A stretch of DNA of 64,000 nt from Leeuwenhoekiella palythoae (GTDB lineage Bacteria; Bacteroidota; Bacteroidia; Flavobacteriales; Flavobacteriaceae), in NCBI RefSeq assembly GCF_900130045.1, contig NZ_FQXT01000002.1:62001-126000 (forward strand), read 5' to 3'. The translations under genes were made by a program, and so were the position numbers. Each line of letters begins with the position of its first letter. The first letter of the stretch is position 1. This document shows positions 1-64,000 of the stretch, piece after piece. The notes under the pieces were generated by a model. The model was not told where the DNA came from, ran no database searches, and saw nothing but the letters and a program-made list of their open reading frames with translations.

Positions 1-1
1 A

Positions 2-37
2 TTTGATCAAGAAAACTTGAAATTTGTCAAGCAATGA
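2..37 (+). CDS. C-terminal end of an upstream gene (partial)
   Basis: An open frame enters from the left edge and stops at a TGA that overlaps the ATG of the next gene in an ATGA junction. Only 11 residues are visible (FDQENLKFVKQ), so the family cannot be read directly. In many Bacteroidota and Proteobacteria, pdeM follows the gene for a ligase-associated Lhr-type DEXH helicase. By that context this is probably the helicase C-terminus, but this is inference from gene order only. Confidence 0.4.
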   Translation, partial: FDQENLKFVKQ

Positions 38-669
38 CGCAAGAGATCAGTATACAGAATAACACATTTACGATGCATCCTTCGGGAGGAATGCTTTGGC
101 ATGAGAAGCGCATGCTGTTGATCGCTGATGTACATCTTGGGAAGGTTTCGCATTTTAGAAAACATGGAAGCGCAGTGCCACTTAGAGCGGTTGCTGCCAA
201 TTTTGACCAACTCACACGCGTGGCCGATTATTATCAGGCGCAGTCCATTTGTTTTTTGGGGGATCTTTTTCACAGCAGTTTAAATACCGAATGGAAACTT
301 TTTGAGAAATGGGTGCGATCTCGCGATGAAACCTTGATACTCATCGCCGGGAATCACGATATCATTTCGCCTGTAAAATATGAGAATTTGGATATTGATA
401 TTTACAGCGAATTTCAATCAAATGGATTTTTATTGACGCATCACCCCGAGGAGCGTGAAGGTTTTTTCAATTTTTGCGGACACATACATCCCGGAATTCG
501 GTTGGGCGGAATTGGCCGACAAGTGCTAAAACTTTCGTGTTTCTTTAAGACTGAAAATCAATTGATTTTACCTGCGTTTGGTACCTTTACCGGAAACTAT
601 TATCTCGAACCTCAACCGGGAAATCAGGTTTTTGCAATAACTAAAAATGAGGTAATCCCCATTCAATGA
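34..669 (+). CDS. pdeM: PdeM-type metallophosphoesterase (ligase-associated DNA damage response endonuclease)
   Basis: A 211-residue calcineurin-like phosphoesterase. The metal-binding motifs are all visible: D-x-H at D32/H34, GD at 76-77, GNHD at 106-109, a His at 136-137 and GHIH at 149-152. This compact form is the one called PdeM, usually encoded with an Lhr-like helicase and an ATP-dependent DNA ligase and assumed to act in DNA repair. The start overlaps the stop of the upstream frame (ATGA) and the end overlaps the next gene (ATGA at 666-669), so the three are probably translationally coupled. The ligase gene is not in the window. The family call is strong; the DNA substrate is not shown by the sequence. 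Confidence 0.85.
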   Translation: MTQEISIQNNTFTMHPSGGMLWHEKRMLLIADVHLGKVSHFRKHGSAVPLRAVAANFDQLTRVADYYQAQSICFLGDLFHSSLNTEWKLFEKWVRSRDETLILIAGNHDIISPVKYENLDIDIYSEFQSNGFLLTHHPEEREGFFNFCGHIHPGIRLGGIGRQVLKLSCFFKTENQLILPAFGTFTGNYYLEPQPGNQVFAITKNEVIPIQ

Positions 670-1463
670 AAAAAAAATTAGCCCTAATCAATTTGGTATC
701 TGTGATTACCGCCGTTGTAGTCAATTATCTTTCTCAAACACAACGCTGGAACAATACGACCATTGGCGAGATGAGCGCTAAATACGATAATCTCTTTACG
801 CCTGCCGGCTATGCTTTTGCGATTTGGGGTGTGATTTTTTTAGGACTGATAGCCTATGCCCTTTTCGGAATTAAACGCGCATTTTTCAGTAAAAAAGAAA
901 CGCCGCATATTGAACAAACCGGTTATTGGTTTGCGTTAACCAACTTTTTAAATACGGCTTGGGTGGTTGCTTTTACCTATGACTACGTCTGGCTTTCGGT
1001 TTTGATCATCATCGGGATGTTGATCTCGCTTTTAAAAATCGTTTTTAAAACCAATATGGAGCGCTGGGATGCACCTATAGAGATCATCGCTTTGGTATGG
1101 TGGCCTGTTTGTATTTACAGCGGTTGGATCGCTGTGGCAACTATTGCAAATATTTCGGCGTTTTTGGTCAAGCTGGGATTTGCCGGAAGCCAGTTAACAC
1201 AAATCATTTTCACAATGCTTTTAATTACGATCGCGGTTTACATCAATTTATTGATCACAAATCTTCGTAATATGCGGGAGTTTGCAATGGTGGGTGCCTG
1301 GGCACTTTTTGCCATATTTATCAGGCATAAAGACAGTTTAGAAAGTGTGGCTTTTTTCGCTTTGGCGGGCTGCGTCTTACTTGTTGTTACTGCAGGGTTA
1401 CATGGCTATCGCAATCGAGCGACCAATCCGTTTAATAAACTCGGGGAGCGGTTAAATTCTTAA
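666..1463 (+). CDS. TspO/MBR-like tryptophan-rich membrane protein
   Basis: A 265-residue hydrophobic protein with about seven predicted membrane helices. The segment FTPAGYAFAIWGVIFLGL near residues 45-62 is typical of the extended TspO/MBR-related group, and Trp and aromatic residues are enriched near helix ends. TspO proteins are small inner-membrane proteins that bind tetrapyrroles or other small ligands; this longer version has no assigned ligand. It overlaps pdeM by four bases, so it is probably co-transcribed, although a functional link to DNA repair is not obvious. It converges on the flavoprotein gene, whose coding end overlaps its own by four bases. Confidence 0.7.
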   Translation: MKKKLALINLVSVITAVVVNYLSQTQRWNNTTIGEMSAKYDNLFTPAGYAFAIWGVIFLGLIAYALFGIKRAFFSKKETPHIEQTGYWFALTNFLNTAWVVAFTYDYVWLSVLIIIGMLISLLKIVFKTNMERWDAPIEIIALVWWPVCIYSGWIAVATIANISAFLVKLGFAGSQLTQIIFTMLLITIAVYINLLITNLRNMREFAMVGAWALFAIFIRHKDSLESVAFFALAGCVLLVVTAGLHGYRNRATNPFNKLGERLNS

Positions 1464-2812
1464 ATCATCGATTTTACATCGTTTGCCCAACTGGGATAGC
1501 TAAAAACCATTCCTTTTATGGTGTTTACCTCAAGTTTGCTGTGCATCGCCATCATAAAAAGATTGATGGTTTCTGCGGCTTCACTGCCTAGCAAATGTGC
1601 TCCTAGAACTTGTCCGGTTTTCTTATCTATTAGCGTTTTATACGCATAAAACTTTTCATTCAAGCGCTGGGCGTTATACCAATCTTCAACCGAAGCGGTT
1701 TTAACCATAAAATCATAGCCTTGCTCTTGAGCTTCCTGCTCCGTGAGTCCCACACTCGCCAATTGCGGAATGGTAAAAACTGCCGAAGGTGTTGCAGGCA
1801 CATTGACCTCTGCGGTGTTTCCGTTTAAAATATTCTTGGAGACATAATAGGCTTCCTGATGCGCCACCGGAGTTAATGGTAAATTACTCGTATCTGAAAC
1901 ATCTCCGCAAGCATACACTATTGGATTCGTCGTGCTTTGCATAAATGAATTTACGGCAACTCCTTTCTTTGAAAACGCAACATTGCCTTTATCCAGATCG
2001 AGTTCGTCTACGGCTGGGACGCGACCCGCAGTATTAAAGATCAATTCTGCTTTCAGTCCTTCTGATTTCCCGTTGTGATCTACTGTTAATCTATAGTTTT
2101 TGCGCAATTTTTCGATCGCTTTTGCTTCAGCGTTAAAGAGGAATTTTATCCCTATTTCTTCTGATTTTTTTTGAAGCTGAAGCGTTAAGTCTTCGTCAAA
2201 ATTAGATAGTATACGCGCATTCACATCAACAACGGTAACATCTACCCCGCAGCGTGCAGCAATATGGGCAAATTCCATCCCGATATAACCGGCGCCAATA
2301 AAAATTATACTTTCAGGCAGTGCTTCGAGCTTGAGAAAATCATCACTAATTTGTGCAAGTTCGTCTCCCGGAATATTCAAATTCAACGCAGTATTACCGG
2401 TAGCGATCACAATTTTATCGGCGGTAACGGTCTTCCCTTCCACAGACAACGTGTTTTCGTCTAAAAACTTTGGGGATTGATGGTACAACGTAATTCCTTG
2501 ATCCTTCAGTTTCTCTTCCGTAGTGAACGGTACGGCTCCGGTAAATGTTTTTTTGAATTCCATCAGATCAGACCAACTTACCTCAGGAAGCTCTTTTATT
2601 CCTTTTCCTTTTAAATTTTGGCTGCGCTCGATGATTTCGGTGAGGCCTACTAAAACCTTTTTGGGATCACAACCTCGATTGGCACAGGTTCCGCCAAATT
2701 CCCGATTGTCTGCAATCGCAACATTTAAGCCCGCTTCAACCGCGTCATAAGCCACGTGTTTACCGGCATTCCCGGTACCAATTACAAAAAGATCGTAGTG
2801 CGCTATCGCCAT
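1460..2812 (-). CDS. Class I pyridine nucleotide-disulfide oxidoreductase (glutathione reductase-like)
   Basis: A 450-residue flavoprotein with the standard order: N-terminal FAD dinucleotide fold (GTGNAG near residue 12), redox-active CxxxxC disulfide in GGTCANRGCDPKK near residue 40, a second NAD(P)-binding GAGYIG near residue 173, a FAD-binding ACGD near residue 302, and a C-terminal dimerisation domain. The C-terminus is unusual: the HPTxxE pair that supplies the general base in glutathione reductase and lipoamide dehydrogenase is replaced by YPSWAND. Related proteins with Tyr at this point exist and are annotated only as NAD(P)/FAD-dependent oxidoreductases, so neither glutathione nor lipoamide should be assumed as substrate. 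It is read alone on the minus strand. Confidence 0.8.
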   Translation of the reverse strand: MAIAHYDLFVIGTGNAGKHVAYDAVEAGLNVAIADNREFGGTCANRGCDPKKVLVGLTEIIERSQNLKGKGIKELPEVSWSDLMEFKKTFTGAVPFTTEEKLKDQGITLYHQSPKFLDENTLSVEGKTVTADKIVIATGNTALNLNIPGDELAQISDDFLKLEALPESIIFIGAGYIGMEFAHIAARCGVDVTVVDVNARILSNFDEDLTLQLQKKSEEIGIKFLFNAEAKAIEKLRKNYRLTVDHNGKSEGLKAELIFNTAGRVPAVDELDLDKGNVAFSKKGVAVNSFMQSTTNPIVYACGDVSDTSNLPLTPVAHQEAYYVSKNILNGNTAEVNVPATPSAVFTIPQLASVGLTEQEAQEQGYDFMVKTASVEDWYNAQRLNEKFYAYKTLIDKKTGQVLGAHLLGSEAAETINLFMMAMHSKLEVNTIKGMVFSYPSWANDVKSMI

Positions 2813-2957
2813 AATATTGAATTTTTATAAAGATACAGGGGAGTGCGTGGGTTTTATGTTAGTGAAATTGTAAATCCCTGTTATGCGTTTGCCAAAAGCA
2901 TTTTTGTTACCAAAATGCTAAATCTCAAAAGCTGTTTTAAAACCAAGTTTTACGCAG

Positions 2958-2965
2958 TATCTTTG
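2958..2965 (+). promoter_or_regulatory. -7 promoter element of mfd
   Basis: TATCTTTG matches the Bacteroidota -7 consensus TAnnTTTG and ends 7 bases before the mfd ATG at 2973. No good -33 TTTG lies at the usual distance; the nearest match is a TTTT in GCTGTTTTAA at 2931-2940. Transcription from here would give an almost leaderless message, so the site could be coincidental. Confidence 0.4.
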
Positions 2966-2972
2966 CCCACCT

Positions 2973-5900
2973 ATGGGTAAAACCACGATCACCAAGCCTT
3001 TTTTAGAGTCTGCACAACTGCAAGAACTCGGGAACGCTATTGCCGTTTCTCAAAATAGAATCAATCTCGACGGACTCATAGGTTCGTCGCTTTCTATCAC
3101 CATTGCCGAAAGTTTTAAAACTGCAGATAAGCCTTTTCTGGTTATTCTAAACGACAAGGAAGAAGCGGCGTATATTCTAAATGATCTGGAGCAATTGGTC
3201 AAAGAGGATCACGTGCTGTTTTATCCCGGAAGTTACCGCAGACCTTATCAAATTGAAGAAACTGATAACGCCAATGTTTTATTGCGTGCCGAAGTGCTTA
3301 ACCGCATCAACAGTCGCAAAAAACCGGCGCTCATTGTCACGTATCCTGATGCACTTTTTGAAAAAGTTGTCACCCGAAAGGAGCTTGATAAAAGCACGCT
3401 CAAAGTAAAAGTCAACGATAATCTTTCGCTAGACTTTGTTAATGAAATGCTCTTTGAGTACAAGTTTAAGCGTGTTGATTTTGTGACCGAACCTGGCGAA
3501 TTTTCGGTACGTGGGGGAATAATCGATGTGTTTTCTTTTTCACACGATCAGCCTTATCGTATTGAATTTTTTGGTGATGAGGTAGACAGCATCCGGACGT
3601 TTGATGTAGAGTCGCAGCTTTCCGTTGATAAGATCAACAAAATAAGCCTGATGCCTAATGTAGAAAACAAGGCGCTTCAGGAAACCCGGGAAAGCTTCTT
3701 AAAATATATTGCTGCAGATACGGTGATTTTTACTCAGGATATTGAGCAATTGGCTACACGTATCGATACCAATTTTAGCAAAGCGGAAGAAGCCTTTCAA
3801 AAGCTAGACAGTGAAATCAAAAGGCATAAACCTTCAGAGTTATTTTGCGACGCTACAAGCATAAAAAAACAACTTCTGGATTTTACGCTGGTGCGGGTGA
3901 GCGAAGGCTTATCCTTACCGAGCGATAAAGCTTCCGCAAGTATTGATTTCAATCAACAGCCGCAACCCGCATTCAATAAGCAATTTAATTTGCTTATCGA
4001 AAATCTCAATGAAAATCACGAGGCTGGTTACACCAATTATATTTGCTGCGCCAGCGAGCAACAAGCCAAACGTTTTCAGGATATTTTTAACGATGCCGAA
4101 CTCAACGTAAAGCAGTACGAGACTATTATTGTCTCCCTTTACCGCGGTTTTATTGATGACGATCTAAAAATGGTGTGTTATACAGACCATCAGATCTTTG
4201 AGCGGTATCATAAGTTTAAACTGAAAGACGGCTACGCCAAAAAACAAGCGATCACGCTTAAAGAATTGACCAGTCTTCAAGTGGGCGACTATATCACGCA
4301 TATTGATCACGGGATTGGGAAATTTGGCGGACTCCAGAAAATTGAAGTAGAAGGAAAACGTCAAGAAGCCATAAAACTTATTTATGGCGAGCGCGATGTA
4401 CTTTACTTAAGTATTCACTCGCTGCATAAAGTGACCAAATACAACGGCAAAGACGGGAAGCCGCCACAGATCTACAAACTGGGAAGTGCTGCCTGGAAAA
4501 AGCTGAAGCAAAAGACCAAAACCAAGGTTAAGGAAATTGCCTTTAACCTCATTAAATTATACGCCAAGCGCCGCCTTGAAAAAGGTTTTGCTTTTGGCCC
4601 CGACACCTATTTGCAAAACGAACTCGAAGCGAGTTTTATTTACGAAGACACGCCAGATCAAAGCAGCGCCACCGAAGCCGTAAAAGCCGATATGGAAAGT
4701 CCGCGCCCGATGGATCGCTTGGTTTGTGGTGATGTAGGCTTTGGTAAGACTGAAGTTGCCATCAGAGCCGCATTTAAAGCTGTGGATAACGGGAAGCAGG
4801 TTGCCGTACTTGTACCCACCACGATTTTGGCTTTTCAGCATCATAAAACCTTTAGTGAACGACTAAAAGATTTACCGGTCACGGTAGATTATCTGAATCG
4901 TTTCCGCACTGCGAAAGAAAAAAGAGAAACCCTCGAACGTCTAGAAAATGGACGTCTAGATATCATCATTGGTACGCACCAACTCACCAACAAAAACGTA
5001 AAGTTTAAAGACCTCGGGCTGCTGATCGTTGATGAAGAACAAAAATTTGGTGTTGCGGTTAAAGATAAACTGAAGACCATTAAGGAAAATGTTGATACGT
5101 TGACCTTAACGGCGACGCCTATCCCGCGTACGCTGCAATTCAGTTTGATGGCGGCGCGTGATTTGAGTACGATCACCACTCCACCGCCCAACCGCTACCC
5201 TATTGAAACGCACATCATCAGACTTTCTGAAGAAACGATACGTGATGCGATCTCTTATGAAATTCAGCGTGGCGGTCAGGTATTCTTTATACACAACAGA
5301 CTACAAAATATTAAGGAAGTTGCGGGAATGATCCAGCGTCTGGTTCCTGATGCTAAAGTGGCTATCGGTCACGGGCAGATGGACGGGAAAAAGCTTGAAG
5401 AGCTAATGCTGCAATTTATGGATGGCGCTTTTGATGTTTTGGTTTCTACAACCATTATAGAAAGTGGTCTCGATGTGCCTAATGCCAATACGATCTTTAT
5501 CAATAATGCCAATAATTTTGGTCTATCTGACTTGCACCAGATGCGCGGACGTGTAGGCCGAAGCAACAAAAAAGCATTTTGCTATTTCATCACGCCGCCA
5601 CTTTCGGCGATGACTGATGATGCACGCAAACGAATCACGGCTTTAGAGCAATTCTCAAGTTTGGGAAGTGGTTTCAATATTGCGATGAAAGATTTAGAAA
5701 TACGCGGTGCCGGAGATTTATTAGGTGGTGAGCAAAGCGGATTTATCAACGAAATAGGCTTTGATACCTACCAGAAAATCCTCAACGAAGCGATTGAAGA
5801 GCTGAAAGAAAATGAGTTTGCAGAGCTCTATGCACACGAGAATGTTGATGACGAAAACAAAGAATACGTCAAAGACACCGTCATAGATTCTGACTTTTCA

Positions 5901-6356
5901 TTGTTGTTTCCAGATGATTACATCAACAATATTACAGAGCGTTTAAATCTCTATACCGAATTAAACAACCTTAAAACCGAAGAAGAACTTGCGGATTTTG
6001 AAGCGCGTTTGATCGACCGTTTTGGAGAATTGCCTAAGCAAGCCGAAGACTTGTTGAATTCGGTGCGTATTAAATGGATCGCTACACATTATGGTCTGGA
6101 AAAAGTGGTGATGAAAAACAAAAAACTTATCGGGTTCTTTATTGCTGATCAGCAGTCTAAATTTTATCAAAGCCCGGCGTTTTCCAGAGTGCTTCAGTTT
6201 GTACAAACCCATTCAAACAAGGTCACGCTTAAAGAGAAAAAAACCAGCAAAGGTTTACGCTTGTTGTTGACCGCGTCCGGGGTTTCTTCAGTAGAAAAAG
6301 CTTTGGATATCTTGAGACCTCTAATGCCTAAAATGGTAGAACAGGTTTCAGAATAG
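2973..6356 (+). CDS. mfd: Transcription-repair coupling factor Mfd
   Basis: At 1127 residues it has the full Mfd layout: a UvrB-like N-terminal region, an RNA-polymerase-interacting (CarD-like) domain beginning near GDYITHIDHGIGKFGGL, then a RecG-like helicase with Walker A GDVGFGKTE, a DEEQ motif II in LLIVDEEQKFGV, TATPIPRTL, and motif VI in QMRGRVGRS, and a C-terminal TRCF domain. Mfd removes stalled RNA polymerase at DNA lesions and recruits UvrA for nucleotide excision repair in the cytoplasm. It stands alone between the minus-strand flavoprotein and the XRE regulator. Confidence 0.97.
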   Translation: MGKTTITKPFLESAQLQELGNAIAVSQNRINLDGLIGSSLSITIAESFKTADKPFLVILNDKEEAAYILNDLEQLVKEDHVLFYPGSYRRPYQIEETDNANVLLRAEVLNRINSRKKPALIVTYPDALFEKVVTRKELDKSTLKVKVNDNLSLDFVNEMLFEYKFKRVDFVTEPGEFSVRGGIIDVFSFSHDQPYRIEFFGDEVDSIRTFDVESQLSVDKINKISLMPNVENKALQETRESFLKYIAADTVIFTQDIEQLATRIDTNFSKAEEAFQKLDSEIKRHKPSELFCDATSIKKQLLDFTLVRVSEGLSLPSDKASASIDFNQQPQPAFNKQFNLLIENLNENHEAGYTNYICCASEQQAKRFQDIFNDAELNVKQYETIIVSLYRGFIDDDLKMVCYTDHQIFERYHKFKLKDGYAKKQAITLKELTSLQVGDYITHIDHGIGKFGGLQKIEVEGKRQEAIKLIYGERDVLYLSIHSLHKVTKYNGKDGKPPQIYKLGSAAWKKLKQKTKTKVKEIAFNLIKLYAKRRLEKGFAFGPDTYLQNELEASFIYEDTPDQSSATEAVKADMESPRPMDRLVCGDVGFGKTEVAIRAAFKAVDNGKQVAVLVPTTILAFQHHKTFSERLKDLPVTVDYLNRFRTAKEKRETLERLENGRLDIIIGTHQLTNKNVKFKDLGLLIVDEEQKFGVAVKDKLKTIKENVDTLTLTATPIPRTLQFSLMAARDLSTITTPPPNRYPIETHIIRLSEETIRDAISYEIQRGGQVFFIHNRLQNIKEVAGMIQRLVPDAKVAIGHGQMDGKKLEELMLQFMDGAFDVLVSTTIIESGLDVPNANTIFINNANNFGLSDLHQMRGRVGRSNKKAFCYFITPPLSAMTDDARKRITALEQFSSLGSGFNIAMKDLEIRGAGDLLGGEQSGFINEIGFDTYQKILNEAIEELKENEFAELYAHENVDDENKEYVKDTVIDSDFSLLFPDDYINNITERLNLYTELNNLKTEEELADFEARLIDRFGELPKQAEDLLNSVRIKWIATHYGLEKVVMKNKKLIGFFIADQQSKFYQSPAFSRVLQFVQTHSNKVTLKEKKTSKGLRLLLTASGVSSVEKALDILRPLMPKMVEQVSE

Positions 6357-6425
6357 GTTAAAACCGATACAGGTTTATTAGAATTTCTAAAATTATCAAT
6401 TCGTCTCAGCCCTTATTATACTTGA

Positions 6426-6447
6426 AATGTCGGGTGAATGTCGGGTA
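6426..6447. repeat. Two tandem 11-bp repeats upstream of the XRE regulator
   Basis: AATGTCGGGTG at 6426-6436 is followed directly by AATGTCGGGTA at 6437-6447, differing only in the last base. The pair lies about 100 bp upstream of the XRE-family membrane regulator. Repeats spaced one helical turn apart suggest a protein-binding site, possibly for that regulator. This is inference. Confidence 0.45.
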
Positions 6448-6549
6448 AATTGTGTGCCGAAAAATCGTCTGAAATAGGTTGCTGTTTTTAGTATTGCAGG
6501 GTCTAACATTCTTGTATTTTTAGATGCGCATCACTACAAGAGCAATCTT

Positions 6550-7386
6550 ATGTCACTCATGAAACAACCACAATTAGGGCTGAAAATTTTAGAATTACGT
6601 CAGCAAAAAGGATTTACTCAAGAAGAACTTGTAGAACAGTGTAATATTTCGGTGCGCACCATTCAGCGTATAGAAGCCGGCGAAGTTATGCCGCGTGTTT
6701 ACACCGTAAAAACCATTCTCGCTGCACTAGATCGCGACCTCGACGACTTACAGGAATCTGTTTTTGAAAAGAAAGTGAAAAAGGCTTTTTTGATCGAAAT
6801 CGATAAGAATAAAAAGGTGTCGTTTTTGTTCTATCAACTCCATCTCGGTTGGATTGCGGGGATTCTGAGTATGATCTTATTGGTTTTTCAACTTATTGAA
6901 GAAACCACCTTTCTTGCTACCGGCGGTTATTATTTTGGCGAAGTATTCTATGTAACCATCACGATACTTGCCGCCATCGCTTTTGCGTTGCATATGCGCG
7001 CTTTTGTTTTGATCGGCGAATTGTTTAAAGCCGGCTTTCTAAAAACCAGTGCGCTTATCGCCATTGCGATCAACACCTTGATCGCGATCTACTCGATCAT
7101 TGATCTCCATTTTCAATACATCAAGCTTGAAGCTTTTGCATTGATTTACAGCGTACTTTTTGGAATTGTTTTTATCTGTATGGGAATTGGACTGTATAAA
7201 ACTAATCATCTTGGCCAACTGCCCAAAGTAACCGGGATAATCACTTTGGTTTTAGGATTTATGTTCTTAACCATAATTATGGTGGCCATAGCTGGTCCTG
7301 CAAGCATTCTGGTTCAAGGATTTTATGTAGCGATAATTTTGAGGGCGATAGCGACCATAAAACAACAAATTACTGCGAAAGCCTAA
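6550..7386 (+). CDS. XRE-family HTH regulator with C-terminal membrane domain
   Basis: A 278-residue protein. Residues 10-70 form a Cro/C1-type helix-turn-helix (LELRQQKGFTQEELVEQC, then SVRTIQRIEAGEVMPR). The rest is hydrophobic with about six predicted membrane helices. Such HTH-membrane fusions are common in Flavobacteria and presumably connect a membrane signal to transcription, but no ligand is known. A second in-frame ATG lies three codons downstream of the chosen start. Two tandem 11-bp repeats about 100 bp upstream could be its operator. A strong bidirectional terminator separates it from the convergent HNH gene. Confidence 0.75.
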   Translation: MSLMKQPQLGLKILELRQQKGFTQEELVEQCNISVRTIQRIEAGEVMPRVYTVKTILAALDRDLDDLQESVFEKKVKKAFLIEIDKNKKVSFLFYQLHLGWIAGILSMILLVFQLIEETTFLATGGYYFGEVFYVTITILAAIAFALHMRAFVLIGELFKAGFLKTSALIAIAINTLIAIYSIIDLHFQYIKLEAFALIYSVLFGIVFICMGIGLYKTNHLGQLPKVTGIITLVLGFMFLTIIMVAIAGPASILVQGFYVAIILRAIATIKQQITAKA

Positions 7387-7391
7387 CTTTT

Positions 7392-7430
7392 AAAAAAGAG
7401 GAATCAATTCAAGTTTGATTCCTCTTTTTT
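7392..7430. terminator. Bidirectional intrinsic terminator
   Basis: A perfect 16-bp stem (AAAAAAGAGGAATCAA at 7392-7407 against 7415-7430) with a 7-nt loop. Runs of A on one side and T on the other let it act for both the XRE gene and the convergent HNH gene, whose stop codon touches the stem. Confidence 0.85.
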
Positions 7431-7752
7431 AAGTTTTAGAGATGCTCTTTCTGATTACATTTTGAACTACTTCTGCTACCGTATTCTCGTTTATATTTTT
7501 TGATAAACAATAGTTACTTTTAAGCCATTCTTGTAATTTCTTAGCTCCTTTGCTCGCGTTACAAGAAGTACAACAGAGCGCAATATTATCTACTGAGGAA
7601 AGATGAATATCGTTTATTATATGTTCCCAAGATGGCTTGGTTTTTCTTGATACATGAGTGATTGAAAAATCAACGCCGCAATACACACACGTCTTATCAC
7701 GAATTAAAACAAATTTTTCAACGTCTTCCGGAATACCCCACTGATTAGCCAT
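7429..7752 (-). CDS. Small HNH endonuclease
   Basis: A 107-residue HNH nuclease. It has a CVYCG zinc knuckle near residues 18-22, WEHI carrying the first HNH histidine near residue 43, the Asn of DNIALCC, and the second CxxCN near residues 60-65, followed by KGAKKLQEWL. These match the HNH/ICEA-type fold. It is the last gene of a tight operon ldcA-yraN-HNH, with 9 bases between it and yraN. Nothing nearby (methylase, terminase, intron RNA) shows a restriction, phage or homing role, so its job is unknown. Confidence 0.75.
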   Translation of the reverse strand: MANQWGIPEDVEKFVLIRDKTCVYCGVDFSITHVSRKTKPSWEHIINDIHLSSVDNIALCCTSCNASKGAKKLQEWLKSNYCLSKNINENTVAEVVQNVIRKSISKT

Positions 7753-7761
7753 AATAATGTT

Positions 7762-8118
7762 TCAGAAATAATAAAACGCATCTTCAAAATGCTCCAGTTG
7801 TTCTTGGGTTTTATTTTTTAAGATGGCAATGACGTCAAAACGAACTTCAAGATCCAGATCGTTTGAGATGATGTATTCATTGGCAGCTTTTACCAGCAAT
7901 TTGATCTTTGCCGGCGTCACAAAATCTTGTGGATCACCAAAAAAATCAGAGTTGCGTGTTTTGACTTCAACAACGACCAATTGATCATCTTTTAGCGCAA
8001 TAATATCCAATTCAGCTTTGTTAAAAAACCAATTGCGTTCTAAAAGTTCATAACCCTTTTTCTCGAGATAGTTCGCAGCATATTCTTCACCCCATTTCCC
8101 GAGTTCGTTATGATTCAT
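7762..8118 (-). CDS. yraN: YraN family (UPF0102) nuclease-like protein
   Basis: A 118-residue protein of the UPF0102 family. The signature is clear: GKWGEEYAANYLEKKGY at the N-terminus, RNWFFNKAELDIIALKDDQLVVVEVKTR, and a conserved basic C-terminal helix. The E-x-D-x(n)-E-V-K arrangement resembles Holliday-junction-resolvase and restriction-endonuclease folds. The cellular role is not settled. It lies 5 bases downstream of ldcA, a frequent neighbour in Flavobacteria. Confidence 0.9.
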   Translation of the reverse strand: MNHNELGKWGEEYAANYLEKKGYELLERNWFFNKAELDIIALKDDQLVVVEVKTRNSDFFGDPQDFVTPAKIKLLVKAANEYIISNDLDLEVRFDVIAILKNKTQEQLEHFEDAFYYF

Positions 8119-8123
8119 AAGCC

Positions 8124-9029
8124 TTATTCCAATTGGTCAAAATAGAGTTTAGCACCACGCTCATTCACCTCAAGTGAAGCGCTTCGGCCCAAAATAAGTG
8201 CACGATTATCTTTTAAATGCCCCGCCGGAAAATCAAAGCATACCGGGTAATCGTATTCAGCAACAGCATCCATAACAATTTCTTTAGCGGTTTTCCCAAA
8301 AGGTGTAGAATTGTCGTGCATACTGGTAAGTCCGCCTACTACCAAGCCGCGTATATTCCGCAGCAAGCCATTGCGTTTTAGATTGACCATCATTCGGTCT
8401 ACGTGGTATAAATATTCGTCCAGGTCTTCAAGAAACAAAATCTTGTTGGTCGTATCTATCGCAGAGTGACTTCCGCAAAGCGAATATAAAATAGAGATAT
8501 TTCCGCCTACCAGTTCGCCTTTGGCCGTTCCCAATCGGTTTAAAGGAGCGCTTTCTATGTGATAATGTACCGGTTTGCCAGACCAGGCATTCTCTAAAGT
8601 TTGTTTGGCAACCGCAGTATTTCGTGCAATTCCCACAGGCATGACTCCGTGAATGGTTTCAAAACCTAATTTATGAATTTGGGAATGCAGCACCGTCACA
8701 TCGCTATACCCTATGATCCATTTAGGATATTTAATGAATTTATAGAAGTTGATCTCATCGATGATACGCACCGTTCCATAACCGCCTTTTGCACACCAGA
8801 TCGCATTGATATCTTCGTCGTCAAGCATCGCTTGTAAATCTGCTGCGCGCAATGCATCAGTACCACCATATTGATTGTCTGAAGCGCCAATGGTTTTCCC
8901 CAGCACAGGTTCTAGTCTGCAAGATTTCAATAGCGCAATTCCGTTTTCGAGATCCTCGCGATCTGCCTTGCGAGCAGTGCACACGATACCAACTTTATCT
9001 CCTTCTTTTAAATAGGGCGGGGTTAACAT
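8124..9029 (-). CDS. ldcA: LD-carboxypeptidase (muramoyltetrapeptide carboxypeptidase, family S66)
   Basis: A 301-residue cytoplasmic peptidase that removes the terminal D-Ala from murein tetrapeptides during cell-wall recycling. The S66 catalytic groups are visible: nucleophile Ser in IIGYSDVTVL, Glu in LFLEDLDEYLYHVDRM, and His in FPAGHLKDN. Length is normal for the family. It leads the minus-strand operon with yraN and the HNH gene. There is no signal peptide, as expected for LdcA. Confidence 0.92.
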   Translation of the reverse strand: MLTPPYLKEGDKVGIVCTARKADREDLENGIALLKSCRLEPVLGKTIGASDNQYGGTDALRAADLQAMLDDEDINAIWCAKGGYGTVRIIDEINFYKFIKYPKWIIGYSDVTVLHSQIHKLGFETIHGVMPVGIARNTAVAKQTLENAWSGKPVHYHIESAPLNRLGTAKGELVGGNISILYSLCGSHSAIDTTNKILFLEDLDEYLYHVDRMMVNLKRNGLLRNIRGLVVGGLTSMHDNSTPFGKTAKEIVMDAVAEYDYPVCFDFPAGHLKDNRALILGRSASLEVNERGAKLYFDQLE

Positions 9030-9200
9030 AGCAATTCTTTTTAGCCTGAGGGCTTTAAATTCATTATTCCGTTTAGGGGTTTTCTAATTTTAGAAAAAGA
9101 AAACAACAGACCACTATAAGAAAAAACGGAGAAAGCAGTCTTAAATTTTCTCCTTGTAAAATACCAATATACGCACTTATTAAATGAAGTGCTAGTCTGG

Positions 9201-9230
9201 TTTTGTTTATATGCATAAATGGTATCTTTG
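9201..9230 (+). promoter_or_regulatory. Promoter of metG
   Basis: A -33 element TTTTG (9201-9205) and a -7 element TATCTTTG (9223-9230) are 17 bp apart, matching the Bacteroidota sigma consensus. The metG ATG follows 22 bases after the -7 box. Confidence 0.75.
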
Positions 9231-9252
9231 CCGCTGAAATTTTATTCGCATT

Positions 9253-11334
9253 ATGAGTCCGAAACGATATACAATTACCGCCGCATTACCTTATACCAAT
9301 GGGCCAATTCACATTGGGCATTTAGCCGGAGTTTATGTTCCTGCAGATATTTATGCCCGCTACCTAAGAGGTATGGGTAAGGATGTTGCTTACATCTGCG
9401 GTAGTGATGAGCACGGCGTTGCCATTAGCATCAAAGCCAAAAAAGAAGGAATCACTCCACAAGAAGTGGTAGATAAATACCACAAGATTATCAAAGATTC
9501 TTTTGAAGATTTTGGGATTTCCTTTGACAATTACTCGCGTACTTCGGCACAAGTGCATCACGATACAGCTTCAGAATTTTTCAAAACGCTTTATGAAAAA
9601 GGAGATTTTATTGAGGAAGTGACCGAGCAGCTTTTTGATGCCGAAGCCAATCAGTATTTAGCCGATCGTTTCGTAACCGGAACCTGCCCAAAATGTGGCC
9701 ACGAAGAAGCTTACGGTGATCAGTGCGAAAATTGCGGATCTTCTTTAAATGCAACCGATTTAATTAATCCGAAATCAACCATTTCTGGTTCTAAACCCAT
9801 TTTAAAAGAAACCAGACACTGGTTCCTACCGCTGGATCGCTATGAAGATTTTCTGAAAAAATGGATTCTTGACGGGCATAAAAGCGATTGGAAACCGAAT
9901 GTTTACGGGCAATGTAAATCGTGGATCGATGAAGGTTTACGACCTCGCGCAGTAACCCGTGATCTCGATTGGGGAATTCCTGTGCCGGTAGACGGTGCCG
10001 AAGGTAAAGTGCTTTATGTATGGTTTGATGCCCCAATAGGCTATATTTCCTCAACCAAAGAATGGGCTTCGCGCGAAGGCAAAAACTGGGAAGACTACTG
10101 GAAAGCAGATGATACTAAACTCGTTCACTTTATCGGGAAAGACAATATTGTGTTTCACTGTATTATTTTCCCAAGTATGCTGGAAGCCGAAGGAAGCTAT
10201 ATTTTACCCGATAATGTACCGGCAAACGAATTTTTAAACTTAGAAGGCAACAAGCTTTCTACTTCAAAAAACTGGGCGGTTTGGTTGCACGAATATCTTG
10301 AAGAATTTCCGGGGCAGCAAGATGTATTGCGTTATACGCTTACGGCCAATGCTCCAGAAACGAAAGACAACGACTTTACTTGGGCAGATTTTCAGGCTAG
10401 AAATAACAATGAGCTAGTTGCAATTTTTGGGAACTTCATCAACCGTGTGGTGGTGTTGACCAATAAATATTATGAAGGAGCAATCCCGCAACCTTCTGAA
10501 TTTAATGCGGAAGATGAGCGCGTATTGGCCGAAATGAAAGCCTATCCGGCGGTGATCGCTAGTTCAATTGAACGCTACCGTTTCCGCGAAGCGCAAAACG
10601 AACTGATGAATGTTGCGCGTTTAGGAAATAAATATCTGGCAGATGCTGAGCCGTGGAAATCGGTTAAAACTGATCCTGAACGCACAAAAACGGTGATGTA
10701 CATCGCGCTGCAAATCGCCGGAACACTAGCTGTTTTGAGCGAACCGTTTTTACCCCACACGGCAAAAACGCTTAAGCACATGCTTAATATAGAGAGTGAA
10801 GATCCGCTTATGCAACTTCCTGAGCCGTTGAGCTGGGAGCTTCTGGGAGAGAAAATAGATTTACTTCCTGTAGGTCACAGCATCAACAAAGCCGCGCTTT
10901 TATTCAGAAAAATAGAAGACGAGCAAATACAAAAACAACTTGACAAATTAGAAGCGACTAAAATGAGTAATCAAGCCGAAAACACTCCGGTAACCCCACA
11001 AAAAGACACGATCGAATTTGATGATTTTACCAAGTTGGATTTACGTGTAGGAACTATTCTGGAAGCTGAAAAAATGGCTAAAACTAAAAAACTTTTAATC
11101 CTAAAAGTAGATACCGGTCTTGATGTGCGCACCATTGTTTCTGGTATTGCAGAAAGCTTTAAACCGGAGGACATCATAGGTAAGCAAGTAACCGTTGTCG
11201 CCAATTTAGCTCCGCGTAAATTGCGTGGCGTAGAAAGTCAAGGAATGATCTTAATGACCGAAGATAAACAAGGAAAACTCGTGTTTATGAATCCCGATAC
11301 GGCCGGAGTAAAGAACGGTGAAGCGGTGAGTTAA
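9253..11334 (+). CDS. metG: Methionyl-tRNA synthetase
   Basis: A 693-residue class I synthetase that charges tRNA-Met. It has HIGH at residues 20-23, the zinc knuckle [18 protein letters not shown] near residue 142, and the KMSKS counterpart KLSTSKN. A C-terminal tRNA-binding OB-fold domain begins near residue 585 with [17 protein letters not shown]. This is the longer, dimeric type that is normal in Bacteroidota. It has its own promoter. Its TAA stop directly abuts the first copy of a 77-bp palindromic element. Confidence 0.98.
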
Positions 11335-11411
11335 TGTCTCGACTGCGCTCGACAGGACAAGATTTGAATTAATAAGTACTTTATTTTGTCACATCGAGCG
11401 CAGTCGAGATG
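11335..11411. repeat. 77-bp palindromic element, copy 1
   Basis: Two 25-nt arms (11335-11359 and 11387-11411) surround a 27-nt AT-rich spacer. The arms are imperfect inverted repeats of each other with a perfect 16-bp core, TCTCGACTGCGCTCGA, and each core is also partly self-complementary (TCGA at both ends of a 14-nt unit). The element starts on the base after the metG stop. There is no T-tract at the stem base, so it is not a typical intrinsic terminator. An identically built copy lies after the GIY-YIG gene. Confidence 0.9.
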
Positions 11412-11428
11412 CCATCTAATACATTATT

Positions 11429-11743
11429 ATGAAAACTTATTTTGTTTACATACTTCAATGCGCTGATGGCTCATATTATACCGGACTGACTAATAATCTT
11501 GAATTGCGACTTGAACAACATAATTCTGGGACAAACCCTGCTAGTTATACCTATAGACGTAGGCCAGTATTTTTAGCCTTTAATCAAGATTTTAGTGATG
11601 TAAATCAAGCCATTCTGTTTGAGAAAAAGATTAAAAAATGGAGTGCAAAAAAGAAGAAAGCCCTTATTGATGGGGATTTCGATCTACTTCAAATTTTAGC
11701 GGAATGTCGAAATGAAACACACCATAAATTTAAACCTGATTAA
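11429..11743 (+). CDS. Single-domain GIY-YIG nuclease (COG2827 type)
   Basis: A 104-residue protein made of one GIY-YIG domain. Visible residues are V6-Y7-I8 for GIY, Y17-T18-G19 for YIG, the catalytic Arg R27 and the metal-binding Glu E65 in LFEKKIKKW, with a Lys-rich stretch SAKKKKALI after it. All catalytic positions look intact, so it should be an active metal-dependent DNA nuclease. It has no extra DNA-binding domain. The gene sits between two copies of a 77-bp palindromic element: the first ends 17 bases before the ATG, and the second begins on the base after the TAA. The distance from one element to the next is 409 bp. It has no operon partners, and its function is unknown. Confidence 0.85.
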   Translation: MKTYFVYILQCADGSYYTGLTNNLELRLEQHNSGTNPASYTYRRRPVFLAFNQDFSDVNQAILFEKKIKKWSAKKKKALIDGDFDLLQILAECRNETHHKFKPD

Positions 11744-11820
11744 TGTCTCGACTGCGCTCGACAGGACATAAAATAATACAAATCAGCCATTCCCGTGTCA
11801 CATCGAGCGCAGTCGAGATG
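11744..11820. repeat. 77-bp palindromic element, copy 2
   Basis: Same structure and orientation as copy 1: arms at 11744-11768 and 11796-11820 are base-for-base identical to the copy 1 arms, and the spacer is again 27 nt but unrelated in sequence. As in copy 1, it begins directly after a TAA stop codon within TTAATG. Conserved arms with a drifted spacer of fixed length suggest that the hairpin, not the spacer, is what is copied or maintained. Confidence 0.9.
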
Positions 11821-11846
11821 CTCAGTGAAAATATAATTTTAAAAGC

Positions 11847-13982
11847 ATGCTTGCACTTCTCTCCTACCTAAAATCTTCGACCAATCTTCCGGAAAAGGGT
11901 ATCAAGAATGTGTTGCAACTTCTTGATGAAGATGCGACCATCCCTTTTATTGCACGTTACCGTAAAGAACGCACCGGGAATTTAGATGAAGTGCAACTGG
12001 GCGAAATTGTAAAGTTCAAAGAACAATTTGAGGCCTTAGAAAAGCGGAAAGCGACCATTCTAAAAGCTTTAGAAGAGCAAGAGGTTTTGACTGCAGAACT
12101 TCAGAAGCAAATAGAAAACACTACAGATACTACTGCCTTAGAAGATCTATATCTTCCGTATAAAAAGACGCGAAAAACAAAAGCAGATACCGCTCGTGAA
12201 CAAGGACTAGAACCGCTCGCCAAAATTATTATGGCGCAAAACACGCGCGATCTGGAACAAGCTGCCGGAAGGTTTTTAAACAACGAAGTTGCTTCGATCG
12301 AAGAAGCTCTTGAAGGCGCTCGCCACATCATTGCAGAATGGGTGAATGAGCGCAGCGATGTGCGCAACTATTTAAGGAACCAAATAGAACGTTACGCACA
12401 GATTGCTTCTAAGGTAGTGAAGTCTAAAAAAGACGATGAAAAAGCGCTTAAATACAAAGATTATTTTGATTGGGAGGAGGCTTTAAACCGCATTCCTTCA
12501 CATCGTTTTCTGGCACTTTCTCGTGCCGCTGATGAAGGTTTTGTTCGTTTAAAACTGGATATTGACACCGATCGCGCTTTAGCTCACATCGCCAATAGAA
12601 TGGTAAAATCACGCGGAGACTGTGCTGAGCACATTGAGCTTGCCGTTGCTGATGCTTATAAACGTTTACTGTTTCCGGCATTGAGCAACGAGGCTTTAAG
12701 CACTGCTAAAGAAAAAGCTGACGCAGAAGCGATCAGTGTTTTTGCAAAAAATTTACGCCAACTGCTTTTAGGTTCGCCACTTGGCGAAAAGCGCATCCTC
12801 GCGATCGATCCGGGTTTTAGAACAGGTTGTAAAGTGGTTTGTCTTGACGAAAATGGCGGTTTGCAGCATAATGAAACCATTTACCCACATCCTCCTAAAA
12901 ACGATACTAAAGGTGCAATGCGTAAGATCAGTTTTCTGGTAGATGCGCATAAGATCGAAGCCATCGCCATAGGTAACGGGACCGCCAGCAGAGAGACCGA
13001 GCAGTTTATCAAGCGTATGCAATTCAATCGGGATCTTGAAGTGTTTGTGGTGAGCGAAGCCGGTGCAAGTATTTATTCGGCTTCAAAGATCGCGCGAGAC
13101 GAGTTCCCCAATTATGATGTGACGGTTCGCGGTGCGGTTTCTATTGGTCGCCGACTTGCAGATCCACTTGCGGAGTTGGTAAAAATCGATGCAAAATCCA
13201 TCGGCGTGGGACAATATCAACACGATGTGGATCAAACCAAATTGAAAAACGAACTCGATCGCGTTGTTGAAAGCTGTGTAAACACGGTAGGTGTAAACAT
13301 CAATACTGCCAGCATTCCGTTGCTGAGTTATGTTTCTGGAATTGGACCAAAACTGGCTGAAAACATTGTAACCTTCAGAGATGAAAATGGTGCTTTCGCT
13401 TCGCGGAAAGAAATCTTAAACGTTCCACGTTTGGGTGCGAAAGCTTACGAGCAAGCTGCCGGTTTTTTACGTATTAAGAATGCTGAAAACCCATTGGATG
13501 ATTCCGCCGTGCATCCTGAGCGTTATGCTTTGGTTGAACAAATGGCTAAAAACCTAAAGCTTTCCGTAGCAGAATTGGTAGGCAATAAAACCGTGATCAA
13601 AGAATTAAGTCTCGAGGATTATGTTTCTGATGAAGTGGGCGAACTTACGCTGAAAGATATTTTAGACGAACTCGAAAAACCCGGTTTGGATCCACGAGAA
13701 CCGGCAAAGGCATTTACCTTCAATCAAAATATACATAAGATCGAAGATCTTGAGCCCGGTCAATTACTTCCCGGGATCGTGAATAACATCACAAACTTTG
13801 GCGCCTTTGTAGATATCGGCATCAAAGAAAGTGGACTAATTCACATTTCTAACTTGGCTGATGGTTTTGTGAGTGATGTAAATGCGCACGTAAGTTTACA
13901 AGAACAAGTTGTGGTTAAAGTACTTGAGGTAGATATCAAGCGTAAGCGCATCCAGCTTAAATTGCATAGACTGAATGCTTAA
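11847..13982 (+). CDS. tex: Tex-family RNA-binding transcription accessory protein
   Basis: A 711-residue Tex protein. The order is an N-terminal helical Tex domain (IPFIARYRKERTGNLDE is diagnostic), a YqgF/RuvX-like nuclease-fold domain (ILAIDPGFRTGCKVVCLD), helix-hairpin-helix repeats (LLSYVSGIGPKLAENIV), and a C-terminal S1 RNA-binding domain (LPGIVNNITNFGAFVDIG). Tex associates with RNA polymerase and RNA; its role is still only partly defined. It overlaps the next gene by eight bases, implying co-translation. Confidence 0.95.
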   Translation: MLALLSYLKSSTNLPEKGIKNVLQLLDEDATIPFIARYRKERTGNLDEVQLGEIVKFKEQFEALEKRKATILKALEEQEVLTAELQKQIENTTDTTALEDLYLPYKKTRKTKADTAREQGLEPLAKIIMAQNTRDLEQAAGRFLNNEVASIEEALEGARHIIAEWVNERSDVRNYLRNQIERYAQIASKVVKSKKDDEKALKYKDYFDWEEALNRIPSHRFLALSRAADEGFVRLKLDIDTDRALAHIANRMVKSRGDCAEHIELAVADAYKRLLFPALSNEALSTAKEKADAEAISVFAKNLRQLLLGSPLGEKRILAIDPGFRTGCKVVCLDENGGLQHNETIYPHPPKNDTKGAMRKISFLVDAHKIEAIAIGNGTASRETEQFIKRMQFNRDLEVFVVSEAGASIYSASKIARDEFPNYDVTVRGAVSIGRRLADPLAELVKIDAKSIGVGQYQHDVDQTKLKNELDRVVESCVNTVGVNINTASIPLLSYVSGIGPKLAENIVTFRDENGAFASRKEILNVPRLGAKAYEQAAGFLRIKNAENPLDDSAVHPERYALVEQMAKNLKLSVAELVGNKTVIKELSLEDYVSDEVGELTLKDILDELEKPGLDPREPAKAFTFNQNIHKIEDLEPGQLLPGIVNNITNFGAFVDIGIKESGLIHISNLADGFVSDVNAHVSLQEQVVVKVLEVDIKRKRIQLKLHRLNA

Positions 13983-14877
13983 AATCGCCTACCATCCTAT
14001 TTACAAACATCCGCTTCCTGAGGGACATCGCTTCCCGATGGAAAAATATGATCTACTCCCAAAGCAATTGCTTTACGAAGGCACCTGTACTGAAGCTAAT
14101 TTTTTTGAACCCGGCTTTCCAGAGGAAAAATACCTGACGGCTGTTCATACGCAAGAATATGTCAGCAATCTAAAAGCGCTGGATCTAGACAGAAGGGCAA
14201 TTCGAAAAACGGGATTTCCACTCTCTCAGGAGTTGGTCGATCGTGAGCAGATCATCGCACAGGGTACAATGATGGGTTGTGAGTTAGCCCTAAAACACGG
14301 GATCGCCTTTAATATTGCCGGCGGTACACATCACGCTTATTCCGATCACGGCGAAGCTTTTTGCCTACTTAACGACCAAGCAATTGCAGCGCGGTTTCTT
14401 CAATCTAAGGAGTTGGCAAAGCAGATTCTTGTTGTAGATCTCGACGTACATCAAGGCAATGGCACTGCCGAGATTTTTGAGGACGATCCTTCCGTATTTA
14501 CATTTTCGATGCACGGCGCGGGCAATTATCCCTTTAAAAAAGAAACTTCAGATCTTGATATTGCCGTTCCCGATAAAAGTGGCGATGCAGTTTACTTAGC
14601 AAAGCTGAAAGAAACACTTCCCAAACTCATCAAACAGGTGAAGCCTGATTTTATCTTCTACCTCAGCGGCGTAGATATTTTAGAAACCGATAAACTTGGT
14701 AGACTTTCGTGTACGGTTGAAGGTTGTAAAGAACGAGATCGGTTTGCACTATCCTGCTTTCGCGAAAGCGGAATTCCCGTTCAAGTGAGTATGGGTGGCG
14801 GCTATTCGCCCGATATTAAAATCATCATCGAAGCACACGCAAACACCTATAGGCTGGCTCAAGAACTTTATTTCTAA
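13975..14877 (+). CDS. Histone deacetylase-like zinc amidohydrolase
   Basis: A 300-residue member of the arginase/deacetylase fold. Motifs are GGTHHAYSDHGEAFCLLND with the active-site histidine pair, the zinc-binding DLDVHQGNGT near residue 153, and a C-terminal GGGYS. The family removes acyl groups from small amines or acyl-lysine. The bacterial substrate cannot be told from sequence; acetylated lysine in proteins (for example Acs) is possible but unproven. The start lies inside the end of tex. Confidence 0.82.
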   Translation: MLKIAYHPIYKHPLPEGHRFPMEKYDLLPKQLLYEGTCTEANFFEPGFPEEKYLTAVHTQEYVSNLKALDLDRRAIRKTGFPLSQELVDREQIIAQGTMMGCELALKHGIAFNIAGGTHHAYSDHGEAFCLLNDQAIAARFLQSKELAKQILVVDLDVHQGNGTAEIFEDDPSVFTFSMHGAGNYPFKKETSDLDIAVPDKSGDAVYLAKLKETLPKLIKQVKPDFIFYLSGVDILETDKLGRLSCTVEGCKERDRFALSCFRESGIPVQVSMGGGYSPDIKIIIEAHANTYRLAQELYF

Positions 14878-14988
14878 TCGCTTTAAAGCTAAATCTTCAA
14901 GCTCGCTTAGATTTGGTTGAATTTCAATACCCCATAAATCAAAGCTTAGAATGCCTAAGGGTTTTTTCACCCTATTTACATTAAAAAC

Positions 14989-15018
14989 TTGGCTAATAGT
15001 GATTTATGCTTATTTTTG
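14989..15018 (+). promoter_or_regulatory. Promoter of the small lipoprotein gene
   Basis: TTG at 14989-14991 and TATTTTTG at 15011-15018 with a 19-bp spacer match the Bacteroidota -33/-7 consensus. The ATG follows 26 bases downstream. Confidence 0.65.
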
Positions 15019-15043
15019 TTAAAACAATTAACACTTCTTAAAG

Positions 15044-15562
15044 ATGAAAAAATTCACCACCTTTTTTGCCCTAAGCCTTTTTGTATTTGCATTCAACTCG
15101 TGCGACGCGGTTGATGAATTAACAGAGATTAGAGTAAGTCCAGATTTAAAAGCGGAAGTTGATGTTTCTATCCCAGAGGGATCTTCATCAGTTAATTCTG
15201 CTATTTCTCTTGATGCTACAAGTAATTCTGATGTAAGAGATAACTTAGACAAAATAGAATCAGTGGATATCTCAGGGTTTACATATGTTTTCAAAGATGT
15301 TGAGGCTGCAGCTGGAACTACACTCTCAGGTACGTTATCTTCTGGAGGACAATCAGTAACCTTAAGTAATATTGCTGTTGCCAATGGAACGACTGGAACA
15401 GTAAGTTCATCAGAAGCAGCTTTTTTAAACTCTTTAGGTTCAAGCTTAAAATCAAATGGTAAGGTTACCATCGATATTGACGGATCTTTGAGTAATGATG
15501 AAGGTGCAAATTTTACCTTAGAAATTACTCCAACCTGGACATTCTTAATTGATGTTTTATAA
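15044..15562 (+). CDS. Small exported lipoprotein of unknown function
   Basis: A 172-residue protein with a lipoprotein signal ending in FAFNSC (Cys near residue 20). The mature part is rich in Ser, Thr, Gly and Asp, with alternating hydrophobic residues typical of beta structure. It contains no Cys after the lipidation site and no recognised domain. It has its own promoter and a strong terminator, so it is a single-gene unit. Flanking genes give no clue to its role. Confidence 0.75.
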   Translation: MKKFTTFFALSLFVFAFNSCDAVDELTEIRVSPDLKAEVDVSIPEGSSSVNSAISLDATSNSDVRDNLDKIESVDISGFTYVFKDVEAAAGTTLSGTLSSGGQSVTLSNIAVANGTTGTVSSSEAAFLNSLGSSLKSNGKVTIDIDGSLSNDEGANFTLEITPTWTFLIDVL

Positions 15563-15582
15563 ACTAAGGATTATTTAAAATT

Positions 15583-15614
15583 AAAAAACCCGGTGCTGAG
15601 GCACCGGGTTTTTT
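15583..15614 (+). terminator. Intrinsic terminator
   Basis: A 14-bp perfect stem (AAAAAACCCGGTGC at 15583-15596 against 15601-15614) with a TGAG loop and six T residues. It ends the lipoprotein gene. Confidence 0.9.
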
Positions 15615-15702
15615 AATGCAAATTTTCTCAGAAACAGGTAAGTACAGGGAACCGTATTAAATTTTATAAGCTATATTAGAAAGCGTTTTAAATCATTATC
15701 CT

Positions 15703-15960
15703 ATGACAAAACCAGATAAATCTGAAGCCTACTGGCGCGAAAACAAAAAATACCTAGCTATTTTACTCAGCATTTGGTTTGTGGTTTCCTTTGGTTGCGG
15801 TATTCTTTTTAAAGACTTACTCAATCGATATAGTTTAGGGGGTTTTAAATTAGGATTCTGGTTTGCTCAACAGGGAAGCATCTATGTTTTTGTAGTACTC
15901 ATCTTTGTTTACGTCTGGCTCATGAACCGGCTTGATAAAAAATACGGCTATAATGAGTAA
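15703..15960 (+). CDS. DUF4212 small subunit of a sodium:solute symporter
   Basis: An 85-residue protein with two membrane helices and the DUF4212 pattern (YWRENKKYLAILLSIWFVVSFGCGILF, then FKLGFWFAQQGSIYVFVVLIF). DUF4212 proteins pair with VC_2705-type symporters and are thought to be their small subunit. The large subunit follows after 105 bp and acs comes next, which points to acetate or a related short-chain acid as the substrate. The substrate is inferred from neighbours. Confidence 0.85.
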   Translation: MTKPDKSEAYWRENKKYLAILLSIWFVVSFGCGILFKDLLNRYSLGGFKLGFWFAQQGSIYVFVVLIFVYVWLMNRLDKKYGYNE

Positions 15961-16065
15961 ACTACCCCAGGGCAAGCCTCGGAGTATTAAACCCTTTGGC
16001 GGTGCCAATAAATGCCTTTACCATCCATTTAAGCAGATTCTCGCTGCAAATTAAACCTTTACATT

Positions 16066-17838
16066 ATGAGCGTTCAACTTTGGACCTGGATTTTAGTAGG
16101 CATCACCTTTGCCTTATACTTTGGAATTGCTATTTGGGCTCGGGCGGGCTCTACCAAAGAATTTTATGTCGCCGGAGGCGGGGTTTCTCCGCTGGCAAAC
16201 GGAATGGCCACCGCAGCCGACTGGATGAGTGCTGCCTCGTTTATCTCAATGGCCGGGATCATTTCTTTTGCAGGTTATGACGGCTCCGTGTACTTAATGG
16301 GTTGGACCGGCGGCTACGTCCTACTCGCGCTTTTGCTGGCGCCGTACTTGCGTAAATTCGGGAAGTTTACGGTTCCTGATTTTATTGGCGATCGCTATTA
16401 CTCCAACACCGCGCGTACCGTAGCGGTGATTTGTGCGCTTATCGTTTCGTTTACTTATGTGGCTGGGCAAATGCGCGGCGTGGGCATTGTATTTTCTCAG
16501 TTTCTTCAGGTGGAAATTACTACCGGCGTGATCATCGGTATGGCGGTGGTTCTCGTTTTTGCTTTCTTAGGCGGAATGAAAGGAATCACCTATACGCAGG
16601 TCGCGCAATATTGTGTACTCATTTTTGCCTTTATGGTTCCTGCGATTTTTATTTCAATTCAAATGACGGGAAATATTATTCCCCAAATTGGGATGGGATC
16701 TCGTGTAGAAGACGGCACCTTTCTACTTGAAAAGTTAGACAACCTGCATACTCAATTAGGCTTTAAAGAGTATACCGAAGGCACCAAATCTACTTGGGAT
16801 GTCTTTGCAATCACCCTCGCATTGATGGCGGGTACTGCGGGTTTACCACACGTGATCGTAAGGTTTTTTACGGTACCAAATGTAAAGGATGCTCGTAAAT
16901 CAGCCGGCCTCGCACTTTTACTTATTGCAATTTTGTATACTACGGCACCTGCGGTTTCTGTTTTTGCACGTACCAACCTCATCGAGACGGTAAGCGATCA
17001 AGAATACACATCGCTTCCTGAATGGTTTAAAAACTGGGAAAATATGGGATTGATCGCCTGGTCTGATAAAAATGAAGATGGAAAAATTCAATATGTGAAC
17101 GGCGATGCCACCACAGGAAAACCGGAATTTACTGAGGCGCGTGGCGCCAGTGGAGAACGTCTTATCGCTAACGCTTCGACTGAAACGAATGAACTTTATG
17201 TAGATCGGGATATTATGGTACTCGCCAATCCTGAAATTGCCCAACTTCCTTCTTGGGTGATCGCACTCGTAGCAGCGGGTGGATTGGCAGCAGCGCTTTC
17301 TACAGCTGCAGGTTTACTGCTTGTAATTTCGACTTCGGTTTCTCACGACTTGATCAAAAAACAACTTAAGCCTAATATTTCTGAAAAAGGTGAATTGCTC
17401 GCAGCTCGTTTGAGCATTTTAGTTGCTATCATCGTTGCGGGACTATTCGGTATTTATCCGCCGGGATTTGTAGCCGCGGTGGTCGCACTGGCTTTTGGGC
17501 TCGCTGCAGCTTCCTTTTTTCCGGCAATTGTGCTAGGGATTTTTGATAAGCGCATGAACAAACAAGGCGCCATCAGCGGAATGATCGTAGGTACGGTATT
17601 AATGCTCTTTTATATGATTCGGTTTAAAACCGGATTGATAGGCGTTCTTGAGCCGCTTCCTGCTTCAGAATGGTGGTTTGGCACTTCACCAGAAGGTTTT
17701 GGCACTTTTGCCATGTTGATCAATGTCGTCATTTCGATAACCATAAGCCGACTCACACCTGCACCACCAAAGGATGTACAGGAAATCGTAGAGCGTATAC
17801 GTATTCCTAGTGGCGCCGGTGAAGCTCAGCATCATTAA
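16066..17838 (+). CDS. Sodium:solute symporter (VC_2705/ActP-like), probable acetate uptake
   Basis: A 590-residue SSS-family transporter with about 13 membrane helices. The N-terminal region FYVAGGGVSPLANGMATAADWMSAASF is the conserved sodium-binding start, and a long soluble insert sits in the middle (about residues 310-390) as is usual in the VC_2705 group. It lies between its DUF4212 partner and acs, so uptake of acetate for activation to acetyl-CoA is likely. The exact substrate and stoichiometry are not shown. Confidence 0.88.
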   Translation: MSVQLWTWILVGITFALYFGIAIWARAGSTKEFYVAGGGVSPLANGMATAADWMSAASFISMAGIISFAGYDGSVYLMGWTGGYVLLALLLAPYLRKFGKFTVPDFIGDRYYSNTARTVAVICALIVSFTYVAGQMRGVGIVFSQFLQVEITTGVIIGMAVVLVFAFLGGMKGITYTQVAQYCVLIFAFMVPAIFISIQMTGNIIPQIGMGSRVEDGTFLLEKLDNLHTQLGFKEYTEGTKSTWDVFAITLALMAGTAGLPHVIVRFFTVPNVKDARKSAGLALLLIAILYTTAPAVSVFARTNLIETVSDQEYTSLPEWFKNWENMGLIAWSDKNEDGKIQYVNGDATTGKPEFTEARGASGERLIANASTETNELYVDRDIMVLANPEIAQLPSWVIALVAAGGLAAALSTAAGLLLVISTSVSHDLIKKQLKPNISEKGELLAARLSILVAIIVAGLFGIYPPGFVAAVVALAFGLAAASFFPAIVLGIFDKRMNKQGAISGMIVGTVLMLFYMIRFKTGLIGVLEPLPASEWWFGTSPEGFGTFAMLINVVISITISRLTPAPPKDVQEIVERIRIPSGAGEAQHH

Positions 17839-17952
17839 AATGATAGAAGTTTAACGCATTTTTATTAAAATTTTGCGGCAACTGCAGAATTGTTCAAACC
17901 TAAACCGATAACGATTTAGTAATTTAGTGAGGACTAAAAGCACAATTCAACC

Positions 17953-19863
17953 ATGAGTAATTATCACATAAAACATTTAGAAGAATATTTTCAAGTATAC
18001 CGTAAATCTGTAAGAAACCCCGAAAGCTACTGGGAAGAAATAGCCGAGGAGCATTTTATGTGGCATAAACGCTGGGATAATGTGCTAAGTTATGATTTTG
18101 ACAAACCTGAATTTAAATGGTTTGAAGGTGCCCAATTGAATATTACCGAAAACTGCATCGACCGTCACCTACGCACCCGCGGAGATAAAACGGCGATTCT
18201 TTTTGAGCCTAACGACCCCAAGGAAAAAGCACAACATATTACGTATAACGAACTGCATAAGCGCGTTGCCAAAATGGCTAATGTTCTTAAAGCAAAGGGA
18301 ATAAAAAAGGGAGATCGCGTGTGCATCTACTTACCAATGATTCCTGAGCTTGCTATCTCATTATTAGCTTGTGCGCGTATTGGCGCCATACATTCTGTGG
18401 TGTTTGCGGGTTTTTCTTCAAAAGCCTTGGCCACAAGAATCAACGATGCGAGCTGTAAAATGGTGATTACTAGCGACGGCTCCTATCGCGGAAGCAAAAC
18501 CATCGACCTAAAAGGTATTGTTGATGAAGGTTTAAAAAGCTGTGAAAGCGTTGAAAACGTACTCGTAGTTAAACGCATCAATGCTGAAATTCCTATGGAA
18601 GAAGGCCGCGATCACTGGCTACAACCTTTACTGGATGCGGCAGAAGAAACCTGCGCTCCTGAGATTATGAATGCCGAAGATCCATTGTTTATTTTATACA
18701 CTTCGGGTTCTACAGGGACGCCAAAAGGAATGGTGCATACTACCGCAGGCTATATGGTGTATACCGCATTTACCTTTAAAAATGTGTTTCAGTATCGGGA
18801 GGATGATATTTATTGGTGTACGGCAGACATCGGTTGGATAACCGGACACAGTTATATTGTTTATGGTCCGCTGGCGAATGGCGCCACAACCGTAATGTTT
18901 GAAGGTGTGCCTAGCTATCCTGATCACGCCCGTTTTTGGGAAATTGTAGAAAAGCATAAAGTGACGCAATTTTATACAGCGCCAACAGCCATCAGAGCGC
19001 TCGGAAAAGAGAATCTAGATTTTGTAGAAAAACATGATTTATCTTCTTTAAAAGTACTTGGAACAGTAGGTGAACCTATTAATGAGGAAGCTTGGCACTG
19101 GTACGATGAAAATATCGGCAAACGAAATTGTCCCATTGTAGACACCTGGTGGCAAACCGAAACCGGTGGAATTATGATCTCACCTATTCCCTACTCTACT
19201 CCGGCGATACCAACCTTTGCAACGCTTCCGTTACCGGGAATTCAACCCGCGTTGATGGATGAAGAAGGAAAAGAAATAAAAGGAAATCAAGTAGATGGCA
19301 GACTGTGTATAAAATTCCCTTGGCCGTCGATGGCGCGCACTATCTGGGGCAATCATCAACGTTATAAAGACACGTATTTTTCAGCTTTTAAAAATATGTA
19401 TTTCACCGGTGACGGGGCTTTACGCGATAGCGTGGGCTATTACCGAATTACCGGCCGCGTAGATGATGTGGTTATAGTAAGTGGTCATAACTTAGGCACT
19501 GCGCCAATTGAAGACGCCATTAACGAGCATCCGGCAGTTGCAGAAAGTGCGATTGTGGGGTATCCGCACGAAGTAAAAGGAAATGCGCTTTATGGTTATG
19601 TGATCTTAAAAGAAACCGGGGAAACTCGTAATCAGGACAACCTGAGAAAAGAAATCAACCAGATGATTTCAGATCGTATTGGACCCATTGCCAAACTGAA
19701 TAAAGTTCAGTTTACAAGTGGATTGCCCAAAACCCGAAGCGGAAAAATCATGCGTCGTATTTTACGCAAAATCGCTTCTAACGACACTTCAAATCTTGGA
19801 GATACCAGTACGCTATTAAATCCTGAAATCGTGCAGGAAATAATGGATAATGTGATTAAATAA
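17953..19863 (+). CDS. acs: Acetyl-CoA synthetase
   Basis: A 636-residue AMP-forming acyl-CoA synthetase that converts acetate, ATP and CoA to acetyl-CoA. It shows the ATP-binding YTSGSTGTPKG near residue 249, the DTWWQTETGG core near residue 395, the hinge region near GRVDDVV, and the C-terminal PKTRSGKIMRR whose Lys is the usual acetylation site. Length matches bacterial Acs. It follows the symporter by 114 bp and has a strong terminator downstream. Confidence 0.97.
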   Translation: MSNYHIKHLEEYFQVYRKSVRNPESYWEEIAEEHFMWHKRWDNVLSYDFDKPEFKWFEGAQLNITENCIDRHLRTRGDKTAILFEPNDPKEKAQHITYNELHKRVAKMANVLKAKGIKKGDRVCIYLPMIPELAISLLACARIGAIHSVVFAGFSSKALATRINDASCKMVITSDGSYRGSKTIDLKGIVDEGLKSCESVENVLVVKRINAEIPMEEGRDHWLQPLLDAAEETCAPEIMNAEDPLFILYTSGSTGTPKGMVHTTAGYMVYTAFTFKNVFQYREDDIYWCTADIGWITGHSYIVYGPLANGATTVMFEGVPSYPDHARFWEIVEKHKVTQFYTAPTAIRALGKENLDFVEKHDLSSLKVLGTVGEPINEEAWHWYDENIGKRNCPIVDTWWQTETGGIMISPIPYSTPAIPTFATLPLPGIQPALMDEEGKEIKGNQVDGRLCIKFPWPSMARTIWGNHQRYKDTYFSAFKNMYFTGDGALRDSVGYYRITGRVDDVVIVSGHNLGTAPIEDAINEHPAVAESAIVGYPHEVKGNALYGYVILKETGETRNQDNLRKEINQMISDRIGPIAKLNKVQFTSGLPKTRSGKIMRRILRKIASNDTSNLGDTSTLLNPEIVQEIMDNVIK

Positions 19864-19883
19864 TAGCATTTATCATAAAATCC

Positions 19884-19915
19884 AAAAGCCGCATTATTAA
19901 GATAATGCGGCTTTT
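19884..19915. terminator. Bidirectional terminator after acs and ssb
   Basis: A 14-bp perfect stem (AAAAGCCGCATTAT against 19902-19915) with a 4-nt loop. A poly-T run follows on the plus strand and A residues precede it, so it can serve both acs and the convergent ssb gene. Confidence 0.85.
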
Positions 19916-19937
19916 TTGATACAATCTCCTATCCTGG

Positions 19938-20270
19938 TTACTTCCCGAGCAGCAGTAATTCGTTGCAGACAATTTCAGTGAGATAGCGCTTCTCACCATG
20001 TTTGGTCTCATAGCTACGAGAGGTCAGTTTACCTTCAATGGCTACTTCTTTTCCTTTAGTTACATAGTTTTCTATAACCTCAGCCGTTTTTCCCCAGGCA
20101 ACCACATTGTGCCATTGCGTATCGGTCACGCGCTCGCCTTTATTATTTTTATACGTTTCATTTGTGGCAATGCTGAATTTCGCCAGTTTCTTACCCGAAT
20201 CAAGATTCACGATTTCAGGGTCATTTCCCAAGTTTCCGATCAACTGTACTTTGTTTCTTAGCGTACTCAT
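19938..20270 (-). CDS. ssb: Single-stranded DNA-binding protein, short form
   Basis: A 110-residue SSB made of one OB fold (MSTLRNKVQLIGNLGNDPEI, then DTQWHNVVAWGKTAE and GKEVAIEGKLTSRSYE). The start was placed at the internal ATG giving MSTLRNK, the normal family N-terminus; a longer reading would add 14 unrelated residues. The protein stops right after the OB fold at ELLLLGK and lacks the flexible linker and acidic tip that recruit partner proteins in canonical SSB. It is therefore probably a second, accessory SSB paralogue. Three 10-bp repeats lie about 95 bp upstream. Confidence 0.88.
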   Translation of the reverse strand: MSTLRNKVQLIGNLGNDPEIVNLDSGKKLAKFSIATNETYKNNKGERVTDTQWHNVVAWGKTAEVIENYVTKGKEVAIEGKLTSRSYETKHGEKRYLTEIVCNELLLLGK

Positions 20271-20365
20271 AATTTTCAAATTTTTGGTTAAACAGTTAAT
20301 GATTAATTGCACTGCAAAGATGAAATGAGAGCCAAATTATATTCGGTTAAGAAATAGTTACTTTC

Positions 20366-20395
20366 GTTTATAAATGTTTGTAACCGTTTGTAAAT
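20366..20395. repeat. Three phased 10-bp repeats between ssb and the nitrilase-family gene
   Basis: GTTTATAAAT, GTTTGTAACC and GTTTGTAAAT follow one another without gaps. A 10-bp period puts the same bases on one face of the helix, which suits cooperative protein binding. The site lies about 95 bp upstream of the ssb start and 105 bp upstream of the plus-strand amidohydrolase, so either could be controlled. Confidence 0.45.
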
Positions 20396-20500
20396 GGATA
20401 TGAGTCAAAGTAGCATAAATAATTTTGAGTCTTAAGCACATCAAATAAAGCTTAACTTCGTTATAAAACACTTATACCAAAGCAAAAACTTATCAGGTTT

Positions 20501-21229
20501 ATGAAGATTTGCTTAGCACAGATAGCCCCTCATCGAGGCAACGTTCAAAAAAACATGGAGATCCATAAAAAATGGATTGAACGCGCGATTCATGAACAAG
20601 CAGATCTGATCGCTTTTCCTGAGCTTTCTCTTACCGGTTATGAACCCCAAAAGTCAAAAGCCTTGGCATTTTCTGAACATGATGAGCGACTAGATCTTTT
20701 CAAACAGCTTAGTGACACGTATAAAATAACGATCGCTATTGGAGTTCCTACAACCTCTAAAACTGGGCTTCATATTAGCATGTTTATTTTTCAGCCGCAG
20801 CAGGAGCGCAAAATGTACTCAAAACAGCACTTACACGTAGACGAACTCCCCTTTTTTACACCAGGCACTGAGCAACTTATTTTTAAGGTGAACCAGACAC
20901 CAATTGCTCCCGCGATCTGCTTTGAATCTTTACAGAATGAACACGCAGAAAACGCATTTGATTTGGGCGCAGCAATTTATTTAGCAAGTGTAGCAAAATC
21001 AGAAACCGGAATGAAAAAAGCATATGCGCATTATCCTAAAATCGCAAAAAAGCACGCCTTTCCGGTGGCTTGCGTAAATAACATTGGCTTTTGTGATAAC
21101 TTTTACGGAACTGGTCAAAGCGCTATTTGGAATGAAAAAGGTGACTTGATCGCGGCGCTCTCGAAAGATCAAGAGGGTCTTTTATTTTATGATTTTGAAA
21201 ACCACAGTATCCGTATTATTGAGGTTTGA
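20501..21229 (+). CDS. Carbon-nitrogen hydrolase (nitrilase superfamily)
   Basis: A 242-residue cytoplasmic hydrolase. The catalytic Glu-Lys-Cys triad is visible: Glu in LIAFPELSLTGYE near residue 42, Lys in KMYSKQHLH near residue 107, and Cys in APAICFESLQ near residue 147. The family cleaves amide or nitrile C-N bonds. The substrate is not evident, and the protein is shorter than typical omega-amidases. It is probably alone or with the next gene, 75 bp downstream on the same strand. Confidence 0.82.
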   Translation: MKICLAQIAPHRGNVQKNMEIHKKWIERAIHEQADLIAFPELSLTGYEPQKSKALAFSEHDERLDLFKQLSDTYKITIAIGVPTTSKTGLHISMFIFQPQQERKMYSKQHLHVDELPFFTPGTEQLIFKVNQTPIAPAICFESLQNEHAENAFDLGAAIYLASVAKSETGMKKAYAHYPKIAKKHAFPVACVNNIGFCDNFYGTGQSAIWNEKGDLIAALSKDQEGLLFYDFENHSIRIIEV

Positions 21230-21304
21230 CATGCATAACCCTCGGTTTTCAAAAAATCTGAACTATCTTAAGGCAAGCGCCGGAATTACTAAATATATCT
21301 TCTT

Positions 21305-21829
21305 ATGAATTTAGAACAGCTGAAATATCCCATTGGCCACTTTCAAAAGCTGGAAGCCATCACGGCAAATCATATTACATCGTGGATTGCGACTATTGCT
21401 GAATTTCCACAAAAGATTGCGGCGTTAACCAAAAACCTTGAAGAAGACGCACTCTCAAAAACGTACAGGCCTAATGGTTGGACGATCAGACAACTTGTAC
21501 ATCATTGTGCCGACAGCCATATGAATGCGTTTATTCGGTTTAAGTTGGCACTCACTGAAGAAGCGCCCAAGATCAAACCTTATTTTGAAGATAAATGGTC
21601 CGAATTACCCGACACACGATCTGCTGCAATTACCTCCTCATTAAAATTGATTGAAGGCTTACACGCGCGTTGGACAACGCTCCTTCAATCTTTACATTCT
21701 GAAGATTTGATTAGAGAATACATACATCCGGAACACGGCAAACGCTTCAGCCTGTCTGAAACTATTGGGATGTACGCTTGGCACTGTGAGCATCATTTAG
21801 CACATGTGCAAATAGCGCTTAAAAACTAG
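21305..21829 (+). CDS. YfiT-like DinB-fold metal-dependent hydrolase/transferase
   Basis: A 174-residue DinB/YfiT-family protein. The metal-binding histidines appear in RQLVHHCADSHMNAFIRFKLALTE near residue 65 and in YAWHCEHHLAHVQIAL at the C-terminus. The family includes bacillithiol S-transferases (BstA/YfiT), and many Bacteroidota make bacillithiol, so a thiol transferase role is plausible but not shown. Length and the N-terminal LEQLKYPIGHF match the YfiT subgroup well. Confidence 0.82.
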   Translation: MNLEQLKYPIGHFQKLEAITANHITSWIATIAEFPQKIAALTKNLEEDALSKTYRPNGWTIRQLVHHCADSHMNAFIRFKLALTEEAPKIKPYFEDKWSELPDTRSAAITSSLKLIEGLHARWTTLLQSLHSEDLIREYIHPEHGKRFSLSETIGMYAWHCEHHLAHVQIALKN

Positions 21830-21874
21830 AAATTCAGTATCTTAGAAAAGTTTTGGTTTAGTTAATTAGAGCAT

Positions 21875-22222
21875 ATGCAAAAAACCTGTCCCGAGTGTGG
21901 AGATAAAATTATAGGCAGAGCAGATAAAAAATACTGCAGCGACGCCTGCCGCAATGCCGCTAACAATAAACTCAACAGCGACACTAAAAATCTAATACGC
22001 AATACTAACAACCACCTGCGAAAAAATTATCGCATTCTAGAGTCGCTCAATCCCGAAGACAAAACCAAAACCACGCGTGACAAGCTCACTTCTTTGGGCT
22101 TTGATTTTAATCTTTTCACGAGTATTTACACTACAAAAGCCGGCACGGTGTACTACTTCGTTTACGACCAAGGCTATTTACCTTTAGAAGGTGATTATTA
22201 TGCTTTGGTAAAACGCAACTGA
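21875..22222 (+). CDS. Small protein with N-terminal zinc ribbon
   Basis: A 115-residue protein of unknown function. The N-terminus CPECGDKIIGRADKKYCSDAC is a four-Cys zinc ribbon, followed by a charged helical stretch (NAANNKLNSDTKNLIRNTN) and a C-terminal beta-rich part (GTVYYFVYDQGYLPLEGDYY). It may bind nucleic acid, but there is no direct evidence. It converges with the CBS-domain gene with no gap, so the two coding ends meet at 22222/22223. Confidence 0.7.
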   Translation: MQKTCPECGDKIIGRADKKYCSDACRNAANNKLNSDTKNLIRNTNNHLRKNYRILESLNPEDKTKTTRDKLTSLGFDFNLFTSIYTTKAGTVYYFVYDQGYLPLEGDYYALVKRN

Positions 22223-22684
22223 TTACTTCCAGGTATTTCCTCTAAGTTTTAAGGCAGCTTTAATCACATCCATCTGACTGATCTGCCCTACTAATTTTCC
22301 ATTTTCAACAATGGGAAAACGTCTGTGTTTGCGCTCGATAAAGAAACGGGCTGCATCAAAAACATTCATATTTCCATCAATGGTTTCCACATCAATCGCC
22401 ATATTTTGACCTACCGTAGCATTATCCATTGGTAAATTGTGATAGCGACTATCTGAAATATGCTTGATACAATCTCCCTCAGAGATCACACCGAGCAGTT
22501 CGTTATTCTCATTCACCACCGGCGCACCAGAAATACGATGTTTGATCAGCTTTTGCATCACGTCCATAACCGATTGATCTGGGGTAAACGTGATCAGTTT
22601 GGTCGTCATATAATCAGACACTTTGATATTTACTTCTTCGGCAACGACTTTTGATCGTTTACCCATAAAACTCTTGATTCCCAT
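22223..22684 (-). CDS. CBS-domain protein
   Basis: A 153-residue protein with two CBS motifs (VSDYMTTKLITFTPDQSVMDVMQKLI, then MAIDVETIDGNMNVFDAARFF) and no catalytic domain. CBS pairs bind adenosine nucleotides and regulate partner enzymes or channels. The start was set at MGIKSFMG, which matches family members; a longer reading would add 29 AT-rich, unconserved residues. No partner protein is next to it. The regulatory ligand is unknown. Confidence 0.82.
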   Translation of the reverse strand: MGIKSFMGKRSKVVAEEVNIKVSDYMTTKLITFTPDQSVMDVMQKLIKHRISGAPVVNENNELLGVISEGDCIKHISDSRYHNLPMDNATVGQNMAIDVETIDGNMNVFDAARFFIERKHRRFPIVENGKLVGQISQMDVIKAALKLRGNTWK

Positions 22685-22822
22685 ACGCTTATATTTTAGA
22701 CTCTTTAAATTAGAAAAATTATTTGAATTAACGAAAACGTTTGCATTAACTAAAAAGCATATTAACATCAACCTTGTGCAAAACCTAGTTTCCCACTACC
22801 TTTAGCTTAACTATACGTGCTT

Positions 22823-25129
22823 ATGAAAACAACCTACGCTGCCGTCCTCTCGTTTCTATTGCTTTTAGGGCTTACCTATTTCAGTTTTTATACTCATAAA
22901 CCTCAACAAGTTTCAGGTCTAGACACTCCCGAAACTAAATTTTCTACTGCCCGAGCTTTTCAACTTTTAGATTCGATCGCTCAAAAACCCCACGCGGTAG
23001 GAATGCCCGCACATCAAGAAGTGCAAGATTTTATAGTTACAACTTTAGAAGGGTACGGTCTTGAAGTAGAGTTACAAAGTGATTTTGCTTACAAGCCGGG
23101 TTGGGGCGCATTAAGCAGAGCCGAAAATATAATTACTCGAATTCCCGGTACGGGTGAAGGTGAGACCTTATTAGCGATGACGCATTACGATAGTGCGCCG
23201 CATACGGCCTCAAAAGGCGCCAGCGATGCCGGAAGCGGCGTAGTCACTATTCTAGAAAGCATTCGCGCATTTTTAGCCAAAGGCGAAAAACAAAAAAATG
23301 ATATCATTCTTCTTTTTACCGATGCGGAAGAATTGGGGCTCAACGGCGCCTCTGTCTTTGTCAACAAGCACCCTTGGGCAAAAGAGGTTGCTCTGGCATT
23401 GAATTTTGAAGCGCGCGGAAGCGGCGGCCCATCAAATATGATCGTAGAAACCAATGGTGGAAACGGTGCATTGATCAAGGCTTTTGCTGAGGCAAATCCG
23501 TCGCATCCTTATGCCAATTCATTAATGTACAGCGTTTATAAACTGCTGCCTAATGATACTGATAGCACTGTGCTGCGCGAAAACGGCGATATTGACGGCT
23601 TCTTTTTTGCCTTCATCGGGGATCATTTTGACTATCATACGGCAAACGACATCCCATCTCGTTTAGACCCGCAATCTTTAGAACATCAAGGTAGCTATCT
23701 GACTGCATTACTGGATCATTTCAGCAATGCTGATCTCAATTTAAAGGCAGACCAGGATTATATTTATCTGAATATGCCCCTAATCAAAATGCTGTATTAT
23801 CCATTCAGTTGGATTTTCCCTATGCTAATTTTAGGTTGGATTTTATTTTTTGCGGTGCTTATTTATGGCCTGCGCAACAAGTCTTTCAAATTGATTGAGG
23901 TTTTACGCGGATTCCTACCGCTGCTTATTGCCCTTGTTCTCGCTTATGTCATCAGCTTAGGATGGAAGTTAATCCTGGCATTAGACCCTAAACAAGCCGA
24001 TATCTTACAAGGTTTTCCTTACAACGGTTACGAACTGCTTGCCGGTTTTGTTGCGCTAACATTGGCTGTTGACTTTTTTATTTACAAACTATTTTACCGC
24101 CCCAATAGTGCTGCTTCCCTTAGTTTTGCACCTTTATTTTTCTGGTTATTGATTGCTACCGGAGTCGCCGTGTATCTTCCGGGAGCTTCGTTTTTTATCA
24201 TCCCAGTGTATTTTGGATTGCTGGCTGTATTTTTACTTATTGAGTTCTCAAAACCGAAGTTCTTTATCTTAACGCTGCTTTGTGCTCCTGCGCTTTTTAT
24301 AATCACGCATTACATCAAAGAATTTCCGGTGGGTCTCGGTCTTAAAATGCTGGCCGCCGCAACGATCTTGACGGTGTTACTTTTTGGTCTCCTACTTCCG
24401 GTAATTGGATTTTACAAGATGAACGCTAAGATTGCCGGACTTTTCACTTTGGTAAGTATTGGAGCTTTTATTGCCGCCTATGGCAAAGCAGATTTTACCG
24501 AAGAACGTCCCTTTCCTACGAGTCTGAACTATGTCTATGACGTAGATCAAGAGCAGGCATTCTATGCTACATACAATACCCAACTCGACCCTTGGCTTCA
24601 CGAGATCTTGGTTCAAAATGCCACCGATGATACACCACTAGAGATCAATCCGCCATCTGGTAAATACGGTAGCCAATACAATTATATCACCGCAGCGCCT
24701 AAAAATTTTGTCGCTCCGTCTCAAGTCTATACCGAAAAAGACACCGTGATCAGTGGCGAGCGCCGACTTGATTTTGTGATCTTTCCGCAGCGCAATGTGG
24801 GCGATATGATCTTGATGTGTCCGCAAGGGACGCTATTTAACCGACTCAGTTTTAACGGGCAGGAAGTGTTTCCGCGAAGCGGAGAAACTCATCCGTTAGA
24901 AAACCGCAACAGTGATTATTTACTGAGTTATCGTCTGGTAGATCGCGAACCACTGGAAGTTCATTTAAGCATTGCTGAAGACGCTGCTTTGAGCTTTACA
25001 CTTTTTGATTATAGTTACGATCTTTTAGAAAACAGCAGCTTTGACCTACCTTCGCGACCCAAGAACAGTATGCCGATGCCTTTTGTAAATACAGATGCGC
25101 TAGTGACCAAGCAGCACATTCAGTTTTAA
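22823..25129 (+). CDS. M28-family membrane metallopeptidase
   Basis: A 768-residue protein. An N-terminal signal/anchor helix precedes an M28 aminopeptidase domain with zinc ligands in MTHYDSAPHTASKGASDAGSG (His and Asp), DAEELGLNGA (Glu pair) and the His of GDHFDYHTAND. From about residue 325 come roughly eight membrane helices, then a soluble C-terminal beta domain of about 200 residues. This resembles FXNA/ERMP1-like membrane peptidases that occur in Bacteroidota. The ATG at 22823 was preferred to a GTG two codons upstream. The peptidase domain probably faces the periplasm; its substrate is unknown. Confidence 0.85.
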   Translation: MKTTYAAVLSFLLLLGLTYFSFYTHKPQQVSGLDTPETKFSTARAFQLLDSIAQKPHAVGMPAHQEVQDFIVTTLEGYGLEVELQSDFAYKPGWGALSRAENIITRIPGTGEGETLLAMTHYDSAPHTASKGASDAGSGVVTILESIRAFLAKGEKQKNDIILLFTDAEELGLNGASVFVNKHPWAKEVALALNFEARGSGGPSNMIVETNGGNGALIKAFAEANPSHPYANSLMYSVYKLLPNDTDSTVLRENGDIDGFFFAFIGDHFDYHTANDIPSRLDPQSLEHQGSYLTALLDHFSNADLNLKADQDYIYLNMPLIKMLYYPFSWIFPMLILGWILFFAVLIYGLRNKSFKLIEVLRGFLPLLIALVLAYVISLGWKLILALDPKQADILQGFPYNGYELLAGFVALTLAVDFFIYKLFYRPNSAASLSFAPLFFWLLIATGVAVYLPGASFFIIPVYFGLLAVFLLIEFSKPKFFILTLLCAPALFIITHYIKEFPVGLGLKMLAAATILTVLLFGLLLPVIGFYKMNAKIAGLFTLVSIGAFIAAYGKADFTEERPFPTSLNYVYDVDQEQAFYATYNTQLDPWLHEILVQNATDDTPLEINPPSGKYGSQYNYITAAPKNFVAPSQVYTEKDTVISGERRLDFVIFPQRNVGDMILMCPQGTLFNRLSFNGQEVFPRSGETHPLENRNSDYLLSYRLVDREPLEVHLSIAEDAALSFTLFDYSYDLLENSSFDLPSRPKNSMPMPFVNTDALVTKQHIQF

Positions 25130-25150
25130 GGCTTCGGAAAAATTTGAGCT

Positions 25151-25954
25151 ATGAGCAACATTGCAATCGCAGGATTAGGCTGGCTAGGGTTACCCCTTGC
25201 CGCACAATTACAAGAATTAGGACATCGCGTTAAGGGTTCGGTCACCTCAAAAAATAAACAAGCCGAATTGCGCAACCACGGCTTAGATGTTTATCAAGTT
25301 GAAATTGCTGAAGATGAAATACGTGGAGAAATACAATCCTTTCTTGCTGATACTGAAATCCTGATCATCTTGATTCCGCCGGGACTACGCCGCAATACAG
25401 GGCATAATCACGCGTTGCGAATGGCGCAACTGTTGGATGCTACCGAAAAAGCTTCGGTTAAAAAGGTGATTTTAATAAGCAGCACGGGCGTTTATGATGA
25501 CGCTCAAGGCGCTGTTACCGAAAAAGACCTTCCACAACCTCAAGACAACAAAGGCAAACAACTACTTGAGGTCGAGCAGATTTTCTTTAAATCTCCTACG
25601 TTAGAAACTACGGTGATCCGTTTTGGCGGACTCTTTGGCGGAAGCCGAAACCCTGTAAAATATCTTGCCGGTCGCACCGGGTTATCTAACGGAAATGCCC
25701 CTGTAAATTTGATTCACAGACAGGATTGTATGGGCATCATTCTAGGGGTGATCTATAAAAATGCTTTTGGCCACATTATAAATGCGGTGCATCCCGAGCA
25801 TCCCAAAAAAGCAGAGTACTACACCAAACAAGCGATTGCCTTAGGTCTAGAGCCTCCACAGTATGATACCGAAGAAGCAGAGGAAACCTATAAAAAAGTA
25901 GATTCGGTTACTTTGAAGCCTTTACTGGGCTACACGTTTCAGAAAAGTTTATAA
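25151..25954 (+). CDS. NAD-dependent epimerase/dehydratase-like protein (YeeZ-type SDR)
   Basis: A 267-residue Rossmann protein. The N-terminal NAD-binding motif is IAIAGLGWLGLPLA and the later sequence VILISSTGVYDD carries the SDR Ser/Tyr region. GxGxxG spacing and overall length match the YeeZ group of extended SDRs, whose substrates are not known. The start lies 21 bp after the M28 peptidase gene, so they may be co-transcribed, and a terminator follows. Confidence 0.8.
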   Translation: MSNIAIAGLGWLGLPLAAQLQELGHRVKGSVTSKNKQAELRNHGLDVYQVEIAEDEIRGEIQSFLADTEILIILIPPGLRRNTGHNHALRMAQLLDATEKASVKKVILISSTGVYDDAQGAVTEKDLPQPQDNKGKQLLEVEQIFFKSPTLETTVIRFGGLFGGSRNPVKYLAGRTGLSNGNAPVNLIHRQDCMGIILGVIYKNAFGHIINAVHPEHPKKAEYYTKQAIALGLEPPQYDTEEAEETYKKVDSVTLKPLLGYTFQKSL

Positions 25955-25959
25955 CTAAA

Positions 25960-25987
25960 AAAACCCGGCAAGCACACACCGGGTTTT
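25960..25987 (+). terminator. Intrinsic terminator
   Basis: A 9-bp stem (AAAACCCGG at 25960-25968, CCGGGTTTT at 25979-25987) with a 10-nt loop and a T-run. It ends the epimerase transcript and may also serve the convergent aspartate kinase gene. Confidence 0.8.
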
Positions 25988-26039
25988 CCATGTTTCCTTC
26001 TGGTTGGTCAGAAGAAGGCTAACACTAACTAACAAAAGT

Positions 26040-27368
26040 CTAAGCTATTGCTCCCTCTAGTTGGAACAATTGCGCGTTTAAATATTGTAATGTGTTAATC
26101 TTTTCGCGAGTTGGAACAAGAAGCGAAATGTTATTGTTACTACCTCCGTAAGCGATCATACGCACCGGGATAGAATTTAAAATGCCAAAAGCTTTGTACG
26201 ACTCGTGATCTGCAATAAGGTTTTCTCCTACGATACAAATAATACTGTGATCTTCTTCAACAGTAACTTCAGCAATAACAGAAAGTTCTGTGATGATCGC
26301 TTTTAAATTACGCGTGTCATCTATCGTTAACGAGATAGCAACCTCAGAAGTGGTGATCATATCAATAGAAGTCTCGTGACGATCAAAAACCTCAAATATC
26401 GTTCTCAAGAAACCGTGTGCCCCGAGCATGCGGTTTGATTTGATTTTTATAGCGGTAATACCATCTTTTGCTGAGATCGCTTTTAGACCGCGGTTGTGAT
26501 ACTCATTAGAAATTTTAGTCCCCGGCGCCGATGGCTCAAACGTATTTTTTAACCATACCGGAATATCACGATCTATAACCGGTGCTACCGTTTGTGGATG
26601 CAAAATCTTTGCTCCAAAATAAGCTAGTTCTGCCGCTTCATTATAGGTCAAATGCTCAATGGGTTGTGTTTCTTGTACATAACGTGGATCGTTATTGTGC
26701 AATCCGTCAATATCTGTCCAGATTTGAACGCCTGCGGCATCTACCGCAGCTGCTATAATGGTCGCACTAAAATCACTTCCTCCGCGCTTTAAAGTTGCCA
26801 GAGCGCCGCGCTCGTCGCGACAAACAAAACCTTGAGTGATGTAAAGTTCAGATGGATTTTCTGCTAATTGAGGTGCCAAAGCTTCAGCAACAGCATCAAT
26901 ATTTGGATTCTCAACAGAACCTACATTCATAAAGGTACTCGCATTGAGCAACACATTGCTTACGTTTTCTTGATCTAAGAATCTCGAAAACATCCAGGTA
27001 AGCATGGTTTCGCCATACGTAACAAGTTCTGCATAGGTAGTCAACGTGCGACCACCTGTTGCGATTTCTTGTAAAGCAGCTACAAACGTCTCAATTTGAG
27101 CTTTTGTTTCTGGTTGATTCTCTGCGGTAAACAGATCTTCGATTGCTTCAAAATGTTTAGCTTGAAGCTGCTCTAGCACATTGGTGATTTGTGCTAAATC
27201 TTTATCTATACTTGCCTGATTAAGGCTTACTAATAAATTGGTAACACCAGACATTGCAGAGAGAACCACAATTTTTGGCTTTTCGGTAACAGCTAAAATT
27301 TCTACTACCTTTCTAATGTTTTGAGCGCTTCCTACTGAAGTTCCTCCAAATTTTAAAACATTCATCAT
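26040..27368 (-). CDS. Aspartate kinase (monofunctional)
   Basis: A 442-residue aspartokinase that phosphorylates aspartate, the first step toward Lys, Met and Thr. It shows the N-terminal VLKFGGTSVG, the catalytic-core KRGGSDFSATIIAAA and WTDIDGL, and two C-terminal ACT domains (SNRMLGAHGFLRTIFEVF; SIICIVGENL). There is no fused homoserine dehydrogenase, so it is a monofunctional form. Two adjacent ATGs (27368, 27365) are possible starts; an upstream TTG is unlikely. A gene with an ACT-like domain is transcribed divergently next to it. Confidence 0.93.
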   Translation of the reverse strand: MMNVLKFGGTSVGSAQNIRKVVEILAVTEKPKIVVLSAMSGVTNLLVSLNQASIDKDLAQITNVLEQLQAKHFEAIEDLFTAENQPETKAQIETFVAALQEIATGGRTLTTYAELVTYGETMLTWMFSRFLDQENVSNVLLNASTFMNVGSVENPNIDAVAEALAPQLAENPSELYITQGFVCRDERGALATLKRGGSDFSATIIAAAVDAAGVQIWTDIDGLHNNDPRYVQETQPIEHLTYNEAAELAYFGAKILHPQTVAPVIDRDIPVWLKNTFEPSAPGTKISNEYHNRGLKAISAKDGITAIKIKSNRMLGAHGFLRTIFEVFDRHETSIDMITTSEVAISLTIDDTRNLKAIITELSVIAEVTVEEDHSIICIVGENLIADHESYKAFGILNSIPVRMIAYGGSNNNISLLVPTREKINTLQYLNAQLFQLEGAIA

Positions 27369-27483
27369 CGTCAAATTAATTCCGTTGGGGATAACATTTA
27401 AATAAATCGCTTATGCTTAACCGATTATTGCTGCATAGTTAAGCCGAAAAAAACTCCGCCGAAAAAAATTCAACAATTTTATA

Positions 27484-27491
27484 TAAATTTG
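27484..27491 (+). promoter_or_regulatory. -7 element for the ACT-like gene
   Basis: TAAATTTG matches the TAnnTTTG consensus and lies 23 bases before the TTG start at 27515. No clear -33 TTTG is present, so this is a weak call. Confidence 0.4.
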
Positions 27492-27514
27492 TACAAATTG
27501 TTAAATATATAACA

Positions 27515-28156
27515 TTGAAAACGATAACTTCTGTTGTTGAACAACTTATAAAACATCAACCCTATACCGAAGATGCTTTGATGCGCAAGATCATTAACTA
27601 CAGTGCCCTTGCCGAAGATTTTCAGCCACGCATAGAAAAAGAACTGGGTAAACCGGTTAATGTGGGTTCCATTGTAATGGCATTGCGCCGTTATTATCCT
27701 CAAAAGCGCGTAGATGAGCGTATGATGCGCGATCTGGGAGATATTGTCGTGCGCAGCGGGATTACTGACTTTACCTTTCTCAACTCCAATACGATTTTAG
27801 AGAGTCAGTCTAAGCTTTTAGAAGAAACCAAGACCATTCCTAAAGCCTATTTAACGTATTCCAGTACGTTTCACGAGAGTAATATTTTGGTTTCAAATGA
27901 CTTGACAGACCTTGTAGAGCGCTGTTTTCAAGATGAAACCTGTGTGATGGTCAAGCACGATCTTTCTTCGCTTTCTATCGCACTTCCCGCAAATAACTCT
28001 AAAACCGTCGGACTTTACTTTTATATATTCAAGTTACTCGCGTATGAAGGAATTCCCATTTTTGAAGCTATTTCCACCTCAAACTACTTTACCCTTTTTC
28101 TTGAAAAGGAATACGTAAATCAAGCTTTTGCTTTGGTTAACGAAATTAAAGGCTAA
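27515..28156 (+). CDS. Stand-alone ACT-domain-like protein beside aspartate kinase
   Basis: A 213-residue protein. The C-terminal third (VMVKHDLSSLSIALP, then GLYFYIFKLLAYEGIPIFEAIS and TLFLEKEYVNQAFALV) reads like the ACT domain of aspartokinases. The N-terminal half (LMRKIINYSALAEDFQPRIEKELGKPVNVGSIVMALRRYY) looks like a winged-helix DNA-binding fold. There is no kinase domain. The start is TTG, because no upstream ATG is in frame after the putative promoter. An amino-acid-responsive regulator is a reasonable inference, given the divergent aspartate kinase, but it is untested. Confidence 0.65.
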   Translation: MKTITSVVEQLIKHQPYTEDALMRKIINYSALAEDFQPRIEKELGKPVNVGSIVMALRRYYPQKRVDERMMRDLGDIVVRSGITDFTFLNSNTILESQSKLLEETKTIPKAYLTYSSTFHESNILVSNDLTDLVERCFQDETCVMVKHDLSSLSIALPANNSKTVGLYFYIFKLLAYEGIPIFEAISTSNYFTLFLEKEYVNQAFALVNEIKG

Positions 28157-28160
28157 AAAA

Positions 28161-28188
28161 AATCCCGAAAGCAATGGCTTTCGGGATT
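28161..28188 (-). terminator. Terminator of the M13 peptidase gene
   Basis: A 12-bp perfect stem (AATCCCGAAAGC at 28161-28172 against 28177-28188) with a 4-nt loop. The long T-run is on the minus strand, so it mainly stops the peptidase transcript; it may also limit read-through from the convergent ACT-like gene. Confidence 0.85.
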
Positions 28189-28210
28189 CTGTATTTAGAT
28201 AAACATCGTA

Positions 28211-30274
28211 TTACCAAATGCGTACGCGGTCTTCTTCCGGTACAAACATAGGATCACCTTCTTTGATATTAAAGGCTTCGTAAAATGCATCAATATTCTG
28301 AAGTGGCACATATGCGCGATACATTCCCGGAGAGTGCGGATCTGTTTTAATACGTGTACGTAATGCGTCATCCCGCATTTTAGTACGCCAGATCGTCGCC
28401 CAGCTGATAAAGAAACGCTGTTCTGGAGTAAAACCATCAATGTTCTCTGGTCTTCCGTTTTTCTCATAGAATTTTTGCAAACCGGTATAAGCAGCTAGTA
28501 AACCGCCAAGATCACCAATGTTCTCTCCTAAAGTGAACTTCCCGTTGATGTACAAGCTGTCTGCAACCTCGATATTGCTATATTGCTCTGCTAAGGCCCC
28601 ACTACGAGCAGTAAAGGCTTCAAGATCTGCATCAGACCACCAGTTCTTTAAGTTTCCGTCGCCGTCAAAACGCGCTCCACTATCATCAAAAGCATGTGAT
28701 ATCTCGTGCCCTATTACGGCTCCGATTCCACCGTAATTTACAGCTTCATCTGCTTGATAATTATAGAATGGAGGCTGTAAAATTGCCGCCGGAAAAACAA
28801 TCTCATTAAATGAAGGATTGAAATACGCATTTACCGTTTGCGGCGACATTCCCCATCTGGTCTTATCTACCGGCTCTTTATAATCTGCATTATTCTTGTC
28901 AAGAGACCAGCTTCCGTAAGCCAGCATATTTTCAAAATAGCCTTGTTCTGCATCGATCTCAAGCGTAGAATAATCCTCCCATTTGTCAGGGTAACCTATT
29001 TTTACCGTGAACTTGTTAAGCTTTTCAATGGCCTGAACTTTCGTAGAGTCAGTCATCCATTCAAGTGCATTGATACGGTCTCTGAAGGCTTCCTTGATAT
29101 TTGCGATCATTGCCTCGGCTTTTTCTTTCGCCTCCGGCGGAAACACTTTATCTACATACAATTTACCTACAGCTTCTCCTAAAGTACCATCTACTGTGGC
29201 AAGAGCGCGCTCGTCTGCAGGTTTTTGTTTTGGTGTTCCATTAAGTGTTTTGCTATAGAATTCCCAATTAGCATATTCTAAGTCGGTTGTCAATTTATCT
29301 GACCACGAATTCAAAGTTGCCCAACGCATAAGTAGCTTTAAATCTTCTAAAGAAGTCTTTGTAAGCACATTTTGCAACGCGCTCATATATTTAGGCTGAA
29401 GCACGATCACTGTATCTACTTCTTTAGCAAGACCTTGATTTTCAAAAAAGACTTCCCAGTTAACCGCCGGTGTGATTTTCTGTAACTCAGCAACGCTCTT
29501 TGGATTATTGAGGTTACGTGCGTCACGCTGTTCAACTTTATCTAATTTAGGCTCGGCTAATTTCGTTTCTAACGCAAGAATGCGCTCTGCTTCTTCTTTT
29601 GCAGTAGCTGCATCATCACCCGCATATTCTAGTACCCAGCTAATGTATTCTTTGTACTGCTCGCGAATTTCTTTAGACTTCTCATCTTGCTCGATGTAGT
29701 AATCACGATCAGGCAATCCTAATCTTCCCGGAGCAATATACCCGGCATTCATCTTACTGTTTGAAAAATCTGAAAATACTCTGAAGTTAAAAAATGGAGT
29801 TCCGGTACCATTGCGCAATTGTCCTACACGCTGAATATCGGCCACCGAAGCTATAGATGCAATGCTGTCTAATGCAGGTTGAAGCGGTTGAAGTCCGGCT
29901 TCATTACGTGCAACCGTGTCTAACTCGCTTTCATATAGGGCAAGTGCTTTGGCCTGATCTGAGTCTGCGGCATACGTGTTGCTTTTACGCGCATCATTAA
30001 TGATGGTTAAAACATCCTCACGTGTTGTTTTACGCAATACACTAAAGCCTCCCCACACCGATTCTTCTTCAGGAATCTCTGTGGCTTTCATCCAATTTCC
30101 ATTTACAAAATTGTAAAAGTCATCTTGCGGCTTCACTAAAGTATCCATATTAGCCATATCGAGCGCCGGTATTTTGGCCTCGGCTACGGCATCAGTTTTT
30201 GACTCTTGTTTACACGCGGTCAAACTTAAAATCCCGAGAGAAACCGGGACAATCATTTTAAACATTGAATTCAT
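28211..30274 (-). CDS. M13-family zinc metallopeptidase (neprilysin/PepO-like lipoprotein)
   Basis: A 687-residue exported peptidase. A lipoprotein signal ends at LSLTAC (Cys near residue 21). The M13 domain has the zinc site GHEISHAFDD near residue 525, GENIGDLGGL with the third ligand and catalytic Asp near residue 590, and a C-terminal DRVRIW that ends the family. M13 enzymes cut small peptides outside the cytoplasm. The next minus-strand gene upstream lies 33 bp away, so they may form a unit. Confidence 0.93.
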   Translation of the reverse strand: MNSMFKMIVPVSLGILSLTACKQESKTDAVAEAKIPALDMANMDTLVKPQDDFYNFVNGNWMKATEIPEEESVWGGFSVLRKTTREDVLTIINDARKSNTYAADSDQAKALALYESELDTVARNEAGLQPLQPALDSIASIASVADIQRVGQLRNGTGTPFFNFRVFSDFSNSKMNAGYIAPGRLGLPDRDYYIEQDEKSKEIREQYKEYISWVLEYAGDDAATAKEEAERILALETKLAEPKLDKVEQRDARNLNNPKSVAELQKITPAVNWEVFFENQGLAKEVDTVIVLQPKYMSALQNVLTKTSLEDLKLLMRWATLNSWSDKLTTDLEYANWEFYSKTLNGTPKQKPADERALATVDGTLGEAVGKLYVDKVFPPEAKEKAEAMIANIKEAFRDRINALEWMTDSTKVQAIEKLNKFTVKIGYPDKWEDYSTLEIDAEQGYFENMLAYGSWSLDKNNADYKEPVDKTRWGMSPQTVNAYFNPSFNEIVFPAAILQPPFYNYQADEAVNYGGIGAVIGHEISHAFDDSGARFDGDGNLKNWWSDADLEAFTARSGALAEQYSNIEVADSLYINGKFTLGENIGDLGGLLAAYTGLQKFYEKNGRPENIDGFTPEQRFFISWATIWRTKMRDDALRTRIKTDPHSPGMYRAYVPLQNIDAFYEAFNIKEGDPMFVPEEDRVRIW

Positions 30275-30307
30275 ATAATAATATAAAAATAAAGGGGTTA
30301 TGTAAAT

Positions 30308-30808
30308 TTAATTTGCTCGAAACACTTTGATCAAAGCATCATCGTGCGTTTTTTTAAGCTGGGTGAGTTCGTCAACATTTTCATTAGGAACAGCAATAGA
30401 CAGCACATAATGCTGTACTTTCCATTCTTTACCGTCCAAAAGCATCACTCCTGAACCGCGGCAAATTCCCATTTGCGTATCAAGTAATTCATCAAACCAA
30501 GCCATCTTGGCCTTTTTAGGATGATAAATGGTGCGCTCCAGTGTACTGAAACTCCACGCCTTTCCACGATCAAAGTAGGGTTTCGAAAATGCTTTAAACT
30601 GATCTAACTGCCAGTTTTCTTCGGCGTCTGTACCAATAAAAACAGCATCTTCAGTCATTAAATCAAAATACGCATCAAAATCTGCGTCTGCCGCAGCTTT
30701 ATGCCAAGCCTCAAGCTGGGTGTTGATGGCCATTTCTATTTTGTCTTGTTTTTGGGCGGTAAGACTTATCGTGCTTAAAAGCAAAAGTCCTAGAAAGAGA
30801 TGTTTCAT
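30308..30808 (-). CDS. Exported SnoaL/DUF4440-like protein
   Basis: A 166-residue protein with a cleavable signal (MKHLFLGLLLLSTISLTAQ) and an NTF2-like fold suggested by QLEAWHKAAADADFDAYFDLMTEDAVFIGTDAEENW and the later VQHYVLSIAVPN. NTF2-like folds bind small ligands or act as simple hydrolases, but no active site can be assigned here. It lies 33 bp from the M13 peptidase gene and 9 bp downstream of the 30818 lipoprotein gene, so all three are probably one transcript. Confidence 0.78.
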   Translation of the reverse strand: MKHLFLGLLLLSTISLTAQKQDKIEMAINTQLEAWHKAAADADFDAYFDLMTEDAVFIGTDAEENWQLDQFKAFSKPYFDRGKAWSFSTLERTIYHPKKAKMAWFDELLDTQMGICRGSGVMLLDGKEWKVQHYVLSIAVPNENVDELTQLKKTHDDALIKVFRAN

Positions 30809-30817
30809 AAGAAATTT

Positions 30818-31414
30818 TTAATTAACAGGAACGCGGTTTGCGCGCAACAAGCTGTCTTTGCGCACTTGCGTAGAGTCGCGTACCGCAGAAAGTGAATCAG
30901 CCTCAACCTCATATTGCTCCAGAAGTTCTTCAATAGACTTTTGAAATTTAAGATTGATCTGCAGTTTAAGGTTTTGAAACGCGTTATACAGTTCAGTTGC
31001 TTCTTTATAATAAGATACGGTATCCACCTCGAGTTTTGAAGCTTCTTGAATGGTGGTATTCATCTTTGTAAAAAGCACCGTAAGTCTGGAGCGCATCGCA
31101 TTATTTACGAGACTGTCATTTACCTTAGATTGAGCCAAACTTGCGGTACTGATCCAATCTTCGCCATTCACTCTTAAATACTGAATTCTAACCGTATCAA
31201 GAGCAGCTATATGAGCCTGAAGTTCCGGAAAACTTTCCCAACCTTCAATTGCCGTTACCGCAGCAGGAGTAAGTGCAATATTGCCTTTTTTATTTTCATC
31301 AAAGTTGACTTGTAGCGTATCAGTTGCATTGCGCGGATTCACAGTAACTTTCGTTTCTTCTTTACAAGAAAAAAGCATCAATACAAGCAGTAGTGCGGTA
31401 GCGTAAAACTTCAT
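30818..31414 (-). CDS. Helical lipoprotein of unknown function (cluster member 1)
   Basis: A 198-residue lipoprotein with signal MKFYATALLLVLMLFSC; the start was chosen at this ATG because ten extra residues upstream would break the signal. The mature part is mostly helical with heptad-like Leu, Ile and Val spacing. It has a GWESFPELQAHIAAL region and a predicted coiled coil near LQINLKFQKSIEELLEQYEVEAD. The same layout (Trp-containing segment then long helices) occurs in the next two lipoproteins on this strand, suggesting distant paralogues. Function unknown. Confidence 0.7.
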   Translation of the reverse strand: MKFYATALLLVLMLFSCKEETKVTVNPRNATDTLQVNFDENKKGNIALTPAAVTAIEGWESFPELQAHIAALDTVRIQYLRVNGEDWISTASLAQSKVNDSLVNNAMRSRLTVLFTKMNTTIQEASKLEVDTVSYYKEATELYNAFQNLKLQINLKFQKSIEELLEQYEVEADSLSAVRDSTQVRKDSLLRANRVPVN

Positions 31415-31447
31415 AGTTTCAAATGTACACAAAGGTACGCACAAAAA

Positions 31448-31469
31448 AAGCTCCTTGTTTAGGGAGCTT
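31448..31469 (-). terminator. Intrinsic terminator
   Basis: A 7-bp stem (AAGCTCC at 31448-31454, GGAGCTT at 31463-31469) with the T-run on the minus strand. It separates the lipoprotein at 31495-31938 from the next gene downstream. Confidence 0.7.
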
Positions 31470-31494
31470 ACTTATTTATTCTTCTTTTTCACAA

Positions 31495-31938
31495 TTATAA
31501 GGTGCGGTTGAGTTCTTTATTTAGCGTATCAAAAGCTTGAACGATCGTCTCAATATGATTCTGTACAATACGCTCCCGCATTTCGTTGCGGTTGACTTCT
31601 GTATAGAACTGATTAATTCTAGTATCTACTTTTTCAACGCGATTTTTGATCTCTGGAGTTTCAATAGCATCAGGGATTTGTAAGATCATTGCGTTGCAAT
31701 TATTGGCCATCTTATCCATAAAATCTATTGCGTTGAGCGCATTAGTATTTTCGATCATAGCAATATTGCGTTTAAGTGCCCAGTAGCCGTCCCAGTCTTT
31801 AATCATTTCTTTGACATTAGGTTCTAATTCTTCTACATGAGCTTTGATCGCAAAATCTTGCGTTGTGGAAGAAGCGCCTTTTTTACAGGACACGCACAGC
31901 ACCACACAAAGTAGTATTTGAAGCAGGTAATATTTCAT
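31495..31938 (-). CDS. Helical lipoprotein of unknown function (cluster member 2)
   Basis: A 147-residue lipoprotein whose signal ends at LCVSC (Cys near residue 18). The start was moved to the ATG giving MKYYLL so that the signal is normal. The mature part is nearly all helical, with IKDWDGYWALKRNIAMIEN matching the Trp region of its neighbours and a C-terminal FDTLNKELN echoing YQDLNEELK in the 32111 gene. It has its own terminator. No domain recognised. Confidence 0.7.
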   Translation of the reverse strand: MKYYLLQILLCVVLCVSCKKGASSTTQDFAIKAHVEELEPNVKEMIKDWDGYWALKRNIAMIENTNALNAIDFMDKMANNCNAMILQIPDAIETPEIKNRVEKVDTRINQFYTEVNRNEMRERIVQNHIETIVQAFDTLNKELNRTL

Positions 31939-32066
31939 TGCATTGGGGATTAACATTGCAAATTTATGACAGTCAATCGCTTATATAAAGTTGCGTAGCT
32001 TAAAGTATTGCTAAAACTTTATTGAATTTGCGGCAATGCTACTAAAAAATTAACAAATACAAAAAA

Positions 32067-32088
32067 AGGCCTCCTATTTAGAGGCCTT
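32067..32088 (-). terminator. Intrinsic terminator
   Basis: An 8-bp GC-rich stem (AAGGCCTC at 32067-32074, GAGGCCTT at 32081-32088), with the T-run on the minus strand. It ends the lipoprotein gene at 32111-32680. Confidence 0.8.
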
Positions 32089-32110
32089 CTTTATTAAATT
32101 TTCTATCGTA

Positions 32111-32680
32111 TTACGATGCTTTTTTAGTCATCGTTTCTTTCAACTCTTCATTAAGGTCTTGATACGCTTCAACAAGTTCTTCTACTTGGTTATCAATTTT
32201 TGAGGTTTCAACACCCGGTTGCTCTACAACGCGTCTCAAATCTGCCACTTCTTCTCTGATATCCTTAATATCCTCCTGAACCTCTTCGGTTAATAGGCTA
32301 GCAGGTATCGTACTTTCAAGAGCTGTGGTTTCATTTTCTAATTGTGTGATATAATCTGTAATTTCTTCTTCAGGAACTTCTTTAAGTTCAAGCTTGCCTA
32401 GGCTTCCAGAGAACGTCTGATATTCTAACCAGCCGTCAAAATCAAGCTTTTTGTCAGCGTCAGCTTCAACACCTTCCCAATCTATCTCGTAGTTTTCGGG
32501 CATGGTAGGTTTTTTTGGCGTAACTACAGCATCTGCGTAACGCGCCTTTTCAGGAGCTGTGCTATCTACAACCTGCACCTCTTGGTTTTCTTCAACTTGT
32601 GCTTCTTTATCTTTATCTGTTTTACAGCTTGCAAGTGATGCGATCAACAAAGCGCTCACTGCGATTTTTATTGTTTTCAT
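32111..32680 (-). CDS. Helical lipoprotein of unknown function (cluster member 3)
   Basis: A 189-residue acidic lipoprotein with signal MKTIKIAVSALLIASLASC. The mature N-terminus is low-complexity and acidic, followed by FDGWLEYQTFSGSLGKLEL and two long helices ending in VEELVEAYQDLNEELKETM. This resembles the two lipoproteins downstream in layout and in the final LN-E-L motif. It has its own terminator, and a promoter presumably lies in the 200 bp upstream. Function unknown; an envelope stress or cell-surface structural role would be guesswork. Confidence 0.7.
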   Translation of the reverse strand: MKTIKIAVSALLIASLASCKTDKDKEAQVEENQEVQVVDSTAPEKARYADAVVTPKKPTMPENYEIDWEGVEADADKKLDFDGWLEYQTFSGSLGKLELKEVPEEEITDYITQLENETTALESTIPASLLTEEVQEDIKDIREEVADLRRVVEQPGVETSKIDNQVEELVEAYQDLNEELKETMTKKAS

Positions 32681-32886
32681 AAGTAGTTATCATTTAATTG
32701 AAGAACAAATTTAGCAGCGAAAAGCATCCGTTTATAAAGCGATACGATAAATTATACTTAAACTTTTGGTTTGATTTTAACGTGCTACGGCTCTATTGTT
32801 AAAGCGAAATAGCAGAACGTTAATTTTATTAGAAACTGCTTGACATTAGAAAGTGATTCGTTTAAATTATACTAAAAACTTTTGCT

Positions 32887-33168
32887 ATGAGTACCGAAAA
32901 CTTATCAGATCGAGAATTAGATAGAATTATTGAAATGGCGTGGGAAGATCGCACAACCTTTGATGCTATTGAATTTCAGTTTGGTTTAAAAGAACAAGAG
33001 GTGATAGAACTTATGCGTCGTGAAATGAAACCTTCTAGTTTTAGAATGTGGCGCGCTCGAGTACAAGGTAGAGCTACCAAGCACGCGGCCAAAAGAACTT
33101 TTGAAAAAGGCACTTTTAAAAGCTCCCGACAAAAGCAGATCACCCACAATAAAATCAGCAAACGATAA
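32887..33168 (+). CDS. DUF2805 (TIGR03643) family protein
   Basis: A 93-residue basic protein. SDRELDRIIEMAWEDRTTFDAIEFQFGLKEQEVIELMRREMK is the diagnostic TIGR03643 region, which reads like a helix-turn-helix, and RMWRARVQGRATKHAAKR adds a basic tail. The family is widespread in Bacteroidota and Proteobacteria but uncharacterised; DNA binding is likely from the fold. It stands alone. Confidence 0.85.
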   Translation: MSTENLSDRELDRIIEMAWEDRTTFDAIEFQFGLKEQEVIELMRREMKPSSFRMWRARVQGRATKHAAKRTFEKGTFKSSRQKQITHNKISKR

Positions 33169-33539
33169 TCTATTCCTGTCACTGTAGATATTAGATTTCC
33201 GGACAAATCTACTAGAAGTATATTTTTTTTAAAAATGCTTCTAAACGCGCCAAAGACTAATTTTCTGCAACAGTATTTTTAAAAGACTGTCATTTATTGA
33301 CGGTTTTTTAGTTTTTTGGCTAATAATTCTCATCAATTAGAATCTTATTACAACGATATCGTATTAATTAGTGTTAAAATCCTTAACTAATAAATACGAT
33401 AGTATAACAATGGGTTAACATTTACATAACAGAGGCGATTTAGTACCGCTATTTTCGAAAACGTCGAATTGGTCGATTCGATTTGGTAAAAAAGTAAAAC
33501 GTTTTGCCACCGAAAATTTCTATTAACTAAATCACTAAC
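33169..33539. promoter_or_regulatory. 371-bp intergenic region upstream of the susC-like gene
   Basis: No gene is visible. The region is AT-rich and holds a 10-bp palindrome ACGATATCGT at 33353-33362 and a short inverted repeat GTTAA-N5-TTAAC near 33374-33388, each a possible protein-binding site. A perfect Bacteroidota promoter was not found. The length suggests control of the SusC/SusD pair from here, but no regulator gene lies beside it. Confidence 0.4.
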
Positions 33540-36500
33540 ATGAAAATCAAAACAAAAGGATTTCTAATGCTCTTTTTTGCATTAGTTGTACAGATGGCCC
33601 TTGCGCAAACGCAAACAATCACAGGTACCGTAGTTGACGATACCGGATTGCCTTTACCGGGTGCATCTGTGGTTATTAAAGGTACAAGCACAGGTACCTC
33701 AACCGACTTTGACGGAAATTTTAGCCTTAACGCGTCTACCGGAGATATACTTGTAGTAAGCTTTATGGGTTTTAATGATCAAGAAATACCCGTTACAGAA
33801 GAGACAACATATTCTATAAGCCTGAAATCAGGAGAAAGCCTTGATGAGGTCGTTGTTACAGCAAATGGGATTAAACGTGAGAAAAAGAGTCTTGGTTATT
33901 CACAACAATCTATAGATGGTTCTTCTGTAGTTCAAGCAAAAGATACTGATATCAACAGCGCTCTTGCAGGAAAGATCGCAGGGGTTCAGCTCATTGGTTC
34001 ACCAAGTTCTACTTTTGACAATGCTTTAATACGATTAAGAGGAGAAACTGGAGTACTTTATGTAGTGGATGGTGTAAAAATCTATTCGGTTTCTGATATC
34101 AACATGGAAGATGTAGCCGACATCTCTGTTCTTAAAGGTGTTGCCGGTACAGCTCTTTATGGTACAGAAGCGCGTAACGGTGCTGTTATCATCACCACAA
34201 AATCAGCTAAAAACGGAGAAACGAGAATCTCTATTGACGAAGCAGTTTCTATGTCTTCTCTTTATCTGTTGCCGGAATATCAAAATCAGTACGGTGGTGG
34301 GTACTCTCAAGAGTTTTCAACTTTTGAAGGTCAATTAACCCCTAACTATTCTGCAGATGAATCTTGGGGTCCTGAACTTGATGGAACCCTTGTAAGACAT
34401 TGGGATAGTTGGATTCCTAATTCTGACACCTACGGCGAACTAAGACCTTGGTCTGCAAATCCTGATAACGTAAGAGACTTTTATGAAACAGCAACTACTA
34501 ACAACCTTACGTTCTCTTTACTAAAAGGAGGAGACGATTATAATATTAAAACTACGATCAACAATCTTAAGACGTCGTTGATCACTCCAAACACAAACAG
34601 AGAGCAGACTACAGTTTCTTTTAAAGGATCTTATAATGTAGCTCCTAAATTAAAATTCAACGGAAACTTTAACTATCAGTATCGATTAACAGACAATTTC
34701 CCTGTACAAGGTTATGGTAGTATCGGTTCTAACTTCAACCAGTGGTGGCAACGTCAATTAGACATTAACCGTCTAAAAAATTACAGACAAAACGGGCAAG
34801 TTTATTCTTGGAATATGAAGTCTGCTTCAGATCCAACACCACTATACTGGAACTCTCCTTATTTTGATGTTTATGAAAACACCAATTCTCAAATCAAAAA
34901 TGCAGTGTATGGTAGTATTGGTTTAGAATATGAATATGACGAGCACTTGAGCGGTCTTGTAGATCTTCGTCGCACATTTAACAGCTATGAGTATGAAAGC
35001 AAAACAGGTTGGTACGGTTTAAGTCAGCCAGGCTATTCTGAAAATACGACGACGAATGAGTTTAACGAATTGTACACACAAATCAACTATGAGAACAAAT
35101 TTGGCGCTTTTGATGTAGTGGCAAACGTAGGTGCACAATGGAATCAAAGAAAATATTCTTACATAGGCGCCAACACCACAGGTGGACTGCAAATTCCAGA
35201 TTATTACAGCATCAGAACTTCGGTTGGAAACATTAATTATTCGAGAGATCACTCTTCAGAAAAGAACTATTCAATGTTTGCTACTGCTTCCATTGGTTAT
35301 GAAAACTATTTGTATTTAGACGGTTCTTACAGAAAAGAGTGGAGCTCTACTGCAGATGTAAATGACAACAGTGTAGATACCTACGGGGTTTCAGGAAGTT
35401 TCATTTTTACTAATGTTCTTGAGAACAATGACGTATTAAGCTTCGGTAAACTTCGTGCCGGTCTGGCGCAAGCTCCATCATTTCCGGGAGTATACGCCTT
35501 AAACAACACCTATTCTATTCAGAATTCTTACGAAGACAAGCTAAGCATCTCTACTCCTAATACATTAGCTAACCTTACGCTTAAAGGAGGAATTCGTGAA
35601 GAAAAAGAATTAGGTACAGAGCTTCGTTTCTTTGGAAACCGCATAGGCCTTGACTTTACGTATTTCGCTCGTAAAGACAGTGAGCTTCCTTCATCATTGA
35701 CCATTAATGGTGCAACAGGATATACTGCAACTACCGGAAACGAGTCAATCACTAAAACTAACGGTTGGGAATTAGGAATTACCGCAACGCCGTTTGACGG
35801 ACCTGATTTTAGATGGAATATGGCCTTTAACATCGCCAACTACAATAAGAAAGTGGTTAAGATCAATGATCTTACAGATCAGACCTTATTAGCTAGCGTT
35901 TGGAGAGGTTATTTATACGCAGATGAAGGTGACGATTGGGGTAATATTTATGGTTACAAATGGCAGCGTGATGAAGATGGCAACATTCTTTTAAACGAAG
36001 CAGGAACCCCACAATACACCAATGCTATCGAGAAGATCGCAAACATTCAGCCTGATTTCACGGGTGGTTTCAACAACCAAATGTCGTACAAGAACTTTGA
36101 TTTAAACTTCTCTTTTGACTTTCAAAAAGGCGGAAAATTCTATTCGGTTACAAAAATGTTTAACGCGAGTTCAGGGGTAGGTATTCAGACCGTAGGTACT
36201 AACGACTTAGGTAACCCAATACGTGATGTCGTAATTGATGCCAGCGGAAACGAAGTGACTTCTGTAAACGTGAACAACGCGCAAAGCTCTTCTGGAGGTA
36301 TTCGTGTAGATGGCGCAGATGCGACTACAGGCGAACTCGTTTCATACTATGTGAATCCTAGAACGTACTTCGGAAATCTATATGGTGTTGTTGAAGAGTG
36401 GCTTTATGATGCTTCATATATCAAATTAAGACAAGCTTCTCTAGGCTATAATTTCCCAAAATCTATGATCGAAAATCTTCCTTTTGAAAATGTGAAAGTA

Positions 36501-36662
36501 AGTGTTTACGCAAACAACCTTTGGCTTATTTATTCTAGCGTAAAAGGAATTGACCCTTCTGAAATTGAAGATTATTATTCTAGTGGAAACGCCCGTTGGG
36601 TAGAAGCAGGACAAAATCCAAGTCAAAGAACCTTTGGTATGGATATTAAACTAACCTTCTAG
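33540..36662 (+). CDS. SusC/RagA-family TonB-linked outer-membrane protein
   Basis: A 1040-residue outer-membrane receptor. It begins with a signal peptide (MKIKTKGFLMLFFALVVQMALAQ), then a CarboxypepD_reg-like domain (ITGTVVDDTGLPLPGASVVIKG), a TonB box region near LDEVVVTANG, a plug domain, and a large barrel ending at MDIKLTF. SusC proteins import nutrients bound by their SusD lipoprotein, here encoded 13 bp downstream. No glycoside hydrolase, sigma/anti-sigma pair or SusR-like sensor is nearby, so the substrate cannot be deduced. Confidence 0.93.
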   Translation: MKIKTKGFLMLFFALVVQMALAQTQTITGTVVDDTGLPLPGASVVIKGTSTGTSTDFDGNFSLNASTGDILVVSFMGFNDQEIPVTEETTYSISLKSGESLDEVVVTANGIKREKKSLGYSQQSIDGSSVVQAKDTDINSALAGKIAGVQLIGSPSSTFDNALIRLRGETGVLYVVDGVKIYSVSDINMEDVADISVLKGVAGTALYGTEARNGAVIITTKSAKNGETRISIDEAVSMSSLYLLPEYQNQYGGGYSQEFSTFEGQLTPNYSADESWGPELDGTLVRHWDSWIPNSDTYGELRPWSANPDNVRDFYETATTNNLTFSLLKGGDDYNIKTTINNLKTSLITPNTNREQTTVSFKGSYNVAPKLKFNGNFNYQYRLTDNFPVQGYGSIGSNFNQWWQRQLDINRLKNYRQNGQVYSWNMKSASDPTPLYWNSPYFDVYENTNSQIKNAVYGSIGLEYEYDEHLSGLVDLRRTFNSYEYESKTGWYGLSQPGYSENTTTNEFNELYTQINYENKFGAFDVVANVGAQWNQRKYSYIGANTTGGLQIPDYYSIRTSVGNINYSRDHSSEKNYSMFATASIGYENYLYLDGSYRKEWSSTADVNDNSVDTYGVSGSFIFTNVLENNDVLSFGKLRAGLAQAPSFPGVYALNNTYSIQNSYEDKLSISTPNTLANLTLKGGIREEKELGTELRFFGNRIGLDFTYFARKDSELPSSLTINGATGYTATTGNESITKTNGWELGITATPFDGPDFRWNMAFNIANYNKKVVKINDLTDQTLLASVWRGYLYADEGDDWGNIYGYKWQRDEDGNILLNEAGTPQYTNAIEKIANIQPDFTGGFNNQMSYKNFDLNFSFDFQKGGKFYSVTKMFNASSGVGIQTVGTNDLGNPIRDVVIDASGNEVTSVNVNNAQSSSGGIRVDGADATTGELVSYYVNPRTYFGNLYGVVEEWLYDASYIKLRQASLGYNFPKSMIENLPFENVKVSVYANNLWLIYSSVKGIDPSEIEDYYSSGNARWVEAGQNPSQRTFGMDIKLTF

Positions 36663-36675
36663 AAACAAAATTATT

Positions 36676-38139
36676 ATGAAGAACTATATATTAAAACTTA
36701 CGTTGTTATCAATTCTGTTATTTGAAGTCTCTTCTTGTGACACTGTTGATTTTAACGACACCAATATTGATCCAGATGCTACTACAGCTGCAATTAGTAG
36801 TGGTCTCTTAACCTATGCCGAATCGCAAATAGGTTCTGCAGTTACCGCAGAGACAGGTAATTTATATGTACAATACATTTCAAACATTACCTATACCGAA
36901 GGTTCACGTTATGGTACAAGAAACTGGGATATTGACTACCTCTACTATGGCCCATTAATAAACTTGCAAACCATTATTGATCTTAACAGCGATGAGGAAA
37001 CCGCATTAACTCAAGTTGCCTACGGTTTTAACGATAATCAGATCGCTGTGGCCAAATTACTTAAAGCGTATTTCTACCAGTTTGCGACAGACCGCTGGGG
37101 AATGCTTCCGTATTCTGAAGCGCTACAAGGTTTAGACAACACCACTCCGGTATTTGACTCTCAAGAGGAGATTTATCTTTCTCTTTTTGATGAGATTGAT
37201 GATGCTCTTGCCCTGATAAATACCTCAGAAGCAGGACCTACCGGTGATTTGATTTTTGACGGAGATATGACGCGATGGATTCAGTTTGCAAATACCTTAA
37301 AGCTGAGTATGGCTTTACGTCTTTCTAACGTATACCCTGGAGCAAGTGGTGTAGCAGCTACTAAATTTCAAGAAGCGATGAGCGGCGCTATCTCTTCTAA
37401 TGCCGAAAATCTGCTTTATCCTTTTATTGCAGATCAGTCGTATGATAACCCTTGGGAAGATCGTTTTGAAACTCGTGAGGATTATGCAGTAAGTGACGTT
37501 TTTGTAAACCGCTTATTAGCTGATGACGACAGCAGAATCGACGTTTACGCAGAATATACAAGAAGTTCAGTAGTCGCAGGAGACCCGCAATATATTGGAA
37601 TGCCTTATGGTTTGACCACATCAAGCTATGCGGCTAGCGATGTTTCTTTTATCACAAGCGATATTATTTATGATCAAACGGCTCCCGGAGTGATCTATAG
37701 CTATGCTCAAGTACTTTTCTCTTATGCCGAAGCTGTAAAATTAGGCTGGATTAGCGGCAGCGCAAGCGATTATTATGAGGCAGCAATTACAGCTTCTTAC
37801 GAGCAATGGGGTGCAGCAGATGCAGATGCCTATATCGCAACGGTACCTTTAAGCACTAACGATGCAACAGCAATGCAGCAAATTGCAGAAGAAAAATGGA
37901 AAGCGTTATTCTTACAAGGCTATGAGGCTTGGGCAGAATGGAGAAGATTAGGATATCCTAAGCTTACCCCGGCTGCAGAGCCCTTAAATGGAAGCGATAT
38001 TCCTGTGCGCCACGGTTATGATTTAGATTGGTCACAATCAAACTCAGCTAATTATGAAGCCGCAGTAAGCACACAAGGAGAAGACAATTTAGGCACAAAC
38101 CTTTGGTGGGATGCGCCACACCCTATAACTAACCAGTAA
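36676..38139 (+). CDS. SusD/RagB-family nutrient-binding lipoprotein
   Basis: A 487-residue SusD-like lipoprotein with signal ending at SSC (Cys near residue 21). QIAVAKLLKAYFYQFATDRWGMLPYSEALQG and the C-terminal EEKWKALFLQGYEAWAEWRRLGYP are typical of the SusD-like (SusD_2) family. It binds the substrate for its SusC partner at the cell surface. It follows susC by 13 bp and ends in a strong terminator, so the pair is a two-gene unit. Confidence 0.93.
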   Translation: MKNYILKLTLLSILLFEVSSCDTVDFNDTNIDPDATTAAISSGLLTYAESQIGSAVTAETGNLYVQYISNITYTEGSRYGTRNWDIDYLYYGPLINLQTIIDLNSDEETALTQVAYGFNDNQIAVAKLLKAYFYQFATDRWGMLPYSEALQGLDNTTPVFDSQEEIYLSLFDEIDDALALINTSEAGPTGDLIFDGDMTRWIQFANTLKLSMALRLSNVYPGASGVAATKFQEAMSGAISSNAENLLYPFIADQSYDNPWEDRFETREDYAVSDVFVNRLLADDDSRIDVYAEYTRSSVVAGDPQYIGMPYGLTTSSYAASDVSFITSDIIYDQTAPGVIYSYAQVLFSYAEAVKLGWISGSASDYYEAAITASYEQWGAADADAYIATVPLSTNDATAMQQIAEEKWKALFLQGYEAWAEWRRLGYPKLTPAAEPLNGSDIPVRHGYDLDWSQSNSANYEAAVSTQGEDNLGTNLWWDAPHPITNQ

Positions 38140-38163
38140 TTATCTAGTTATTTTGTTTTGGTC

Positions 38164-38193
38164 AAGGGGATGCTCTTTATGGAGCATCCCCTT
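38164..38193 (+). terminator. Intrinsic terminator after the SusC/SusD pair
   Basis: A 12-bp perfect stem (AAGGGGATGCTC at 38164-38175 against 38182-38193) followed by further T residues. Confidence 0.9.
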
Positions 38194-38325
38194 TTTTGTT
38201 GTTAGCCTTTTTACGGTCTTGGCTGTGGTTTTGTTGTGTGAATTAGAACGTAATTTTGCAAATAAAAACCAAATAGAAAATCCTCAATAATTTTTGTAAG
38301 TTGGCTGGAATTAGCAATTTTTTAT

Positions 38326-38700
38326 TCAGTTCAAATATTTTTCGGTCTGTTTTTCAGTCAGAGGTTTTTTTGTAATCAAAATTTTAGAGTTGTTAATATC
38401 CGTTTTGTCATAAACAACTTTATAATATTTTCCGATTTCAGGTTTTCCCTCGCGAACAAATTCGGGATATGCTGCACTTTCAGGGTCAGTCCCGTCAATC
38501 CATTTTCCATCAATGAGATATGCAAATGTTATACAACCGGAAGCTGGTTTTCCACACATTTTAATATCTACAACTTTTCCGATTGTTGTCAACTGATTTT
38601 CGGAAAGACTACTTTCCTTATTTTCTTGGAATAAAAATAGTAACAGGATTATTAGTCCAATAATTGATAAAACAACTATTTTTTGATTGTTTTCGGTCAT
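38326..38700 (-). CDS. Hypothetical single-pass membrane protein
   Basis: A 124-residue protein with one N-terminal hydrophobic helix (VVLSIIGLIILLLFLF) and a soluble outer domain containing a Cys pair in KMCGKPASGCITFAYLIDG. No family recognised. Coding sequence and flanks are clearly more AT-rich than neighbouring genes, and the gene stands alone between terminators, so it could be a recent arrival. Role unknown. Confidence 0.6.
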   Translation of the reverse strand: MTENNQKIVVLSIIGLIILLLFLFQENKESSLSENQLTTIGKVVDIKMCGKPASGCITFAYLIDGKWIDGTDPESAAYPEFVREGKPEIGKYYKVVYDKTDINNSKILITKKPLTEKQTEKYLN

Positions 38701-38829
38701 CTTGGTAAATGCAGTACAACTTCTATTAACTGGAATACCAATTTACAGAAAAGCATTTAGATTTATAATAGACGCTCTAAACCATAAAATGCTTAAGTGC
38801 AGCATCCTCAGACGGTTTAAAGCAAAAAA

Positions 38830-38855
38830 AAGTCCGCTGAATATTCAGCGGACTT
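38830..38855 (-). terminator. Intrinsic terminator
   Basis: A 26-bp perfect palindrome (arm AAGTCCGCTGAAT) with a T-run on the minus strand. It lies downstream of the YwqK-like gene. Confidence 0.85.
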
Positions 38856-38893
38856 ATAATTTTTAAGACCTTGTTTTTAATAAAAAGCTAGGT

Positions 38894-39253
38894 TTACTCA
38901 TTGCTCACTACACGCTCACCCTCAATTTTCCAAGTGTTAACGCTGGTAATTTGAGACTGGCTATAGTCTACTTCTCTTAAGGTGTCGTCATTCCAGAAAA
39001 ACCATTTTCCGGTTTTCGCGCCATTTTCATAGTTAGCTACTGCAGTTTTAATTCCGCTTTTATCGTAGCTGATCCACTCACCTTGAAGCTTTCCATCTGC
39101 TGTGTAGTAACCCTTTTGACTAACCTGCCCATTATCGTGAAACAAAGTTGCTTTAATTAAATTACCTTCTTTAACATAAATGTTCTTCTTTTCCTGTGCT
39201 GAAGCAAAACTTACAGCTCCTAAAAAGGCAACGGCAACTAGTAACTTTTTCAT
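38894..39253 (-). CDS. Exported MORN-like (YwqK-type repeat) protein
   Basis: A 119-residue secreted protein with signal MKKLLVAVAFLGAVSFASA. The mature part has repeated G-x-W/Y segments (HDNGQVSQKGYYTADGKLQGEW, then NGAKTGKWFFWND) that match the MORN_2 repeats of the so-called YwqK antitoxin-like family. In Bacteroidota such proteins are common and usually unconnected with toxins; here no toxin gene is adjacent. Function unknown. Confidence 0.75.
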   Translation of the reverse strand: MKKLLVAVAFLGAVSFASAQEKKNIYVKEGNLIKATLFHDNGQVSQKGYYTADGKLQGEWISYDKSGIKTAVANYENGAKTGKWFFWNDDTLREVDYSQSQITSVNTWKIEGERVVSNE

Positions 39254-39530
39254 AATAAACAGTATTTGGGTTAAACTTTACTTTACAAATATATGAAATT
39301 AGTAAACATAAAGAAACATTTACGTAACATTGAGTTAACATTAAAAATACAAAACACTGATTTACAAGTATTTGATATTATTTTTTAACTTAAAATACAC
39401 GCTTTCCCCCACTGTTTAAACGCTTTTCAAACCTAGAATATGCATTTTGTTACCGTACTTATAACCTTCGCGTAACATTCAACTTTAAAATAAATATCAA
39501 ATTTGCACATTTAAAAGACAGACCCTTTTT

Positions 39531-41774
39531 ATGGATAATATATACTTGATTATGCTTATCGCTTTGGCCATTTTAGCCATTGCAGATTTAGTAGTGGGAG
39601 TGAGTAATGATGCTGTTAACTTCTTGAATTCAGCGATTGGTTCAAAAGCGGTGAGTTTTAAGACCATTATGATCGTTGCCAGTATTGGTATTGCTTTTGG
39701 AGCCCTCTCTTCTAGCGGGATGATGGAGGTTGCTCGTAAAGGTATCTTCGTCCCTGAGAAATTTTATTTTGACGAAATCATGGTCATTTTCATGGCCGTC
39801 ATGATTACTGATATTTTATTGCTGGATTTCTTCAACACGCTGGGATTGCCTACTTCAACTACGGTTTCCATTGTATTTGAACTTTTAGGCGCGGCTTTCT
39901 GTATGACATTCATTAAGCTTTCTGGAAACTCGGACACGTTATTACATCTTGGGGAATACATCAACTCAGACAAAGCTATAGAAATTATTGTGGGTATTCT
40001 GCTCTCGGTCGCCATTGCCTTTACGGTGGGTGCTTTAGTCCAGTTTATTACCCGTTTGCTCTTAACCTTCAACTTCGCTAAGCGTCCTACTTGGAATGCT
40101 GCGGCATTTAGCGGAATTGCCACTGCGGCGATCAGCTACTTCATTATCATTAAAGGTTTAAAAAGTGCCGATTTTGTTCAGGGAGCTTTCTTAGATTGGG
40201 CTAATGCTAATGTATGGCCTTTCATTGGTTTAAGCTTCATCGTTTGGTTCCTTATTTCATACATCCTGATTAAAGCTTTTAAGCTCAATGTCTATGTGAT
40301 GGTTATCATCTTTGGTACGTTTGCCCTCGCGATGGCTTTCGCCGGAAATGACCTCGTAAACTTCATCGGTGTACCTATGGCAGCCTACAACTCGTATGAG
40401 ATTTGGCTGGCAAGTGGTGAACCTGCTACTAGTTTCACTATGGAATCTCTGGCAGAAAAAGTACCTACACAACCCTTGTTACTTTTAGGAGCCGGCTTAG
40501 TAATGATCTTAACCCTATGGTTTTCTAAAAAAGCCCGTCGTGTTGTAAAAACGTCGGTAGATCTATCCCGTCAGGATGAAGGCCAGGAGCGTTTTAAAGC
40601 CAATGCCGGTTCTCGTGCCTTGGTGCGTGGCGCTATGAAACTCAATGCGGGAATTATGTCAATATTGCCGGATTCGGCTAAGCAAATGATGGAAAAACGC
40701 TTCGCGAAACCTAAAGTTACTTCGCGCGTTGCTACTATTGATATGCCAGCTTTTGACTTGGTTCGTGCTTCGGTAAACTTAATGATCGCCAGTGTACTTA
40801 TTTCGGTAGCGACTTCGCTTAAACTTCCACTTTCTACAACTTATGTAACCTTTATGGTGGCTATGGGTAGTTCGCTTGCAGACCGTGCTTGGGGAAGCGA
40901 AAGCGCCGTATATCGTGTTGCCGGAGTTCTTAATGTCATCGGTGGGTGGTTTATGACGGCACTTAGCGCATTTACAGCCGCTGCTATAATGGCTTTTCTT
41001 CTATACAAAGGCGGAAGCATTGCACTGTTCTTATTGTTTGCTGCTGCGATCGCAATTTTGGTGCGCAACTATATGAACCACAAAAAACGTTCTGAAGCCG
41101 AAGCTGAAGAGGGCAGATTAATGCGCGCTGTGAGTAATTCTATCCAAGGAATTATCAATGAAAGTACGACCAATGTGGCTTCAGCATTTAGACGCGGAAG
41201 CAAGGTTTATGTTGGTACGATTGAAGGTTTGGCTAAAGTAGATCTAGGCAAACTCAAAAAGAGTAAAAAAGGGATTGCAAAACTCAATAATGAGGTTGAA
41301 GAACTTCGTAACAGCTTGTATTATTTCATCAAAAATCTAGATGAAACCCACGTTCAAGCCAGTCGTTTCTACATTGATGTTTTAGGGTATTTACAAGATG
41401 TAACGCAGTCTATAGACTTTGTTACGACCTCAAGCTACAATCACCTCAACAACAACCACAAAGGGTTAAAGTTCACACAGCTTAAGGATCTAAAAGAAAT
41501 CGAAGACAAACTGGATAAATTGTTTTCAAAAATTGAAGACACCTTCAATGCTAAAAACTTTGACGATCTGGTGGCTATATTAGAGGAAAAACAAAATCTG
41601 TTGGATAGCGTTTCACAAAAGATCGAAAAACAAGTAGAGCGCACCCGTAGTGCTGATTCCAGTCCAAAAAATACCATGCTTTATTTTAGTATTCTTCAAG
41701 AAACTGAAGATCTGATCAAAGCAACTATGAATCTGCTCGAGCATTATTACATAGAGCACAAAAAGCATATGTAG
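39531..41774 (+). CDS. Pit-type inorganic phosphate transporter with PhoU-like C-terminal region
   Basis: A 747-residue transporter. The PHO4/Pit domain is split in two halves, as usual, each with the GVSNDAVNFLNSAIGSKAVS / NDLVNFIGVPMAAYNS type signature and about ten membrane helices in all. After about residue 510 comes a soluble helical region (HVQASRFYIDVLGYLQDVTQSIDFVTT) that looks like PhoU/DUF47. Pit carriers move metal-phosphate by proton symport; the fused PhoU-like part may regulate it. A 277-bp AT-rich region precedes the gene, with CGTAACATT occurring twice. Confidence 0.88.
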   Translation: MDNIYLIMLIALAILAIADLVVGVSNDAVNFLNSAIGSKAVSFKTIMIVASIGIAFGALSSSGMMEVARKGIFVPEKFYFDEIMVIFMAVMITDILLLDFFNTLGLPTSTTVSIVFELLGAAFCMTFIKLSGNSDTLLHLGEYINSDKAIEIIVGILLSVAIAFTVGALVQFITRLLLTFNFAKRPTWNAAAFSGIATAAISYFIIIKGLKSADFVQGAFLDWANANVWPFIGLSFIVWFLISYILIKAFKLNVYVMVIIFGTFALAMAFAGNDLVNFIGVPMAAYNSYEIWLASGEPATSFTMESLAEKVPTQPLLLLGAGLVMILTLWFSKKARRVVKTSVDLSRQDEGQERFKANAGSRALVRGAMKLNAGIMSILPDSAKQMMEKRFAKPKVTSRVATIDMPAFDLVRASVNLMIASVLISVATSLKLPLSTTYVTFMVAMGSSLADRAWGSESAVYRVAGVLNVIGGWFMTALSAFTAAAIMAFLLYKGGSIALFLLFAAAIAILVRNYMNHKKRSEAEAEEGRLMRAVSNSIQGIINESTTNVASAFRRGSKVYVGTIEGLAKVDLGKLKKSKKGIAKLNNEVEELRNSLYYFIKNLDETHVQASRFYIDVLGYLQDVTQSIDFVTTSSYNHLNNNHKGLKFTQLKDLKEIEDKLDKLFSKIEDTFNAKNFDDLVAILEEKQNLLDSVSQKIEKQVERTRSADSSPKNTMLYFSILQETEDLIKATMNLLEHYYIEHKKHM

Positions 41775-41792
41775 AAACATTCATATACTAGC

Positions 41793-41822
41793 AAAGCCCG
41801 AAGTTTTAAAGCTTCGGGCTTT
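41793..41822. terminator. Bidirectional terminator
   Basis: An 11-bp stem (AAAGCCCGAAG at 41793-41803 against 41812-41822) between the phosphate transporter and the convergent ASST-like gene. Confidence 0.8.
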
Positions 41823-41826
41823 GTAT

Positions 41827-43179
41827 TTATTGTAGGTCGAAAGGATCTAAGACAGTATCATCATTATCATAGGCATAAGCACGCCACGTGAATCCCGTTC
41901 CTTTATACTTCCAAGCGATTTCTTGGTTCTCGGTAACTTCCCAACAGCCATAATCTCCTTCAGTAATTAGCGTATTTCCGTTTGACAATCTATAAGCTCC
42001 GGAAACTCGGGGTGCAAACAAATCAGGGTCTGTAAAACTCCATACTTCTTCTAATTCATTATCAGTATCAGCTTGCATTACAAACGCGTCAGGTAATGCC
42101 AATTCATAAACCACAGATTGCGTAACACCACCTAGGCCACCATTGGCATAGATCAATATATGCTCTGTATTTGCTATTTTATTGATGCCGTGATTATAAA
42201 AGAACGTTCGTGTTCCTTGTGAATTATTATAAGCCTCAGGATTCCCAAACCTGTACACGAGGTCACCTCCCTTGTTTCTGTTACCGCCGGTATTGAGCGC
42301 AGCTTCTTCGGTGGTTGTGCTGTGATCAAGCACCCATACTTCGCTATAAAAATTCACGCTTATATAGATCAGATCATTCTGAGCATCATATTCAATTCCG
42401 TTAGCGTGCATGATATCGCCGTTATAACTGCCGTCACGAAGCGCGTCCCGGTAATTGAGGTCAATACGCTGAGGGTTTTCAGAAATCAACCCATAGTTAG
42501 ACTTGGTTACATCGTCTTCTTGTATGGTATGATCCCACGAACTCCACTGCCACACAATCTCGTTGGTTGCCGGATTGACTTCTATGAGCTTTTCAGCATA
42601 AATTACTTCATCATCATAAGCATATCCAAAGTTCTCACGCGCTTCATCATTCAGCTTACCTTCCCAGACCAATATGAGAATATTTCCGTTAGGCAATTCC
42701 TCTACATCGTGATGCCCTAATTCAAATGTGGTATTGATCTCGTACTCCCACTTTACTGTATTATCTGGAGCCACCAACTGTACTAAACCTCCAAACCCTC
42801 CAAAACTGAACGCTACATCTTCGGCAATCAGGCTTACCAATAAGTCTGAATTTTCAAGGAGTTCTGCATCATTACCTATGCCTTGCTCAAGCTCCCATTC
42901 GTAACGTATTTCGGCTTTATCTTTATTGATCATATACACCCGATTAAATCCCACATCATTGACTAAAACATAGCCTTCGCTTATGAGGTTCTCGTCATAG
43001 AATTCGATCTCACCGGCAACCTCATAAGTTTCTTCAGGTTCTTCTGGAGTTTCTGGATTTTCTGGATTTTCTATCGGTGTCTCTTGATCAGTCTCTTCCT
43101 CCTCAATAAAACCCGGTTCATTATCTGAACAACCAAAACAAATGAAGAGTAAGAATGCAAAAAGAATTGAGGGTTTCAT
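41827..43179 (-). CDS. Arylsulfotransferase (ASST)-like lipoprotein
   Basis: A 450-residue surface or periplasmic lipoprotein. Signal MKPSILFAFLLFICFGC is followed by an acidic Pro-Glu-Thr linker (repeats of NPETPEEP type, residues 25-50) and a beta-propeller. The ASST family signature appears as ELGHHDVEELPNGNILIL and IMHANGIEYDAQNDLIYIS, and FYNHGIN carries another conserved His. True arylsulfate sulfotransferases transfer sulfate between phenols; whether this protein does so is unclear since many Bacteroidota members are only annotated by fold. Confidence 0.8.
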   Translation of the reverse strand: MKPSILFAFLLFICFGCSDNEPGFIEEEETDQETPIENPENPETPEEPEETYEVAGEIEFYDENLISEGYVLVNDVGFNRVYMINKDKAEIRYEWELEQGIGNDAELLENSDLLVSLIAEDVAFSFGGFGGLVQLVAPDNTVKWEYEINTTFELGHHDVEELPNGNILILVWEGKLNDEARENFGYAYDDEVIYAEKLIEVNPATNEIVWQWSSWDHTIQEDDVTKSNYGLISENPQRIDLNYRDALRDGSYNGDIMHANGIEYDAQNDLIYISVNFYSEVWVLDHSTTTEEAALNTGGNRNKGGDLVYRFGNPEAYNNSQGTRTFFYNHGINKIANTEHILIYANGGLGGVTQSVVYELALPDAFVMQADTDNELEEVWSFTDPDLFAPRVSGAYRLSNGNTLITEGDYGCWEVTENQEIAWKYKGTGFTWRAYAYDNDDTVLDPFDLQ

Positions 43180-43402
43180 AGGCTGTAAAATCTCTGAGAA
43201 TAATTTTATTGCTTTAAACGCATAGCGTATCTAACAAGATCACTAATGCAAAAGCATATTGTGAACCAGCTAATCACAAGACTATACTTCCTGCACTAAG
43301 CTGGTTACCTAAATTACCCAAAAAGATTTAAAAATCGCTCATTGAGCGTATTAGAAGTCTCAAAGCTTGAGGTCTTATAACCTTCAAAATTCTAAAACAA
43401 GA

Positions 43403-44083
43403 CTATTTTTTCCCTTCCCACTCCGCGTAAAATTGCTCCAGAAAAGTTTCCATAAAAGTGTGGCGCTCTTGCGCTATAGCCTGAGCGGTTTTTGTGTGCA
43501 TTTTATCTTTGAGCAACAAAAGCTTTTCATAAAAATGATTGATGGTAGGAGCTTCAGACTTTTTGTATTGCTCTGCGGTCATATCTAGTTTAGGCGCGAT
43601 AGCAGGATCATAAAGTTTACGGTTTTTGAATCCGCCGTAGTTAAACGTGCGTGCGATTCCAATTGCGCCAATGGCATCAAGACGATCTGCATCCTGCACG
43701 ATTTGAAGTTCAATACTTGAATAGTCAGATTTAGGATTTCCGCCTCTGTAAGATACATTCTCAACAATCTTAACCACCGCCTCAACCCTTGAAAAGGTCA
43801 CATTTTGAGATTGCAAAAACGCTGTTGCCAGTTTAGGACCAATACGCTCATCACCTTTGTTAAACTTAGAGTCGGCAATATCGTGCAAAAGCGCTCCCAA
43901 AGCTACGATCACCACATCTGCCTGATCTTCGCCCTTAGCGATATTCAGCGCATTTTTATACACTCTAAGCGTATGAAACCAATCATGCCCTCCTTCGGCT
44001 TCTAAAAGCGTTTTCTTGACATAATCGCTGGTCTTTTCGATCAGTGCGATATCTGACTTATGCAACTTCAGAGATTCGGTCAT
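43403..44083 (-). CDS. HD-domain phosphohydrolase
   Basis: A 226-residue cytoplasmic HD hydrolase of the YpgQ/YedJ type. HDWFHTLRVYKNAL near residue 40 and ALLHDIADSKF near residue 67 supply the metal-binding His and Asp residues, and QDADRLDAIGAIGIAR near residue 133 is the family's third motif. Relatives hydrolyse nucleotides; the exact substrate is not evident. It follows plsC by three bases on the same strand, so they are co-transcribed. Confidence 0.88.
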   Translation of the reverse strand: MTESLKLHKSDIALIEKTSDYVKKTLLEAEGGHDWFHTLRVYKNALNIAKGEDQADVVIVALGALLHDIADSKFNKGDERIGPKLATAFLQSQNVTFSRVEAVVKIVENVSYRGGNPKSDYSSIELQIVQDADRLDAIGAIGIARTFNYGGFKNRKLYDPAIAPKLDMTAEQYKKSEAPTINHFYEKLLLLKDKMHTKTAQAIAQERHTFMETFLEQFYAEWEGKK

Positions 44084-44086
44084 AGC

Positions 44087-44854
44087 TTAAATCAATTTTG
44101 ATTTTCGGGTATGCTCTTTAATTTTGGGAAAATCAGCCAGCACAATATCTTGCACCTGTTTTACCAGTTCTTCAGGTGCGGTCCCTGCAACCGGAATAGG
44201 TTTATGAACGGTATGCTTTACGTGTACTCCTATATCTTGCGGAAATCCGCCCCAGCGCATTAATTTCCACGAATTGTTAATAGTCACCGGTACGACAATC
44301 GCATCAGGCATAAATTTAAAAAGCGTTACCAAACCACCTGTGGCAAACTGTTTTGGGATTCCATCTTTGCTGCGCGTTCCCTCAGGAAAAATAACCACAG
44401 ATCTGTTGGTTTTATTTAAAGTTTTGGTGAGATCACGTATCGCCATAATAGATTGGCGCTTGTCTTTACGATCAATTAATGCAGAACCTCCCTTTCTCAA
44501 ATTATACGAGATGCTGGGAATACCTTTTCCTAATTCAATTTTACTAATGAATTTGGGATGCAGGCGTCGCAGATACCAGATTATAGGTGAAATATCCCAT
44601 TGCCCTTGATGGTTAGCAACGATAATTATAGGCTGATTGCGCGTTATAGTGTATGGGTTTTCAAAAGTGAAGCGCGTTCCCAGAAGATTCAAACACTTTA
44701 AAATGCAAAAATTAAGATAATCTACACTCTTTTTATGCGCTTGATAACCAAACCAGTTATAGCACACCCATTGCACGGGGTGAAAAATACAAATGGTCAA
44801 ACCAAAAGCCAGATAAAAAATCACACTTAGCGGATATGCAAAAAACTTTCTCAT
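44087..44854 (-). CDS. plsC: 1-acyl-sn-glycerol-3-phosphate acyltransferase
   Basis: A 255-residue membrane-associated acyltransferase of phospholipid synthesis that makes phosphatidic acid. Motif I is NHQGQWDISPI (H-x4-D) and motif III is FPEGTRSKDG, with an N-terminal membrane helix. The start was placed at MRKFFAYPLS, the normal beginning of the family; a longer reading would add 16 unconserved residues. Confidence 0.88.
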   Translation of the reverse strand: MRKFFAYPLSVIFYLAFGLTICIFHPVQWVCYNWFGYQAHKKSVDYLNFCILKCLNLLGTRFTFENPYTITRNQPIIIVANHQGQWDISPIIWYLRRLHPKFISKIELGKGIPSISYNLRKGGSALIDRKDKRQSIMAIRDLTKTLNKTNRSVVIFPEGTRSKDGIPKQFATGGLVTLFKFMPDAIVVPVTINNSWKLMRWGGFPQDIGVHVKHTVHKPIPVAGTAPEELVKQVQDIVLADFPKIKEHTRKSKLI

Positions 44855-45001
44855 GAGTTTAAAACTTAACAGCAAAGAAAACACATCAACTTGAAGTGAC
44901 AAATTATAATGACATACATTCCCCTAAACAAAACTATATAATGGGGGAAATTCCCCTACTCTACCTAAAACCCGACAAGTACATTTGGGAAAAATTAAAA
45001 C

Positions 45002-45364
45002 GTGAAGCAATCGCTCATAATACGGCTTACCATTGCGTTAATTGGTTTTAATTGCATTGCCTTTGGCGTAAATTATTTTGGAATTTCGCCGAAAATACAA
45101 GCGGTTTCTGAGCGAGAAACTTTTGAAATATTCTTATTTACAGATAGGGAACCCGGTACAAAATCTTCACTGTCACAAGTTGGGGGATTTTTGCAGGATC
45201 AAGATGGTTTTTGGCCCTTTGAGTCGTTTTATACTAAAACTTCAATAGGGATCGATCAATATACCGGAAGATTTAGAGGATTTTTTACCGGTTTTCTACT
45301 TTCTGAATTTGTGTTTTATAATCTGATCATTCTTGCCCTATTGCTGTTTTTAAAACTTTGGTAG
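45002..45364 (+). CDS. Hypothetical small membrane protein
   Basis: A 120-residue protein starting at GTG. It has one N-terminal helix (LIIRLTIALIGFNCIAFGVNYF) and one C-terminal helix (EFVFYNLIILALLLFLKLW) with a soluble loop between them. No family recognised. It converges on the TVP38-type gene with a 12-bp gap. It could be real because the frame has typical codon use, but the support is modest. Confidence 0.5.
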   Translation: MKQSLIIRLTIALIGFNCIAFGVNYFGISPKIQAVSERETFEIFLFTDREPGTKSSLSQVGGFLQDQDGFWPFESFYTKTSIGIDQYTGRFRGFFTGFLLSEFVFYNLIILALLLFLKLW

Positions 45365-45376
45365 AACACCTACAAC

Positions 45377-46075
45377 TCAAGCCTTTTGTTTCTTTTTCTT
45401 GTGCTTTTTACTCCAAAAAACATAACCTAGAAAAATAACTAAACTCACTATAGAACCCCACAGCAGTCCGTTTTTGAGTCCGTCTGTGCTTTCACCCATA
45501 ATCGCGATGAATAGTGTCAGCGGAGCAATTCCTGCAAGGGTAGCGCCTAAAAATTTGAAATAATTCATCTTTAAAATTCCGGCTACAAAACTGATCGCGT
45601 CATTAGATAAAAACGGATTCAACCTAGTGATGGCAATTGCCCAAAACCCGTAATCGTTAAGGAAATCCTCAAGTTTATCTTCGGTTGAAGCACCTACTAG
45701 GTTTTTTACTACTCCATCGCCTAGCTTTCGGCCTAAAAAATAACCCACTGTAGAAGCACAGCTAATGGCAATCCCAACCAGTAAACTTCCCCAGATAGGA
45801 CCGTAAGCTAAAATGCAAACAACCATCAGCGCGATAGAAGGTATCACTATTAAGAACATCTGGATCACCATCGCTAAGATCAGCACAACGGGACCCGCCC
45901 AACCAAAAGAATCTACCCAATTTTTAATTTCCTGCTCGTCACCGCCGGTAAGCACCCGCCAAGCTTCATCTAAAAAATGCTGCACTTCAGGCAGTGTAAA
46001 ATAGGCAGCTACACCGCAAAGCACGACAAATACTGTTAGTATTTTGGGTAAATTCTTTACTAAGAAGTTGCGCAT
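45377..46075 (-). CDS. TVP38/TMEM64 (SNARE-associated/DedA-like) membrane protein
   Basis: A 232-residue inner-membrane protein with about five helices. The core GPIWGSLLVGIAISCASTVGYFLGRKLGDGVV and TRLNPFLSNDAISFVAGILKM is characteristic of the VTT domain. The family moves lipids or small molecules across membranes, but the substrate here is unknown. It lies just downstream of the XRE gene on the same strand (9 bp), probably in one transcript with it. Confidence 0.88.
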   Translation of the reverse strand: MRNFLVKNLPKILTVFVVLCGVAAYFTLPEVQHFLDEAWRVLTGGDEQEIKNWVDSFGWAGPVVLILAMVIQMFLIVIPSIALMVVCILAYGPIWGSLLVGIAISCASTVGYFLGRKLGDGVVKNLVGASTEDKLEDFLNDYGFWAIAITRLNPFLSNDAISFVAGILKMNYFKFLGATLAGIAPLTLFIAIMGESTDGLKNGLLWGSIVSLVIFLGYVFWSKKHKKKKQKA

Positions 46076-46084
46076 AAATTGCTC

Positions 46085-46285
46085 TTATTCTTCAGATTCA
46101 TAAATAAAAAGTTCTTCAATACTACAATTAAAAACTGCAGCAAGCCTAAAAGCTGTGGGCAAACTAGGGTCAAATTTACCCTTTTCGATCGCGTTAACCG
46201 TCTGACGGGAAACCTCTATTTTTTCAGCCAAATCACTTTGCGTAAGCTGAAATGCTGCGCGTAACGTTTTAATATTATTTTTCAT
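46085..46285 (-). CDS. XRE-family HTH regulator (YozG-like)
   Basis: A 66-residue protein consisting of a single helix-turn-helix (NNIKTLRAAFQLTQSDLAEKI, then VSRQTVNAIEKGKFDPSLPTAFRLA). The start at MKNNIKTLR overlaps the stop of the upstream membrane-protein gene by ATGA, so the two are translationally coupled. Regulator and membrane partner pairs like this are common in Firmicutes and Bacteroidota. Two matched operators lie upstream of the pair, consistent with autoregulation. Confidence 0.85.
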   Translation of the reverse strand: MKNNIKTLRAAFQLTQSDLAEKIEVSRQTVNAIEKGKFDPSLPTAFRLAAVFNCSIEELFIYESEE

Positions 46286-46671
46286 GAGTAACGACGCGAA
46301 TTGAAAAACACACAAAAAATATAAGTAATCCCCATAAAGAGAATGAGTACACTAATTTCGGCGTCAGCCTTAATGAGATTAGTGGTATCTAATTGAGAAT
46401 ACGCGATGCCCACAACCACCGCGAGCCCCAAAGTAAGCGCCATAGACTCTAATTGAATCTTGCGCTGCAACTCATCTCCATCATTCACAAATTTGCGATT
46501 GGCCAACACCATCCCAACGCCAACAGCAAGGCTAATACTAATACTTAAAACTGTAATGATTTGGGAATCCCATAAAAACTGTGACCCAAAGGTGACCAGA
46601 GCAGTTGTAAATACCCAAGCTAAAGACCATTTAGCCAAACGATTTCTTGAAGCAATAAATTTTGAATTCAT
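46282..46671 (-). CDS. DUF2178-like four-helix membrane protein, partner of the XRE regulator
   Basis: A 129-residue membrane protein with about four helices, starting at MNSKFIASRNRLAKWS; the ATG used is favoured over an earlier one because it lies after the operator-promoter region. DELQRKIQLESMALTLGLAVVVG after helix 2 is typical of the DUF2178-type partners of small XRE regulators. It ends in an ATGA overlap with that regulator. Function of the membrane protein is unknown. Confidence 0.75.
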   Translation of the reverse strand: MNSKFIASRNRLAKWSLAWVFTTALVTFGSQFLWDSQIITVLSISISLAVGVGMVLANRKFVNDGDELQRKIQLESMALTLGLAVVVGIAYSQLDTTNLIKADAEISVLILFMGITYIFCVFFNSRRYS

Positions 46672-46691
46672 ACTATTTGATTTTTGATTAA

Positions 46692-46709
46692 TGTAAAGTT
46701 CACTTGACA
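46692..46709. promoter_or_regulatory. Operator 1 (imperfect) for the XRE/membrane-protein operon
   Basis: TGTAAAG-TTCA-CTTGACA is an inverted repeat with one mismatch and a 4-nt spacer. It begins 21 bp upstream of the membrane-protein start, where binding would block transcription. The same half-site occurs in operator 2. Confidence 0.65.
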
Positions 46710-46721
46710 AAAGTACACTTT

Positions 46722-46751
46722 TTTAAATGTAAAGCAAACTTTACATTTAAA
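46722..46751. promoter_or_regulatory. Operator 2 (perfect 13-bp inverted repeat)
   Basis: TTTAAATGTAAAG, a CAAA spacer, then the exact reverse complement at 46739-46751. The core TGTAAAG-N4-CTTTACA matches operator 1; the two centres are 36 bp apart. It lies 53 bp upstream of the glycerate kinase start, so control could extend in both directions. Confidence 0.7.
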
Positions 46752-46804
46752 TTTTATTTCAAGAAAAACACTAAATTTCTACGAGACACTCATAGCACCA
46801 TCTT

Positions 46805-47932
46805 ATGTCCAGAATTCTTATTGCACCAGATTCCTTCAAAGAAAGTCTTAGCGCTACACAAGTTTGCAAGGCCATCGCCGAAGGATTGCAAAGCATTGAC
46901 CCTAACGTACATCTAGATCAATTACCGTTTTCTGACGGTGGCGAGGGTGCATTTGAACTTTTTGAAGCATTGCAACTGGGAAACACAATTGAATGTCAAG
47001 TTTGTGATCCTTTGGGTCGACCTTTGACTGCTGCTTATTACGGATTTAAAGATGGAAAAACCGCTTGGATCGAATTGTCGCAGGCTTCAGGAATCGCGCT
47101 TTTAAAAGATGAAGAGAAAAACCCCATGCGCACATCTACATTCGGTACCGGATTACAACTGAAGCATGCTTTAGAAAACGGTTATCAAAATATAATTTTA
47201 GGCATTGGTGGAAGCGCTACAAATGATGTCGCGACGGGTATATTTATCGCTTTAGGCGGAAAACTTTTAGACCACAACCAGAATTCGGTTCAAGCCTGTG
47301 GAGCACATCTCAAAGCTATAACCGATCTTGATTTTGACAGTCTCGTACCCCAAATCGCTTCGGCACAAATCACCGTGGCTTGCGATGTGTCTAACCTGCT
47401 GCTTGGCGCAACGGGAGCGGCAACGATCTACGCTCCGCAAAAAGGTGCTACGCCGGCACAGGTTACAGCCCTAGAACAAGGTGCCGAACATCTAGCACAA
47501 ATAATTCAACAAAAAACAGGAAGGACTATAACGAGCATTACCGGTGGTGGCGCTGCCGGAGGCACTTCCGCAGGAATGTTTGGCTTCTTTAACAGCAAAC
47601 TCGAGCCCGGCTTTGAATTGCTCAGCAAACTGGCGAACTTGGAAGAACGCGTAAAACAAGCCGATTTGATCATCACAGGAGAAGGAAAAACCGATAATCA
47701 AAGTCAGTATGGCAAAGTGCCTTTTAAACTTGCAGAATTGGCGCGCAAACACTACAAACCGCTTTACCTCTTTGCCGGAAGTGTTCAAGCAGACCTAGAA
47801 GTATTAACCGCCGCCGGAATTACCAAAGCTATCGCGATAAAAACGGAAACGATGTCTCTGGAATATGCAAAAAGCAACGCCTTTGCATTGCTTAAAACTG
47901 CGGTTGCACAATACCTAAACACCGAACTGTAA
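46805..47932 (+). CDS. Glycerate kinase (GarK/GlxK family)
   Basis: A 375-residue kinase that phosphorylates D-glycerate to phosphoglycerate. Family signatures include IAPDSFKESLSATQVCKAIAEG at the N-terminus, LPFSDGGEGAFEL near residue 40, ILGIGGSATNDVATG near residue 130, and LIITGEGKTDNQSQYGK near residue 290. The permease gene follows after two bases. The two therefore form a glycerate uptake and use operon. Confidence 0.95.
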   Translation: MSRILIAPDSFKESLSATQVCKAIAEGLQSIDPNVHLDQLPFSDGGEGAFELFEALQLGNTIECQVCDPLGRPLTAAYYGFKDGKTAWIELSQASGIALLKDEEKNPMRTSTFGTGLQLKHALENGYQNIILGIGGSATNDVATGIFIALGGKLLDHNQNSVQACGAHLKAITDLDFDSLVPQIASAQITVACDVSNLLLGATGAATIYAPQKGATPAQVTALEQGAEHLAQIIQQKTGRTITSITGGGAAGGTSAGMFGFFNSKLEPGFELLSKLANLEERVKQADLIITGEGKTDNQSQYGKVPFKLAELARKHYKPLYLFAGSVQADLEVLTAAGITKAIAIKTETMSLEYAKSNAFALLKTAVAQYLNTEL

Positions 47933-47934
47933 TT

Positions 47935-49272
47935 ATGGGACTAGATCTACTTTATATTGTACTCGTTGTTGTTTGGATCATTGCAGGTACGAGTTACCTG
48001 CGCTGGCATCCCTTTTTTGTGTTGCTCATTAGCGCCTTAGGTTTGGCCTTTCTCCTACAGATTCCGTTAGAAGAAATCCCGGAAACGATAAGCACCGGGT
48101 TTGGAGCTATGTTTAAAAACATCGGCCTGTTGATTCTTTTTGGCGCGTGGATTGGCGTTGCCTTAGAAACAACAAACGCGACCACGGCAATTGCCAAAGG
48201 CATCATTAAAAAACTGACTATTCTACCGCTGCCTTTTGTGATTAGTGCTTTGGGATATCTCGTTTCAATTCCTGTTTTTTGTGATGCGGCTTTTGTTATT
48301 TTGGCTCCGTTGACCAAAAAACTGGCGCTCAACAATACTGCAAGACGCAATGCCTTAACGGTTGCGCTTTCCACCGGATTGTTTTCTGCTCATGTATTGG
48401 TACCGCCAACTCCGGGACCTTTAGCCGCAGCTGGAAACCTTCAGCTAGAAAATTTATATCTCCTGCTTTTAGCAGGCGGAATATTTGGTCTTGTACTGAT
48501 GCTTATCGGTGCATGTTTCTCGTATTACTTTTTCAGAAAAAGTAATCAACAGGATGCCTTTGATCGTAACAATTTGGAAAACTTTTTTGACCAATACACC
48601 GATCTCCCTTCGTTTTCGGCAGCCATTTGGCCTTTAGCCCTTCCCATTCTATTAATGGCAGCAGCTTCGATCATCCCATTGTTGTTTGAAGTATCCAATC
48701 TATTCATCGATATACTTCTATTTTTGGGAGATCCTGCAATTGCGCTTCTCGCAGGGGTGCTGGTTGCTTTTAGCATATGCAAAAAACAACAACAAGATAT
48801 TTCTGAAATCATTAAAAAAGGAATGACGCAAGCCGCGCCTATTCTCTTGATCACAGCGATGGGCGGTGCTTTAGGAACCGTTATTCAAACCGCAAACCTT
48901 ACTGACGGGATCAACTTAGAATCTTTTAGCAATGGATTGGGCTTGGCGATTCCGTTTTTACTAGCCGCATTACTTAAATCGGCCCAAGGTTCGTCTACCG
49001 TTGCAATTATCACCATAAGTTCTATAATGTTGCCATTACTACCCGCATTAGGTTTTGACTCTGAACTGGGCAAAGTATGGGTCATAATGGCCATCGGCGC
49101 AGGATCACTTACTGTTTCGCACGCTAATGACTCGTATTTCTGGATTGTAAGTCAACTGGGAGAAATGCCGGTTAAAGAAGCCTATCGTAAACACACTTTA
49201 GGAACGCTACTACAAGGAGTCGTCGGCTTTGTCATTCTGTTTTGTGCGTATAGTGTGTATTCGGCCTTTTGA
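47935..49272 (+). CDS. GntP-family permease (probable glycerate importer)
   Basis: A 445-residue transporter with about 12-14 membrane helices. GAMFKNIGLLILFGAWIGVALE, VPPTPGPLAAAG and GSLTVSHANDSYFWIVSQ are typical of the gluconate permease family. It follows the glycerate kinase gene by two bases, so glycerate is the most likely substrate, by context only. A terminator-like hairpin lies downstream. Confidence 0.9.
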   Translation: MGLDLLYIVLVVVWIIAGTSYLRWHPFFVLLISALGLAFLLQIPLEEIPETISTGFGAMFKNIGLLILFGAWIGVALETTNATTAIAKGIIKKLTILPLPFVISALGYLVSIPVFCDAAFVILAPLTKKLALNNTARRNALTVALSTGLFSAHVLVPPTPGPLAAAGNLQLENLYLLLLAGGIFGLVLMLIGACFSYYFFRKSNQQDAFDRNNLENFFDQYTDLPSFSAAIWPLALPILLMAAASIIPLLFEVSNLFIDILLFLGDPAIALLAGVLVAFSICKKQQQDISEIIKKGMTQAAPILLITAMGGALGTVIQTANLTDGINLESFSNGLGLAIPFLLAALLKSAQGSSTVAIITISSIMLPLLPALGFDSELGKVWVIMAIGAGSLTVSHANDSYFWIVSQLGEMPVKEAYRKHTLGTLLQGVVGFVILFCAYSVYSAF

Positions 49273-49313
49273 TGGATAAACGGTTGGATAAAACGAATCC
49301 TCCAAAAACAAAA

Positions 49314-49341
49314 AAGCCTCAACTACAGGTAGTTAAGGCTT
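49314..49341. terminator. Imperfect terminator-like hairpin
   Basis: AAGCCT-C-AACTA and TAGTT-A-AGGCTT form a stem with one internal mismatch, followed on the plus strand by T residues. It lies between the permease gene and the tRNA gene that reads toward it. Confidence 0.6.
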
Positions 49342-49348
49342 AATTTTG

Positions 49349-49422
49349 CTCCCCCTCTTGGGCTCGAACCAAGGACCCTTTGATTAACAGTCAAATGCTC
49401 TAACCAACTGAGCTAAGGAGGA
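49349..49422 (-). tRNA. tRNA-Asn (GTT)
   Basis: A 74-nt cloverleaf on the minus strand. The acceptor stem TCCTCCT pairs with AGGGGGA, the D-arm has AGCTCAGTTGGTTAGAGC, the anticodon loop is CTGTTAA giving anticodon GTT, and the T-arm contains GGTTCGAGCC. The discriminator base is G and the CCA end is not encoded. Confidence 0.95.
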
Positions 49423-49600
49423 ATTTAATCTTTCAATTTTTAAATTCACACAGCGTATCGCAATACTTCTGTTTTTGTTGTGCCTTAAAGAACGTTTCGC
49501 TTATTTGCTGAAAGCGGATGCAAATATACACAACTATTTAAACCCACAAAACTAATTTTAAAAAATATTTGATAGATTTTTTATCGTCGTGTTTTGTGGC

Positions 49601-50917
49601 TTAGCTACCGGTAATCCAGCGGTAAATATCATTTCCGTTAGCGTATAATACTAAGGCAATTAGCAAGAAGAACCCTATCATCTGCGCATACTCAAGAAAT
49701 TTATCGCTAGGCTTTCTTCCGGTGATGATTTCATATAATAAGAACATTACGTGACCTCCATCTAAAGCAGGAATTGGCAGAATATTCATAAACGCCAGTA
49801 TGATCGAAATAAAAGCTGTGGTTTCCCAAAATGATAACCAGTTCCAAGTATCTGGAAATAATCCTGCGATCGCACCAAAACCACCTACTTGAGACGCTCC
49901 TTTTTTAGTAAACACATATTTAAACTGCGCCACGTAGTCGTGCAGCTTCCAATACCCGTGATTGATTCCTTTTGCGATGCTTTCACCAAAAGAATACTTA
50001 ATCACTTTTGATTTATAATTAGCTTTAGGATACACACCAAAGTTTCCGTTATCGTCTAAGGTTACGGTGGTGTTTGCCAATTGCCCATCACGAGAGTAGG
50101 TCACAGCATACTCGTTAACACCTTCCTTCTTACTTCCTTTAAAATCAGTCCACGTATTAATTGGCTCATCATTAATTTGAGTAAGCACATCCCCTTTTTT
50201 GAGTCCGGCTTTTGCCGCTGCAGATTCAGGAACAACACTATCTAAAACCGGCTTAATAAGTGGCGCTAATGCATCGGACTCTCCAGACTGAAACATTGTA
50301 GTCCCTATATCCTCCGGGATCGTGATCGTCTCCTCGCTTCCGTCAGTGTGTGCAACGGTAATTGAACTCACATCGCGCAACATCATATCACGATTGATCG
50401 CCAAATTGTTTTCGTAAGGTGCTCCGTTAACGGCTAAAATCTGATCTCCGTCTCTAAAACCGTATTCTTTGAATCCTTCAGAAACCTCAATTCCGTCAGG
50501 CATTTGTTCAGGACCTACCACCGGATTTCCGTAATAGGCAATGATCATTATGTAGATAAAAAAGCCCAAAATAATATTCACAGTAACCCCACCAATCATC
50601 ACGATAAGACGCTGCCAGGCCGGCTTAGAACGAAATTCCCACTCTTTAGGCTCCTGGGCCATCGCTTCCTTATCCATACTCTCATCGATCATTCCGGCGA
50701 TTTTTACATAACCTCCTAGCGGAAGCCAGCCAATACCGTAAACGGTCTCTCCTATTTTCTTTTTGAAAAGCGAAAACTTAACATCAAAAAAGAGGAAGAA
50801 TTTTTCTACGCGAATTTTAAAAAGTCGGGCGGGAATAAAATGCCCAAACTCGTGAAGTACAATCAAAAGTGAAAGGCTCAAAAACAGCTGAGCTCCTTTT
50901 ACAAAAAATGGATCCAT
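49601..50917 (-). CDS. rseP: RseP/site-2 protease, membrane zinc metalloprotease
   Basis: A 438-residue inner-membrane protease with four helices. HEFGH is at residues 22-26 and the second metal site is LPIPALDGGH near residue 388. A periplasmic region between them carries PDZ-like segments (VSEGFKEYGFRDGDQILAVNG; AAKAGLKKGDVLTQIND). It cleaves membrane proteins such as anti-sigma factors, and signal-peptide remnants. It stands alone here; dxr, often upstream in Bacteroidota, is not in the window. Confidence 0.95.
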   Translation of the reverse strand: MDPFFVKGAQLFLSLSLLIVLHEFGHFIPARLFKIRVEKFFLFFDVKFSLFKKKIGETVYGIGWLPLGGYVKIAGMIDESMDKEAMAQEPKEWEFRSKPAWQRLIVMIGGVTVNIILGFFIYIMIIAYYGNPVVGPEQMPDGIEVSEGFKEYGFRDGDQILAVNGAPYENNLAINRDMMLRDVSSITVAHTDGSEETITIPEDIGTTMFQSGESDALAPLIKPVLDSVVPESAAAKAGLKKGDVLTQINDEPINTWTDFKGSKKEGVNEYAVTYSRDGQLANTTVTLDDNGNFGVYPKANYKSKVIKYSFGESIAKGINHGYWKLHDYVAQFKYVFTKKGASQVGGFGAIAGLFPDTWNWLSFWETTAFISIILAFMNILPIPALDGGHVMFLLYEIITGRKPSDKFLEYAQMIGFFLLIALVLYANGNDIYRWITGS

Positions 50918-51133
50918 AAAATTTATCTAACTAGTGGCAACTAACCACCTCCTTATTAGTAGCAAAAAAAATTTTTTAATAGAAGTCGATCATCAGTGGT
51001 TCTACCTAAGGGTAGTTTAACTTTTGGTGATCGCACTGCAATTAAAAAACGCACAAAAGTAACCTTTTACATTCGCATTAGAAACTTTGATAGTAAAGCT
51101 TAATGTAAAATGCAAAGATTGAAGCATTCTGGC

Positions 51134-51164
51134 TTTGCTAACCAGCGTTCACGGCGTAATTTTG
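51134..51164 (+). promoter_or_regulatory. Promoter of the SCO-like gene
   Basis: -33 TTTGC (51134-51138) and -7 TAATTTTG (51157-51164). From the end of TTTG the spacing is 19 bp. The ATG is 20 bases downstream of the -7 box. Confidence 0.7.
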
Positions 51165-51183
51165 TAGATACAAAACACGTGTT

Positions 51184-51864
51184 ATGCTTCAGTTTTTTGC
51201 TAAATACAAAAAGTTTGCCATTGTGATGGTGATCCTTTCCGCAGTGATCCTTTATACCTTTTATACATTGATGAAACCGGCGCCCAGCCTACCTGTGTAT
51301 CAACCTACCATGGTTGACAACAGTTTAGTAGATAGCACGGTTCAGTTTGTAAAAAAATACCATAAAATAGCCGATTTTGAATTGGTGAATCAAAATGGAG
51401 ACACCATTACTCAAAAAGATTATCCCGGGATTTATGTAGCCGATTTTTTCTTTACTACCTGCCAGACGATTTGCCCGATTATGACGGAACATATGGTGCA
51501 AATTCAAGAAAAATTAAAAGACGATCCTTCGGTTAAATTACTATCACACACCGTGATACCGGCAACTGATACCGTCGCACAACTCAAACGTTATGCGCTA
51601 GAAAAAGGCGTGAATGACTCCAAATGGAATCTCGTTACCGGTCCCAAAAAGCAAATTTATGAGCTGGCCCGCAAAAGTTATCTGGCGGTCAAAACACAAG
51701 GAGACGGCGGTAAATATGATATGATTCATACCGAGAATTTTATGCTTATTGATTCTAAAAAGCGCATCCGTGGATTTTATGATGGTACAGACCCTGAAGC
51801 CATAGAAAAACTTTTAGAAGATATCGCCATCTTAAAAGCGATAGAAGGTGACGAAAACTCTTAA
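51184..51864 (+). CDS. SCO family copper-binding/thiol protein
   Basis: A 226-residue membrane-anchored thioredoxin-fold protein with one N-terminal helix. CxxxC is C93/C97 in TTCQTICPIM, and the third copper ligand is the His in YDMIHTENFMLID near residue 180. SCO proteins help assemble the CuA centre of cytochrome oxidase. The gene is not next to oxidase genes here. It is followed by feoA but probably transcribed separately. Confidence 0.9.
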   Translation: MLQFFAKYKKFAIVMVILSAVILYTFYTLMKPAPSLPVYQPTMVDNSLVDSTVQFVKKYHKIADFELVNQNGDTITQKDYPGIYVADFFFTTCQTICPIMTEHMVQIQEKLKDDPSVKLLSHTVIPATDTVAQLKRYALEKGVNDSKWNLVTGPKKQIYELARKSYLAVKTQGDGGKYDMIHTENFMLIDSKKRIRGFYDGTDPEAIEKLLEDIAILKAIEGDENS

Positions 51865-51923
51865 AACATGCCGCTTTAGCCCAGTTTGTGGCTAAAATCT
51901 TTTCGCTTCTATTGGTTTTCGTT

Positions 51924-51931
51924 TACTTTTG
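51924..51931 (+). promoter_or_regulatory. -7 promoter element of feoA
   Basis: TACTTTTG matches TAnnTTTG; a weak -33-like TTTTCGC lies about 19 bp upstream. Because this box is downstream of a possible ATG at 51886, it supports the later TTG start for feoA. Confidence 0.45.
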
Positions 51932-51957
51932 CCTTGTTTAAATTCAATCTAAATAAA

Positions 51958-52194
51958 TTGACTACTTCACTCAACTTACTTAAACGTGGGGAAAAAGCAA
52001 TTATCGTTTCATTTGAACTTGATAATGTCCCTCTTAAATTATTAGAAATGGGGTGCCTTCCCGGCAATGAAGTAGAATTGGTACAGATCGCTCCTTTTAA
52101 AGACCCCATGTACCTCAATATTAATGGCAGTCACTTAGCGATACGCCGCGAGACTGCTAGTTTTATCACAGTAGAAAAGCTCTCTCATGAGTAA
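51958..52194 (+). CDS. feoA: FeoA, ferrous iron transport accessory protein
   Basis: A 78-residue SH3-like FeoA protein: LKRGEKAIIVSFELDNVPLKLLEMG, then GNEVELVQIAPFKDPMYLNING and a C-terminal ETASFITVEKL. The TTG start at 51958 is preferred because the family begins here and a promoter -7 box lies just upstream; an earlier ATG at 51886 would add 24 unconserved residues. It overlaps feoB by eight bases. Confidence 0.88.
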   Translation: MTTSLNLLKRGEKAIIVSFELDNVPLKLLEMGCLPGNEVELVQIAPFKDPMYLNINGSHLAIRRETASFITVEKLSHE

Positions 52195-54289
52195 ACAGCT
52201 CAATGTAGCCCTTATAGGAAATCCCAACACCGGTAAGACCTCTGTATTTAACCAATTAACCGGACTAAAACAGCAGGTAGGAAACTACCCGGGAATCACC
52301 GTCGAAAAAAAAGAAGGGGTTTGTAAACTTCCGCGCGGAGTAAAAGCACATATTCTTGACCTTCCTGGCACGTACAGTCTTAACGCAAGTTCGCTTGATG
52401 AGAATGTAGTCATTGAACTGCTTCTCAATAAAAATGATAAGGATTATCCTGATGTTGCTGTAGTCGTCGCAGATGTTGAAAATCTAAAGCGCAATCTACT
52501 CCTGTTTACCCAGATTAAAGATCTTAACATCCCCACGATCCTTGCGATAAATATGGCAGATCGTATGGATCGCAAGGCGATAAGTCTAGATATCGAGAAG
52601 CTCGAAGAGCGCCTGAATACTAAAATTGCTTTGGTAAGTTCGCGTAAAAACACAGGCTTCGATAAGCTGAAAGAACTTATTGCCAATTATAAAAACATTA
52701 CGACGGAACCTTGCGTGAATGCTTCGGTGATCGCTCCTGAATATTTTGAACGGTTGCGCAACGCTTTTCCAAAGCAGGATTTATATAAATTGTGGCTGGT
52801 CATTACCCAAGATGTGAATTTTGGAAAACTTGATCGCAATGAGATGCAAAGCATCAGCACGTTTAAAACCGAAAGCAAATCAAACCTCAAGCGGCTTCAA
52901 CAGAAAGAAACTATTGTTCGCTATCAATTCATCAACGGGGTTCTAAAAGAAACTTTGAGCATAGATCATTTGGCAGCAAAAGATCTACGCAGTCGTCTTG
53001 ACCGCATTCTTACTCATAAGGTTTGGGGATATGTGATCTTCTTTGCGATTTTACTTCTCATCTTTCAAGCGATCTATGACTGGTCGTCTTATCCTATGGA
53101 TTTGATCGATGAGAGTTTTGCCGCGATGGGAGAATGGGTGCGCAACACGATGCCTCCCGGCGCCTTTACTAATTTAATTGCTGAAGGAATCATCCCGGGA
53201 CTTGGAGGAATTGTGATTTTTATTCCACAGATCGCCTTTTTGTTTTTATTCATTTCGCTGCTAGAAGAAAGTGGCTATATGAGTCGCGTGGTCTTTTTAA
53301 TGGATCGAATCATGCGCCGTTTTGGCCTTAGCGGAAAAAGCGTGGTGCCCCTCGTTTCAGGAACTGCATGTGCGATTCCTGCGATTATGGCCACCCGAAA
53401 TATAGAGAATTGGAAAGAGCGCCTCATCACGATTTTAGTTACACCCTTTACGACCTGTAGTGCGCGTTTACCGGTATATTTGATCATCATCTCGCTTGTG
53501 ATTCCTGATGAGCGCGTGCTGTATATCTTCAACTTACAGAGTTTAGTGCTGATGCTGCTCTACCTTATAGGTTTTGGAACCGCAGTGCTTTCAGCTTGGA
53601 TTTTAGACCGAATTTTAAAAATAAAGAGCCGTAGCTTTTTTGTGATTGAAATGCCTAATTACAAGCTTCCGCTTTTTAAAAATGTGGCGTATAATGTGAT
53701 CGAAAAGACCAAATCTTTTGTGGTGGGTGCCGGAAAAATAATCTTAGCGATCTCTATCGTGCTCTGGGTTCTTGCTTCTAACGGTCCCGGTGATCAGTTT
53801 GACAATGCAGAAGAAAACAGCATCGCAAGAATGGAAGCCGGCGAGTTTCCTGAAAGCGAACTCGACAAGCATATCGCTTCTCAAAAGCTCGAGTATAGTT
53901 ATATAGGTTATATGGGTAAAGCGATTGAGCCGGTAGTTCAACCTTTAGGCTACGATTGGAAAATTGGTATAGCTATTGTGAGTTCGTTTGCAGCGCGTGA
54001 GGTCTTTGTAGGTACTCTTGCAACCATTTACAGCGTGGGTAGTGAAGAAGAAGAAACCATTAAAAACCGAATGGCGGGTGAGGTTAACCCTATACTTGGC
54101 GGACCATTATTTAATCTTGCCAGTGGGATTTCGCTGTTACTCTTTTATGCTTTTGCTATGCAATGTATGAGTACGCTCGCGATCGTAAAGCGGGAAACCA
54201 ACACTTGGAAGTGGCCCATACTACAACTTGTGGTTATGAGTGGTTTTGCTTATGTTGTAGCTCTAGTGGCTTATCAACTTATAATTTAA
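52187..54289 (+). CDS. feoB: FeoB, ferrous iron transporter
   Basis: A 700-residue inner-membrane Fe(II) transporter. The G domain has G1 at residues 11-19 (GNPNTGKTS), the G3 DLPGTYSL and G4 NMAD; the membrane part holds two Gate motifs, including VPLVSGTACAIPAIMATR and FTTCSARLPVYLIII. Length is normal. It overlaps feoA and is followed by a tiny Cys-rich membrane peptide gene, giving the feoA-feoB-peptide operon usual in Bacteroidota. Confidence 0.97.
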   Translation: MSKQLNVALIGNPNTGKTSVFNQLTGLKQQVGNYPGITVEKKEGVCKLPRGVKAHILDLPGTYSLNASSLDENVVIELLLNKNDKDYPDVAVVVADVENLKRNLLLFTQIKDLNIPTILAINMADRMDRKAISLDIEKLEERLNTKIALVSSRKNTGFDKLKELIANYKNITTEPCVNASVIAPEYFERLRNAFPKQDLYKLWLVITQDVNFGKLDRNEMQSISTFKTESKSNLKRLQQKETIVRYQFINGVLKETLSIDHLAAKDLRSRLDRILTHKVWGYVIFFAILLLIFQAIYDWSSYPMDLIDESFAAMGEWVRNTMPPGAFTNLIAEGIIPGLGGIVIFIPQIAFLFLFISLLEESGYMSRVVFLMDRIMRRFGLSGKSVVPLVSGTACAIPAIMATRNIENWKERLITILVTPFTTCSARLPVYLIIISLVIPDERVLYIFNLQSLVLMLLYLIGFGTAVLSAWILDRILKIKSRSFFVIEMPNYKLPLFKNVAYNVIEKTKSFVVGAGKIILAISIVLWVLASNGPGDQFDNAEENSIARMEAGEFPESELDKHIASQKLEYSYIGYMGKAIEPVVQPLGYDWKIGIAIVSSFAAREVFVGTLATIYSVGSEEEETIKNRMAGEVNPILGGPLFNLASGISLLLFYAFAMQCMSTLAIVKRETNTWKWPILQLVVMSGFAYVVALVAYQLII

Positions 54290-54294
54290 AAGCT

Positions 54295-54435
54295 ATGTTA
54301 CAGAATATATTAGTCGTATTGATCTTTCTAATCGCAGTAGGATATTTAGTAACTAAATACATCTGGAAACCGGCTTTCTTAAACGGAAAGTCTAACGATA
54401 AATCCTGCGGAAGCGATAATTGCGGGTGTCACTGA
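54295..54435 (+). CDS. FeoB-associated Cys-rich membrane peptide
   Basis: A 46-residue peptide with one membrane helix (QNILVVLIFLIAVGYLVTKYIW) and a Cys-rich tail CGSDNCGCH. The start is the ATG five bases after the feoB stop. Such peptides follow feoB in many bacteria and are presumed to help Fe(II) transport (FeoC-like role), though the mechanism is not known. Confidence 0.8.
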   Translation: MLQNILVVLIFLIAVGYLVTKYIWKPAFLNGKSNDKSCGSDNCGCH

Positions 54436-54438
54436 TTT

Positions 54439-54466
54439 TATTAAAAATTATCCTTTATTTTTAATA
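54439..54466. terminator. AT-rich hairpin after the feo operon
   Basis: TATTAAAAAT at 54439-54448 and ATTTTTAATA at 54457-54466 form a 10-bp AT-only stem. It may be a weak terminator or incidental. Confidence 0.35.
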
Positions 54467-54518
54467 ATTTTATTCAAATACCAAATAATAAGTATTATAC
54501 TTGTGAAAAAGTATTAAA

Positions 54519-55253
54519 GTGCGCGTATTACCACCCAACGGAAGATATTATTATATTTTCTGTTTCCTTTTAATTCTGGTTTTTTGTCAGCCTGTACTTA
54601 GCCAAGTAGCTATTGGTACCACTAATCCTGACGATGGTAGCGCTTTTCAAATAGATAGCAAAGTTGGAGCTTTGGTTCCACCTAGAATGACGAATTCTGA
54701 AATGCTTGCTATACCATCTCCATTAGACGGCTCAATTGTTTACAACAATACTTTTTCTTCATTATTTCTGTATTCCTCAGGAACTTGGAATGATTTAACA
54801 CGACCAGACCTTCCGTCTGCCGTTTTACGAAGAGAATATCCTTCAGAGTCAACCAATGGCATCGTAGCCACTGGGAATAATACCTATTACAATTTCCCAC
54901 TGAATACAGCAGATGTTACTTCGATTGACAACTCATATTTTCAAATCACTGGTAATGGGACCTTAAGAATATTAGAAGGAGGAAACTACATGGTATCTTC
55001 AGGTTTCGCTGTAAGCAATTTACCCTCTGGGAACAGAAAGTATATCATTGGTGTCTATAGAAATAATAGTCTTATAGGTTATTTAGTGCGTGGTAATGTC
55101 AATTTTCCCTCGGGAACTAACGAATGGGGAACGAGCGGTGTTCTCGTTTTTAGCTTTAATGCTAATGATGTAGTTAGTCTTCGCTATGTACTTAATAATT
55201 CAGGAACTAGTCTAAATGCTAGATATTTTAACATAGGTATCGTTAAATTATAA
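54519..55253 (+). CDS. Exported protein with tail-fibre-like N-terminus, paralogue 1
   Basis: A 244-residue protein starting at GTG, with a signal-like helix (YYIFCFLLILVFCQPVLS). AIGTTNPDDGSAFQIDS followed by GALVPPRMTNSEMLAIPSPLDGSIVYN is the Bacteroidota module found at the base of fibre-like and surface proteins. The C-terminal 120 residues (EGGNYMVSSGFAVSNLP, then NDVVSLRYVLNNSG) resemble a C1q/TNF-type jelly roll. The next gene is a clear paralogue three bases downstream. No phage genes are nearby, so a surface or secreted role is more likely. Function unknown. Confidence 0.7.
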   Translation: MRVLPPNGRYYYIFCFLLILVFCQPVLSQVAIGTTNPDDGSAFQIDSKVGALVPPRMTNSEMLAIPSPLDGSIVYNNTFSSLFLYSSGTWNDLTRPDLPSAVLRREYPSESTNGIVATGNNTYYNFPLNTADVTSIDNSYFQITGNGTLRILEGGNYMVSSGFAVSNLPSGNRKYIIGVYRNNSLIGYLVRGNVNFPSGTNEWGTSGVLVFSFNANDVVSLRYVLNNSGTSLNARYFNIGIVKL

Positions 55254-55256
55254 CCT

Positions 55257-55985
55257 ATGCTTTGTAGAATTTTCACAGTCTTTTTAATTCCTTTTTTTCT
55301 AAATCCTCTGTTTAGTCAAGAAACTGAAGAAAATCAGGTAGGTGTCGGTATTGGCACCTCAACCCTGGCTCCGGGTTCCGCGTTTCAAATTGAAAGTACT
55401 ACTGGGGCAATGGTTCAACCACGAATGACCTCTTCTGAAATGAATGCAATCCCTACACCTCTTGATGGCGCATTTATTTTTAATACTACCGAAAATGCTT
55501 GGTACATTCATAAAGAGGGCTCATGGCAGACTTTTGTGAGAGTGCAGACCCCTTCAATAATACTCAACCGTGGTCAAACAAATAACGCAATTATCATAAC
55601 TGACACCACTAACATTACACCTTTTCCATTAAATCAGGATAATACACTCGTTTCAGATATTGATTTTTATGAAGCCACAGAGAATAACGGAGAAATACGC
55701 ATTTTAAGAAGTGGAACGTATTTGATTTCCGCGGGATTTTCAACGACTAATCTCCCCCCAGGAAGTTTAACCTATCGTCTTGAGGTTTCCTTAAATAACA
55801 CAACTTCGTCAATTATTACAAACGGTGAAGTAAACTTACCGGGATCAGATTATTGGGGTACTAGTGGAAATATTCTTTTAATTCTACAGACTAATGATCT
55901 TATAAATATTGGATATATCTTAAAAGGCGCATCCGCTTCAACACGCACTGCAGCATTCTTTAATATTGGTGTGTCCAAACTTTAA
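55257..55985 (+). CDS. Exported protein with tail-fibre-like N-terminus, paralogue 2
   Basis: A 242-residue exported protein, a divergent tandem copy of the preceding gene: VGVGIGTSTLAPGSAFQIES, GAMVQPRMTSSEMNAIPTPLDGAFIFN and the jelly-roll segment GTYLISAGFSTTNLPPGS align one to one with it. The spacing (three bases after the first gene's stop) indicates a two-gene operon. The copies differ in most positions, so the duplication is old or they diverged in binding specificity. The coding end overlaps the convergent next gene by four bases. Confidence 0.7.
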   Translation: MLCRIFTVFLIPFFLNPLFSQETEENQVGVGIGTSTLAPGSAFQIESTTGAMVQPRMTSSEMNAIPTPLDGAFIFNTTENAWYIHKEGSWQTFVRVQTPSIILNRGQTNNAIIITDTTNITPFPLNQDNTLVSDIDFYEATENNGEIRILRSGTYLISAGFSTTNLPPGSLTYRLEVSLNNTTSSIITNGEVNLPGSDYWGTSGNILLILQTNDLINIGYILKGASASTRTAAFFNIGVSKL

Positions 55986-56404
55986 AACTGACTCCAAACC
56001 ACATTCAGCACATAATCTTCTTGTTTGATTTTTGGTTGAGAAGCATCAGGATAAGGTAAAACAGACTGACCCATCAATTCTTGAGCTGAAGAATTAAAGA
56101 GTGTTTTAGCCGGACTGTTTAAATTGATTTTTCGGCTTTCAATGGGTTTTCCATTTTTGAAGACTAAAGCCTCTATTTCTACAATACCTGCCCAAACGCA
56201 AGTTGTGTTTTGTGGACAACGGGAGTCGATCACTCGGGTAAGTTCTATTTCAACATCACCAAACGCAACCCGTTCCCCAAAAGGAACTTGAACCACGAGC
56301 TGTGGTTCGTGTACTGCCTCACCAATGACGATTTGACCTTGTTGCGCTTGAGCGCTCAGTCTACAATTGAAAACCAATAGAAATAAAACAACGAGAAATC
56401 GCAT
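55982..56404 (-). CDS. Exported hypothetical protein with conserved DSRCP motif
   Basis: A 140-residue exported protein with signal RFLVVLFLLVFNCRLSAQ. The core VIDSRCPQNTTCVWAGIVEIEALV carries two Cys residues and is a recognisable small Bacteroidota family, but its function is not known. The start ATG was chosen to give a normal signal. It lies 55 bp downstream of the zip gene on the same strand, so it probably belongs to the DtxR-ZIP transcript. Confidence 0.65.
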   Translation of the reverse strand: MRFLVVLFLLVFNCRLSAQAQQGQIVIGEAVHEPQLVVQVPFGERVAFGDVEIELTRVIDSRCPQNTTCVWAGIVEIEALVFKNGKPIESRKINLNSPAKTLFNSSAQELMGQSVLPYPDASQPKIKQEDYVLNVVWSQF

Positions 56405-56459
56405 CATAATGTAGTGTATCTGTTTCTTAAAGACTTCAGAAACAGACTGCTGTTGCAAA

Positions 56460-57281
56460 TTAGCCCAAACCTACGTCAAGCGTCATCATCAAGATAAAGC
56501 CGCCAATAAAGCCCATTGTAGCAATATCTGTATGATTGCCTTGTTGGGTTTCCGGCACGACCTCTTCTACTACTACGAAGATCATTGCCCCTGCTGCAAA
56601 CCCTAAAGCATAAGGCAATATAGGCTGAAAAGTCATCACCGCATAGGCGCCAACCACCGCCGCAATAGGTTCTACAATAGCCGAAAGTTGCCCGTAATTA
56701 AAACTTTTCCAACGGCTGAAACCTTGTCGACGTAAGGGCATCGCCACCGCAAAACCTTCCGGAAAATTTTGTAATCCTATACCTATTGCAAGTGCTACTG
56801 CACCTCCAATGGTAGCACCATCAAAACCGGCTGCTACTCCACCAAACAAAACGCCCACAGCTAAACCTTCAGGGATATTATGCAGCGTGATCGCCAGCGT
56901 AAGCAATACCGATTTGTGCCAAGGACTTCTGATTCCCTCTTTATCTTCTTCCTTAAAATTAACGTGCAAATGCGGTAACACCTTGTCAAGACCAAACAAA
57001 AAAGCTGCACCCAAAGCAAAACCAACCGCAGCAGGAATCACCTTAACAAAACCTTCTCCCGGGCTCATTTCAATTCCCGGTGCGAGCAAGCTCCAAAAAC
57101 TGGCTGCCACCATCACTCCACCGGCAAAACCCAGCATAGCATCAAACAATGCGCGGTTCATTCCTTTAAAAAAGAACACTAAAGCTGCTCCCAATGCAGT
57201 CACGCCCCAAGTAAAAAGGGTTGCGTAAAAGGCTCCGGTAACCGGACTCAAGGTTTCAAAATAATTGATGATTTCATTCAT
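56460..57281 (-). CDS. ZIP-family metal transporter
   Basis: A 273-residue inner-membrane transporter with about eight helices. The metal-binding helices contain HNIPEGLAVGVLFGG near residue 137 and NFPEGFAVAMPLR near residue 173, and a third motif is VVEEVVPE near residue 238. ZIP proteins import Zn, Fe or Mn. It is 34 bp downstream of the DtxR-family gene, so its expression is probably controlled by that repressor. Confidence 0.9.
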   Translation of the reverse strand: MNEIINYFETLSPVTGAFYATLFTWGVTALGAALVFFFKGMNRALFDAMLGFAGGVMVAASFWSLLAPGIEMSPGEGFVKVIPAAVGFALGAAFLFGLDKVLPHLHVNFKEEDKEGIRSPWHKSVLLTLAITLHNIPEGLAVGVLFGGVAAGFDGATIGGAVALAIGIGLQNFPEGFAVAMPLRRQGFSRWKSFNYGQLSAIVEPIAAVVGAYAVMTFQPILPYALGFAAGAMIFVVVEEVVPETQQGNHTDIATMGFIGGFILMMTLDVGLG

Positions 57282-57315
57282 AATATTAAAATGCTAACTT
57301 TTTAAACGGATTAAA

Positions 57316-57966
57316 CTATACACGTACATAGATGTGCTCTGTCGCGATTTGAGAAAGTAGAAGTTCGCGATCGTCGATGCGCACCGTCATACTTTTATCA
57401 AATTCCTGCACACTAAGAATATGAATCACACTGCCCAAACGTATGTTTTGCTGATCTAAAAATTGAAGAAACGAAGACGAGGTATCGTTCACGCCAATAC
57501 ACGTCCCGATATCGCCCGGATTTAATTGTGAAACCCGCTTTTTTTCCATTTTGACTACATTTCCTTCTTCATCAGGTATGGGATCACCGTGCGGGTCGTG
57601 CTTAGGATATCCTAAAAACTTATCTAATTCGCGTATAAGCTTATCAGATTTTATATGCTCTAACTGTTCGGCAACGTCGTGAATTTCATCCCAACTAAAA
57701 TCAAGCTTATTGGCCAAAAAAGTTTCCCACAAACGGTGTTTACGTATAATTTTTAATGCGGAAACTGCTCCCGAATCTTTTAAAATCACACCTTGATAAG
57801 GTTGATAATGCACCAACCCCTTCTCATCTAGCTTTTTAATCATTTCTGTAGCCGAAGCAGGCTTGGTATCCAGGTACTTAGATAAAACATTGGTACTTAC
57901 ACCTTTAGGATGCTCCTTTTGTAAGGCATAAATAGATTTTAAATAATTTTCTTCAGAAAAAGTCAT
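57316..57966 (-). CDS. DtxR/MntR-family metal-dependent repressor
   Basis: A 216-residue regulator. Residues 1-65 form the winged helix (TFSEENYLKSIYALQKEHPKGVSTNVLSKYLDTKPASATEMIKKL), then a dimerisation/metal domain (HRLWETFLANKLDFSWDEIHDVAEQLEH), then a C-terminal SH3-like FeoA domain from about residue 140. The start at 57966 follows family length; an ATG two codons earlier is also possible. It binds DNA when loaded with Fe(II) or Mn(II). A DtxR-type operator lies about 50 bp upstream. Confidence 0.9.
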   Translation of the reverse strand: MTFSEENYLKSIYALQKEHPKGVSTNVLSKYLDTKPASATEMIKKLDEKGLVHYQPYQGVILKDSGAVSALKIIRKHRLWETFLANKLDFSWDEIHDVAEQLEHIKSDKLIRELDKFLGYPKHDPHGDPIPDEEGNVVKMEKKRVSQLNPGDIGTCIGVNDTSSSFLQFLDQQNIRLGSVIHILSVQEFDKSMTVRIDDRELLLSQIATEHIYVRV

Positions 57967-58017
57967 ATTCATTTTTAAATATACCGCAATAATACGCAAA
58001 ATATATCAAATATATTT

Positions 58018-58033
58018 TTTAGGTTTGCCTAAA
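58018..58033. promoter_or_regulatory. DtxR/MntR-type operator
   Basis: TTTAGG-TTTG-CCTAAA, a perfect 6+4+6 inverted repeat with the TTAGG...CCTAA half-sites of DtxR, IdeR and MntR/SirR operators. It lies between the divergent DtxR and TonB-receptor genes, 23 bp before the receptor ATG. Confidence 0.75.
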
Positions 58034-58055
58034 TTTTAATTTTTTAAAACTGTAA

Positions 58056-60416
58056 ATGTCTCTAAATAATTACCTTAAAATCGCTTTTCTGTTCATCACA
58101 CAATTGGTTTTAGCACAAGAGCAAACCACAATTACTGGTGTAATTACAGATGGTACTACTCCGGTTCCGTTTGCTAATATCATAGTAGAAGGCTCCACAA
58201 ATGGTGTTGCCGCTGATGAGAACGGATCTTTTGAAATCACTTTGTCTCTTGAAGAAGCTACTTTAGTTTTTAAAGCTGTTGGTTTTAAAACCCAGCGTAA
58301 AGCGATTCAACCTGAAAATTTTAGAAATAAACCGCTGGCCATTGAACTTCAAGAAGATCTCCTAGGTCTGGAAGAAGTTGTGGTGAGCGCCACCCGTAAT
58401 CGCATCAGTAAAAAGGAGGCTCCTGTGATTGTAAAAGTGCTTAGCCCAAAATTGTTTAAGGCAACGCAATCTATTTCGCTCGCTGATGGTCTTAATTACC
58501 AGCCCGGAGTGCGCGTGGAAACCAACTGTCAGAATTGTGGTTTTACGCAAGTGCGCCTAAACGGACTTGAAGGCCAATACACCCAAATTTTGGTCAACAG
58601 CAGACCTGTTTTTAGTGCGCTCAACGGCGTGTATGGTCTGGAGCAAATTCCGGTGAGCATCATTGACCGGGTAGAAGTTGTGCGTAGTGGTGGTTCGGCG
58701 CTTTTTGGGTCTAACGCGATTGCAGGAACTGTAAATGTCATAACCAAAGAACCGGTAAATAACAGTTGGGAAGTAAACAGTAATCTGGGTCTAATAGATG
58801 GTAAAACCGCAGATCGTACATTGAATATGAATACATCAATTGTGAGCGAGGATCTATCTACAGGAGTTACCCTTTATGGAATGTACCGCGATCGTGATGC
58901 ATTTGATGCCAATGGAGATGGTTTTAGCGAAATCACCAAACTCACCAATCATTCTTTTGGGTCTAAAGCTTTTTACAGACCAAATGATAACAGCAGGATT
59001 GGTTTAGATTTTACGGCAATAAAAGAATACCGCCGCGGCGGAGACCGTATTGAGCTGGCGCCCCAGTTTACAGACATTACCGAAGAATTAGATCACAACA
59101 CGATATTTACCGGGGCAGATTATGAGTTGTACAATGACGAACGCACAAATAATCTTTCGGTGTACGCTTCTCTACAACATACTGATCGCAAAAGCTATTA
59201 CGGTGGTTTAGGTGGCGGGCGCACGGCTGCAGACTCTATCGCTGCTAACAATGCTTTTGGAAACACTAAAGATCTCGGGCTGGTTTCCGGAGCAAAATTC
59301 AGTCATACCTTTAAAAATAAAGATGTTTTAACCAGCGGTGTTGAATATCAATTGAATGATACTGAAGATGCAATACTAGGATACAACCGTGTTGTAGATC
59401 AGCAAGTAAATAGTTTTGGGCTCTACAGTCAATATGAGTGGAAACCTTTAAAAGATTTTACCACCCTTTTAGGCGCACGCCTTGATCATATTTCGGTAGA
59501 TGGATATTACACCATACAGAATATTGAGCGTACTTCAGAAGTCTCAGAAACCGTTTTGAGTCCGCGTATTACGCTGCTTTATGACATTACACACGAACTG
59601 CAATTTAGAGGAGGTTATGCTCGGGGTTTTAGAGCGCCGCAAGCGTTTAATGAAGATTTACACATCAGCTCCGTAGGTGGCGAACAGCGCTTTGCTATTT
59701 TGAGCGATGACCTGGAAAGCGAATTTTCTAATGCCTATACTGCCTCGCTGAATCTCACTAAAAATTTCAACAAAACTCAGACTTCATTGCTAGTTGAAGG
59801 CTTTTACACCACCTTGCAGAATCCGTTTACACTGGTAAGCACAGGTGCTTCATTACCTAACGGCGCTATCCTTGAAGAATCTCGCAATGGTAGTGGCGCT
59901 TATGTTGCTGGGACTAACGTAGAACTTACGGTCTCGCCCAGTCAAGACTTATATTTTCAAGCCGGAATCACCTACCAAAAGTCGATCTACAAAGAAGATC
60001 AAGTACTCTTTGAAAGCGACGGCACCGTACCCGGAGAAAACAACGTGGTTATCTCTGAGTTTACACGCGCGCCTAATCTTTACGGTTTTTTTAATGTCAA
60101 CTGGGTGATTAGTGAAGCCTTTAAAATGGACCTTGCCGCAAGTTACACGGGCAGTATGATTGCTCCGCACGTGGTGAGCGACAGCGGGTTTATCGCCCTT
60201 GAAGAAACGCCACAATTTATTGATGTGACCCCAAAAGTCACCTATCATTTTGACCTCAAAGATACCTTTCACATAGAGTTGAGTACCGGTATTCAAAATG
60301 TGTTTAACAGCTATCAGGATGATTTTGACCGCGGGCCTCTTAGAGATTCAGATTATATTTATGGTCCCAATCGTCCGCGAACATTTTTCTTTGGAATTCG
60401 CTTCGGCGACTTCTAG
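58056..60416 (+). CDS. TonB-dependent outer-membrane receptor, probable metal uptake
   Basis: A 786-residue receptor: signal peptide, CarboxypepD_reg-like domain (TTITGVITDGTTPVPFANIIVEG), plug from about residue 110 (VVSATRNRISKKEAPVIVKV; TNCQNCGFTQVRLNGLEG with a CQNC pair) and a barrel ending in FFFGIRFGDF. The gene diverges from a DtxR-type repressor with a matching operator 23 bp upstream, so it is probably induced when iron or manganese is low. The likely cargo is a metal or metal complex. Its partner thioredoxin-fold gene follows closely. Confidence 0.88.
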   Translation: MSLNNYLKIAFLFITQLVLAQEQTTITGVITDGTTPVPFANIIVEGSTNGVAADENGSFEITLSLEEATLVFKAVGFKTQRKAIQPENFRNKPLAIELQEDLLGLEEVVVSATRNRISKKEAPVIVKVLSPKLFKATQSISLADGLNYQPGVRVETNCQNCGFTQVRLNGLEGQYTQILVNSRPVFSALNGVYGLEQIPVSIIDRVEVVRSGGSALFGSNAIAGTVNVITKEPVNNSWEVNSNLGLIDGKTADRTLNMNTSIVSEDLSTGVTLYGMYRDRDAFDANGDGFSEITKLTNHSFGSKAFYRPNDNSRIGLDFTAIKEYRRGGDRIELAPQFTDITEELDHNTIFTGADYELYNDERTNNLSVYASLQHTDRKSYYGGLGGGRTAADSIAANNAFGNTKDLGLVSGAKFSHTFKNKDVLTSGVEYQLNDTEDAILGYNRVVDQQVNSFGLYSQYEWKPLKDFTTLLGARLDHISVDGYYTIQNIERTSEVSETVLSPRITLLYDITHELQFRGGYARGFRAPQAFNEDLHISSVGGEQRFAILSDDLESEFSNAYTASLNLTKNFNKTQTSLLVEGFYTTLQNPFTLVSTGASLPNGAILEESRNGSGAYVAGTNVELTVSPSQDLYFQAGITYQKSIYKEDQVLFESDGTVPGENNVVISEFTRAPNLYGFFNVNWVISEAFKMDLAASYTGSMIAPHVVSDSGFIALEETPQFIDVTPKVTYHFDLKDTFHIELSTGIQNVFNSYQDDFDRGPLRDSDYIYGPNRPRTFFFGIRFGDF

Positions 60417-60444
60417 TCCTTGCAGGACAGTCAAAAATTTGTTT

Positions 60445-60915
60445 ATGAAACAATTAATCTTTTTTCTATTTCTTTCTTGCGGAAGCCTTATTGCTCAAAA
60501 GAGTGATCAGCAAATCAACTGGTTAAGTTGGGAAGAACTTGAGGAAGCGCTGACAGAAAACCCCAAGAAGACTTTGGTGTTTTTTCACGCCGATTGGTGT
60601 GCGTATTGCAAAAAAATTGACCGGGTGGTCTTTACTAAACCTGAAGTCATCGCCAAAGTTAACCGAGATTTCTATGCAGTCAGAATGAACGCTGAAACCA
60701 CAGACACCATCACTTTTGATGGAAAGGTGTTTACCAATCCACTGGCTAAAACGCAGCGTAATGCAGTGCATCAACTGGCTGCACTTTTGGGATCGCGAGA
60801 AGATCAGGATTTTTCGCTACCGGTAACTTTGATTTTTGATAAACAGTTCAAGGTAAAACGCAGGATCTTTGAGTATTACACTTCAAAAGAACTTTTAAAG
60901 TATTTAAACCAGTAG
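60445..60915 (+). CDS. Exported thioredoxin-fold protein
   Basis: A 156-residue protein with signal MKQLIFFLFLSCGSLIAQ and a thioredoxin-like domain with active-site CAYC in FFHADWCAYCKKID. The start was placed at this ATG; longer readings run back into the receptor gene. The family (DUF255/thioredoxin_7-like) reduces or isomerises disulfides in the periplasm. It lies 28 bp after the TonB receptor gene, and its target could be the CQNC pair in the receptor plug, which is inference. Confidence 0.82.
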   Translation: MKQLIFFLFLSCGSLIAQKSDQQINWLSWEELEEALTENPKKTLVFFHADWCAYCKKIDRVVFTKPEVIAKVNRDFYAVRMNAETTDTITFDGKVFTNPLAKTQRNAVHQLAALLGSREDQDFSLPVTLIFDKQFKVKRRIFEYYTSKELLKYLNQ

Positions 60916-60957
60916 ACCGTTGCCGGGACGCATTTTTAATCCTAGTTTTAAACTCAG

Positions 60958-62106
60958 ATGCAAGATGCCACAAATCACTTTGACTACATCATTCTCGGCG
61001 CCGGACTTTCGGGGTTGATGCTTGCCTATCGCATGAGTCAAGATGCTTTTTTTAAGGATAAATCGGTTTTGATTCTTGATAAGTCTGACAAAAAAATCAA
61101 TGATCGCACCTGGTGTTTCTGGAGTCAACATACCGCAGAATGGGATACGGTGATCAGCAAAAAATGGAATACTATTCGGTTTAAAAGTGCAGGATTTGAT
61201 GCTGAAATTCCGCTAAAAAAGTACACATACAGTAAAATTGAAGGACTCGATTTTTACAACCAAATTTTTGAACAGCTTCAGGCTTCGAAAAATTTCCAAT
61301 TTAGAACGGAAACGTACCTGAGTCATCGTGAACATAATGTTTCGGTTGAAGTCCAAACAAAAAACAACACATATTCCGCAGCAAAACTCTTTACTAGCAT
61401 TCTTCCTCCGGAGCGTCTTGAAAAGCAAACGCAATTTCCTGTTTTACAACAGCATTTTATAGGGTGGGAAGTTAAAACTCCATCGTCAGTTTTTGAACCA
61501 GAGATTGCCACATTTATGGATTTTGATATTCCGCAGCGGCGTAATACACGTTTTATGTATGTGTTGCCTACGGAGAAAAATAAAGCGCTGGTAGAGTACA
61601 CGCTTTTCTCAGAAAAACTGCTTCCAAAAGCAGAATATGAAGTCGCAATTAAAGAATATCTTGAAGAATTAGGTGTTCCCGAGTATACCATTCACGCTAC
61701 AGAACAGGGCAGCATCCCTATGACGGCTTTTCCATTTGAACAATTCAATTCAAAAAACATACTTCACATTGGTACTGCAGGCGGCTGGACCCGCGGAAGC
61801 ACCGGTTATACTTTTACCTACACCACAAAACGCACAAAACAACTTATTGCTTTTTTAAGGACGGAAAGTGATCTTTCTAAGTTTAGCATCAAGGATCGTT
61901 ACCGCTGGTACGATGCAATTTTTCTGGATGTGCTTTACCGAAAAAATCAAATGGGAGCGCAGTTGTTTACCCGAATGTTCAAAAAAAATAACGTGGATGC
62001 AATTTTTAGATTTCTGGACGGAGAAAGCAGCCTGAAAGATGATTTGAGCATCATTTTAAGTATGCCAAAAAAGGAATTTATCAAGTCATTTTTCGGGTTA
62101 AAGTAA
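60958..62106 (+). CDS. crtY: Lycopene beta-cyclase
   Basis: A 382-residue FAD enzyme that closes the beta rings of carotenoids such as zeaxanthin. It has the N-terminal dinucleotide motif DYIILGAGLSGLMLAYRM, the DRTWCFW motif near residue 50, and GTAGGWTRGSTGYTF near residue 275, all typical of CrtY. Other crt genes are not nearby, so it is separated from the phytoene and lycopene steps. The gene follows the thioredoxin gene by 42 bp; it may share its transcript. Confidence 0.92.
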   Translation: MQDATNHFDYIILGAGLSGLMLAYRMSQDAFFKDKSVLILDKSDKKINDRTWCFWSQHTAEWDTVISKKWNTIRFKSAGFDAEIPLKKYTYSKIEGLDFYNQIFEQLQASKNFQFRTETYLSHREHNVSVEVQTKNNTYSAAKLFTSILPPERLEKQTQFPVLQQHFIGWEVKTPSSVFEPEIATFMDFDIPQRRNTRFMYVLPTEKNKALVEYTLFSEKLLPKAEYEVAIKEYLEELGVPEYTIHATEQGSIPMTAFPFEQFNSKNILHIGTAGGWTRGSTGYTFTYTTKRTKQLIAFLRTESDLSKFSIKDRYRWYDAIFLDVLYRKNQMGAQLFTRMFKKNNVDAIFRFLDGESSLKDDLSIILSMPKKEFIKSFFGLK

Positions 62107-62135
62107 TCTTTAGCTCAAACTTACCTAGATCTTCT

Positions 62136-62143
62136 TACCTTTG
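62136..62143 (+). promoter_or_regulatory. -7 promoter element of the AraC-family gene
   Basis: TACCTTTG fits TAnnTTTG, with a weak TTTAGC element 21 bp upstream (62109-62114). The ATG is 27 bases downstream. Confidence 0.45.
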
Positions 62144-62170
62144 AATTTTACAATTAGGTAAATTCAAATC

Positions 62171-63100
62171 ATGCAGCACACCAGTCTGGAAGCATTTTAT
62201 AAGGAAGCCGCCATTTTTACCGGCAAAGAAATAGAAACGCTGTTGCCTCCGGGCATCAACAAAGAGATCGGGCATTTTAATGTCTTTGATATTTCTGAAA
62301 CGATCAGGGCGGTAAAAGAAAAAAATGAAATGCCGTATAACCGCAGAGCCTATTACAAAATCAGCTTGATACGCGGTGAAAACAGAGCAGAATATGCTGA
62401 TAAAGTGATCGAGATAAAATCAAATGCATTGCTCTTTGCAACGCCTAACGTGCCCTATCATTGGGTTCCCTTAGATGAAGATCAAAACGGCTCTTTTTGT
62501 GTTTTTACCGATGCGTTTTTAATGCAAAGTAAAAGCGGTATCGATCTTGAAAAACTTCCTATTTTTCAGCCCGGAAGTCTTCCCGTATTTGAGATTTCAG
62601 ATGAACAAGCTGAGGCTATTGCGCCTATTTTCAGCAAAATGAAAACAGAAATCGCTTCTGATTATGAGTTTAAGTACGACTTGCTGCGCACCTATTTACT
62701 TGAATTGATTCATTACGGGCAAAAGCTGCGTCCGGCGCATCAGGTGAGTAACAATCAGAATGCCGCTAAGCGGATTATTTCTTTATTCATTGAGCTTCTT
62801 GAACGTCAATTTCCCATTGAATCACCTCAGCAACGCTTGCAATTACGGTCGGCTAAAGACTACGCAGATCGGCTTGCGATTCACGTGAATCACCTCAACA
62901 AAGTATTAAAAGAAAGCTTAGGCAGCACTACAACAGATATTATCAAAAAACGCATTATTCAAGAGTCTAAAATTCTGCTAAAACAAACCGACTGGACAGT
63001 ATCTGAGATCGCATTTAGCCTTGGTTTTGAAGAGGTAGCTCATTTTTCTAACTTCTTTAAAAAGCAAACTCAACTGTCTCCGCTCAACTTCAGAACCTAG
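62171..63100 (+). CDS. AraC-family transcriptional regulator
   Basis: A 309-residue regulator with an N-terminal ligand-binding cupin-like domain (residues 15-190) and a C-terminal double helix-turn-helix (HVNHLNKVLKESLGSTTTDIIKKRI, then WTVSEIAFSLGFEEVAHFSNFFKKQTQLSPLNFR). The SDR gene downstream on the same strand is the likely target, with a short inverted repeat between them. The inducer is unknown. Confidence 0.88.
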   Translation: MQHTSLEAFYKEAAIFTGKEIETLLPPGINKEIGHFNVFDISETIRAVKEKNEMPYNRRAYYKISLIRGENRAEYADKVIEIKSNALLFATPNVPYHWVPLDEDQNGSFCVFTDAFLMQSKSGIDLEKLPIFQPGSLPVFEISDEQAEAIAPIFSKMKTEIASDYEFKYDLLRTYLLELIHYGQKLRPAHQVSNNQNAAKRIISLFIELLERQFPIESPQQRLQLRSAKDYADRLAIHVNHLNKVLKESLGSTTTDIIKKRIIQESKILLKQTDWTVSEIAFSLGFEEVAHFSNFFKKQTQLSPLNFRT

Positions 63101-63124
63101 ATAACTTTGAATTTTACAAACTAT

Positions 63125-63143
63125 GCTTTGATGCTTGCAAAGC
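63125..63143. promoter_or_regulatory. Inverted repeat between AraC-family and SDR genes
   Basis: GCTTTG-ATGCTTG-CAAAGC, a 6-bp perfect inverted repeat with a 7-nt spacer, about 50 bp before the SDR ATG. Possible operator; weak evidence. Confidence 0.35.
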
Positions 63144-63193
63144 AATAGCCTTTAGTTTCCCGCAACTTTGCAGTATAATTAAATACTACAACT

Positions 63194-63958
63194 ATGGAAA
63201 CTAAAAACAAAATCGCTTTGATAACCGGCGGAAGCCGTGGATTAGGCAAAGATATGGCGCTTAGCCTTGCAAAAACCGGTGTTGATGTTCTGATCACTTA
63301 CCACAGTAACGCAGATAAAGCACAAGAGGTGGTGACTGCAATCGAAGCCTTAGGTCAAAAAGCTGCGGCATTTCAGCTAGATACTGCCAACGTTAAGTCT
63401 TTTGATGATTTTATCGCACAAATTACCAATCATTTAAAAGAGCAGGAAAGCCATCCCAATATTGACTTTTTGATCAATAATGCCGGAACTGCACTGTATG
63501 CCCCAATAATGCAAACCACCGAAGAACAATTTGATGAGATGGTGAACATACATCACAAAGGTGTTTTCTTTCTAACGCAAAAAGCATTACCGTATATGAA
63601 TGACGGCGGAAGAATCATTAATATTTCTTCAGGATTGGCGCGTTTCAGTTTACCGGGATCTTCAACCTATGCTTCTATGAAAGGTGCAATTGAAGTACTC
63701 ACGCGCTATCTCGCTAAAGAATTGGGTGATCGAAAAATTACAGCAAATGTGGTCGCACCGGGCGCTATTGAAACCGACTTTGGAAACGGACACGTACGTG
63801 ATGATGCCAAAACCAACGAAATGGTCGCTCAAATGACGGCCTTAGGTCGCGCAGGATTACCGGAAGATATTGGCGGTGTTGTTGCCTTTTTATGTTCGCC
63901 GGAAGCACGCTGGGTCAACGGCCAACGCATAGAAGTTTCAGGCGGAATGAATTTGTAA
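63194..63958 (+). CDS. SDR-family oxidoreductase
   Basis: A 254-residue classical short-chain dehydrogenase. The cofactor motif is GGSRGLGKDMA near residue 13, followed by NNAGT, catalytic Ser in INISSGLARFS, and YASMK near residue 160 with catalytic Tyr and Lys. The C-terminal VNGQRIEVSGGM is family-typical. The preference for NADPH is suggested by SR after the first Gly residues. Substrate unknown; expression is probably controlled by the AraC-family regulator just upstream. Confidence 0.88.
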   Translation: METKNKIALITGGSRGLGKDMALSLAKTGVDVLITYHSNADKAQEVVTAIEALGQKAAAFQLDTANVKSFDDFIAQITNHLKEQESHPNIDFLINNAGTALYAPIMQTTEEQFDEMVNIHHKGVFFLTQKALPYMNDGGRIINISSGLARFSLPGSSTYASMKGAIEVLTRYLAKELGDRKITANVVAPGAIETDFGNGHVRDDAKTNEMVAQMTALGRAGLPEDIGGVVAFLCSPEARWVNGQRIEVSGGMNL

Positions 63959-64000
63959 GTTCAGCACATATTAAAACAGCACAAAGATTGTTTAACGGTC

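Follow-up and report, generated by a model that had tools for sequence, protein, structure and literature searches.

RESULTS

Two repeat elements flank a small GIY-YIG gene

Between two genes of Leeuwenhoekiella palythoae that we take to be metG and tex, one gene for a GIY-YIG protein of 104 residues is flanked by two elements of 77 bp (Table 1). In the window, by which we mean the whole stretch of 64,000 nucleotides that was analysed, metG ends with TAA at 11334 and element 1 begins at the next base, and tex starts at 11847, 3' of element 2. The first-pass annotation had described two elements of the same size and orientation with identical arms and unrelated spacers, and the coordinates bear this out, as the arms recur as exact direct repeats of 29 nt and 26 nt, 409 bp apart, and the two 27-nt spacers show no relation to each other. 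It was also right that only the nuclease gene lies between them. Its observation that a core is inverted within each element holds in that two units face each other, and is refined here in that each arm is a complete tagged unit. Both window elements do start directly after a stop codon, as had been pointed out; this is no general rule, however, as other copies of the unit sit inside genes that are presumably bioF and trpF, and the suggested preference of an element-plus-gene unit for stop codons is not supported. With up to three mismatches allowed, the core matches five times in the window (four times exactly), compared with 0.30 matches expected.

Table 1. Features of the interval between metG and tex, with positions in the window
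Feature	Position	Strand	Remarks
Element 1, 77 bp	11335..11411		Two tagged hairpin units, face to face, tags inward
Unit 1a	11335..11359	-	TGTC tag, stem TGTC/GACA, core GAG-CGCAGT-CGA
Spacer of element 1, 27 nt	11360..11386		
Unit 1b	11387..11411	+	TGTC tag, stem CATC/GATG, core as in unit 1a
Small GIY-YIG nuclease gene, 104 aa, TAA stop	11429..11743	+	Y17, R27, E65 intact
Element 2, 77 bp	11744..11820		Arms and orientation as element 1, spacer different
Unit 2a	11744..11768	-	Identical to unit 1a
Spacer of element 2, 27 nt	11769..11795		
Unit 2b	11796..11820	+	Identical to unit 1b

Other identities for the locus were considered and rejected. No intrinsic terminator was predicted there; the three Rfam matches were all to microRNA families and far below gathering scores; the protein had no PHROG and no PADLOC match, which leaves no known phage or defence family; and none of the 19 phage records that matched covers 80% of the protein, so that close phage relatives were rejected as well.

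By its sequence, the window gene can be assigned to the GIY-YIG domain family (PF01541; E=1.1e-15, 58.1 bits, cut-off 22.6) and is UPF0213-like. All 63 aligned proteins share Y17, T21, R27, E65 and K76, and the claim that the catalytic residues are intact agrees with the presence of conserved catalytic-type Y17, R27 and E65, the roles of which in the window protein we assume. Among solved structures, two UPF0213 proteins (1zg2, 1ywl) are related to it in sequence. A structure model based on an alignment of 63 sequences, in which the window protein was combined with 62 others selected out of 71, had a pLDDT of 92 and replaced a single-sequence model with a pLDDT of 72; nearest to it were UPF0213 proteins, followed by SLX1 (E 0.004).

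The repeat unit covaries as a hairpin

Each 25-nt unit begins with TGTC and one base; a 4-nt stem arm and GAG lead into the loop, which is followed by CGA and the complement of the stem arm. Read as a hairpin, the unit has an outer stem of 4 bp, then a GA.GA tandem mismatch and a single G.C pair that closes a loop of 6 nt. In DNA, G.A mismatches in tandem can be stable. The outer stems differ between the two arms of an element (TGT/ACA versus CAT/ATG). Whole 77-nt elements fold far better than shuffled sequences (z of -8.5 and -6.0) and single 27-nt pieces, with standard DNA energies, no better than shuffles, and the case for a hairpin in each unit therefore rests on covariation and not on energy.

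Three classes of hairpin recur around related genes (see below): C6 (GAGCGnAGTCGA, the class of the window), C5 (GAGCyTGTCGA) and L (GAGT...GTATCGA, with a long loop). Over the loci fetched for this count, the outer stem is fully paired in 71 of 87 C6 cores (25 distinct stems; shuffled mean 4.7), in 33 of 40 C5 cores (shuffled mean 6.6) and in 101 of 118 L cores (shuffled mean 37.0). When the 4.03-Mb host genome was searched with at most one mismatch, the core matched 17 times (16 exact, one with a single mismatch) and the reversed pattern did not match. Among 17 distinct cores of the C6 form in this genome, 15 carry a [CT]GTC tag and 16 form all four outer pairs with eight different stems, while shuffling of the 3' arms left on average 2.8, and at most 7, fully paired. 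Several host-genome units are solo, without a partner, so the pairing is within the unit. In the fetched loci, pairs of units are head-to-head (22, as are both window elements), tail-to-tail (27) or head-to-tail (21), and in 20 of the 22 head-to-head pairs the outer stems differ, which indicates that the single unit, and not a long hairpin formed by the pair, is the structural entity.

Related GIY-YIG genes are bracketed by matching hairpins

A protein search gave matches in 71 of 149 genomes. Of the matches, 30 loci were obtained directly from this search and 60 regions were fetched, the remaining, mostly weak, rows being left out. A type-A unit is one that fits its pattern exactly, without mismatch, and such units were counted within 250 bp of the gene. 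Of 99 GIY-YIG ORFs (95 loci), 46 had such a unit upstream, 42 had one downstream and 36 had units on both sides, whereas among 146 control genes (at least 150 aa and over 600 bp from the GIY-YIG gene) there was one upstream, five downstream and none with units on both sides. Five wrong tags never gave units on both sides of the 99 ORFs, one of them matching twice upstream. The RAYT-like arrangement proposed in the first-pass annotation, one nuclease with its cognate palindromes, is supported, also by two of the tests which that annotation had named, on empty metG-tex sites and on copy number (below). No type-A unit lies upstream of 53 of the 99 ORFs, which counts against the explanation that we favour; by eye, many ORFs without a type-A unit show other palindromes.

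The class of the hairpin follows the relatedness of the protein. On a protein tree of 76 of the 99 ORFs (those with E above 1e-20 or over 160 aa were left out), which has 101 columns and 38 of its 72 inner branches unresolved, the hairpin class changes 13 times, compared with a mean of 40.2 when classes were shuffled, and none of 200 shuffles was as low. Units are present on both sides in 35 tree rows, on one side in 12 and on neither in 29; where both sides carry a named class (31 rows), it is the same class in 31 of 31. The nearest relative in another genus shares the hairpin class in 35 of 40 cases (null mean 15.5, maximum 27).

It could be argued that the bracket is meaningless because REPs accumulate in intergenic gaps; units do lie in many intergenic places of the host genome, and a broader detector (described below) had some match to a tagged hairpin in 16 of 174 control stretches. 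Given that neither the control genes nor the wrong tags ever yielded a bracket, and that hairpin class matches protein relatedness, we regard such a coincidence as barely credible and have rejected it on the first two grounds.

The tree also contains a clade of 11 proteins without a type-A class (L068, L074, L076, L080-L083, L085-L087, L089), several of which (L086, L087, L089) are flanked by another palindrome, GGTGGCTTCGAGAGCCTCAGCCACC or a close form of it. The long loops of many L-class units hold palindromes of their own that differ between genomes (for example G036 and G041), much as would result from insertion of a second hairpin.

The host genome has ten GIY-YIG genes, six of them small. 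The window gene and one other (L022, C10:524912) have type-A units, of two different classes, and palindromes of other kinds adjoin the small genes L018 and L019 by eye. The loci of the four longer genes (L024-L027) contain no type-A unit. The small genes L020 (G000:C5:318854) and L023 (G000:C6:335203) lie at duplicated tRNA ends, as does a GIY-YIG fragment in another genome (L253, G101:C34:316); this setting, with a repeated 5' part of the tRNA or a 3' end plus a terminator-like palindrome, differs from the REP bracket.

The metG-tex copy appears to be inherited and often lost

The metG-tex interval could be read in 11 genomes of the same genus (G007 and G012, where it could not, are outside this number). 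The gene is present in three of them (G000, G005, G006) and absent from eight (G001, G002, G003, G004, G008, G009, G010, G011), and empty alleles thus exist. By eye, nothing but the first few bases of element 1 is left in G011, the tex part of which is 96% identical, and a unit on the right that resembles the one in G006 is retained in G002, G003 and G010; such seeming remnants at four of the eight sites without the gene point to loss. Between G000 and G005, the nuclease and the first 300 aa of tex are both 81% identical, and the shared position together with this ordinary, tex-like divergence makes inheritance and loss likelier than gain. The metG-tex copy thus looks inherited and often lost and not recently mobile. 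It had been suggested that element and gene hop together as a 409-bp cassette; the shared site, the divergence and the remnants do not support this, and hopping of the whole unit at metG-tex was rejected on the history of the site.

Repeat copy number goes with the class of the gene

The 149 genomes were scanned for each hairpin class with patterns that require TGTC and miss CGTC-tagged units. Matches were present in 59 genomes for C6, 34 for C5 and 42 for L; reversed-pattern controls gave none for C6 and C5 and scattered single matches for L. At least five copies of C6 are found in 13 of 14 genomes with a gene of the C6 class and in 21 of 135 without (p 7e-9), with 8 of 8 versus 9 of 141 for C5 (p 5e-9) and 13 of 19 versus 8 of 130 for L (p 2e-9). 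These p values ignore kinship, and the gene classes rest on manual assignment, made with the tree and in part with the flanking units, which are themselves included in the copy counts. Within the family the p values are 2e-6, 1.5e-6 and 3e-7 for C6, C5 and L. The C5 count includes G003 and G004, which have broken gene copies outside the tree, and leaves out G019 and G043, which belong to the same clade and have variant hairpins; addition of the latter two gives 8 of 10 versus 9 of 139 (p 2e-7), and tree rows only, plus these two, give 6 of 8 versus 11 of 141. At a threshold of nine copies the numbers are 9 of 14 versus 15 of 135 for C6, 7 of 10 versus 2 of 139 for C5 and 12 of 19 versus 7 of 130 for L. 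Own-class correlations are 0.53, 0.69 and 0.60 for C6, C5 and L and cross-class correlations 0.08-0.34, so that each gene class goes best with its own hairpin, and the palindromes are not equally common in genomes that lack the nuclease.

Some observations counsel restraint. Copy number is modest here, which again counts against our preferred explanation, and the 21 genomes rich in C6 without a C6-class gene hold orphan repeats. In G101, 49 L units are accompanied by no more than a tRNA-linked GIY-YIG fragment, and G082, G133 and G123 have repeats and no small GIY-YIG protein in a PF01541 search, although drafts may hide genes. When eleven repeat-rich genomes without a class gene were searched with PF01541, one of ten loci examined had any type-A unit.

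Copy number also bears on two other explanations for the spread of the units. According to the first, a RAYT (Y1) transposase moves them in trans. A Y1_Tnp match is present in 54 of the 149 genomes, with one weak match in the host genome, and shows a weak association with L richness (p=0.048, 149 genomes), which disappears within the family (p=0.31). Presence of Y1 is, however, unrelated to richness in C6 (p=0.31) or C5 (p=0.79), in 30 Y1 loci the 500 bp to each side hold no type-A unit, and the tag is TGTC, not GTAG. We therefore consider action of a RAYT in trans highly improbable, and it was rejected on the absence of units at Y1 loci and of an association with C6 or C5.

According to the second, the GIY-YIG gene is selfish and homing-like, with the REPs as its landing or cutting sites, and the REPs are moved by something else. 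GIY-YIG domains occur in homing enzymes, one relative weakly matches a group I intron endonuclease model (below the cut-off), and gene and units are present as tandem copies in L059 and L064, all of which would fit such a passenger. However, the units on both sides are complete and the target is not split, one site is common to three species with ordinary divergence, and copy number follows the class of the gene. The strict form, a free-standing homing endonuclease that splits its own target, was rejected on the complete units, and we judge the passenger explanation as a whole improbable.

Orthologous genes differ by single units

In-frame units inside bioF and trpF differ between species. In trpF, G009 has an uninterrupted C6-type unit, and G004 has at the same place a C6-type unit with a 24-bp C5-type unit inside it, exactly after GAGCG and with one adjacent base different. 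In bioF, both G004 and G010 carry 24-bp units at the same point of the loop (after GAGTG and GAGCG). Such 24-bp units that interrupt the loops of other units after GAG[C/T]G indicate that units move. A MITE or other IS-derived element has terminal inverted repeats and a target-site duplication; the elements have inverted arms, and comparison of the nested G004 and G010 alleles by eye showed no evident duplication. Of 242 units in the fetched loci, four have GAG[C/T]G immediately in front of the tag and eight have it at other distances of up to 12. A search for closely spaced units in the 149 genomes gave 18 matches in nine genomes, six with the junction GAGCG^TGTC, some of which may descend from one event, and the others with different spacings, tandem copies included. 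From these sequence comparisons it seems that what moves is one hairpin with its tag and complete stem (about 24 bp), and that hairpin loops are a preferred target.

The two L. palythoae sites, G000:C5:472406-472825 (bioF, L264) and G000:C8:826162-826581 (trpF, L278), have in-frame hairpin units in conserved metabolic genes, and both spots vary in length and repeat content across the genus.

The main rival of our reading is one in which the nuclease keeps or trims hairpins without moving them. Such an enzyme would cut its cognate hairpins to clear structures that block replication, or would trim transcripts, and the units would spread by another route. Bracketing, tree and copy number would show the same class-specific association in this case; the predicted fold resembles that of SLX1, which its PDB titles describe as acting on branched DNA; the metG-tex copy appears to be vertically inherited; and covarying stems fit a structure in DNA or RNA. 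Keeping alone, however, leaves unexplained why the gene sits between units and why insertions occur at one exact position in the loop, and we consider this rival unlikely, though clearly less so than the other alternatives.

Bracketed GIY-YIG genes outside the Bacteroidota

When plasmid records were searched by tblastn with the L018 protein, 33 of them matched, mainly from rhizobia and sphingomonads and also from Neisseria and Azospirillum, 14 of which were fetched, chosen for variety. In A. lipoferum the neighbours of the GIY-YIG gene are sufB and sufC, and CGTCATCCCCGCGAAGGCGGGGAT occurs to either side of it; such genes lie between CGTC-tagged REPs in A. lipoferum, S. meliloti, N. aromaticivorans and N. 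gonorrhoeae. In the 14 plasmid records and 80 genome loci a GIY-YIG ORF was present in 93 of 94. A broader detector for [CT]GTC-tagged hairpins found these upstream in 47 of the 93 loci, downstream in 46 and on both sides in 36, a few of the last looking poor by eye (for example L173 and L211); L154-L166 and L192-L233 were scanned by script only. Eleven control tags matched on both sides in 0-14 of the 93 loci, 14 being reached by [CT]CGT, which can overlap the CCGTC form, and the others giving at most 6; one-sided matches of control tags reached 23 of 93. Both-sided hairpins were found in 10 of 14 plasmid records and, with phylum labels that may be wrong for MAG loci, in 5 of 43 Bacteroidota, 4 of 9 Pseudomonadota, 5 of 6 Spirochaetota, 3 of 4 Bacillota, 1 of 2 Chloroflexota, 2 of 3 unlabelled loci, the single locus of each of six other phyla, 0 of 5 Planctomycetota and 0 of 1 Fibrobacterota. 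The value for the Bacteroidota means that bracketing is not universal, or is not always seen by the broader detector. The one Rickettsiales MAG locus (L205) did not have hairpins on both sides. On a plasmid of Planktothrix agardhii (L144), a GIY-YIG gene with TGTC-tagged hairpins on both sides lies between an annotated type IIL restriction-modification enzyme and the DISARM gene drmA.

DISCUSSION

We propose that the locus is a REP system in which a resident small GIY-YIG nuclease takes the place of the RAYT tyrosine transposase; of the readings considered this is the best, and we hold it to be probable. That gene and hairpin are functionally linked in some way is very probable. Family, fold and association suggest that the nuclease recognises and cuts the hairpin, and we infer, as a further step, that its cutting may cause the insertions of units; that it drives their spread is a view towards which we lean only slightly. 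In such a scheme the gene would be resident and mostly vertically inherited, and its product would recognise the cognate hairpin by the TGTC tag, the GA.GA internal-loop stem and the class-specific loop, in single-stranded or extruded DNA. It would cut at the foot of the hairpin and in hairpin loops, and single units freed in this way could be taken up where the loops of other hairpins had been cut, or at other sites, and would spread by this means. A tyrosine-DNA intermediate, as formed by RAYTs, is not expected for a GIY-YIG enzyme, and we know of no strand transfer by enzymes of this family. More tentatively, and with the chances perhaps a little short of even, small GIY-YIG nucleases may be dedicated, clade-matched mobilisers of CGTC/TGTC-tagged REPs across phyla, and would then form a second, chemically different class of REPtron in which single hairpins of about 24 nt are moved by cutting at the foot and inserted into resident loops after GAG[C/T]G.

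The small GIY-YIG nuclease is thus a strong candidate for the enzyme that has been missing for a common class of bacterial repeats and that would process, and might spread, the units, and since genes are bracketed, clades match and copy numbers track the gene, the question of the missing transposase becomes directly testable. If the proposal is true, it would give a role to a widespread family of small proteins. The window protein is like SLX1 and the UPF0213 and YhbQ-type proteins, in sequence (UPF0213) and in predicted fold; we take the latter two types to be one family. No association of UPF0213/YhbQ proteins with repeats was found in the literature searched, which included part of the text of PMC7017083, and among open-licence PMC papers we found none that links GIY-YIG proteins to REPs, although one Moraxella paper (PMC9465073) contains both terms.

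The closest described repeats are the CGTC-tagged REPs, which are known from five phyla, with hosts among the alpha-Proteobacteria, Neisseria and Bacteroidetes, and apparently have no dedicated transposase (Di Nocera et al., 2013; PMC3733652). As described in the sections of that paper drawn upon here, they share with the window units a CGTC or TGTC tag beside the hairpin and the occurrence of copies inside genes, and are described as predominantly head-to-head dimers; both window elements are head-to-head, and the pairs in the fetched loci are of all three orientations. They have a stem of 8-9 bp and a loop of 4-5 nt, whereas the window units have a 4-bp stem, the GA.GA mismatch, one further base pair and a 6-nt loop; stem and loop in the window are therefore unlike those of the four families described, although forms with a perfect stem bracket relatives of the gene. 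The same sections report no dedicated transposase, while in the window a nuclease gene is bracketed. They also equate the neisserial dRS3 and the Rickettsia palindromic elements with CGTC REPs (PMC3733652), and a matching set of hairpins brackets the neisserial GIY-YIG gene.

In the RAYT REPtrons and REPINs, as far as the account in PMC8266576 was used here, an enzyme gene is likewise flanked by palindromes that are found elsewhere in the genome, the hairpins have a tetranucleotide tag at their foot, and their stems contain mismatches, which are required in the E. coli REP. A RAYT REPtron has a Y1 HuH enzyme and a GTAG tag, whereas the window has a GIY-YIG enzyme (PF01541) and TGTC, and it therefore falls outside that group. 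The anatomy is REP/RAYT-like in its tagged hairpins, stem mismatches, clade-matched classes, orphan repeats and vertical inheritance, the enzyme is unrelated, and, if our proposal is true, a system of repeat plus enzyme arose with an enzyme unrelated to the RAYTs.
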